In this document: positions 1-35,781 of the stretch, piece after piece | Layout of the letters: each line of letters starts with the position of its first letter | Numbering within the stretch: position 1 is the stretch's first letter | Origin: Pontibacterium granulatum | GTDB taxonomy: Bacteria; Pseudomonadota; Gammaproteobacteria; Pseudomonadales; Balneatricaceae | Assembly (NCBI RefSeq): GCF_029961155.1 | Contig: NZ_JASBRH010000034.1 | Coordinates: 1 to 35,781, forward strand | DNA length: 35,781 nt | Direction: 5' to 3' | Made by a program: the position numbers and the translations under genes | Notes under the pieces: model-generated | Seen by the model: the letters and a program-made list of their open reading frames with translations, nothing else | Told to the model about the DNA's origin: nothing | Databases searched by the model: none

Positions 1-777
1 CAGCTGATCCAGGATTTTGATCCGGACATTATCATGGTGACGCCATCCTACATGCTGAACCTGATCGACGAGATGGAACGCCAGAACGTTGATCCTGAAA
101 AACTGGCCCTGCGTCTGGGTATCTTCGGTGCTGAGCCGTGGACCGGCGAGATGCGCAAGAATATCGAAGGTCGTCTGGGTATCGATGCTGTCGACATCTA
201 CGGTCTGTCCGAAGTAATGGGCCCGGGTGTAGCGATGGAATGTATCGAAACCAAAGACGGTCCAACTATTTGGGAAGACCACTTCTACCCTGAGATCATC
301 GATCCGAATACCGGCGAAGTGCTGCCAGACGGTGAATACGGCGAGCTGGTTTTCACCTCTTTGACCAAAGAAGCGCTGCCGATCATCCGTTACCGCACCC
401 GCGACCTGACCCGCCTGTTGCCGGGTACTGCACGTCCGATGCGTCGTATCGACAAGATCACCGGCCGTTCTGACGACATGATGATCATCCGTGGTGTGAA
501 CGTATTCCCGACCCAGATCGAAGAACAGATTCTGAAGATCCCTGCTCTGGCGCCTCACTACGAAATCGTGGTCACCAAAGAAGGCAACCTGGACAAGGTA
601 TTGGTGAAGGTTGAGCTCACTCCTGAAGCGCAGGGCGCACCACAGGAACCAGTGAGCAAAGAACTGGCACACCACATCAAGTCTGTAGTGGGTATCAGCA
701 CCAAGATCGAGATTGTACCGGTGGGCGAATTGCCGCGCTCTGAAGGTAAAGCGAAGCGCGTATTCGACAAGCGCTAA
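1..777 (+). CDS. paaK: Phenylacetate-CoA ligase, C-terminal part (5' end outside window)
   Basis: The reading frame is open from base 1, so this is the last 258 residues of a gene that begins upstream. The product belongs to the adenylate-forming (ANL) superfamily and activates phenylacetate with ATP and CoA in the cytoplasm, the first step of aerobic phenylacetate breakdown. Visible features are the core motif ending in YGLSEVMGPG, the YRTRDL segment, the hinge region GRSDDMMIIRGVNVFP and the C-terminal lid domain with the catalytic-type lysine in EGKAKRVFDKR. The protein ends exactly where PaaK proteins usually end. The neighbours paaABCDE follow after about 210 bases, so ligase and epoxidase are probably made together. 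Function is very likely; only the missing N-terminus limits the call. Confidence 0.95.
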   Translation, partial: QLIQDFDPDIIMVTPSYMLNLIDEMERQNVDPEKLALRLGIFGAEPWTGEMRKNIEGRLGIDAVDIYGLSEVMGPGVAMECIETKDGPTIWEDHFYPEIIDPNTGEVLPDGEYGELVFTSLTKEALPIIRYRTRDLTRLLPGTARPMRRIDKITGRSDDMMIIRGVNVFPTQIEEQILKIPALAPHYEIVVTKEGNLDKVLVKVELTPEAQGAPQEPVSKELAHHIKSVVGISTKIEIVPVGELPRSEGKAKRVFDKR

Positions 778-792
778 GCACCGGTGATTACA

Positions 793-815
793 CCCTCGCC
801 TCTGTATGACGAGGG
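793..815 (+). other. Hairpin between paaK and paaA
   Basis: A 6-bp stem (CCCTCG/CGAGGG) with an 11-nt loop lies 15 bases after the paaK stop. No T-run follows, so it may be an attenuator or mRNA-stabilising hairpin, not a full terminator. Between it and paaA there is A/T-rich sequence with TATAGT and TACAAT hexamers near 888-898 that could be a promoter for paaABCDE; this is weak. Confidence 0.35.
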
Positions 816-989
816 ATATGTAACCAGTTGTACAGATCGGCAATCTCAAGCGAACAAATGCTATGAGATTGCTGTCTGAATACGATATAGTGATACAATA
901 AAACAAAGAGTCGGCAGTGTATTTGTGTCACATAGTTCGACTCATAATGAACAACGCGCGCCAAAATAAAATTGCGGAGGCCATTGCAT

Positions 990-1931
990 ATGACACCTCA
1001 AGAAGAAAACTTCATGCGCAAGATCGAGGCTGAAGAGAAGATCGAGCCTAAAGATTGGATGCCTGAAGCGTACCGTAAAAACCTGATCCGTCAGATCTCC
1101 CAGCACGCTCACTCCGAAGTGATCGGTATGCAGCCGGAAGGTAACTGGATCACCCGCGCGCCGTCTCTGCGCCGTAAAGCGGTTCTGCTGTCCAAAGTAC
1201 AGGACGAAGCGGGCCACGGTCTGTACCTGTACAGTGCCTGTGAAACCCTGGGTATCTCCCGTTCCGAAATGATCGAGCAGCTGCAGACGGGTAAAGCGAA
1301 GTACTCCTCTATCTTTAACTACCCTACTCTGACGTGGGCTGACGTGGGCGCGATCGGTTGGCTGGTAGATGGTGCAGCGATCGTAAACCAGGTTTCCCTG
1401 CAGCGTACCTCTTACGGCCCCTATTCCAGAGGCATGATCCGTATCTGTAAGGAAGAGTCTTTCCATCAGCGTCAGGGTTACGAAGCGATGCTGGCTCTGG
1501 CTAAAGGTTCTCCAGAGCAGAAAGCAATGGCTCAGGATGCCCTGAACCGTTTCTATTGGCCTGCCCTGATGATGTTCGGTCCTCACGACTCCGAGTCCGC
1601 TCACTCCCAGAAATCCATGGAGTGGAAGATCAAGCGTGAAACCAACGACGACCTGCGTCAGAAGTTTGTTGATCAGACGGTTAAGCAGATCGAAGTACTG
1701 GGTCTGGAACACCCTGACAAGAACATCAAGTGGAACGAAGAGCGCGGTCACTACGACAGCAGTGATCTGAACTGGGACGAGTTCTGGTCTGTAATCAACG
1801 GTAACGGCCACTGCAACCGTCAGCGTATCGAGCACCACGTTGCTGCACACGACGAAGGTGAGTGGGTTCGTGACGCGATCTCTGCATATAACGAAAAGAA
1901 ACGAGCTAAAAAAGCGCAAAACGCGGCGTAA
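990..1931 (+). CDS. paaA: 1,2-phenylacetyl-CoA epoxidase, catalytic subunit A
   Basis: PaaA is the di-iron oxygenase subunit that epoxidises the aromatic ring of phenylacetyl-CoA, working with PaaB, PaaC and the reductase PaaE. The 313-residue protein shows the ferritin-like metal motifs: an EAGH element near residue 73 and an EESFH element near residue 157, as expected for the family. The frame is open a few codons further upstream, but ATG at 990 has a GGAGG ribosome-binding site 10 bases before it and gives the usual family length, so it was chosen. paaB follows after 12 bases. Codon use is strongly biased, as in a well-expressed operon. Assignment is very secure from family features and gene order. 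Confidence 0.97.
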
Positions 1932-1943
1932 GAGGTATCCGAA

Positions 1944-2237
1944 ATGACAAACATCACTGAAAAACTGGAACTGTTTGAAGTTTTTGTACGTTCCAAGCGT
2001 GGTCTGGACCACAAGCACGTAGGTAGCCTGCACGCCGAAGATCACGAACAGGCGCTGGAATACGCGCGCGACTGCTACACCCGTCGTAGCGAAGGCGTAA
2101 GCATCTGGGTTGTTAAGTCTGCTGACATCTGTGCTTCCCAGGAAGACGATGCGGATTGCTTCTATGATCCAAGCGACGACAAACCATACCGTCATGCGAC
2201 TTACTACGTTCTGCCTGACCCAGTTAACAACATGTAA
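1944..2237 (+). CDS. paaB: 1,2-phenylacetyl-CoA epoxidase, subunit B
   Basis: A 97-residue protein of the PaaB family, a small structural subunit of the phenylacetyl-CoA epoxidase that bridges PaaA-PaaC units. The sequence has the family signature FEVFVRSKRGLDHKHVGSLH near the N-terminus, the region of alternating charge after it, and the ending FYDPSDDKPYRHATYYVLPD. Length matches the family (about 95 residues). It lies 12 bases after paaA and 17 bases before paaC with GAGG-like ribosome-binding sites, so it is translated from the same message. No metal-binding residues are expected or seen. Confidence 0.96.
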   Translation: MTNITEKLELFEVFVRSKRGLDHKHVGSLHAEDHEQALEYARDCYTRRSEGVSIWVVKSADICASQEDDADCFYDPSDDKPYRHATYYVLPDPVNNM

Positions 2238-2254
2238 TTTGGGGAGAGCGAAGA

Positions 2255-3019
2255 ATGAGTGATCAGATTAAAGACGCTATCCAGGAATACGCGACCCGTC
2301 TGGGCGACGACTCCGTAGTCCTGGGTCACCGTATCTCCGAGTGGGTAAGCTACGGTCCTTTCCTGGAAGAAGACATTGCATACGGCAACGTTTCTCTGGA
2401 CTACATCGGCCGTGCCCGTATGTTCTACACCTACGCTGCAGAACTGGCTAACGATGGTCGTGACGAAGACGATTTCGCCTACATGCGTAACGATCGTGAA
2501 TACCGCAACCTGCTGTTGATGGAGATGCCAAAAGGCGACTTCGCATACTCTCAGGTGCGCCAGCTGTTCGCAGACGTGTACTACACTCTGCTGCTGCCAG
2601 AACTGCTGCAGTCTAAAGATGAAACCCTGTCTGCGATTGCCGCCAAAGCGATCAAAGAAACCAAATACCACCTGCGTCGCAGCCGTGATTGGGTGCTGCG
2701 TCTGGGCGACGGTACTGAAGAGAGCCACAAGCGCACTCAGAAAGCTGTTGACCAACTGTGGGGCTACACGCACGAATTGTTTGATATGGACGATACCGAG
2801 CAGCTGCTGGCTGATGAAGGTATCGGCGTTGACGTATCCAAACTGCGTGATGCGTGGCTGAAGATGGTCAGCGATATTCTGACCGAAGCGACACTGACTG
2901 TGCCGGAAGACAGCTGGGCTGTTCGCGGTGGCCGCACTGGTTACCACACCGAGAACCTGGGCCACATGCTGACCGAGATGCAGATCGTGCACCGCTCCCA
3001 CCCAGGATGTAAATGGTAA
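2255..3019 (+). CDS. paaC: 1,2-phenylacetyl-CoA epoxidase, structural subunit C
   Basis: A 254-residue ferritin-like protein of the PaaC family. PaaC pairs with PaaA and supports its fold and substrate binding but does not itself hold the working di-iron site. Recognisable stretches are LGHRISEWVSYGPFLEED near residue 24, the DDFAYMRNDREYRN segment, and the helix AIKETKYHLRRSRDWVLRLG. A GGGGAG ribosome-binding site lies just before the ATG. The 3' end overlaps an upstream ATG for paaD, so the two genes are closely coupled. Family and context agree well. Confidence 0.96.
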   Translation: MSDQIKDAIQEYATRLGDDSVVLGHRISEWVSYGPFLEEDIAYGNVSLDYIGRARMFYTYAAELANDGRDEDDFAYMRNDREYRNLLLMEMPKGDFAYSQVRQLFADVYYTLLLPELLQSKDETLSAIAAKAIKETKYHLRRSRDWVLRLGDGTEESHKRTQKAVDQLWGYTHELFDMDDTEQLLADEGIGVDVSKLRDAWLKMVSDILTEATLTVPEDSWAVRGGRTGYHTENLGHMLTEMQIVHRSHPGCKW

Positions 3020-3036
3020 GAAAGGTAAAAGGCGCT

Positions 3037-3576
3037 ATGAACGAAATCTCACTGATGCCGGAAGAGCAGTACCAGCGTTTGCAGCAGCGTAACGCCGCAG
3101 ACGTAAAGGAACTATGGGACCTGCTCGATGCAGTCAAAGACCCAGAAGTCCCGGTATTGAGCATTTGGGATCTGGGGATCTTGCGTGATATCGAACGTGT
3201 AGGTGACACGGTTGTTGTCACCATCACGCCAACCTACTCCGGATGTCCGGCGATGGATAATATCTCCACCGACGTGACCAAGGCCCTGAATGATGCAGGT
3301 TACACAGATGTGAAGGTCAAAACCTCCCTCTCCCCTGCATGGAGCTCCGAGTGGATGTCTGCGGACGGTCGCAAAAAACTCCGTAACTACGGTATTGCGC
3401 CACCGGAAGATGCACCGCTGGACGAAGATGGCCTGACCCCGGATGCGCACGCGCTCTGTCCTCACTGCGGTTCTGAGAACACTCGCAGGGTGAGTGAGTT
3501 TGGATCAACTGCATGTAAAGCACTGTTCCAGTGCGATGACTGCAGCGAGCCTTTTGATTATTTCAAAAAGATCTGA
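3037..3576 (+). CDS. paaD: Phenylacetyl-CoA epoxidase maturation protein D (MIP18/DUF59 type)
   Basis: PaaD carries an N-terminal DUF59/MIP18 domain (about residues 20-110, with the SGCPAMDNIS segment holding the conserved Cys) and a C-terminal zinc-ribbon-like module with CPHC and CDDC pairs near residues 145-175. It is required for epoxidase activity and is thought to help iron-sulfur or di-iron assembly. An ATG at 3013 overlaps the paaC stop, but ATG 3037 is preceded by an AAGG-type ribosome-binding site and gives the usual N-terminus MNEISLMPEEQ, so it was preferred. The protein has 179 residues, within the family range. Confidence 0.94.
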   Translation: MNEISLMPEEQYQRLQQRNAADVKELWDLLDAVKDPEVPVLSIWDLGILRDIERVGDTVVVTITPTYSGCPAMDNISTDVTKALNDAGYTDVKVKTSLSPAWSSEWMSADGRKKLRNYGIAPPEDAPLDEDGLTPDAHALCPHCGSENTRRVSEFGSTACKALFQCDDCSEPFDYFKKI

Positions 3577-3609
3577 TCCCCGATCGGTCTTACAGACGAT
3601 AGGTGAAGC

Positions 3610-4707
3610 ATGTCTGACACCAATTTTTACACGCTGAAGATCGCTGATGTGCAGCCGGAAACGGACACGGCGATTGCAGTGAGCTTTGCAGTACCGGCAG
3701 AGCTGCAAGAGAAGTTTAACTTTATCCAGGGTCAGTTCCTGACTCTGCGTGCAGAGATCGACGGTGAAGATGTTCGTCGTTCGTACTCAATCTGCTCCGG
3801 CGTTAACGATGGCCACATGCGTGTGGGTATCAAGCGTGTTAAGAACGGTAAGTTCTCTAACTACGCAAACGACAACTTCAAGCCAGGTATGTCTGTAGAG
3901 GTTATGCCTCCGCAGGGTAGCTTCTACACCGAAGTTAAACCTGACCAGAAGAAAAACTACATGTGCATCGCGGCGGGTTCTGGTATCACGCCGATGATCT
4001 CCATCATGAAGACCGTACTGTCTACCGAGCCAGAGTCCAAAGTGACCCTGATCTACGGTAACCGTCGCAGCAACTCCGTGATGTTTAAAGACGAACTGAA
4101 CTTCGTTAAAAACCGTTACATGAACCGCTTCCAGTGGATCAACGTAATGGATTACGAAGATCAGGGGGCAGACCTGCTGAACGGTCGTATCGATAACGCT
4201 AAAGGTTACGCGCTGCAGAAAGCAGGCCTGATCAACATTAAAGAAGTTGATGAAGCATTTATCTGTGGTCCTGAAGCGATGATGTCTGAAGTGTCTCGTG
4301 GTTTCCGTATGGAAGGCCTGACCGACGATCAGATTCACTACGAACTGTTTGCGAACTCTTCTGCAGACTCCAAAGAGATGTTGGAGAAAGCGGCTGCACG
4401 TAAAGAGCAGTTTGGCGAAGAGAAGACCTCTAAAGTGACCGTGAAGTCTGATGGCCGTGCAGTGATGTTTGATCTGGCTACCGTTGGCGAAAACATCCTG
4501 GATGCGGGTATCCATAACGGCCTGGACCTGCCGTACTCCTGTAAAGCAGGCGTATGTTCCACCTGTAAATGTAAGGTGGTAGAAGGTGAAGTGGACATGG
4601 ATATCTCCCACGGTCTTGAGAAACACGAGATCGAAGCGGGTTACATCCTGAGCTGTCAGGCTCACCCGATTTCCGACGAAGTAGTTGTAGACTTCGATAT
4701 TCGGTAA
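3610..4707 (+). CDS. paaE: Phenylacetyl-CoA epoxidase reductase subunit E
   Basis: PaaE passes electrons from NADPH to the PaaAC oxygenase. The 365-residue protein has an FAD-binding ferredoxin-reductase domain (RRSYSICSG near residue 57), an NAD(P)-binding domain (AAGSGITPMISIMK near residue 120 and CGPEAMM near 222) and a C-terminal plant-type [2Fe-2S] ferredoxin domain with the cysteine pattern CKAGVCSTC plus a fourth Cys in LSCQAHP. The order flavin, nucleotide, ferredoxin is the normal class for PaaE. A GGTGAAG ribosome-binding site precedes the ATG. It is the last gene of the operon before a hairpin. Confidence 0.97.
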   Translation: MSDTNFYTLKIADVQPETDTAIAVSFAVPAELQEKFNFIQGQFLTLRAEIDGEDVRRSYSICSGVNDGHMRVGIKRVKNGKFSNYANDNFKPGMSVEVMPPQGSFYTEVKPDQKKNYMCIAAGSGITPMISIMKTVLSTEPESKVTLIYGNRRSNSVMFKDELNFVKNRYMNRFQWINVMDYEDQGADLLNGRIDNAKGYALQKAGLINIKEVDEAFICGPEAMMSEVSRGFRMEGLTDDQIHYELFANSSADSKEMLEKAAARKEQFGEEKTSKVTVKSDGRAVMFDLATVGENILDAGIHNGLDLPYSCKAGVCSTCKCKVVEGEVDMDISHGLEKHEIEAGYILSCQAHPISDEVVVDFDIR

Positions 4708-4715
4708 GTCATGTG

Positions 4716-4746
4716 GCTGTCCGGTAGCAACACGTTACCGGACAGC
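4716..4746 (+). terminator. Hairpin ending the paaABCDE operon
   Basis: A 13-bp stem (arms GCTGTCCGGTAGC and GTTACCGGACAGC, with one G-T pair) starts 9 bases after the paaE stop. The following bases are TATTCCCTCC, so the T-tract is poor, but the stem is long and its position fits an operon end. Confidence 0.65.
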
Positions 4747-4837
4747 TATTCCCTCCCTCCCCCGCTTCAGCCGATTGATCCCGCCTAAAACGTACCCGCG
4801 TTAGTGGATTCAGCCTGTCTGAAACATGGATGGGATA

Positions 4838-5539
4838 ATGAGTCAGAAAGAGATGGGCCGCGCGTGGCGCTGGCTAGCCGATACAATGCCTCATAAGATC
4901 CTGATCGCCGACCGTTTCCCGCTGCACCGGGAAGGTCTCAAAATCGCCTTAAACAGTGGTCCCGAATACCTGCTGTTTAACGCCCACTGTGTCTCATCCG
5001 TTGATGAGGTCCTGCGTCAGATTCGCCGTCATGGTGGTTACAATCTGCTGATTATGGATCTCGAACTGCTCGAAAAAGCGCCAGACTGGACGCTGAAAGA
5101 GCTTGTGAGCCAAACCTGTATCCCGACTCTGCTGATGTGTAATCAGGCAACATCTGTCCTGATTCGAGAATCACGCCAGGCTGGGATTCGTGGTGTATTG
5201 CCGCGTGATGCTTCTATGGAGAAGATCAATCAGGTTACCCATACACTGCTGAGTGGCCGAACCTACTGGCCCGATATCTGTAAGCGTAGCGCTGCGAACG
5301 GCATTCCTGCAGAGCTGCCGCAGATCTCCACCGACGATCTGACTGCTCAGCAGCTCCAGATCATTCAACTGATCATAGACGGCATGCTGAACAAGCAGAT
5401 CAGTTACGAGCTGGGTATTCACGAAAGCACCGTGAAATACCACCTCACCAACATCTACCGTAAGTTCCAGGTGCGCAGCCGAACACAGCTGGTTGTGAGT
5501 GCGCGTAATGCGGGTGTACTTGGATTGGCGCGTCTTTGA
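4838..5539 (+). CDS. LuxR/NarL-type transcription regulator with degenerate receiver
   Basis: A 233-residue protein with an N-terminal receiver-like domain (about 20-140) and a C-terminal LuxR-type helix-turn-helix (about 170-230; LTAQQLQIIQLIIDGMLNKQ and KYHLTNIYRKF). It probably binds DNA and may control the paa genes or other neighbours, but nothing in the sequence proves a target. In the receiver, Asp74 (LLIMD) sits at the phosphoacceptor place, but the acidic pair that normally reads DD or DE is D25-R26, and the lysine of the usual LLKDAS motif is Arg (LPRDAS). Phosphorylation may therefore not be needed. No kinase gene is adjacent. In-frame ATGs at 4826, 4838 and 4886 are all possible starts; 4838 was chosen for a GGGA stretch upstream, with low certainty. 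Confidence 0.85.
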   Translation: MSQKEMGRAWRWLADTMPHKILIADRFPLHREGLKIALNSGPEYLLFNAHCVSSVDEVLRQIRRHGGYNLLIMDLELLEKAPDWTLKELVSQTCIPTLLMCNQATSVLIRESRQAGIRGVLPRDASMEKINQVTHTLLSGRTYWPDICKRSAANGIPAELPQISTDDLTAQQLQIIQLIIDGMLNKQISYELGIHESTVKYHLTNIYRKFQVRSRTQLVVSARNAGVLGLARL

Positions 5540-5585
5540 TCGCTAAGACAGTCGTAAGGAAGAATGAATGTATGGAAGGGCCGGA

Positions 5586-5614
5586 GTATGTGCGAGGCAT
5601 ATCCCGGCACATAC
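5586..5614. other. Inverted repeat between convergent genes
   Basis: An 8-bp perfect inverted repeat (GTATGTGC/GCACATAC) with a 13-nt centre lies between the LuxR gene and the minus-strand gene that ends at 5646. Its position between convergent genes fits a bidirectional transcription stop, but T-runs are missing on both sides. Confidence 0.35.
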
Positions 5615-5645
5615 ATCCTGCGATGGGGGAAGAGTGATAATTCAG

Positions 5646-6311
5646 TTAGTCACCCCCACAACCTCCCCCGCAGCCAGAATCCCCATCTCCACCTATATCG
5701 GATCCCTCTCCTCCGCTACTGCACCCTGAGCCACACCCGATATGTGAGGCACAGTATGGATAATTGCCAGGTTGGTAGTCTGAGGTTTTACAATTGAGGG
5801 CGTAGGTAAAACCACCTGGGATCGCCAGTGCGGCGTCCATAGCAAACAGACGTGGCAGTCGATCCGGTGTTTTAGGATTGATCTCTTCCCGGGTACAGGC
5901 GATGCGCCAGGCAGTTTTGATTCCGATTTGAGCCATGGTCGGCGAACTCATCGCTTCGGCCGGGGTATGGTGCAGAAAGCGTCCCAGGGCCTTGGAACAG
6001 AACTGCTGGTAGTTTTTGGTGAAGAGTATGAATTCGTGCCAGGCCACATCGACTGCCTGTGATGGCATGGAGACCATCCGTTTACCGGCAGTATTGCAGA
6101 CGTGGAAGTAATCGCGCAGGCCGTCCAATACCTGGTCCACTTGTCGATCGTCCAGGTGCGGATAAGTGGAGGCAACCTTGTCGCGAATGCGTAATGGGAA
6201 TTCGTAGCTGTCTATGAGGTCACTGCGTTGTTTCGCCCGGCTTTTGCGTGAAATCCGAATGACAATGAAGGCGATCACGGCGAGCACCGCAATCATAAAG
6301 AGTGTATCCAT
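5646..6311 (-). CDS. Membrane-anchored protein with GRDP-like domain and Cys/Gly-rich tail
   Basis: A 221-residue protein of unknown function. It begins with one membrane helix (about residues 4-19, MIAVLAVIAFIVIRIS) followed by a basic stretch. The middle part (about 60-130) contains VDVAWHEFILFTKNYQQFC, which resembles the core of glycine-rich-domain (GRDP-like, DUF1399) proteins. The last 30 residues are almost only Gly, Ser, Asp and Cys, with five Cys in GC or CG pairs. Such tails are seen in several bacterial families of unknown role and could bind metal or form disulfides. A GGAG lies upstream of the ATG at a long distance, so the start is not certain. It is convergent with the LuxR gene and follows the GNAT gene on the same strand after about 70 bases. 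Confidence 0.75.
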   Translation of the reverse strand: MDTLFMIAVLAVIAFIVIRISRKSRAKQRSDLIDSYEFPLRIRDKVASTYPHLDDRQVDQVLDGLRDYFHVCNTAGKRMVSMPSQAVDVAWHEFILFTKNYQQFCSKALGRFLHHTPAEAMSSPTMAQIGIKTAWRIACTREEINPKTPDRLPRLFAMDAALAIPGGFTYALNCKTSDYQPGNYPYCASHIGCGSGCSSGGEGSDIGGDGDSGCGGGCGGD

Positions 6312-6379
6312 CGCTTAAACTACTCCGTGAAACCTAAGCTCTTCTCAATACTGCAAAGCAGTATAGGCGACATCTTCGC

Positions 6380-6898
6380 TTACGGGGCACTTGGGTGGCG
6401 ATAGAGATGCCACGACGCACCGCGAAACTCGACCTCTCGCTCGAACATAGCGCCGACCGCTTGTGCGAGTTGAATAGACGGGTGGTTTTCAGAGTGAATA
6501 AAGCTGATTAGACGCGTATCAGGCAAGTGCTCATGGGCCGCAGCCTGGACGACCCGTGTAGCTTCACTGGCATATCCTTTGCCCCAGTATTCAGGTGCTA
6601 ATGCCCATTTGATCTCCGCCTCGGGCCAATCATTGGGGTACCAAAACCCTGCTGTGCCGATGACCTGTCTTGTTGCCTTGTCTTCCAGCGCGTAAGGGCC
6701 ATAGCCACGAATCTGCCAGTGACCAACCATGCTGCACATGGTGCGCCAGGTTTCCCCTTCGGTGAACGCCCGTCCGACGGTAAAACGTGTTGCCTCCGGC
6801 GAGCTGTAGTAAGCGTGGAGGGCATGCCAGTCATTGTCGCGGAACGGGCGCAAGGTGAGGCGTTCGGTATCTAAAAACTCAGGTACAAGGTAATTCAT
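6380..6898 (-). CDS. GNAT-family N-acetyltransferase (RimJ/RimL type)
   Basis: A 172-residue acetyltransferase with the RimJ/RimL pattern: the N-terminal TERLTLRPFRDNDWHALHAY, the central IGTAGFWYPNDWPEAEIKWALAPEYWGKGYA (core with acetyl-CoA binding loop of the Q/RxxGxG/A kind, here EYWGKGYA) and the SFIHSENHPSIQLAQAVGA motif near the C-terminus. Such enzymes acetylate protein N-termini or small molecules; the substrate here cannot be told. An AAGGAAG ribosome-binding site lies upstream of ATG 6898. The gene is divergent from the FNR-box promoter of the next unit. Confidence 0.9.
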   Translation of the reverse strand: MNYLVPEFLDTERLTLRPFRDNDWHALHAYYSSPEATRFTVGRAFTEGETWRTMCSMVGHWQIRGYGPYALEDKATRQVIGTAGFWYPNDWPEAEIKWALAPEYWGKGYASEATRVVQAAAHEHLPDTRLISFIHSENHPSIQLAQAVGAMFEREVEFRGASWHLYRHPSAP

Positions 6899-7094
6899 AT
6901 ACGGGAGCTTCCTTTATAAAGTCGTGATTTCACAACCCTAATAAGCCCAGGCGCATTTGCCGATTAGCTGCTAGTCGAAGTTTTTTGACCTGCTGTTTGC
7001 GGCTAAAGGCGCTTCTGTGTGTTGACGCGACACATCCTTTGATCCGAATTCAGATTTGCACCGTAAGTATCGGGAGTGGTGAATTGGCCGCAGC

Positions 7095-7147
7095 TTGATC
7101 TAAATCAAGAGGACAGGTATTCAGGAAATTTGCGTTATACGCCTCAA
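7095..7147 (+). promoter_or_regulatory. FNR/Anr box with downstream promoter
   Basis: TTGATCTAAATCAA at 7095-7108 is a perfect match to the FNR/Anr consensus TTGAT-N4-ATCAA. A TTATAC hexamer at 7135-7140 can serve as the -10 element, which puts the start site near 7147 and the box centre about 45 bases upstream, close to the classic -41.5 position for activation. The nearest gene in this direction is the zinc-ribbon ORF at 7280. The rest of 6899-7094 shows no further clear signal. Confidence 0.75.
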
Positions 7148-7163
7148 AGTCAAGCATGCCGCT

Positions 7164-7185
7164 GGATCATTGTCTACAATGATCC
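7164..7185 (+). other. Hairpin in leader of the FNR-box transcript
   Basis: A 9-bp perfect stem (GGATCATTG/CAATGATCC) with a TCTA loop lies 17 bases after the predicted start site; a T5 run follows 7 bases later. It may stabilise the 5' end, act as an attenuator, or be an operator. Confidence 0.5.
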
Positions 7186-7279
7186 GACACCGTTTTTAAA
7201 TTAGGAATTTTTCTTATATCGCAATTCTGGAAACAGATGTACATTTACTAACCACAAAAATAACACTGGGGGCAGCGCA

Positions 7280-7480
7280 ATGAATAATAATAAATGTTGT
7301 GACCACTGTGAGTATCAGCAGGTACAAGATGTACCCCATGAGTTCATGGCCGAAGTCTGTAAGTTAGAGTTAGGTACTATCTACCGATGTGAAGTGTGCG
7401 GAACATCCTGGATGAAGAGTGCAAACCGGGGATGGCTGTTGCTTCGTGTTGGAAATTCGCGTCTGAAAATGGCGGTATAA
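7280..7480 (+). CDS. Small zinc-ribbon-like protein
   Basis: A 66-residue protein with two CxxC pairs (CDHC near residue 7 and CEVC near residue 37) separated by about 27 residues, the typical spacing of a small zinc ribbon. A further CC dipeptide and one Cys lie nearby. After the second pair comes a basic tail (NRGWLLLRVGNSRLKMAV). The start is supported by a GGGGGC stretch just upstream. With the perfect FNR box in front, expression under low oxygen is likely, so it could be a small regulator or a metal- or redox-linked accessory protein. No family with known function was recognised. Confidence 0.7.
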   Translation: MNNNKCCDHCEYQQVQDVPHEFMAEVCKLELGTIYRCEVCGTSWMKSANRGWLLLRVGNSRLKMAV

Positions 7481-7818
7481 ACGTTTAAGTTCCTTAGTCG
7501 ACCTTGACGCCATAGAGGACTCGTCATTCAGCAAGATGGTCAAGTCCTTTGGCGTAACGGGTGCGGATTGGACGCTACACCCTCCTCTTACCCTACCTCT
7601 ATTCCCGCCGTGTATTTCGCCAAAACCAACGCCTGACGTTGCCAACTGTCGTCAATTTCAAACGGGCTTTTACCCTAGATCAGGTCGTTATGCACTCATA
7701 TAGCAACCAGCTATTTCCTTTATTTCACATCTGTATAAAAAACACGCATAAACAGTGGTAGTATTCGATCAAACATTAGTATCAAACGCACGTTTTGATT
7801 GTTTAATCAGTAGATCAT
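7481..7818. other. Gene-free stretch with an imperfect stem
   Basis: No convincing coding region was seen. At 7507-7555 an imperfect inverted repeat pairs ACGCCA and AGGACT with AGTCCT and TGGCGT, able to form a long hairpin with a 21-base loop; it may end the zinc-ribbon transcript. At 7796-7809 there is a short palindrome (TGATT-GTTT-AATCA). Sequence near 7733-7740 (TGTATAAAA) could be part of a promoter for the riboswitch transcript. Confidence 0.4.
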
Positions 7819-7902
7819 CCTCTCTCGATACCGCAAAACCCGAGTAATCGGGTGACGCAAAGTCACGGGTCCCACTGGGATAGCCGGACCACCGAAGGAG
7901 AG
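7819..7902 (+). ncRNA. c-di-GMP-I (GEMM-I) riboswitch aptamer
   Basis: The stretch has the main parts of a class-I cyclic-di-GMP riboswitch. P1 pairs CTCTC near 7821 with GAGAG near 7898. P2 is ACCCGA/TCGGGT (7838-7853) capped by GTAA, a GNRA tetraloop as in known members. The conserved joining strand follows as GACGCAAAGTC (7854-7864), and the P3 arm runs from ACGGGTCCC to GATAGCCGGACCACCG. An outer helix may add AGATC/CC upstream and GGATCT at 7926-7931. The ATG of the small secreted protein lies 55 bases after the aptamer, with a GCGGAGG ribosome-binding site and no terminator between, so translational control is more likely than attenuation. Confidence 0.9.
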
Positions 7903-7957
7903 CCCACCCTATGGACAGTTTCTGAGGATCTTTTGCTGATGTATCGCGGAGGTCAAC

Positions 7958-8245
7958 ATGAAACGGTCATCCTGCATGGTCCCAATTCTCGCCTGTGCTG
8001 TTGCGCTCGCTGTCCCTCAAGAGGTTGCTGCATCTGACTTGGACGACTCAGCTGTTCTGGCTACTTACCACTACTCGGTGCTGCATGAACATTACCCGGT
8101 GGTGTCACTGGCGCCGGAGCCGATTGAACAGGCGGTTCAAGCCCTGGATGAAAAGCGAAATAAAGCGGCAGAGGCCAAGAAACAGAGTAAAAAAAATCTG
8201 CGCAGTTTCTACATGAAGCTGCTGGCAGTGGTGAGTGCCCGGTAA
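7958..8245 (+). CDS. Small secreted protein under c-di-GMP riboswitch control
   Basis: A 95-residue protein of unknown function. It starts with a signal-peptide-like stretch (MKRSSCMVPILACAVALAVP, then QEVAAS), followed by a short acidic part, a charged helix rich in Lys, Glu and Ala (about residues 60-80, QALDEKRNKAAEAKKQSKKN), and an amphipathic end LRSFYMKLLAVVSAR. The start at 7958 has a strong GGAGG 4 bases upstream. The mRNA leader is a c-di-GMP-I riboswitch, so output should depend on c-di-GMP level. The end resembles that of the protein at 21104 (RRLYLKLLLMKG), suggesting a small family. A hairpin follows directly. A secreted matrix- or adhesion-related peptide is one idea; nothing shows it. 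Confidence 0.72.
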   Translation: MKRSSCMVPILACAVALAVPQEVAASDLDDSAVLATYHYSVLHEHYPVVSLAPEPIEQAVQALDEKRNKAAEAKKQSKKNLRSFYMKLLAVVSAR

Positions 8246-8265
8246 GTAGTTTTAATCCTTACCGG
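8239..8265 (+). terminator. Terminator of the riboswitch-led small gene
   Basis: An 8-bp stem (CCGGTAAG/CTTACCGG) with an 11-nt T-rich loop overlaps the stop codon of the small secreted protein gene and is followed by TTTAAAT. It fits a single-gene transcript. Confidence 0.65.
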
Positions 8266-8406
8266 TTTAAATCACTCTGCCCTACTCGCTTATGCGAGAA
8301 TGTTTGGTTTTAGACCGGTTACAAGTTCGGTCCCAGTCCTTACGCTGACCTGTTCGCTGAATTGCCGTGTTGGTTCAAATAAGAATGGGTATGAGGTTTA
8401 GAGAAG

Positions 8407-8497
8407 TGTAGGTTGGACATCGCGAAGCAATACCCAACAAGTCGGCTCAACATTACCCGATAACTGTTGGGCTTCGCGTTGCGAAGACCAACCTACA
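8407..8497. repeat. Palindromic intergenic repeat, copy 1
   Basis: The element is bounded by TGTAGGTTGG and CCAACCTACA, with inner arms rich in GCGAAGC and CCCAACA words. A related copy with the same words (TGTTGGGC, CCAACCTACA, GCGAAGCCCAACA) is at 23962-24040. This is a dispersed REP-like palindrome. The rest of 8266-8541 contains only a short hairpin (GACCG/CGGTC near 8313-8332). Confidence 0.7.
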
Positions 8498-8541
8498 AAC
8501 GAGTCGCTTTCTCGGGGCCTCGCTAGCGGGCGATGAAACAT

Positions 8542-8566
8542 AAAAAAGGCTGCCCGAAGGCAGCCT
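8542..8566 (-). terminator. Rho-independent terminator of the qhp operon
   Basis: On the minus strand, AGGCTGCC-TTCG-GGCAGCCT is followed by a run of six T. It lies 36 bases after the qhpB stop. The compact stem, UUCG-type loop and T-tract make it a strong terminator. Confidence 0.92.
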
Positions 8567-8601
8567 CAAGGGTGATCGACACAACGGTCAACCCGGTTGT
8601 A

Positions 8602-9762
8602 TCACTTCAGGCGAGCCAGGCGCAGGTCTGCGGTAGACATATCGCCTGTCAGCTGGATGCTGCCGATCTTCTCCAGTGTCTCTGCATCGTGGATGGAGAT
8701 ATCGCTGGAGGTGCCGCCGATATAAATGGTCTTGCCATCGCCGGTCATGTTGATGTTGTAGTAGGTGTGGTCCATCGGCTGAACCTTCACCGTTTCACCG
8801 GTCTTCACGTTGTGTTTCGACAGTTGGTTAAACGACCCGTACAGGATGTCTTTGTCGTTTGGATCGGTTACCCAGTTAAAGACGATGAACTCAAACGGTA
8901 CGGTCTCGATGCTCTCCACCTCACCGGTTTTGGTATCGATACGTACGTGACCCCATAAGAAGTCCGCTTTGGATTCATCGCCTGGTGCACCGTTCCAACG
9001 AATGGTGAAGTACGGCATGATGAACTCGCCTACGTGCTCACCCATGGTGTGCATGGCAAACGCATCAGGTGGAACCCACTTGTCCGGTGCGCGATCCCAG
9101 TTTTGAAGCGCTTTAAGCATGCGCACCTTGCCGGTTTTCGGATCGATTGCTTTCAGGTCACCACCACCCAGAATCACTTCCCCGTTCTGCATGCTGCCGA
9201 TCTTGGTAATACGGCGATCGACCGGGAATGTGCGTGCTGGTTTGGCATTTAGGCCGTCAGCGGTGTTGAATACCGCCAGGCGTGGTTCCATGGTTTCGAA
9301 GCGGTCCGTCAGCTTGCGCACCGGGTTCTGTACGGTGTAAAGCTCTTTACCGTCAGCGCTGACTGCCATGGATATAAAACTTTTTACCTGCACATTGCTG
9401 TAAGACTGCTTGGCGGAAAACTTGATTTCACAGTTGGTGATATCGAAGCCATAAATGTCTTCCCATTTGTTGGTCATCACATACGCGATACGACCGTCAG
9501 GAGACATGGCAATACCGCCGTTACCAAATACGCCCGGTACATCACAAGTGCGTACCAGTTGGTTGGTTTCAGTATCAACAATATGAAGCTGGTTTGGACG
9601 AGTTACGGTTAAAATGTACTCGTGTCCGCCCGCCTTCATGCCGTTGATGGTGGCTGGCGCACTTTCCGCGACTGTAGTCGCGTTGTGACAACCCGCCAGC
9701 ATTGCAGCAGCACCCATAGTGCTGGCCAGTACGGCGTGCTTAAAGATCTTTGTCAGTTTCAT
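8602..9762 (-). CDS. qhpB: Quinohemoprotein amine dehydrogenase, beta subunit
   Basis: A 386-residue beta-propeller protein matching the beta subunit of quinohemoprotein amine dehydrogenase (QHNDH), the periplasmic enzyme that oxidises primary amines to aldehydes plus ammonia. Repeated blades are visible, for example HIVDTETNQLVRTCDVPG, GGIAMSPDGRIAYVMTNK and MTGDGKTIYIGGTSSDISI. The N-terminus MKLTKIFKHAVLASTMGAAA runs into MLAGC, a canonical lipobox (LAGC), with His at +2, which predicts a lipoprotein kept at the outer membrane; the subunit is usually described as soluble. The start is supported by GGAGG 10 bases upstream. It is the last gene of the operon, 15 bases after qhpC. Confidence 0.93.
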   Translation of the reverse strand: MKLTKIFKHAVLASTMGAAAMLAGCHNATTVAESAPATINGMKAGGHEYILTVTRPNQLHIVDTETNQLVRTCDVPGVFGNGGIAMSPDGRIAYVMTNKWEDIYGFDITNCEIKFSAKQSYSNVQVKSFISMAVSADGKELYTVQNPVRKLTDRFETMEPRLAVFNTADGLNAKPARTFPVDRRITKIGSMQNGEVILGGGDLKAIDPKTGKVRMLKALQNWDRAPDKWVPPDAFAMHTMGEHVGEFIMPYFTIRWNGAPGDESKADFLWGHVRIDTKTGEVESIETVPFEFIVFNWVTDPNDKDILYGSFNQLSKHNVKTGETVKVQPMDHTYYNINMTGDGKTIYIGGTSSDISIHDAETLEKIGSIQLTGDMSTADLRLARLK

Positions 9763-9777
9763 CTGGCTATGCCTCCA

Positions 9778-10098
9778 TCACTCTTCCGGGAAGACGCTGT
9801 CGATCTTGCGCCAGTCTTCGTTGGCTTTCGGTGCGGTGTCGCCAAAGGCGGTGTGATTCACCATGGTGTCTGGCACCTGCGCGGGCCACCAGCAAGCGTC
9901 GGCGCAGCCGTACAGGTCGGATTCCATTGGCTGACACAGAGAGCCCAGGCCACCGAACGGGTCTACTTCCCAGCCCGGATCGTTTACGGAGGTGCAGCCC
10001 ACGATGGACTGCATCGCTACAACCTCTTCCACCTCGTTCTGTGAGGTCGCCTGGTCGAGCATTTTGGCTTTTTTGTTGAACGACTTAAGGTGTTTCAT
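9778..10098 (-). CDS. qhpC: Quinohemoprotein amine dehydrogenase, gamma subunit (CTQ-bearing)
   Basis: A 106-residue precursor of the small catalytic subunit. After an N-terminal leader of 28 residues (rich in Lys, Glu and Gln; not a Sec signal), the crosslinking residues known from the Paracoccus enzyme occur at exactly the right spacing. Cys35-Glu44, Cys55-Asp61 and Cys69-Asp77 correspond to the three thioether bonds (7-16, 27-33, 41-49). Cys65 and Trp71 correspond to Cys37-Trp43, which form the cysteine tryptophylquinone (CTQ) cofactor. Asp61 also corresponds to the catalytic base. The ATG directly follows the qhpD stop, so the radical-SAM enzyme that makes the thioethers is translationally coupled to its substrate. 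Confidence 0.95.
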   Translation of the reverse strand: MKHLKSFNKKAKMLDQATSQNEVEEVVAMQSIVGCTSVNDPGWEVDPFGGLGSLCQPMESDLYGCADACWWPAQVPDTMVNHTAFGDTAPKANEDWRKIDSVFPEE

Positions 10099-11526
10099 TT
10101 ATGAACTCCTTCTAGGAGATACGTAAGCATCGAAGAACGCCGGGTTCTCGAGCATGATCCGCGAGTACACTTCCACGCCGAAATCGACCCAGTCTCTCAG
10201 CAGGTCGCAATAGTGGTAGGAAGGACGCGCGGCATCGCCGTACTTCGCATAACTTTCGTGGTAACAACCACCAGAACAGATATTACGGATGCGACAGGTT
10301 TCACAGCCGGTGTTGCTGCGATCCAGGCGTTGTTCGACAAATTCGCCCAGGCGGGTTTTGTCGATGCCCTCTTCTACATCCCCAAAGGTAGGTAGTTCCG
10401 AGCCGGTGAAGCGGTGGCAGAGATTGATACCGCCCTTGGTATCGACTGCCAGCAAACCGACACCTGCACCACAAGGCAGTTGCTTCTTGTTGCCTTCGTG
10501 CAAATCGGTCATCAACTGGTGCATGTTGCCGTAACCGTAGTTACGGTTGTCCAGCGCCGCTTCCAGGTATTTCTTGCCAAGGCGTTTCATACCGGCAAAC
10601 ACTTCAATCATCTCATCGGGTGTGAGGTTGAAAGAGGTGATGTCGCCAGATGTCACCGGGCCAAAGCCCACTTCGGCAAATCCCAGGCCACTGAGGTGTT
10701 CAAAAATAGCTTCAACATCGGTGATGCCGCGGGTCAGAGTTACACGGCAACCCACCGGGCGTGACGTATAACGGGACAGCAGCATGCCCACTTTTTGTTT
10801 CACCACATCGTAGGTGCCCTGTCCGCCAACGGTAATCCGGTTTTTGTCGTGCATCGCTTTCGGACCATCCATCGAAATGGTCAGGCCAAAGCGGTGTTCA
10901 TTAAACCAGTCCACCAAATCTTCATTAAGCATGGTGGCGTTGGTGGTCATGGTGAAGCTGACCTCTGACTCCAGGTCGGCAAAACGCTCTTCACAATATG
11001 CCACCACGTTACGGATCAGTGGCATGTTGGTCAGTGGTTCGCCGCCGAAGAAGACCACATTGTACTGACGCTGGTTTGGAGATTCCTCCAGCAGCATCTC
11101 GATTGACTTCACCGCAGTTTCAAACGACATCTTGTCGCCCGCCGACGGCGTGGTCAGGTCTTCTTTGTAGCAGTAGGTGCAACTGAGGTTGCAGCCGGTG
11201 TTGGTGTTCAGAACAATCGTAGTCAGCGGGAAGTTTTTAACCTTCTGCGGTTCGTGATTGATCTGTACTGCACCACCGTCTGACAGGATACGCAGAGACT
11301 TCAGCTTTTCGATGGTATCCATGACGTCGTGCGGCTGGTATCGGCCCTGAAAGCGGTCGCGGATCATCTGAGCAGTCACCCTTTCCTGCTCGGAAAATAG
11401 ATCGATCAGCTCGCGGCTCAGGCCCTCCAGCTCAAACAGACTGCTGGTTGGCACGTGGAACATCATTTTGCGTGTGTCCACATCCACCAGATGCATATTT
11501 GGCTTCACCAGGGATAAAGAACCCAT
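10099..11526 (-). CDS. qhpD: Radical SAM enzyme forming thioether crosslinks in QhpC
   Basis: A 475-residue radical SAM/SPASM protein. The radical SAM cluster motif is CNLSCTYC (CxxxCxxC) near residue 113, with the glycine-rich FFGGEPL following. The C-terminal SPASM-type region has CETCRIRNICSGGCYHESY, supplying ligands for auxiliary iron-sulfur clusters. QhpD introduces the Cys-to-Asp/Glu thioether bonds into the gamma subunit before export. The position between qhpA and qhpC is as in known QHNDH operons. GAGG precedes the ATG. It lies about 60 bases after qhpA and ends immediately before qhpC. Confidence 0.95.
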   Translation of the reverse strand: MGSLSLVKPNMHLVDVDTRKMMFHVPTSSLFELEGLSRELIDLFSEQERVTAQMIRDRFQGRYQPHDVMDTIEKLKSLRILSDGGAVQINHEPQKVKNFPLTTIVLNTNTGCNLSCTYCYKEDLTTPSAGDKMSFETAVKSIEMLLEESPNQRQYNVVFFGGEPLTNMPLIRNVVAYCEERFADLESEVSFTMTTNATMLNEDLVDWFNEHRFGLTISMDGPKAMHDKNRITVGGQGTYDVVKQKVGMLLSRYTSRPVGCRVTLTRGITDVEAIFEHLSGLGFAEVGFGPVTSGDITSFNLTPDEMIEVFAGMKRLGKKYLEAALDNRNYGYGNMHQLMTDLHEGNKKQLPCGAGVGLLAVDTKGGINLCHRFTGSELPTFGDVEEGIDKTRLGEFVEQRLDRSNTGCETCRIRNICSGGCYHESYAKYGDAARPSYHYCDLLRDWVDFGVEVYSRIMLENPAFFDAYVSPRRSS

Positions 11527-11587
11527 AACTACCTCACCTTGTTGTTATTTCGCGGAACGCGAATCTGTCTGGAGGTTTATTCGCCGG

Positions 11588-13183
11588 TTATTCGATAACC
11601 GGTTTAACAAATTTCTGCACGGTCACCAGCAGGTGGGCTTCGCCCTGTACGCTGTTGCCACCGTCTACCACGGTGCCGACTACGCTCAGGTTGCCTACGT
11701 TGTTGGTGGACATCTTACGTTCCGGGTTCAGCCCGGCATCACCAGGGGTAAAAATACCGTCTTTATCGATGGTACCCGCGTACTTGATGTCGTTATCGTG
11801 CTCGGCGATCTCGTCGAACGGCTTCAGCGTCCACGCAGCAGGCATGTAACCCAGGCGAAGATCATCTTCGGTGCCAGGCTTCCCATCGGCACCGGCCGCA
11901 TAACCCACCGCACGGTATGCAGATTTCTGTTTAGGGATCGGACCACCGGCGCCGCCGATACGGGCGATGGAGTCGGATGGCGTAATTTCGACACGCGCTA
12001 CGGTGTCATACACCGCCAAAGCGCCTTGAGCTGAGACTGAACCCACCTTAACGGTGTTTGACCCTACAGCCGCATTTTTAGACGCTTCTGCCAGCACAAC
12101 CACACGGTTGGCATCACGGGATACCACGTTCAGCAGTTTCAGGCCGCTGCCCAGCTTTACGTTGCCTTTCAGGTTGTTGCCGGAGATGGTCAGCAGTTTG
12201 CGTTCGCCGCGTTTGATATAGGACGGTGTTACCGCAGTGATCGCTGTGCCTTTTACCGCTTTAACGCTGCCGCCGATGATCTCGTCGTCACGCTCGAACA
12301 TACGGCCTTCCAGCGAATTACCGTCGGCAGATGCTGCCAGTACCTGGCGCACTTTAACGCCATCAATGGTCAGGCTTGCACGCCATTCGTAACCTGCATA
12401 AACCACCGCGCGGCCTTTGCCAGCCAGCGGTGTACCGTCGGCGTAGTGACCTTCCAGTACCAGTGCGTAGGTGTCGTTGGCGGTTTTGGTTGCGTGCAAA
12501 GATGCGTCAAAGGTGCCTTTGCCAGGGACATAACCGTGCATAGCCCAGCCACCGGTCAGATCTTTCTTGATGACTTTCTGCCAGCTGTTCCAGGCGTCGC
12601 TGTTGAATGGGTAGTCTTTGGCCAGTTTTGGCGCCACATTGGTCAGCGCGATATCAAACCAGGCACGATCACGTGCACCGGCGTGAAGCTCGGCTGTTGG
12701 GAATTGTCCCATATGGAAGTGGATCAGGTTTTTCCACTCATCTTCGGTGCGACGCTGCAAGGCGATACGTGCACCGGAGTGACAACGTACACAGGTTTCC
12801 TGAAGTAGCTGGTCGAAGGATTCAACCACGTTCGGTTCCTTCTCCAGCAGATAGCGCAAGCCCGCGGTTTCGGACGGGGCCAGGCCCTGATTGTCTGCCA
12901 GGTATTTCACCACCGCTCGTTTCTCTTCCGGTGAGATAACCAGGCCGCGTTGCTGCTGCATGCGGCTGATGGTCATCATCCAGCCTTCAGGTGTTTTTCG
13001 CTGCTCACTGATTCGGGAGAACGGGGTTGCCGCTTCGCCGGTTTCGGTATGACACGACAAACAGCGATCGCGAATGATGCGTTCTGCATCCGCCGCCTGA
13101 GCCGGTAACGTCACCAATCCCGCGAGGGCCAGTGCGCCGGTTCCCAGAAGTGCGCGCGTTGTCTTGTTATTATTCAAGGCCAT
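11588..13183 (-). CDS. qhpA: Quinohemoprotein amine dehydrogenase, diheme alpha subunit
   Basis: A 531-residue periplasmic protein with a Sec signal peptide (ALNNNKTTRALLGTGALALA... ending PAQA) and two c-type heme motifs, CLSCH near residue 42 and CVRCH near residue 135. The rest consists of beta-rich domains (ISGNNLKGNVKLGSGLKL and similar). The alpha subunit accepts electrons from CTQ in the gamma subunit and passes them to cytochrome c or azurin-like carriers. GTG at 13186 is possible, but ATG 13183 after AAGGAG was chosen. It is first in the operon qhpA-D-C-B. The genes for the leader peptidase (QhpE), the exporter (QhpF) and the Trp hydroxylase (QhpG) are not in this window. Confidence 0.95.
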   Translation of the reverse strand: MALNNNKTTRALLGTGALALAGLVTLPAQAADAERIIRDRCLSCHTETGEAATPFSRISEQRKTPEGWMMTISRMQQQRGLVISPEEKRAVVKYLADNQGLAPSETAGLRYLLEKEPNVVESFDQLLQETCVRCHSGARIALQRRTEDEWKNLIHFHMGQFPTAELHAGARDRAWFDIALTNVAPKLAKDYPFNSDAWNSWQKVIKKDLTGGWAMHGYVPGKGTFDASLHATKTANDTYALVLEGHYADGTPLAGKGRAVVYAGYEWRASLTIDGVKVRQVLAASADGNSLEGRMFERDDEIIGGSVKAVKGTAITAVTPSYIKRGERKLLTISGNNLKGNVKLGSGLKLLNVVSRDANRVVVLAEASKNAAVGSNTVKVGSVSAQGALAVYDTVARVEITPSDSIARIGGAGGPIPKQKSAYRAVGYAAGADGKPGTEDDLRLGYMPAAWTLKPFDEIAEHDNDIKYAGTIDKDGIFTPGDAGLNPERKMSTNNVGNLSVVGTVVDGGNSVQGEAHLLVTVQKFVKPVIE

Positions 13184-13213
13184 CACTCCTTAATTTTTCG
13201 TGATTCAGGCGGA

Positions 13214-13248
13214 TTGTGTTAGCCAGAAACGGGCCTGATACAACACAA
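13214..13248. promoter_or_regulatory. Inverted repeat upstream of qhpA
   Basis: TTGTGTT and AACACAA form a perfect 7-bp inverted repeat with a 21-base spacer just upstream of qhpA. A second imperfect one (GATACC...GGTATC) is at 13260-13280. They could be operators or part of the qhpA leader. The remaining part of 13187-13584 is the shared promoter region with the response regulator gene. Confidence 0.4.
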
Positions 13249-13422
13249 ACTGCCGTTGAGATACCCTCGGATGAGGTATCTGGCGCCTGCCATCCCCATG
13301 TCTTCAGACATATATTGATAGCTGGATCTGATCCGCTGTGCAGACCCATTTAGCGTATATCTAACCTAACCTTGTGGTGTAAATAAGATTCCGCGCTTTT
13401 GTTCGAAGATGTAGGTAGATGT

Positions 13423-13453
13423 ATCAAAATGTAACAAGCGATCAAAATTGTAA
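13423..13453. promoter_or_regulatory. Direct repeat in the qhpA/response regulator intergenic region
   Basis: ATCAAAATGTAA (13423-13434) and ATCAAAATTGTAA (13441-13453) are direct repeats 18 bases apart, with GATGTAG/GATGTAT repeats just upstream. OmpR-family response regulators often bind tandem direct repeats, so this may be the site of the regulator encoded next door. Confidence 0.4.
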
Positions 13454-13584
13454 AATAACCCCTTGTTTTGTTTGATATTCCCGTATTCACAGCGTAAATA
13501 TAAGTACGTTAGCGGGTATCTTAGACACAAAACCGACGCGCTGCTTTTGATTTTTGTAACGTATATTCAACTTGGATCGTCACC

Positions 13585-14316
13585 ATGGTTCCAGACAGCT
13601 CAGCCACACCCCATATCCTGATCGTAGAAGACGATTTTGCTTCGCGCTCCCTTCTGGTTAGTTACTTTGAAAAGGAGGGATACCGGATCAGCGAGACTGA
13701 ACAGGCTGACGATCTTGTGCAGCGGGTTGAACAGAACAAAATTGACCTGGTGTTGCTGGATATCAACTTACCGGGCAAGGATGGACTGACACTGACCCGT
13801 GAACTGCGGGCCGCGTCCCGTGTTGGCATTATTTTGGTGACCAGCAAAGGTGATGAGATCGATCGTATTGTGGGGCTTGAACTGGGCGCTGATGATTATG
13901 TTACCAAGCCGTTCAATCCGCGTGAGTTGTTGGTACGTGCCAAGAACCTGCTCTGGCGTGTGCGTGAAACCGTCGAACCGCAGCGTGAGAATGGTCGTCA
14001 AGCACAACAGTGGCATTTTGAAGGTTGGTCATTAGACGGCAGCAAACGTTTGCTGACGGCTCCGGACGAGACGTCTGAGCGTCTGCCGGAGGGTGAGTTC
14101 AAATTGCTGCAGGCACTGATTACCAACTCAGGACAGGTGCTCTCCCGCGATCAACTGATGGATGCGATCCACGATCGGGAATGGACACCCAACGACCGTT
14201 CCGTTGATGTGCTGGTTGGTCGCCTGCGCCGTAAATTGCGTGACAATCCGTCCGATCCTCACTTCATCCTGACCGCCCATGGCGCAGGTTACATGTTTGC
14301 CGGTGAGCTGGAGTAA
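13585..14316 (+). CDS. OmpR/PhoB-family response regulator
   Basis: A 243-residue response regulator. The receiver domain (about 10-125) has the acidic pair in VEDDF, the phosphoacceptor Asp in [13 protein letters not shown] near residue 58 and the lysine in DYVTKPF near residue 109. The C-terminal winged helix (about 145-240) has [21 protein letters not shown] and the [14 protein letters not shown] recognition helix. All key residues are present, so it should be phosphorylated, probably by the hybrid kinase whose ATG lies 2 bases after its stop. It is divergent from qhpA and is the best candidate for controlling the amine dehydrogenase operon, as inference from position only. Confidence 0.93.
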
Positions 14317-14318
14317 AC

Positions 14319-17300
14319 ATGATGTCCACCCTGCCCGGCTACCGAATCATCAAACATCTTCATAAGGGCCGGCGCAGCAACGTCAGTCGCGCAATCCGTA
14401 CCCAGGATGATGCGCAGGTAGTGATCAAACAGCTCAATGCCAATCAGGCAACCAGCGAAGAGATAGGGCTGTTTCAGCACGAATATGATCTGCTGAGTAC
14501 GCTGGATGTTCCCGGGGTGATTCGCCCCCTTACTCAGATCCATACCGAGCACAGTATCGCCACCGTGTTTGCCGATGGCGGCGGTGTCTCATTACGGCAG
14601 CTGCTGAACTGGGAATCACGCCCCTGGCATCACTGGTTGCCATTAGCGGTGGCCCTGGCGGAACAGGTGGGTCGTATACACAAAGCCCAGATCATCCATA
14701 AGCAGATCTCGCCCGATAACATCATTGTTGATCCAGAAAATCCGGCGGTTGGATTGCAGATCATCGACTTTACCCAGGCGACCCATCTGCAACGTGAGCA
14801 GGCGACCTGGAACTACAACCAGCTCGCTGAAGAGACCCTGCCCTACATTGCACCGGAGCAAACCGGTCGTATAAACCGAGCAATCGACTATCGCACTGAT
14901 TTCTATGGCCTTGGCGCCACACTGTATGAATTGATGACGGGCCGGCCGCCATTTAGTGACGATGACCGCATGGCGATGGTACACAGTCACATCGCTAAGC
15001 AGCCCGATCCACCGCATGTGATCAATCGTGCGTTGCCAGAAGTGCTATCCCAAATCATCAGTAAATTGCTGGCGAAGGATGCCTCTGAACGCTATCAGTC
15101 GATCTTCGGCCTGATTCAGGACCTGAAAACCTGTCAGGAGGAGTGGCAGCGAAACCGTCGTATCGAGCCGTTCAGCATTGCATCGGAAGACCGCTCCGAG
15201 CGCTTTGTCATTCCGCAGCGTTTGTACGGCCGCGCCGGGATCATCAAACAGCTGCTCTCCTGTTACGACCAGACCACGCGCGGGCACCATTCTCTGGTAA
15301 TGATCTCTGGCTATGCCGGCATCGGTAAGTCCAGCCTGGTGCATGAAATCCGTCAGTATGTAAATGCGCGCGGAGGCAGCTTTGTCAGCGGTAAATTTGA
15401 TCAGTTTCGTCGCAACCGTCCCTATGCTGCTATCACATTCGCGCTGCAAAGCCTGATTCGACAATTGTTGACCGAGTCTGAGAGCAGTATCGCTCAGTGG
15501 CGCAGCAATTTGCTGGAAGCGCTCGGTGACAACGCCCAGGTCTTTATCCGCCTGATTCCTGAACTTGAACTGATCGTAGGCAAGCAGCCTGAGGCTCCAA
15601 AACTTGCATTGGCAGAAGAGCAAAACCGCTTCTCTCGCCTGTTTATCCGTCTGATCCAAACACTGGCATCGGCAGATCGTCCCTTGGTGTTGTTCCTGGA
15701 TGATTTGCACTGGGCTGACTTAGCATCGATCAGTCTCATTGAAACCGTCGCTCAACAACGCGTATCACACCTGATGCTGGTAGGCAGCTTCCGTGATCAG
15801 GAGGTTTCCAGCACCCATCCTTTGGCAACCAGCCTGCAACGTATACGCAATGCAGGTATGCCCCTGTCGGAATACCGGCTTGAACCCTTGACGTTGGTGC
15901 AGGTGAACCAACTGATCGCCGATACCCTTCAGTATTCACCTGAGCGTTGCGAATCGCTGGCGCAGATCAGCATGGAGAAAACCCAAGGGAATCCGTTCTT
16001 TCTTAACCAGTTTCTCAGCACATTGTATGAAGAGGGATTGATACGTTTTAGCCGTGGTCACTGGGAGTGGGATGAGAACGGTATTTACCAACAGGAGATG
16101 ACCGACAATGTAGTCGACCTGATGGTTAACAAGATTCAGAAGCTGTCGCCCAATACACAGCAGATGTTAAGGCTCGCTTCCTGTATTGGGAGCCCGTTTA
16201 GTCTACGCATCCTCTCCGTGGTCTATCAGCGTACACCGCAGGAAACCAGCGCAGACCTCTGGCAAGCGATCGCCGAGCGATTGATTGTGCCGGTCGACAA
16301 TTTCCTGCTCCCGGATCAGAGCAGCGCAGATAGCACGCGATATCGCTTCATTCATGACAGGGTACAGCAAGCCGCATACAGTCTGGTGAGTGATGCAGAG
16401 CGCCTGCCCTTACACCTGAAGATCGGCAGGCTTGCGCTTGATAACTTCTCTCCTGAAGAGTTTGAAAACCGTATATTTGAGGTGACCAACCATTTCAATG
16501 TTGCGCATACCCTGCTGGATGATGCGCAGGAGCGTATTCGTATTGCCGGACTAAACCTAAAAGCCGGTATCAGTGCGCGGGATGCCGCCGCATTTGATAG
16601 TGCTTACGAATACTTCAATGCCGGCCTGGGCCTGCTACCTGAGACCTGCTGGCAACAGCATTATGAGCTGGCGCTGGCCCTGCACACGAATACCGCTGAG
16701 ACCGCTTACATTCGTAACGATTTCAGCCAGCTGCAACAGCTGATCGATCTGGTGCTGGCGAATGCGCAAAGTTTGCTGGAAAAGGTGCGTCTCTATGAAA
16801 TCCTGATTCAGGCCCACGTGGCGCGAAATGAATTTGATGCGGCCATGAGCACCGCGCTGACGGTATTGGAGCTGTTGGGGATCACCATTCCGGCTAAGCC
16901 AAGTGATCTTTACAACGCCCTGATCCAACTAAAACTGCGCCTCAAGCTCAAGCACACGCCGCCGGCGCAGGTGTTGGATATGCCCGCGATGGAGTCTGAT
17001 TCGGTGTTGGCGGCACTGCCAATCATGGCGAGTATGTTTGGTGCGATTAAATTCTCCAGTTCAGAACTGCGCCCACTCATCATGGCCAAGCAGGTAGAGC
17101 TCACACTGAAATACGGGCTAAGTCCCTCTTCTGCCCTGGCCTTTGCAGGCTACGGTGGCGTGTTGTGTGGTCGCTACAATGCAATCGATCTGGGTTATCA
17201 GCTGGGTACCACCGCGCTAGCCATTGACGATAAGTTACCGTCACGACTGACCCACCACAAAACCCTGTCGCTGTTTAACGCTTACATCCGTCACTGGAAA

Positions 17301-20300
17301 GAACCGCTGATAAACACCCTCGAATCGCTGCAAAAAGGCTATCACCTGGCGCTTGATTGCGGCGACGTTGAATGGGGAACCTACTGTATTGCGGCTTACA
17401 TTCAGTACAGCTTTATTCTGATTCAGGATATGGAAAAAGTGCAGCCGCAGCTTGAGCAGTATATGCACAAAATGGAATCGTCGGGCCAAAAGCAGTCTGA
17501 ACAGTATTCTAGGTTGGCGCTACAAGCTATTGATAATATTAGGGGTTTGAGTCGCAATCCAACGGTGTTGGAGGGACGGTATTGCGAGGAAAAGAAAGCG
17601 CTGGCTGACTATCGAGAGAACAACCATCGTACAGCTGCTTGCTTGTTACATATGTACAAAGCTCAGCTGCATTACATGTTTGGAGAGTATGAAGAGGCTT
17701 CTTTGCATGGTATTGAAGGTGAACAGCTTATCTCCTCCATCCATGGCACCTATTCTCAGCCATGGCTTCATTACATCAGTGCTATGGCTCAACTGGCCGT
17801 ACTGCGTGATACCAACGTTTTGCAGCAGCCCGCCCGCGTCCGTCATATTCGTAAGGCGATGCGTCTGACCAAGGGGTGGGCAAATCAGTGTCCCGAAAAT
17901 CACCGCCATCATCATCTGATGTTGCAGGCCGAAATGGCGCGTGTGCAGAAACGGTATACCCGTGCCATGACACTGTACGATCAGGCTATTAACGCGTTTC
18001 TGGATAGTGGATTCTTGCTGGATCTGGCGCAGGCCTACGAGCGTGCGGCCCTGCTATACCTCGAATGGAGCAAGCCTAAAATTGGGCGCGCATATCTGCA
18101 GGATGCGCTTAAGGTTTACCAAACCATGGGAGCCAGCGCCAAAGTCGAGCAGATGCTCCACGTGTACGCTGATCAGTTGGATCTCGCGGAATCACAGGCG
18201 ATCAGCAGCCGCACCGTTGTCGGCGATAACCATACGCCATCGGTGTTGAGTAACCAGGCGATCGATATTGCCTCAGTGATAAAAGCTTCCCACGTGATTG
18301 CAGATGAGATCGTGCTGGAGAAGCTGCTTGGACGCCTGATGACCCTTGCGCAAGAGAACGCAGGTGCACAGCGTGCGATCCTGGCGCTGAAGCGTGGACG
18401 AACACTGTTTATTGAAGCGGAATCGAGTGTTGACCAGGCACCCTGCTTCTTCAGCAGTCTGGCGGTTGAAAACGGCGGCGATAAGCTGCCGGTTAATATC
18501 GTGCATTACGTTGCGCGCACCAAAGAGACTGTCGTGCTGGGGAACGCGCTGGAACATGAAATGTTTATGCATGATGGCTACATTCGTCAGCATAATCCTC
18601 GCTCCCTCCTCTGTATGCCGATTCTCTATCACGGGGAGTTGACAGCCGTACTGTATTTGGAAAACAACGAAAGCTCTGACGTATTTACCCGGGAGCGTCT
18701 GGAAACACTTCAAATACTGTCAGCTCAGGCGGCGATCTCCATCGAAAATGCGAAGCTGTACTCCAGTCTAGAGCAATCAGAAAGTGAATTTCGTTCGTTG
18801 TTTGAAAACGCTGTAGAGGGAATTTTCCGTGCATCGCCCGATGGCAGTTTCCTTTCGGCTAACCCTGCGCTCGCTGCGATTCTGGGATACGCATCAGCAG
18901 AAGCATTTCTTGACGCGATTACCGACGTGGCCAGCCAGTGCTTTGAGCGCAGCACTGATCTGGAAGCATTTATGGCGCAGTTAAATGATGCCAACCAGGT
19001 TCAGTCTTTTGAGACGCGCTGGATCAACGCAGAAGGCAACGCCTTAGATGTCTCTATCTCGGCCCGGCGGGTATTGGATGATAAGCAAAACGTACTCTAT
19101 TATGAAGGCTCGCTGACAGATATCAGCGAGCGTAAAAGCCGTGAAATTGCCGAACATGAACGCATGGCTGCAGTCGTCGCTCGGGAGAAAGCCGAAGCTG
19201 CCAGCGATGCCAAATCCCAGTTTCTCGCCACCATGAGCCACGAAATTCGCACGCCTATGAACGGTATTCTCGGTATGGCCCAGCTGTTACTTCGTGGTGA
19301 ATTGAGCGCTGAGCAAATCCAGCAGGTGAAGGCGATTTATAATTCCGGGCAGTCGCTTTTGTCGATCCTGAATGATGTGCTGGACTTTACCAAAGTTGAA
19401 GCCGGTCAGATGGAGTTTGAACGGCATAGCTTTTCCCTTCGTGAACTGCTGGGCGAACTCCAGGCGATTCTTAAACCTACGGCGGATGAAAAGTCCCTCC
19501 ATCTGGTGGCTCGCTGCGATCATGAGATTCCAGAATGGGTGTTGGGCGATCGCCGTGTGATCAACCAGATCCTCCTGAATCTCTGCAGTAACGCGATGAA
19601 GTTTACCCAGCAGGGTATGGTTGCAGTTCGGATCAAACTCGTTGATCAAACTGATAAGAAATGCCAGATTCGTTTTGAGGTTGAAGACACCGGTATCGGG
19701 ATTTCAAATGAGGCGCAGGAGAAGATTTTCGAGCACTTTAGTCAGGCGGACAGCTCTATCACACGGCGGTTTGGCGGGACCGGTCTCGGTTTATCTATCT
19801 GTAAACAACTGGTGGAGCTGCAGCACGGAGCTATCGGTTGTCAGAGCGAACCCGGCAATGGCAGCCTTTTCTGGTTCGAGCTGCCAATGGAGACGTCTAA
19901 GGATGAATCTGAGCAGCTGATTACGCATGCTCACAATCACCAGGTTGCGCCACTGGACATTTTGCTGGTCGAGGATACTGAGATTAACCAGCAGGTCACT
20001 GCAGGACTGCTGGAGAGCGAAGGTCACCATGTAACCATTGCTGACGATGGTTACACCGCCCTCTCCCTTCACAACGACAACGACTACGACCTGATCCTGA
20101 TGGATATTCATCTGCCAGATATGGATGGGATGGAAACTACCCGCCGGATGCGGATGCACCGCAACCCTGAAAAGGCCAAAGCTCGGATTGTAGCCTTTAC
20201 CGCATCGGTAACAGATGCAGAAGTACAGCAGTACCACGAAGCCGGTGTCGATGCCGTGCTGTCTAAACCGTTGCAGTTTGAGCAGCTGCATGCACTGTTG

Positions 20301-20699
20301 TCCGATGTAAGTCAGACGTTCGTAGAGGCAGCAAACGAACTCAGTCCGAGCACGTCTCCGTTGGTCGATGAAAGCTTACTAAAGCAACATCAGGAGTTTC
20401 TGGGTAAGGAGCGTTTTGATCAGTTATTTTCGCGCTTTACGTGCCAGGCAGATGAAATTTTTGATCAGATGGAGGTAGGACTGGAAACCAAAAACTGGAA
20501 AGATCTGCGCAGTGTCAGCCATAAGCTCGCAGGGGCAAGTTCTAACTTCGGATTGGTAAAGCTTGGACAGATCTGTAAAGAGATTGAGCTGTCTGACAAC
20601 AACGACCCTGGCTTCTTTAGCGAGCGAATTAAAGATGCTCGCGAAATGTACGCGCAGAGCACTAAGAACCTCCGGAGCTTTCTGAACGCTGAGCGGTAG
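14319..20699 (+). CDS. Giant hybrid sensor kinase: pseudokinase-AAA-GAF-PAS-HisKA-HATPase-REC-HPt
   Basis: A 2126-residue cytoplasmic protein without membrane helices. Domains in order: a Ser/Thr-kinase-like domain (1-285); a P-loop AAA/NACHT-like ATPase with Walker [10 protein letters not shown] near 330 and Walker [13 protein letters not shown] near 465; a long helical TPR-like region (about 700-1290); GAF (1315-1480); PAS (1490-1605); HisKA with His1641 in SHEIRTP; HATPase with NLCSNAMKF near 1753 and GGTGLGLSI; a receiver with Asp1929; and an HPt domain with His2068 in SHKLAG. In the kinase-like domain Lys37 and Asp150 (IDF) are kept, but the HRD aspartate is Gln129 (HKQISPDN) and the catalytic-loop lysine is Ser131, so it is probably a pseudokinase. 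The relay His-Asp-His is complete. It is coupled to the response regulator before it. The signal is unknown; an amine or product is a guess from the qhp context. Confidence 0.92.
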
Positions 20700-21103
20700 A
20701 GGATTAGCGTCAAAAACGACGGCAGACCTGCATGAAATTCATGTACTGCTCATCTTCTCGAAACGCCCTGATTTAAAGGCCTTGAGCGCAAAACAGGGTT
20801 CATGACCTTTTGAACTGTAAAGTTGTCTTTACACTTGGGAGTTCATAACATACTGAATACAAGATATTTTTTGAAAACGGTAGATTTTGCTAGATCACCG
20901 GTTTTGATTTATTCCACCGGTCGTATTTGAATAATCCTCCCAAGTTTCGGCATTCTACGATACTAAACTGATATACGAAGCTGCTAATTGCAGCAAATCG
21001 GGCCAGCACACCTATGTGTTGGAGATAAAGCTGTTGTAAATGCAGCGATACACTCCAGATACATTCAGCAGCGAGTAAAGGTGCTTGTATCAAGGAGGTT
21101 GTG
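20700..21103. other. Gene-free stretch after the hybrid kinase
   Basis: No coding region was seen. A hairpin at 20766-20798 (CCCTG...CAGGG with extra A/T pairs) may end the kinase transcript. At 20816-20833 an inverted repeat TGTAAA-N6-TTTACA lies in a promoter-like A/T-rich stretch that precedes the small secreted protein gene. The last 20 bases carry its ribosome-binding site. Confidence 0.4.
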
Positions 21104-21388
21104 ATGACGTTCCTTCCCACCGCCCTACTTAGTTTTCTCGCGGTAGTCACTGTGACATCCCCTATCAATTTGGATGCCCGTTTCTCAAATGAACAGGATC
21201 TGTTAATCGCCGGTGTCAGCCATGCCTTATCAGCGCCTGGTATGGTGGCGGAAGATCCGCCCTTAGAATTTGCTGATGATAGCAATCAGGCTGATGAGCA
21301 AACTGAAAAAACGGAAGCTGAGTTAAAAGACGAAGAGATGAGACGGCTGTATCTGAAACTGCTCTTAATGAAGGGAGTTGGGCACTAA
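21104..21388 (+). CDS. Small secreted protein, paralogue-like to the one at 7958
   Basis: A 94-residue protein with an N-terminal hydrophobic signal-like segment (TFLPTALLSFLAVVTVTSP), an acidic middle (about 50-75, many Asp/Glu/Gln), and the ending EEMRRLYLKLLLMKGVGH. The overall plan and the ending match those of the riboswitch-led protein at 7958 (LRSFYMKLLAVVSAR), though identity is low. An excellent ribosome-binding site AAGGAGG lies 6 bases before ATG 21104; a GTG one codon upstream is also open. No riboswitch was found in front of it. It precedes the Flp-pilin-like gene in the same direction, so both may serve the same surface process. Function unknown. Confidence 0.65.
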   Translation: MTFLPTALLSFLAVVTVTSPINLDARFSNEQDLLIAGVSHALSAPGMVAEDPPLEFADDSNQADEQTEKTEAELKDEEMRRLYLKLLLMKGVGH

Positions 21389-21486
21389 CGCAAAGCGTTT
21401 AACTGAACCACCGTACAAACTTAATGTTCAGGCGTGAAAACGTCTCAAGTCGGGGTATTCGCTATCGCAGACGCCGTTAACTAGAC

Positions 21487-21501
21487 TTTACAGTATGTAG
21501 A
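21487..21501. promoter_or_regulatory. Palindromic motif TTTACA-N3-TGTAGA upstream of the pilin-like gene
   Basis: A near-perfect palindrome 46 bases before the pilin-like ATG. Similar sites are at 27697-27711 and 32439-32453. Between 21389 and 21486 there are short hairpins (AACGC/GCGTT, CTGAAC/GTTCAG) in the intergenic leader. Confidence 0.35.
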
Positions 21502-21546
21502 CCGTTGTTACGTACTGCAAAACTAATAATTACAGGTGCCCCTGTT

Positions 21547-22491
21547 ATGAAACGGTTACTTAAAAAGCAAAAGGGGCTTACAACCGTTGAATATGCCCTT
21601 GTTGGTGCTTTGTTGTCAGCCGCTGTCATCGGCAGCTTTCAATCGTTGGGAAGTACAGTTGCAAATAATATTGTGAGCCTCTCTGATTCGGTGGACGGGA
21701 ATATGGTAACCACATCTACCACCTCGGGTGGCGGTGCTTCTTCGTCTGGCGGATTTGGCGGAAGTTCCGGTAGCTCAGGATCCAACGGATCTGGAGGCGG
21801 CGAAGGATCGGGTTTCCCTGGTGGAGGTAGTGGTTTTTCAGGGTCAGGCTCAACAGGTGGCGGTTCGTCCGGTGGTGGAGGTTCAGGCGTTCCTGGTGGT
21901 GGCAGTGATGTAGCTGCTGCAGGGACACCGGGTGGAGGTGGATCACCCGGAGGGTCTGGATCTGGCAGTGGAGGTTCATCAGGCGGTTCAGGCTCTTCCG
22001 GCGGTTTTACTAACACTTCAGGTGGTTCAGGCGCAGGAGGTACATCCGGCGGAAGTGCCGCCGCTCAGACAGCATCTAATACAAGCGGCTCTGGAGGTTC
22101 TGGCGGTGCCGGAGCTGATGGTTCAGGGGGAAGTGGCGGTAGCGGAGCGGCCGGTGGGTTTGGAACTGCGGCTATAGCAAGTACCGCCGCCATTACAGAA
22201 CACTCTAGTCAAAGTGCTGGAAGCACTAAAACCTCTCAGTCTGCGACTCAATCATCTTCCGACGGGTCCGATGGCGGATCATTCCTGAACTCGGCTGAAG
22301 TTGAATATGTGAAGAAAGCAGCTGAGGAATACAGTGAAGAGGCTGCTAGTGTGGTTGGTAACCTAGGCACAACATTCTGGATACTGCTTGTTGTTCTGTT
22401 CTTTGCCTTTTGGTGGATACTGACTCGTCTCTTTGGTGGTGGCAAGAAACAGGCGGATCCGAAAAAGAAACACTACGGAATCTACAGTTGA
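21547..22491 (+). CDS. Flp-type pilin-like protein with long Gly/Ser linker and C-terminal membrane segment
   Basis: A 314-residue protein. Residues 1-30 (MKRLLKKQKG, then LTTVEYALVGALLSAAVIGS) match type IVb (Flp) prepilins: a basic leader, Gly10 as cleavage point, Glu at +5 and Tyr after it, then a hydrophobic helix. Flp pilins are normally only about 50-70 residues. Here the helix is followed by a Ser/Thr part, about 150 residues made almost only of Gly and Ser with scattered Pro, Phe and Ala, then an ordinary charged stretch (about 245-270) and a second hydrophobic segment FWILLVVLFFAFWWILTRLF with a lysine-rich tail. No tad/rcp genes are nearby. ATG 21547 was chosen over an upstream TTG since it gives a proper prepilin leader. 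A terminator follows, so it is a single-gene unit. Role unknown; a surface spacer or adhesin-like element is possible. Confidence 0.8.
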   Translation: MKRLLKKQKGLTTVEYALVGALLSAAVIGSFQSLGSTVANNIVSLSDSVDGNMVTTSTTSGGGASSSGGFGGSSGSSGSNGSGGGEGSGFPGGGSGFSGSGSTGGGSSGGGGSGVPGGGSDVAAAGTPGGGGSPGGSGSGSGGSSGGSGSSGGFTNTSGGSGAGGTSGGSAAAQTASNTSGSGGSGGAGADGSGGSGGSGAAGGFGTAAIASTAAITEHSSQSAGSTKTSQSATQSSSDGSDGGSFLNSAEVEYVKKAAEEYSEEAASVVGNLGTTFWILLVVLFFAFWWILTRLFGGGKKQADPKKKHYGIYS

Positions 22492-22520
22492 AGTAAGATC
22501 TGAGTGGATAATAATTACGT

Positions 22521-22556
22521 AAACCCCCAGGCGGAATAGTCCGGTTGGGGGTTTTT
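22521..22556 (+). terminator. Terminator of the pilin-like gene
   Basis: AACCCCCA at the left pairs with TTGGGGGTT at the right, with inner GCGG/CCGG-type pairing, followed by a T5 run. It lies 30 bases after the stop codon. Confidence 0.88.
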
Positions 22557-22577
22557 GCATATGGAGGCGCCCTGTTG

Positions 22578-23534
22578 ATGTTGAAACCACTTGTACGTTT
22601 TTTCTGTATTACCGCTCTGGCATACGCAGCAGGTAGCTTTGCGCAGGATGACTGGCAATCTCCGCTTGAAAGAGATCACCCCATGGTAGGTAAGGTCGTG
22701 GACCTGCAGTCACAGAAACTGATTTCCCCAAGCGTGCTTCTTGAACACCTTGCGCGTGTTGAGGTTGTTCTTATCGGTGAAAAACACGACAACCCAGATC
22801 ATCATTTGATTGAAAAAAGGATCTTAGCTGCGCTTTCAAAGCAATCTCCTGATGTTGTGATGGAAATGCTGGACGATAGCCAATCTGCTCTTCTAACAAC
22901 GGTAGATCGCGAAATGAAGGGTAGCCAGCTCAAACAAAAACTGCAGTGGAATGACAAGGGTTGGTCATGGGCGTCGTATGGTCCTCTGGTAGAGCTAGCT
23001 GTATCCAGCGGGCTGAAATTGGCCGCGGGCAATCTGTCACGGGATCAGGTAAAGAAAATTTATCAGAGTGGATCTGAGGCGCTCTCAGCGGATGAACGGC
23101 TTCAGTCTGCGCTGCGCGTTAATGAAGAGGTCAAACAAACCCTGCTGACCGAGATCTATGAACAGCACTGTAAAATGATGCCACGTGAATCACTGAATCC
23201 AATGTTAAGTATTCAACTTGCGCGTGACGCGAGGATGGCAAGCGCTATTGTCGATTCGCAGGCATCACGTGTTGTGCTTGTCGCAGGCGCCTATCATGTT
23301 AGAAAAGACTCTGCGGTTCCGTTTCATCTCGAACTCAACGGTGCTGAGAAGGATGTGGCGGTTGTTATGCTGAAGGAAGTTGACGCGGATATCGATGATT
23401 ACGTTGCCTACCTGAAAGGTCAAAACACGGTGGCTGATTTCATCTGGTTTACACCAAAATCCACCGATCGGGATTACTGCGCTGATCTTAAACACGGTAA
23501 ATCTGAATCAAGCGTCGACACCACAACGGATTAG
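22578..23534 (+). CDS. ChaN-like (DUF399) secreted protein
   Basis: A 318-residue protein of the ChaN/DUF399 family, distantly related to the Tiki/TraB fold. The signature LIGEKHDNPDHHLIEKRIL near residue 63 and the later VLVAGAYHVRKDSAVPFHL near residue 240 are characteristic. Campylobacter ChaN binds heme at the outer membrane, and family members are linked to iron uptake; activity of this one is not shown. The N-terminus MLKPLVRFFCITALAYAAGS followed by FAQ is a signal peptide without a proper lipobox, so it is probably periplasmic. ATG 22578 has GGAGG upstream; the frame is open further up through the previous terminator, but that is unlikely. No other iron genes are near. Confidence 0.88.
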   Translation: MLKPLVRFFCITALAYAAGSFAQDDWQSPLERDHPMVGKVVDLQSQKLISPSVLLEHLARVEVVLIGEKHDNPDHHLIEKRILAALSKQSPDVVMEMLDDSQSALLTTVDREMKGSQLKQKLQWNDKGWSWASYGPLVELAVSSGLKLAAGNLSRDQVKKIYQSGSEALSADERLQSALRVNEEVKQTLLTEIYEQHCKMMPRESLNPMLSIQLARDARMASAIVDSQASRVVLVAGAYHVRKDSAVPFHLELNGAEKDVAVVMLKEVDADIDDYVAYLKGQNTVADFIWFTPKSTDRDYCADLKHGKSESSVDTTTD

Positions 23535-23635
23535 CCTGTTTTAAACAAGATATTTAGATAATTCAGAGAGAGTAGTACTCAAATACGAAATCCTTCGTAT
23601 TGCTCTAATACGTGATTACGTCCTTAATTAGCTTA

Positions 23636-23829
23636 ACTGTTATGGCTTCTCCAGCGAAAGAGTCTTATAACAGGTTGAGTTCCTGATCAAAGCCGAAAAG
23701 TCGGGAACTCTGGAGAGCAAGGATGCTCTAGAATGTTCAAGATTTTCTACAGTAAAGAGTTGTTCAAAGCCAAGAATCAATTCGTTACTGTCTCCATCCT
23801 AAGGGCACGTTGTTCGTGCCCTTTCTTAT
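23636..23829 (+). ncRNA. Candidate structured small RNA with four hairpins
   Basis: Four stems occur in a row. H1 23637-23673 has CTGTTAT/ATAACAG. H2 23677-23710 has GAGTTCCTGA/TCGGGAACTC. H3 23714-23729 has AGAGCA/TGCTCT with an AGGA tetraloop. H4 23801-23823 has AAGGGCACG/CGTGCCCTT followed by a T-rich stretch, like a terminator. A weak promoter fits just upstream: TTGCTC (23600-23605), 18 bases, TTAATT (23624-23629), giving a start near 23636. The AGGA loop in CAAGGATG resembles a CsrA/RsmA site. An ATG at 23733 opens a 40-codon frame that runs through the terminator and is not convincing. No known RNA family was recognised. Confidence 0.5.
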
Positions 23830-24335
23830 TTCTACCCTCTTCTACTCTCCCATAGCTCTCCGGTCTTTTTGTACGCCCTTTTAAGCGAAGTGTTTGTTAT
23901 GGTTCCTGAAAACTGCGTCGGAACGAGAGTTCATCGTTTATGTCGAAGTAAGCCAGCTTCAGTGTTGGGCAACGCCGCTTAGCGGGTTGGCCAACCTACA
24001 ACGCTCACGTAGGCTGGTCTTCCCATCGCGAAGCCCAACAATCATGGATCAAGCGACGGGCGGACGAATGTCACTACCTTTCTGATCTCAAACCTTCCAA
24101 TACTTTGCTGTTGAATTTATTGAGTCGGCTGTACAGCTCTCAGGCAAAGTTATCTTTATGGTTAAGGAATGTAGTGGATTACTGCTTAAAAAGGTTGATC
24201 GTTGATTGCCGGGGAAAGCTACCTTTCTCCTCGTTCCCGTGCTCTGCGTGAGAATGCGTACAGTTTTTGTTATTGGATATACCTGATAGGAATTTGTAGG
24301 GCAGCGTCGTCATCGTAGGTGATCACGGGCAGCTT
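23830..24335. other. Gene-free stretch with repeats
   Basis: No supported gene. It contains a palindromic repeat (23962-24040) and the left arm of the GTAGGGCAGC repeat beginning at 24296. Before the RNA candidate, at 23583-23600, a small hairpin (ATACGAA/TTCGTAT) may end the ChaN-like transcript. Confidence 0.4.
23962..24040. repeat. Palindromic intergenic repeat, copy 2
   Basis: Outer arms TGTTGGGC and GCCCAACA enclose inner arms TGGCCAACCTAC and GTAGGCTGGTC. It shares the words CCAACCTACA, GCGAAGC and CCCAACA with the element at 8407-8497, in a rearranged order, so both belong to one dispersed family. Confidence 0.65.
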
Positions 24336-24541
24336 TAGAGGGTGTCGCAAAACGTAACGAGCGTAGCTGAGACAAGGCAAAAAAGCTGCGAAAACGCACT
24401 TTAGGACGGGATAGACTGTAGGGCAGCGTTCACGCTGCCGGCAGCGTTCACGCTGCCCTACAATATGTAGGTGTAAATGAGCATTTTGAGCATATTTTTA
24501 ACGCCGTATCAGCCAGCGCAGTCGTGTCGCGACACCCTCTA
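24336..24541. mobile_element. MITE-like element, 206 bp
   Basis: Terminal inverted repeats TAGAGGGTGTCGC (24336-24348) and GCGACACCCTCTA (24529-24541) are perfect over 13 bases. If the outer TA is the duplicated target, the repeats proper are GAGGGTGTCGC. There is no room for a transposase, so it would have moved with an enzyme from elsewhere. Inside, at 24418-24461, sits another copy of the GTAGGGCAGC palindrome. Confidence 0.7.
24418..24461. repeat. GTAGGGCAGC palindrome inside the MITE-like element
   Basis: Arms GTAGGGCAGCG and CGCTGCCCTAC surround two tandem small hairpins, each GGCAGCGT-TC-ACGCTGCC. It is the same repeat family as the outer element at 24296-24553. Confidence 0.7.
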
Positions 24542-24590
24542 AAAGCTGCCCTACAGGATCCAGTATGAACCACCTCACCAAACTCCAAGC

Positions 24591-24620
24591 AAAAAAAAGC
24601 AGGAACCCGAAGGTTCCTGC
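24591..24620 (-). terminator. Terminator of the aldehyde dehydrogenase gene
   Basis: On the minus strand GCAGGAACC-TTCG-GGTTCCTGC is followed by eight T. Upstream of it on the same strand are two weaker hairpins near 24667-24720 (GCTGTGGGG/CCCCACAGC and AGCAC/GTGCT). Confidence 0.92.
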
Positions 24621-24737
24621 GAACTCCAGCATGAGAAATAGCTAGACAGCCAAGTGACAAGAAAAGTACAGGAAAAGAGCACACGAAAGTGCTGCTGTGG
24701 GGTTATTGAGCCCCACAGCTTGAGGGGTAAATAGAAT

Positions 24738-26150
24738 TTACTTGTTGATGTTCAGCGTTTGAGGAACGGTGTACTCCAACAGCCCTTCCTGGCCGAACTC
24801 GACACCGAAACCGGACATCTTGCAGCCACCAAACGGTGCGTGCGGCAGCACTTCCGCATGACCGTTGATCCACGCAGTACCACACTCAAGACGCTGAGCG
24901 ACTTTCTGAGCGGCCTCGATATCGGATGACCACACAGAGCCGCCAAGACCCACATCACAGTTATTTGCCAGTGCGACAGCCTGTTCTAGATCACTGTAGC
25001 GGATGACTGGCAGTACCGGGCCAAACTGCTCTTCAGCAACAATGCGCATATCATCGGTTGCATTCGCGACGATGGTGGGTGGATAGAAGAAGCCTTTACC
25101 CGATTGCGGTTCGCCGCCACACAGCACCTGGGCACCGCTGGCTTTGGCGTCTTCTACCAGTTCTTTTACCAGTTCGAATTGGTCTTTGTTTTGTACCGGT
25201 CCGAAGGTGGTGCCTTCAGCCATGCCGTTACCTACAACCTGGGCGTTGGCGATCGCGACCAGCTTTTCGCACACCTGATCGTACTGGCTGTCGTGAACGT
25301 AAAGACGTTTCAGTGCCGCACAGGTCTGGCCCATGTTCAGGAATGCAGTCTGGAATATACCTTCTGCGATCGCATCAACATCTGCGTCCGGAAGGATAAT
25401 GCCCGCATCGTTGCCACCGAGCTCAAGGGTCAAACGTTTCAGGTTGGATGCGGCGTTGCGCATGATTGCCTGGCCAGTCGGGGTAGAACCGGTAAATACA
25501 ATCTTGCGGATCTTTTCGTGGCCGGTAATTGCGCTACCGATGCCCGCTTCACCGGTCAGAACGTTCATGACACCTGCCGGAACTTCTTCATTGATGATCT
25601 CAGCCAGCATGATGGTGTTGAGTGGCGTCAGGCCGGATGGTTTGCAGACCACGGTGTTACCGGTACGCAGCGCTGGCATGATGTGCCACACTGCGATCAT
25701 CAGCGGCCAGTTCCAAGGGGTAATAGAACCCACGACGCCCAGTGGTTTACGATGCAGTTCGATGCGCTTGTTTTCGGAATCCTCCAGCACTTCAACGGGA
25801 ATCTCCAGGTCCGCTGTATAGCGGGTCCAGGCTACTGCGCCGCCCACTTCCGCCTGAGCCAGGAACATTGGCTTACCCTGCTCTTTTACGATCACTTCGG
25901 CCAGTGCTGCCGCATTCGCTTCGATACGGTCAGCAATGCGATGCAGTGCCTGTTTACGCTCTTCGTTACTGCTGTACTGCCATGTCTTGAAGGCTTCTTC
26001 AGCGGCATCTACAGCGGCATTAAGCTGCTCAACAGATGCGTATGGGCATGCGGCAACAACCTCTTCTGTTGCAGGGTTGATCACATCAAAAGTGCCACGA
26101 TCTCCCGCTACCTTATTGCCGTTGATGATTAAACTGAATTCTGTCTGCAT
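24738..26150 (-). CDS. NAD(P)-dependent aldehyde dehydrogenase
   Basis: A 470-residue enzyme of the aldehyde dehydrogenase superfamily, oxidising an aldehyde to the acid with NAD(P) in the cytoplasm. All landmarks are present: TPWNWPLMIAVWHIMPAL, the nucleotide loop FTGSTPTGQ, Glu243 in LELGGND, Cys277 in MGQTCAA as the nucleophile, and EEQFGPVLPV near the C-terminus. The exact substrate cannot be read from sequence. It follows the outer-membrane protein gene on the same strand with a hairpin between, so it may be partly co-transcribed. An aldehyde from amine oxidation by the qhp enzyme is one possible substrate, but the genes are 11 kb apart. The start has GGAACAACC-type sequence upstream and is otherwise typical. 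Confidence 0.93.
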   Translation of the reverse strand: MQTEFSLIINGNKVAGDRGTFDVINPATEEVVAACPYASVEQLNAAVDAAEEAFKTWQYSSNEERKQALHRIADRIEANAAALAEVIVKEQGKPMFLAQAEVGGAVAWTRYTADLEIPVEVLEDSENKRIELHRKPLGVVGSITPWNWPLMIAVWHIMPALRTGNTVVCKPSGLTPLNTIMLAEIINEEVPAGVMNVLTGEAGIGSAITGHEKIRKIVFTGSTPTGQAIMRNAASNLKRLTLELGGNDAGIILPDADVDAIAEGIFQTAFLNMGQTCAALKRLYVHDSQYDQVCEKLVAIANAQVVGNGMAEGTTFGPVQNKDQFELVKELVEDAKASGAQVLCGGEPQSGKGFFYPPTIVANATDDMRIVAEEQFGPVLPVIRYSDLEQAVALANNCDVGLGGSVWSSDIEAAQKVAQRLECGTAWINGHAEVLPHAPFGGCKMSGFGVEFGQEGLLEYTVPQTLNINK

Positions 26151-26181
26151 GGAGGTTGTTCCTTTATAGGTTGTTATACCG

Positions 26182-26210
26182 AATAAACCGGCCCGCTTTG
26201 CGGGGGCCGG
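26182..26210 (-). terminator. Hairpin between outer-membrane protein gene and aldehyde dehydrogenase gene
   Basis: On the minus strand CCGGCCCCCGC-AAA-GCGGGCCGG is followed by TTTATT. It lies 24 bases after the stop of the upstream gene and may stop part of the transcripts before the aldehyde dehydrogenase. Confidence 0.78.
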
Positions 26211-26234
26211 TATTTGTTCGTCCGATCCTTATGA

Positions 26235-27536
26235 TTAGAACGGTACGATCGCCAGTACCTGGAAGTAGGTGTTGGTGTCATCGTTGCCCTGTGTGCTGGA
26301 CGCACTGTCAGGGGTGTAGAAGCTAACCAGTGGGCTGATAATCAGGTGATCTGCAGCAACCCACTCTGCCCAGATGTTGATTTCGTTTGCGTCGTTGGTG
26401 CCCGCACCGTTGTTGGTGTCGCTGAAATCGAAATACATCGCTCCAACGGTCAGGGTTTCGCTTGGAGTGGCAGTCACGCCCAGGTAGTGAACATCAGAAT
26501 CGGTACCGAATGGACCTGCGTAGTTCGCTGCAACCTCGCCCTGGAACCATGTGCCGTAACCACGGTTGAAGCCGAAGAACAGTGGGTCGTAACCATTGTC
26601 GTAGCTGGTATAACGGTAGTTAACAGTCGGAGACCAAGGCATATCGGCGAAGGTCCAGCCCGCTTCTGCGTACCATGCATCTGAATCAGCGCCGGTTACA
26701 CCGTTTTCCTGGGTGACGTATTCACCGGACAGGAACAGGTTTTCTACACCTGCATTGCCCTGGTAACGGATGCTCAGTGTCTCCTGACCATCTCGGCCCT
26801 GCTGGCCGAAGAAGCTTGCGGCTGTTGAATCAACGTCCAGGCCTTCCAGGTACATCGCGCCGAAAGTACCGGTTTCAGATACATGCTCGACGTTGATACC
26901 CGCCATTTCTACACTGGATTGCGCTGGGTTGTCGGATTCGATCCAGAAGATATCGGAGCGCAAACCCGAATCGCCGCCTAGTTTCAGTACTGCGGTTTTA
27001 TCAAACGCTTTACGCGGCGCCAGCCAGTACGCGCCGCCACGGTTGGCGCTGAAACCAGGTACGATCCCGTCCAGGCCTTCACCCATATTCAGCGAGTCGC
27101 CATTCAGGATAAAACCGTCGCCGATTGTTACGTTCTGGCGACCCAAAGAGAAGTCGACCATGTCGTTACGGAAGCCTGCGTACAGATCTTCGATCTCGGT
27201 TTCGCTTTCATCACCGGTGGTCAGGCCTGCGGCGTCACCGTCGCCGAAGGTTGCGGACGTAACGACGTTTGCAGCACCGTACAGTGCTGCGTCGTCACTG
27301 ATCATAGTGCTGCCGGAGAAACCGTATTTTGCGTAAGCTTCCGTCCAGCTAGGATCGCTTTCGCTGTTACCGTAGGTTTCCTGGCTGCTGAAGTAACCTG
27401 CAATAACTTCGAGATCGAAGTTCAGTTCTTTGCCGTCTTCGTTAACCAGGTTGTACGCAGATGCTGTGCCGGAAGCTGCAGCAATGGCTGCACCCAGCAA
27501 AACGCCAGATACACGGCGTTTCATCTTCGTATTCAT
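26235..27536 (-). CDS. Outer-membrane beta-barrel protein (porin-like)
   Basis: A 433-residue protein with a signal peptide (KRRVSGVLLGAAIAAASGTA ending SAYN) and a mature part dominated by alternating strands, typical of a barrel of about 16-18 strands, ending in Phe (VLAIVPF) as needed for outer-membrane insertion by Bam. Features such as FSLGRQNVTIGDGFILNGDS and NRGGAYWLAPRKAFDKT resemble families of uncharacterised gammaproteobacterial porins (alginate-export-like). ATG at 27545 is directly against the GGAGG and so too close; ATG 27536, three codons later, has a proper spacing and was chosen. Followed by aldehyde dehydrogenase; might import its substrate. Confidence 0.85.
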   Translation of the reverse strand: MNTKMKRRVSGVLLGAAIAAASGTASAYNLVNEDGKELNFDLEVIAGYFSSQETYGNSESDPSWTEAYAKYGFSGSTMISDDAALYGAANVVTSATFGDGDAAGLTTGDESETEIEDLYAGFRNDMVDFSLGRQNVTIGDGFILNGDSLNMGEGLDGIVPGFSANRGGAYWLAPRKAFDKTAVLKLGGDSGLRSDIFWIESDNPAQSSVEMAGINVEHVSETGTFGAMYLEGLDVDSTAASFFGQQGRDGQETLSIRYQGNAGVENLFLSGEYVTQENGVTGADSDAWYAEAGWTFADMPWSPTVNYRYTSYDNGYDPLFFGFNRGYGTWFQGEVAANYAGPFGTDSDVHYLGVTATPSETLTVGAMYFDFSDTNNGAGTNDANEINIWAEWVAADHLIISPLVSFYTPDSASSTQGNDDTNTYFQVLAIVPF

Positions 27537-27696
27537 TGTGTTCATCCTCCGCAGTAGCGTTCTTATTTGTTTTTATTGATGAACCTCTACTGCGGGCAGG
27601 AAGGGGAAGCTGCCACGACGCAAAAGTTCATGACAGTTAGACTAACGCTGAGCTGTAAATAGGATTTGTGGGCGATGTAGAGAGTTGTGCAGAGAT

Positions 27697-27711
27697 GTAA
27701 CAGTATGTAAT
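27697..27711. promoter_or_regulatory. TTACA-like palindrome upstream of the barrel gene
   Basis: GTAACAGTATGTAAT matches 12 of 15 positions of TTTACAGTATGTAAA, the palindrome family also seen at 21487 and 32439. It lies about 160 bases before the barrel gene and just after the end of gspB, whose transcript may stop at the GGGAGC/GCTCCC hairpin at 27721-27738. Confidence 0.3.
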
Positions 27712-27756
27712 AGGTGTGAGTGGGAGCCTCCGCTCCCACAGTGCATACCGGCTTGC

Positions 27757-28575
27757 TTATCGTGTTGTACGCCAGAATGGGCGATTATTGTAGGAGAGAA
27801 TCACCCCGTCCTTGGTGATCTGTTTTAGTTTTAGTGCGCTGCTGATCTGATCCCCCTCCCGCAGTCTCATGCCGTTAATTTTAACCAGACGTGATGCGGG
27901 TTTTGGGGAATAGATATGCACCGTAAAGTTAAGTTCAGGCAATGCCCGCTGGACCTGCAGCGGTAGCTGTTTTTGATGTGGAATCCCTGCATATGGATCG
28001 GGTTCTGCCGGTGTTTGGGGTTTAGGCACTGCCTTAGGCTTGGTGAAGGCTACGGTTGCCGGTTCCGGTGAAGCTGGTTTTGAAATGTGTGGTGTAGGCT
28101 TTGTCGGTTTTGGTGTGCTGACTATAGCTTGCTGCTTCAAGTTATCCGCATACCGTGTACTTGCAACAGAAAGGTCGTTTTGGCGTGCCTGAGTGGTGTT
28201 GATACGCACGTTCTCCACCTCTTCCAAAGCGTCAGCTGAAAGCAGCCACTCGTCGTTGCGTAAAGGTGGATCGGTCGCCTGAATAGGCAAAGGCACCTGG
28301 ACTTTTTTTTCCGGCATGTAGGATATAGAAGGAATGGCTTCAGCCTGTGGTGCCTGAAAAGGCGTTTGGACGGGGTTTGTCGTACCATCCAGGATGGATT
28401 TTCCCGCGACAAGCACGATAGCAATTGCCAGAAACACGACGCCGGCCCACATATAAGGGATCGGCTTTCCACTGGATGTTTCCACTAGCTGGAGCGTCTG
28501 GGTCTGTATGTCAGGAACCTTCCCCCTGTTGCGATCGCGGTCAGAATGTTTGAGGGCGTCGAGAATATATGACAT
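27757..28575 (-). CDS. gspB: GspB-like type II secretion assembly protein
   Basis: A 272-residue protein with the GspB N-terminal signature MSYILDALKHSDRDRNRG, a membrane helix near residues 41-58 (YMWAGVVFLAIAIVLVAG), a long Pro/Lys-rich periplasmic linker, and the C-terminal T2SSB domain (about 210-272: LPELNFTVHIYSPKPASRLVKINGMRLREGDQ). GspB works with GspA to place the type II secretin (GspD) in the outer membrane through the peptidoglycan. The ATG is one base after the gspA stop with a GGGGAGG ribosome-binding site, so the two are coupled. No core T2SS genes are in the window. Confidence 0.92.
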   Translation of the reverse strand: MSYILDALKHSDRDRNRGKVPDIQTQTLQLVETSSGKPIPYMWAGVVFLAIAIVLVAGKSILDGTTNPVQTPFQAPQAEAIPSISYMPEKKVQVPLPIQATDPPLRNDEWLLSADALEEVENVRINTTQARQNDLSVASTRYADNLKQQAIVSTPKPTKPTPHISKPASPEPATVAFTKPKAVPKPQTPAEPDPYAGIPHQKQLPLQVQRALPELNFTVHIYSPKPASRLVKINGMRLREGDQISSALKLKQITKDGVILSYNNRPFWRTTR

Positions 28576-28576
28576 G

Positions 28577-30256
28577 TCACGCCTCCCCTTGATCAGCTTT
28601 CAGCATAGGGGTGTCGTTCTCACTCACCGAATTGAGCAGGATTGCGGTATGAGGGCCGACTACGCCGTCGGGGACGAGCCCGTTGCTGGCCTGGAAGCGT
28701 TTCACTTGTCGTACTAAACCACCGTCATAGGTTTGCAGCCTGAAATAACGCGGCGCCCTGCTCTGGGATAAGGCCAACTGACGATCCAGCCAAATGACCT
28801 CAGGACCTTCCATGCCGGGCTGAATTGGCGCCTTATAGTGCTCCGGCACTCGCCACATCACGGTGTATTTGCCAACGACCCATAACTTCAGGTCCTCTAC
28901 TGTAACCCGGCGTACTTCCCCTCCTATAGCGACTTCTGCAATTCCATCTTTTACGGCGAGTAATGTGCCAAAGAAGTTCTGCCCTTTAGCGTTGAATAAT
29001 TTCAGTACCGCTGGCCGATTCAGGTTTATCAGTTCATCCAGGCTACCGATGTTGAATAAGCAGCGCAGCCCATTGGATTCCGCAAAACGACATACGGCAG
29101 GTTGCTTTCTGGGCTCGTAGGTTAGGTTCCACTGTTGCATCAGTACTTTATAGGCCTGCACTTCCGTCCGTGATGTATCGGTACCTGTGGGCCACTGCCA
29201 GTTGGCAGGGTTTGAAAGTTCCTGCCCACTGCTGATCGTGCCAGGCCCATCTGACTTAGTGATGGCGGAAATCGTTTTTTCACCCTGCTCTATCACCTGT
29301 GATGTAACCGATTGAGCTGACTGCATTATGCTTTGTTCGGGATTGTGGGTGTACAGCACATAACCCAGCGCCGCAGATGCAAACAAACAGGCCGCGATTG
29401 CAAGTGACATCACACCCCGTTTTTCAGTTCTTTCTGATATTGCCGGTGACGAGTCACCAAATACCTCATTGGCCGCCTTGCCAAGCGTTTTTTCCTCAAC
29501 CCGATTTTCCCGCTGCACGTATGCGCCGAGCAGTGCCCGGTCGCAGATGATGTTTACTAAGCGCGGAATACCTTTGGTGAGTCTATATAAGCGTTTAATC
29601 GACGATGGCGGGAACAGCTGACCGTCGACACCTGCAACAGATAAACGGTGGGCAACGTATGCGGGCAGCTCTTCCCTGGATAGCGCACGCAGGTGGTAAC
29701 GTGCGGTGATGCGCTGATTTACCTGGCGAAGTTCAGGTTGAGATAGTTTGTCGGTTAACTCGGGTTGGCCAATCAGGATGATCTGCAGCAGTTTTTGGGT
29801 GTTGGTTTCGAGGTTTGTCAGCAACCGAATGGTTTCGAGCACATCGGCGGACAGATTCTGAGCTTCATCAATTATGAGTACTGTATGCCTGTCGTTACGG
29901 TGGTTATCCAGCAGATGTTCGTTGATTGCGTCGACGTAGTCCTTGAGTTCACCCTCTTTTCGACACTCAATGCTCAGTTCGTCGCAGATCGCTTCCAGCA
30001 GTTCGATTGCCGTGTACTGGGGGTTAACAATAAATGCGATCTCGGTATTTTCCGGCAGTTGCTCCAGAAGGCAGCGTGAGACAGTGGTTTTCCCGGTACC
30101 GACCTCGCCCGTCAGCAGCACAAATCCGCCATTACTGTTTATACCGTAAAGCAAATGAGCCAGCGCTTCGCGGTGTTGTTCACTCATGTAAAGGAAGCGC
30201 GGATCGGGCGCGATCGCGAAAGGAGGTTCGGATAATCCAAAGTAGTTGCTATACAT
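28577..30256 (-). CDS. gspA: GspA/ExeA-like ATPase with peptidoglycan-binding domain
   Basis: A 559-residue protein. The N-terminal AAA ATPase domain begins MYSNYFGLSEPPFAIAPDPR, typical of ExeA, with Walker A TGEVGTGKTT (residues 49-58) and Walker B VLIIDEAQNL near 127. A membrane helix follows at about 283-303 (SLAIAACLFASAALGYVLY), then a periplasmic part with a C39-peptidase-like/linker region and a C-terminal peptidoglycan-binding domain (about 490-545, VKRFQASNGLVPDGVVGP). With GspB it remodels or binds the cell wall so the type II secretin can be assembled. It starts about 260 bases from the divergent VpsR-like gene, sharing its promoter region. Confidence 0.94.
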   Translation of the reverse strand: MYSNYFGLSEPPFAIAPDPRFLYMSEQHREALAHLLYGINSNGGFVLLTGEVGTGKTTVSRCLLEQLPENTEIAFIVNPQYTAIELLEAICDELSIECRKEGELKDYVDAINEHLLDNHRNDRHTVLIIDEAQNLSADVLETIRLLTNLETNTQKLLQIILIGQPELTDKLSQPELRQVNQRITARYHLRALSREELPAYVAHRLSVAGVDGQLFPPSSIKRLYRLTKGIPRLVNIICDRALLGAYVQRENRVEEKTLGKAANEVFGDSSPAISERTEKRGVMSLAIAACLFASAALGYVLYTHNPEQSIMQSAQSVTSQVIEQGEKTISAITKSDGPGTISSGQELSNPANWQWPTGTDTSRTEVQAYKVLMQQWNLTYEPRKQPAVCRFAESNGLRCLFNIGSLDELINLNRPAVLKLFNAKGQNFFGTLLAVKDGIAEVAIGGEVRRVTVEDLKLWVVGKYTVMWRVPEHYKAPIQPGMEGPEVIWLDRQLALSQSRAPRYFRLQTYDGGLVRQVKRFQASNGLVPDGVVGPHTAILLNSVSENDTPMLKADQGEA

Positions 30257-30516
30257 GGCAAGTACCCCTTGGTTACAGATACAAATATAGATCTGACCTG
30301 GAATAAATGCGCGATTTTTGTACAGCCATTCTTACATTCGTTTGAGCTAAGCGTTCACGTTAATGACATATTTAGATTCGATGTAACGCAAGTTTAATAG
30401 CAGTGTATTGCAAGGTTTTCACTTCAGTGCGTGTGATCGGTGTCTACACTTAAGTTACATATTGGTTGGGTAATGTTTGTACACCTGTTCACAAACAACA
30501 ATATAAGGCCTCAGCT
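30257..30516. promoter_or_regulatory. Shared promoter region gspAB / VpsR-like gene
   Basis: An A/T-rich divergent promoter region with several TTACA/TGTAA words (near 30332, 30380 and 30450-30462), which are also found upstream of other genes in the right half of the window. No clear -24/-12 sigma-54 promoter was recognised. Confidence 0.45.
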
Positions 30517-31908
30517 ATGAACCCGGTTTCACAACTAGCGCAGCGGGATGATGGAGGGATTCGTAAAGCGCTGTACTTGGACATGGCGGAGTACCATCCA
30601 AGCAACATTGACAGTTTTCATTTCGACGATTGGGCGCTTGATCGGGTGACAACGTCCCCCCGTGCAAAAGCGTGTATTCACGATTATCAGTATCTGGTGG
30701 GGATTGTATATCTCAGCCACCTGAATGACCTGCAACGCCAGCAGGTTATGGACATTGTGAGTCGAGAATATAACACCATCTGGATCGCCCTCATTGAACA
30801 CAATGACCTGCTTGATGCGAACTTCCAACATCTGATCTGCGCGAATTTCCACGACTACTTTACACTTCCGCTCGACAACAACCTTAACTATCTGAAAGCG
30901 GCGCTTGGTCACGCTTATGGGATTGCCCTTCTGCGCTCACTGGAGAGCCAGGGCGCAAATGAATATGATCAAACCGAGATGGTCGGTTCCAGTGAACCGA
31001 TGCGCAGAGTCTTCAGCGAGATACGCAAAGTCGCAAATGTAGACGCCCCGGTCATGATTGGTGGTGACACCGGTACCGGTAAAGAGATGGTTGCCCGCGC
31101 GATACACCAGCGTTCAGCGAGGCATGATGGACCGTTTATTGCCGTAAACTGCGGCGCTTTGCCGGACACCCTTATTCATGCAGAGTTGTTTGGGCATGAA
31201 AAAGGCGCCTTTACCGGTGCCTATAAACGCAAGATTGGTCGTATTGAAGCGGCACAGAATGGCACAATCTTTTTGGATGAGATTGGCGATTTGCCCCTGG
31301 AGCTTCAGGTATACCTGCTTCGTTTTTTGGAAGAGCGAACGATCGAACGTCTGGGAGGTAATGAAAGCTTGCGCGTTAATGCGCGTGTCATCGCCGCCAC
31401 CCACGTTGACCTGGAAAAGGCGGTCGAAGAGGGTCGATTCCGTGAAGATCTTTACTACCGGCTGAATGTGCTCAATATTCAGATGCCAACCCTGGCCGAA
31501 CGGTACGAAGATATTGAGCTGCTGGCCCGATACTTCCTGCGCAAGTTCTCACAGGAATATGATACCCGCGTTCAAGGCTTCTCTAACCACGCCGTTGAAG
31601 CGATGAACAAACACCACTGGCCGGGCAATATACGCGAGATGATAAATCGGATCAGGCGGGCCTTGGTGATGGGTGAAAATCGGTTGATTACTCCAAGTGA
31701 CCTGGGTCTCACTCAAGCGCCGGTCTCTTTACAGGTCATGTCCCTCGACGAAGCGCGCAACCATGCTGAAGAGATGGCCGTAAAGAGTGGATTGCACTAC
31801 TCCCACCACAACATTACCAAAACTGCAAAAATCCTGGGCGTGTCACGTGTGACTCTTTATCGCCTGATCGACAAGTACGGTTTGAGGAAGGATGTTTCAG
31901 TGCCTTAA
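30517..31908 (+). CDS. VpsR-like sigma-54-family transcription activator
   Basis: A 463-residue regulator with an N-terminal receiver-like domain of the VpsR type (about 15-140; IWIALIEHNDLLDANFQHLI and FHDYFTLPLDNNLNYLKAAL), a central AAA+ domain with Walker A GDTGTGKE near 190, the GAFTGA loop (EKGAFTGAYKR) and Walker B GTIFLDEIGDL, and a C-terminal Fis-type helix-turn-helix (KTAKILGVSRVTLYRLIDKYG). In Vibrio cholerae VpsR binds c-di-GMP and activates biofilm genes. Here the receiver lacks an Asp at the usual phosphoacceptor strand (VGIVYLSHL), pointing to phosphorylation-independent control. ATG 30517 has AAGGC upstream; the TTG 17 codons earlier was rejected. Divergent from gspA. Confidence 0.88.
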   Translation: MNPVSQLAQRDDGGIRKALYLDMAEYHPSNIDSFHFDDWALDRVTTSPRAKACIHDYQYLVGIVYLSHLNDLQRQQVMDIVSREYNTIWIALIEHNDLLDANFQHLICANFHDYFTLPLDNNLNYLKAALGHAYGIALLRSLESQGANEYDQTEMVGSSEPMRRVFSEIRKVANVDAPVMIGGDTGTGKEMVARAIHQRSARHDGPFIAVNCGALPDTLIHAELFGHEKGAFTGAYKRKIGRIEAAQNGTIFLDEIGDLPLELQVYLLRFLEERTIERLGGNESLRVNARVIAATHVDLEKAVEEGRFREDLYYRLNVLNIQMPTLAERYEDIELLARYFLRKFSQEYDTRVQGFSNHAVEAMNKHHWPGNIREMINRIRRALVMGENRLITPSDLGLTQAPVSLQVMSLDEARNHAEEMAVKSGLHYSHHNITKTAKILGVSRVTLYRLIDKYGLRKDVSVP

Positions 31909-32017
31909 CAGTTTTGTGATACTTTCCTCAAAGCTAAAAACGTATCTACTTGAAAATAAAGATTTTTAATTGATGGCTTAAAGGTTGCATACTTATCTTT
32001 AGGGGATGGAGGTAAGT

Positions 32018-32284
32018 ATGCACCGCAGTCCAGACACAAAACTATTCCATCAGGAGAACGACAACGGGTCACCCCCAGATCGTAATCTTCCTGCTAAGAG
32101 TGATCAAAGCGCTAATCACATCGTCGGCGCTTATCCTCATCTTGTCCCCTCCTTCCGAAATAGATCCCGCAGATTTCTCCATCAACATGTTCATTACAGT
32201 GCAGGTCCAATCATCCTGTTATGGGACGAACTTGACGAGAACATCATCTCCGCTGATGACGCCGATATTTACGATGATGATTAA
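32018..32284 (+). CDS. Small ORF, 88 residues, frame uncertain
   Basis: The ATG at 32018 has an excellent GGAGG ribosome-binding site 5 bases upstream. The predicted protein (MHRSPDTKLFHQENDNG...) has no signal peptide and ends in a very acidic tail (WDELDENIISADDADIYDDD). Within it, the frame starting with GTG at 32100 reads VIKALITSSALILILSPPSE, a good signal-like stretch, followed by EIDPADFSINMFITVQ, after which this other frame decays. This pattern could mean a frameshifted gene whose start is in one frame and end in the other, or two overlapping small genes. No family was recognised. The 109 bases before it (31909-32017) hold only A/T-rich sequence. Confidence 0.4.
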   Translation: MHRSPDTKLFHQENDNGSPPDRNLPAKSDQSANHIVGAYPHLVPSFRNRSRRFLHQHVHYSAGPIILLWDELDENIISADDADIYDDD

Positions 32285-32756
32285 TAGATTGAACAGTAAC
32301 AACCGTCCCATGTTCATCGATATTCCAAAAAGTTCCTGAACGAACGATCACTTTTTATTCAGTCAAACGCATGTTTTATTCCACAACTGTATAAGACATG
32401 ATCAGCTGTAAATGTTAGGATGCACCCCGTTAATTTAGTTTACAGCGTGTAAAGCGAACGAACCGAAGGTTGCGGTGAGAGTTGGCGATACATTGCGGGG
32501 AACAGCTGAATGTCCGTCGCGCCGGGTTTGGGTAGGGAAATCCGGCACAGACAGACTCGCTTCATGCGTCCATTTGTTCTCGCACGTGTATCAATCACCT
32601 CCCCTTATTCTTTCGCTTTACCACCCGACTGGCTGAACGCATCCACTTTGGACAGGGAAGGTCAACGGGCACATTGATGTGATTGGATAACGGTCTCACT
32701 GACGAGAGTCGGCCAACAGGGTCTGTTCGCGGGAAAACAGTACCGCGTAAAGAATT
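32285..32756. other. Long leader/intergenic stretch before the protease riboswitch
   Basis: No supported coding region. It holds the TTTACA palindrome (32439-32453) and an imperfect stem at about 32522-32546 (GCCGG/CCGGC with inner TTT/AAA). The promoter of the protease transcript should lie here; no single clear -35/-10 pair stood out. Confidence 0.4.
32439..32453. promoter_or_regulatory. Perfect palindrome TTTACA-GCG-TGTAAA
   Basis: Both 6-bp arms match fully. Another TGTAAA occurs 32 bases upstream (GCTGTAAA near 32405). It may be an operator for the protease transcript; see related sites at 21487 and 27697. Confidence 0.4.
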
Positions 32757-32898
32757 GAAAGATCCTCTCCGGATAAAGGCACAACCTGAGTAATCAGGCG
32801 TCGCAAAGTCACGGGTCCCATCTATGTTGTGGGGATGGCCGAACTGCCCATGGAGAGTAAACCCTCGCGCGTCAGTACGCAGCTGTTGAGGATCTTTC
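32757..32898 (+). ncRNA. c-di-GMP-I (GEMM-I) riboswitch with long outer helix
   Basis: The aptamer core is 32766-32856: P1 TCTCC/GGAGA; P2 CCTGA/TCAGG with a GTAA tetraloop (32785-32798); the conserved strand TCGCAAAGTC (32801-32810); and the P3 arm from ACGGGTCCC to GGGATGGCCGAACTGCCC. Outside it, GAAAGATCC (32757-32765) pairs perfectly with GGATCTTTC (32890-32898), enclosing the aptamer and a small side hairpin. The ribosome-binding site GCGGAG (32912-32917) is complementary to the 5' P1 strand TCTCCG (32766-32771 region), so P1 and the ribosome site can compete. No terminator is present before the ATG at 32924. Confidence 0.9.
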
Positions 32899-32923
32899 GC
32901 GAACCCAATTTGCGGAGATTCTC

Positions 32924-35521
32924 ATGACGCTCAAGGCGCCAAAACCTACATATCTGATTGCTTCCATGGGCATTGCATCTGCCCTGCTGTTGACTCCGGG
33001 CTATGCGGTATCTGCCCCTTATCACGACAACGCTGCGCCTCAGGCATATTCCGTAACGAGCACACAGCGTGCAAACGCTGAAGCTGCGACCCAGGATCTT
33101 ATTACCGAACATCGTCTGTGGGTTCAGTCCCGCGGTAACGGTAAAAAGCTGGGTGTAGCCAAGCTGATCGAAAAAGCGCAGGCCCGTCAGCAGTTGCTGA
33201 CCGAGCTGGCAGAAACAGATCCGGCTGAAGTACTACGTATCGCTATTCCTGCAGACGTTGCGCAGGATATGCCCGCCGAAGTTCAGGAACTGATCGAACA
33301 ACATATCGACCTGGATGGAGAGTTGGAAGTGTCTTACCGGGACGATTTCACCAATCCTGAAAACTCTCGCTTGGTTCACGAGCTGAAAACCAACAACGGC
33401 AAGCGCGTAAAACTGCACATTGCAGGTGACAAAGGTAAGCTGTTCACCGGTAGTCATGTCAACGCCAAAGGCGTTGTCTTTACCAACACCGATGGCGAAG
33501 AAAGCCTGGTTGTAAACGGCGATGACGACGGCATCCTGATGCTGGCAGCCGGTGGCGACGCAACTGGTGGCAGCAATGGTGGTACACCAGTCTCCCCATA
33601 CAATACTACTGGTCAGCAGGACACACTGGTGCTGCTGGTTAACTTTCAGGACAACACTGCGCAGCCGTTTTCCACCAGCCAGGTAAACAACGCCGTATTT
33701 GGCGAAGTTAACAGCTACTTCAACGAAAACTCTTACGGTCAGACTACGCTGGCAGGTACCACCAAGGGTTGGTACACACTGCCTCTGAGCAGCTCTACCT
33801 GTAACAACCGTGACATCGCGACAGCTGCTAAACAGGCGGCAACCAACGCAGGTGTGAACGTATCTGCATACAATCGTTTTTTGTATATCTTGCCGCAGAC
33901 CAGTGCATGCAGCTGGTCCGGTACTGCATTGGTTGGTGGTTCTGAAGCCTGGATTAACGGCACCATCGACATGGACGTAATCGCGCACGAAATGGGCCAC
34001 AACTTCGGTTTGCACCACTCCCACTCCCTGTCTTGTAACGGTGAGACGATCGGCGCAAGCTGTCAGCACTTGGAATACGGTGATGGCGTGGATGTAATGG
34101 GTTGGGCCTCTTCAAGCCACTTCGCACCGTTCCCTAAGGAATACCTGGGCTGGTTGAACCAGAGCAACACGCCGGGTATCCAGCTCATTACTAGCGACGG
34201 TACCTACGAGATCGAGCCTTATGCGTCTCAGACAAACGGCACCAAGGCACTGAAAGTGCAGAAAGGTTTCGACCAGTGGGGCCATCCTGAGTACTACTAC
34301 GTCGAGTACCGCCAGCCTGTAGGTTTCGATGCGACGCTGACCAGCGGTGACCAGAACAACGTGATGAACGGTGTTGTGATCCGTACCGGTGTACCTGAAG
34401 AGAGCAGCAACACCAGTTTCCTGCTGGATATGACGCCTGAAACGTACGACCTGTACACCCGTGATCCGGCGCTGACCTTCGGTCGCAGCTACACCGATTC
34501 TGCAGCAGGTGTAACCATCACTGCCGTTTCCGGTGACCAGAACCGTGCTGTAATAACCGTATCTATGGGTACACAGAGTTGTGTACGTAGCAACCCAACT
34601 CTGACGTTCTCCCCTGCTCAGGGTCCTTGGGTTGCTGCGGGCACCGCAGTGAACTACAACGTAACCGTAACCAACAATGACGGTGCGGCGTGTTCAAACA
34701 ACAGCTTTAACCTGTCTGCTAATGTGCAGTCCGGTTGGAGTGCGTCTTTCAACGCGAACAGCGTATCGCTGGCACCAGGTCAGAGTGCGACTACTGTATT
34801 GACCGTAAACTCCGCAAGTCCGGCAGCTGACGGTTTCTACGATATCGCCGTTACCGCCGCAAGTGGCAGTTACAGCAAAACTGGCAACGTGACCTACGTG
34901 GTTGATAACCCGGCATCTGACACGAACACTGCACCGGTTGCACAGAGTGACTCCGCAGCGACAACTAGCGGTAGCTCTGTTGTGATTCCGGTATTGAACA
35001 ACGACAACGATGCTGACGGCGATGCACTGACTATCACCTCTGTAAGCGGGGTGTACGGTAGTGCTGTGATCAACAGCAACGGTACTATCACTTTTACACC
35101 GGCTGCTGGTTATGCGGGCACTGAAGTATTCAGCTACAGCGTATCTGACGGTAACGGTGGTTCCGATAGCGCAAACGTAAGCGTCTCTGTAGCGGCGGTG
35201 AATAATAACTCTGCGCCTGTTGCGGTCAACGATAGCGTAACTCTGTCTAGCAAAACTGCAGTGACTATCTCCGTACTGAGCAACGACTACGATCCGGAAA
35301 ACGATGCGCTGAGCATTGTGGGTGTAACCCAGGGTAGTAAAGGTTCCGTGAGCGTCAACAGCAACGGTACGATCTACTACTCTCCGTCGAAGAGCTTCAA
35401 GAGCAGCGATAGCTTCACCTACACCATCAGTGATGGCCAGAAGACATCGACTGCGACCGTATCCATCAGCTTGTCTGGTAGCACGGGTGGTAACGGAAAA
35501 GGTAATGGTAAAAACCGTTAA
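32924..35521 (+). CDS. Secreted zinc metalloprotease (gametolysin/M6-M11-like) with NEW3 and cadherin-like repeats
   Basis: An 865-residue secreted protein. Residues 1-31 form a signal peptide (LIASMGIASALLLTPGYAVSA). A propeptide-like part (about 35-215) follows. The protease domain (about 230-540) contains HEMGHNFGLHH, the HExxHxxGxxH zinc motif with His355, Glu356, His359 and His365, and DVMGWASS as a likely Met-turn. Then come a NEW3-like Ig domain (about 550-640), two cadherin-like/Big_9 repeats (about 660-750 and 755-850; DADGDALTI and DPENDALSI) and a basic Gly/Asn/Lys tail. Export is likely by type II secretion, which fits gspAB nearby. A c-di-GMP-I riboswitch leads the message. Substrate is unknown; matrix or adhesin processing is a fair guess. 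Confidence 0.92.
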   Translation: MTLKAPKPTYLIASMGIASALLLTPGYAVSAPYHDNAAPQAYSVTSTQRANAEAATQDLITEHRLWVQSRGNGKKLGVAKLIEKAQARQQLLTELAETDPAEVLRIAIPADVAQDMPAEVQELIEQHIDLDGELEVSYRDDFTNPENSRLVHELKTNNGKRVKLHIAGDKGKLFTGSHVNAKGVVFTNTDGEESLVVNGDDDGILMLAAGGDATGGSNGGTPVSPYNTTGQQDTLVLLVNFQDNTAQPFSTSQVNNAVFGEVNSYFNENSYGQTTLAGTTKGWYTLPLSSSTCNNRDIATAAKQAATNAGVNVSAYNRFLYILPQTSACSWSGTALVGGSEAWINGTIDMDVIAHEMGHNFGLHHSHSLSCNGETIGASCQHLEYGDGVDVMGWASSSHFAPFPKEYLGWLNQSNTPGIQLITSDGTYEIEPYASQTNGTKALKVQKGFDQWGHPEYYYVEYRQPVGFDATLTSGDQNNVMNGVVIRTGVPEESSNTSFLLDMTPETYDLYTRDPALTFGRSYTDSAAGVTITAVSGDQNRAVITVSMGTQSCVRSNPTLTFSPAQGPWVAAGTAVNYNVTVTNNDGAACSNNSFNLSANVQSGWSASFNANSVSLAPGQSATTVLTVNSASPAADGFYDIAVTAASGSYSKTGNVTYVVDNPASDTNTAPVAQSDSAATTSGSSVVIPVLNNDNDADGDALTITSVSGVYGSAVINSNGTITFTPAAGYAGTEVFSYSVSDGNGGSDSANVSVSVAAVNNNSAPVAVNDSVTLSSKTAVTISVLSNDYDPENDALSIVGVTQGSKGSVSVNSNGTIYYSPSKSFKSSDSFTYTISDGQKTSTATVSISLSGSTGGNGKGNGKNR

Positions 35522-35547
35522 TCCCATTCCGTAAACCGAACCATACT

Positions 35548-35580
35548 AAAGGGCGATTCCTGTAAGGGAACCGCCCTTTT
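35548..35580 (+). terminator. Terminator of the metalloprotease gene
   Basis: AAAGGGCG and CGCCCTTTT form the stem, with inner TTCC/GGAA pairing and a TGTAA loop, followed by a T-rich run. It lies 27 bases after the stop. Confidence 0.9.
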
Positions 35581-35637
35581 CTTTTGTACCTTCAACAGAG
35601 AGAGCGTTGCTCTCCCGTCTGCTTTACGCGCTATCTA

Positions 35638-35781
35638 TTACAGATCGGCGCGCGCCAGCGGGCAGTCGAAGGTTTCGTTGTAGCCAGCCAACAATGCATG
35701 CGCTGCGGCTGCGGTATCGTTGGCGAATGCTGCACGTACCAGAGTGATCACTTCATCCACGCTAAGCGGATAGTTCACATC
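35638..35781 (-). CDS. C-terminal 47 residues of an unrecognised gene
   Basis: On the minus strand, a frame is open from the window edge to a TAA at 35638-35640. It reads DVNYPLSVDEVITLVRAAFA, then a helix rich in Ala, and ends YNETFDCPLARADL. Codon use (GCG, CTG, CGC rich) looks like real coding sequence of this genome. The start lies outside the window and the family was not recognised. It is convergent with the metalloprotease gene. Confidence 0.65.
   Translation of the reverse strand, partial: DVNYPLSVDEVITLVRAAFANDTAAAAHALLAGYNETFDCPLARADL

Follow-up and report, generated by a model that had tools for sequence, protein, structure and literature searches.

A conserved class I c-di-GMP riboswitch that likely represses translation of an exported metzincin-type metalloprotease in a family of marine Gram-negative bacteria

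Comparative analysis of a 35,781-nucleotide stretch of the Pontibacterium granulatum genome (this whole stretch is referred to below as the window) revealed a class I c-di-GMP riboswitch aptamer in front of a large metalloprotease gene, a pairing that is kept in nearly all close homologues of the enzyme within the family and is accompanied by conserved alternative helices reaching to the ribosome-binding site. Based on the predicted energies of these helices, we consider it likely that the riboswitch represses translation of the exported enzyme, which would probably be made when c-di-GMP is low, i.e., by cells leaving the surface. The near-universal linkage of riboswitch and protease in a Gram-negative family of marine bacteria is new. 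The elements of the leader and the gene that it precedes are as follows.

32728..32747, + strand: 5' stem-loop with CGCGG/CCGCG arms, upstream of the switching strand (folds better than shuffles; complementary arms vary)
32757..32767, + strand: strand A, the 5' arm of the anti-sequestor, GAAAGATCCTC, with strand C as its partner (11 bp in the window; covariation)
32765..32771, + strand: 5' arm of P1, CTCTCCG, with CTC in common with strand A (compensatory variants CTCTAC:GTAGAG, CTCTGT:ATAGAG and CTCTCA:TGAGAG)
32768..32851, + strand: c-di-GMP-I (GEMM-I) riboswitch aptamer (RF01051, 52.1 bits; contact residues G20, A47 and C92 kept)
32851..32857, + strand: 3' arm of P1, TGGAGAG (strand B; complementarity)
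32887..32898, + strand: strand C, TGAGGATCTTTC, predicted to pair with A (anti-sequestor) or with D (sequestor) (pairing and folding predictions)
32898..32914, + strand: small hairpin CGCGAA-CCCAA-TTTGCG extending the C:D stem (z of -4.03 for the C-hairpin-D element in the window)
32914..32924, + strand: strand D, GGAGATTCTCA, comprising the Shine-Dalgarno sequence and the first start-codon base, predicted to be masked by C (predicted opening)
32924..35521, + strand: predicted exported metzincin-type (M11-like) metalloprotease of 865 aa with HExxHxxGxxH, two cadherin-like domains and a Gly/Lys-rich C-terminal tail (Pfam, alignment, profile)
35564..35578, + strand: terminator-like hairpin 3' of the protease gene (the region has 1 site of this kind, vs. 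a mean of 3.6 in shuffles)

The earlier note on this DNA had claimed a second GEMM-I aptamer directly before an 865-residue protease and named a search with the GEMM covariance model as a check. This search of the window bore the claim out, matching RF01051 at 32768-32851 (+) with an E value of 1.5e-7 and a score well above the gathering cut-off of 35, 72 nt before the ATG at 32924. The other RF01051 match in the window lies at 7822-7896 (+; 54.9 bits), and a third c-di-GMP-I aptamer is present elsewhere in the host genome. The closing helix P1 is present (CUCUCCG:UGGAGAG in the window) and covaries. The residues that contact c-di-GMP in the Vc2 riboswitch of Vibrio cholerae, listed as G20, A47 and C92 (PMC4744006) and mapped by us onto the Rfam model, have G, A and C as their equivalents in all 54 leaders checked, that of the window included. 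The aptamer is thus a predicted c-di-GMP binder. A variant of the c-di-GMP-I-GGC or cGAMP type with a different ligand was also considered, given that under lax settings the GGC model RF03167 outranks RF01051 at the window site (55.0 bits) and exceeds its own cut-off in five related leaders (out of 18 listed matches covering 10 loci; all five read CGCAAAG). However, the window does not reach the score of 59 that RF03167 requires, each of the 54 leaders has A at the A47 position where the GGC consensus calls for G, and position 20 is G throughout; a variant ligand was therefore rejected as very improbable.

The association of this aptamer with the protease was assessed by protein and aptamer searches of 116 genomes of the same family, which returned 43 and 111 places, respectively. 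An aptamer is found upstream of 40 of the 41 close homologues (E<1e-40), always on the same strand and 67-232 nt before the first matched residue; these 40 include the G112 aptamer, which scores just under the cut-off (34.2 bits). The sole aptamer-less close homologue in the family, in G111, has neither the A nor the C strand in its upstream DNA and keeps the Shine-Dalgarno stretch TTCAGGAGA, like many others. Aptamers are likewise absent from two weaker family homologues (G120, 4e-22; G045, 7e-4) and from both G065 homologues (1.6e-75 and 6e-75), which come from another family of the order represented in a 96-genome sample of relatives. The family and class aptamer searches were run with stricter filters, and a repeated search of the G065, G111 and G120 loci under lax settings again gave no aptamer. 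Among 274 genomes of the class, a close homologue occurs in the host genome only (four other matches are weak, 2.5e-5 to 8e-4), and c-di-GMP-I aptamers are found in 49 of these genomes, host included. Class-wide spread of the enzyme was therefore rejected and, taken together with the 40 of 41 within the family, the aptamer-protease pairing is a family trait.

Two further parts of the earlier description, a HExxHxxGxxH protease and its cadherin-like repeats, were confirmed as well. The zinc-site motif reads HEMGHNFGLHH at residue 355, Pfam matches Peptidase_M11 with 47.6 bits (cut-off 21), and Big_9 and Cadherin_5 each match two stretches of the protein. Residues H355, E356, H359, G362 and H365 together with the downstream M392 are invariant across 39 aligned homologues, 33 of which match Peptidase_M11 at E<=0.001. 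A profile of the 39 homologues compared with structure chains matched ADAMTS-5 (2e-4) and adamalysin II (0.003) around the zinc site, while its best match, to an RTX protein (5e-10), falls within the repeat region. The invariant zinc ligands and methionine, combined with the M11 and metzincin-chain matches, identify the protein as a metzincin-type enzyme by sequence. Close relatives, at 80-81% identity, are from Pontibacterium sinense and an Oceanospirillaceae MAG. By eye, the N-terminus reads as an apparent Sec signal peptide. A KGNGK-type tail common to other proteins of the genome was considered and dropped, the exact DNA pattern matching in one place, the protease itself; a search of the host genome for the PF04151 domain gave no match.

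For the analysis of the expression platform, 91 leaders (69 + 22) were processed, and energies and covariation were computed for 54 of them: the 40 protease leaders and 14 non-protease leaders that were picked because their A and C arms are similar; the remaining 37 were left out. The same order of elements (A, aptamer, B, C, short hairpin, and D with the Shine-Dalgarno sequence) is observed in all 40 protease leaders and in the 14 selected others, with C beginning 22-40 nt past the aptamer in the protease leaders. The riboswitch start given by the earlier note, 32757, is the first base of strand A, just 5' of the aptamer proper. In the window, A:C is GAAAGAUCCUC:GAGGAUCUUUC, C:D is UGAGGAUCUUU:GGAGAUUCUCA (D including the GGAG Shine-Dalgarno sequence of the protease gene at 32914-32917), and P1 and A:C have CUC in common. 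Each helix was selected as the most complementary pairing within a short search range, a procedure that biases toward finding helices. Covariation was scored on 36 distinct sequences of the 40 protease leaders and on 50 distinct sequences of all 54. For P1 and for A:C, the own-partner score exceeded all 2000 partner shuffles in both sets, whereas covariation of C:D is weak, its own-partner score being reached by 71 of 2000 shuffles in the protease set and 271 of 2000 in the full set (the shuffles ignore relatedness in every case). In a number of leaders the best C:D helix has no more than 4-6 bp. Folding predictions for the C-hairpin-D element gave a mean z of -3.44 over the 40 protease leaders (above -1 in two of them). 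The predicted opening of the Shine-Dalgarno sequence in the window is 0.01 with C vs. 0.28 without it; the corresponding means for this element are 0.11 vs. 0.36, and C lowers the opening by >0.05 in 33 of the 40 protease leaders.

The direction of the switch cannot be taken over from known members of the class. All seven functional class I switches of Clostridioides difficile are described as OFF switches, and the two of V. cholerae as acting in opposing directions (PMC6366702); moreover, one C. difficile gene with a class I switch is reported as raised by c-di-GMP (PMC6200980). Helix energies and site opening were predicted by ViennaRNA, a model with ligand, tertiary contacts and co-transcription outside its scope. 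For transcripts that stop at C, A:C wins over P1 in every protease leader (40/40; median 7.4 kcal/mol) and in every one of the 14 others, and P1 would therefore need the help of the ligand. With P1 forced in the whole leader, P1 together with C:D is better than P1 together with the residual A:C, again in 40/40 (median 6.2 kcal/mol) and 14/14. Taken together, these two preferences indicate that c-di-GMP likely turns translation OFF. In the window, the Shine-Dalgarno opening is predicted to be 0.41, and 0.01 once P1 is forced. The predictions contain the elements of a translational OFF riboswitch, namely an anti-sequestor exclusive with a Shine-Dalgarno sequestor and a P1 competing with the anti-sequestor. 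Against this direction, over the 40 protease leaders the opening goes down in only 15 when P1 is forced, up in 4 (G024, G048, G112 and G097) and stays within 0.02 in 21, and over the 14 others it goes down in 3 and up in none. Also against it, the equilibrium prediction favours A:C over C:D in no more than 21 of the 40 protease leaders and 3 of the 14 others, and transcription order would have to favour A:C first.

According to the proposed mechanism, at low c-di-GMP A would pair with C, leaving D with the Shine-Dalgarno sequence open, and the protease would be made. At high c-di-GMP the ligand would stabilise P1, which takes the CUC shared with A:C, and C, once freed, would pair with D and mask the ribosome site. 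The opposite arrangement, in which ligand-bound P1 stacks on the outer A:C helix (AAAGATC:GATCTTT), keeps C off D and lets c-di-GMP activate translation, would draw on the small overlap of P1 and A:C (a few nt), which leaves 3-9 outer A:C pairs compatible with P1 in the leaders computed, and on Vc1 of V. cholerae, described as an ON switch (PMC4744006). We regard this arrangement as unlikely, since the combination that it calls for, P1 with the residual A:C, is the worse one in every one of the 54 leaders and since strand C of leaders like G045:C1:101879 has a GAG that pairs with the shared CUC but is not used by D, a pattern that fits exclusive helices (strand C of this leader type differs in G047, G055 and G115).

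Another alternative to translational repression is that the switch acts chiefly via transcript stability or Rho-dependent termination, with the Shine-Dalgarno pairing being secondary. Rho or RNases often attack untranslated leaders, which counts for this alternative, as does the stem-loop 5' of the switch, whose arms differ among genera yet remain complementary. In the window, 9 nt separate the end of this stem-loop from strand A downstream of it, and the distance is slightly greater in some other leaders. In the set tested (40/40 protease leaders and 13 of the 14 others, one being too short), its region has z<-1.5 in 24/40 protease leaders vs. 2/40 for a region farther upstream, and in 6/13 vs. 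2/13 of the non-protease leaders; a possible function of the stem-loop is protection of the mRNA 5' end. A reading of the same element as a repeated operator, CGGGAAAACAGTACCG, was discarded, as the window has a single such site (<=3 mismatches), which is the stem-loop itself. The mechanisms of the V. cholerae switches, described as unclear as of 2016 (PMC4744006), leave further room for regulation via stability or Rho. On the other hand, C:D in the window spans exactly the Shine-Dalgarno sequence and the first start-codon base, and a simple scan of the stretch from aptamer to gene gave no intrinsic terminator; we consequently give regulation chiefly via stability or Rho a low probability. Overall, the earlier proposal that c-di-GMP controls the protease is well supported by the 40/41 linkage and by the conserved expression platform, while the direction, which that proposal did not specify, is favoured by the evidence to be repression.

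The protease gene is embedded in a conserved neighbourhood on the upstream side.

30466..31908, + strand: VpsR-like sigma-54-type activator with a GAFTGA motif, conserved neighbour (VpsR domain, 47.8 bits, cut-off 23.7)
28577..30256, - strand: GspA-like ATPase, conserved divergent neighbour (AAA and PG_binding_1 domains, GspB neighbour)
27757..28575, - strand: GspB-like type II secretion assembly factor (T2SSB, 74.8 bits, cut-off 28.4; NCBIfam GspB, 56 bits, below its cut-off of 100)

The best NCBIfam match of the GspA-like protein is a PEP-CTERM-associated ATPase, below its cut-off, and the GspA name is based on the AAA and PG_binding_1 make-up and on the GspB neighbour. Conservation of the neighbourhood was followed by tblastn of the window proteins against 17 loci with wide surroundings, from 16 protease-bearing genomes (host included) and G006, a genome with no protease match; protease-bearing genomes with short flanks were left out of this count. 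The VpsR-like gene is present at the locus in all 17 genomes, and the riboswitch-led gene after it encodes the protease in 13 and a secreted protein of 442-476 aa in the other four (G021, G045, G035 and G006), one example of which (L096) has Dockerin_1 and Big_7 domains. Sixteen of the 17 have a GspA-like gene in divergent orientation to the VpsR-like gene, the L096 stretch (G021) stopping short of this position; GspB is matched in 11, and in the rest it may fall beyond the stretch. With GspA- and GspB-like genes in the neighbourhood and a GspD in the host genome that exceeds its cut-off, the protease is probably exported by type II secretion. Three Peptidase_C93 (LapG-type) proteins of the host genome likewise score above the cut-off, and its 75 GGDEF matches indicate rich c-di-GMP signalling. 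The idea that the VpsR-like protein uses a sigma-54 promoter close to the protease was rejected, as TGGCAC-N5-TTGCW with <=2 mismatches has 22 sites in the window vs. 23.7 expected.

LapG is a periplasmic cysteine protease under post-translational control, and the LapD/LapG system responds to low c-di-GMP with proteolysis outside the cytoplasm. The window system, as proposed, would likewise couple low c-di-GMP to proteolysis beyond the cytoplasm, but with control of the protease exerted on the mRNA; given the three Peptidase_C93 matches, the riboswitch route would exist alongside one of the Lap type. A closer precedent is available in C. difficile, where a class I riboswitch (Cdi-1-12) precedes the secreted zinc metalloprotease ZmpI/PPEP-1 (CD2830), c-di-GMP is reported to lower the enzyme, and adhesins are released (PMC11477304, PMC6200980). 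The lowering of ZmpI is also a precedent for the OFF direction proposed for the window. The direct link between c-di-GMP and an extracellular protease suggested by the earlier note is thus supported comparatively but is not new in principle. The two systems differ in several respects: Cdi-1-12 is described as acting by transcription termination (PMC6366702, PMC11477304) whereas the window platform looks translational; PPEP-1 is a Pro-Pro endopeptidase whose adhesin substrates are known, whereas the window enzyme is large and metzincin-like, the two being set apart by their descriptions; and the host group of the window is Gram-negative. What is new, in addition to the near-universal linkage, is therefore an unrelated-looking enzyme (by these descriptions) and a translational platform. 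In the openly licensed literature (top-ranked titles and abstract openings), no riboswitch-led protease was found for the bacterial group of the host.

The V. cholerae riboswitches Vc1 (gbpA) and Vc2 (tfoY) share the aptamer class and contact residues with the window and also come from an aquatic gammaproteobacterium, but neither of them precedes a protease. Unlike them, the window leader has a conserved sequestor/anti-sequestor pair: Vc1 is described as having no apparent terminator or anti-Shine-Dalgarno sequence, and the mechanism of Vc2 was then given as unknown (PMC4744006). With the present leader, a Gram-negative GEMM-I switch would have a translational platform that is both readable and conserved among genera. 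V. cholerae VpsR is listed among c-di-GMP binders (PMC4624772). The neighbour of the protease resembles it by carrying the VpsR domain and itself has a GAFTGA motif, the likeness resting on the domain match and c-di-GMP binding pertaining to V. cholerae VpsR only.

With respect to the biological role, the enzyme would act outside the cell as cells prepare to leave the surface. A serious competing view, to which we give slightly less than even weight, is that the protease serves extracellular nutrient scavenging unrelated to the release of adhesins or matrix, with c-di-GMP just marking the planktonic state. Several genomes have two or three diverged protease copies, as is the case with digestive enzymes, while the cadherin-like domains and the conserved tail, which suggest that the enzyme binds one particular partner, count against scavenging. 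More tentatively, in a reading that we hold to be less likely than not, the VpsR-like activator, GspA/GspB and the c-di-GMP-repressed, type II-secreted metzincin might form one unit across the family, a surface-exit module in which c-di-GMP is read at both transcription and translation and the cell's own matrix or adhesins are cut as c-di-GMP falls; such a module would be a Gram-negative equivalent, of independent evolutionary origin, of the PPEP-1 circuit in C. difficile. If the proposed repression by c-di-GMP is right, a secreted protease would be made at low c-di-GMP in two distant bacterial groups via different RNA mechanisms and apparently different enzymes, which would speak for protease release on surface exit as a repeated solution.

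The short gene behind the first c-di-GMP-I aptamer of the window would encode an exported-looking protein of 95 aa, for which searches of Pfam and NCBIfam returned no match at E<=0.001. The A and C arms of this aptamer (the leader strands 5' and downstream, respectively) resemble those of the protease leader, and aptamers of like kind precede proteins of 93-115 aa in eight further genomes. Most of these short riboswitch-led proteins have a basic C-terminal stretch and several have an FYxxLL-type end, with a low similarity of 17-30% among three that were aligned. Longer proteins are also led by riboswitches of this class, including a predicted secreted protein of 442-476 aa encoded in five genomes, of which the L096 copy contains Dockerin_1 and Big_7 domains, a combination that we consider unusual for a marine gammaproteobacterium. 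The features concerned are:

Window 7822-8245: first c-di-GMP-I aptamer, then the gene for the putative 95-aa exported protein
L081, L090, L095, L103, L104, L106, L159, L162: loci with 93-115-aa proteins behind aptamers
L096:3159-4487: 442-476-aa protein; further copies at L099, L105, L121, L149
Window 35480-35521: tail of the protease, with counterparts in homologues

Similar proteins of ~420 aa (L086, with an HDOD domain, and L091, L092, L101, L109) are likewise preceded by c-di-GMP-I aptamers, and weaker aptamer matches (42-51 bits) lie immediately 5' of the gene for a ~323-aa protein at L119, L120, L123, L125 and L126, which resembles a lysyl-tRNA-synthetase-type EpmA. The third c-di-GMP-I aptamer of the Pontibacterium granulatum genome (L001 1501-1576, minus strand) has no ORF of at least 70 aa starting in the 450 nt examined downstream; on its opposite side is a GGDEF match (G000:C73:54262).

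The protease itself ends in a Gly/Asn/Lys-rich tail (e.g., KGNGKNK, KGKGPNK), as observed for all complete homologues located behind an aptamer (37/37), and an exact DNA pattern for one tail form found no place besides the protease in the same genome. The homologue at L146 (genome G111) has neither the aptamer nor the A and C strands, but a TTCAGGAGA stretch is present; this locus apparently represents a natural loss of the switch.
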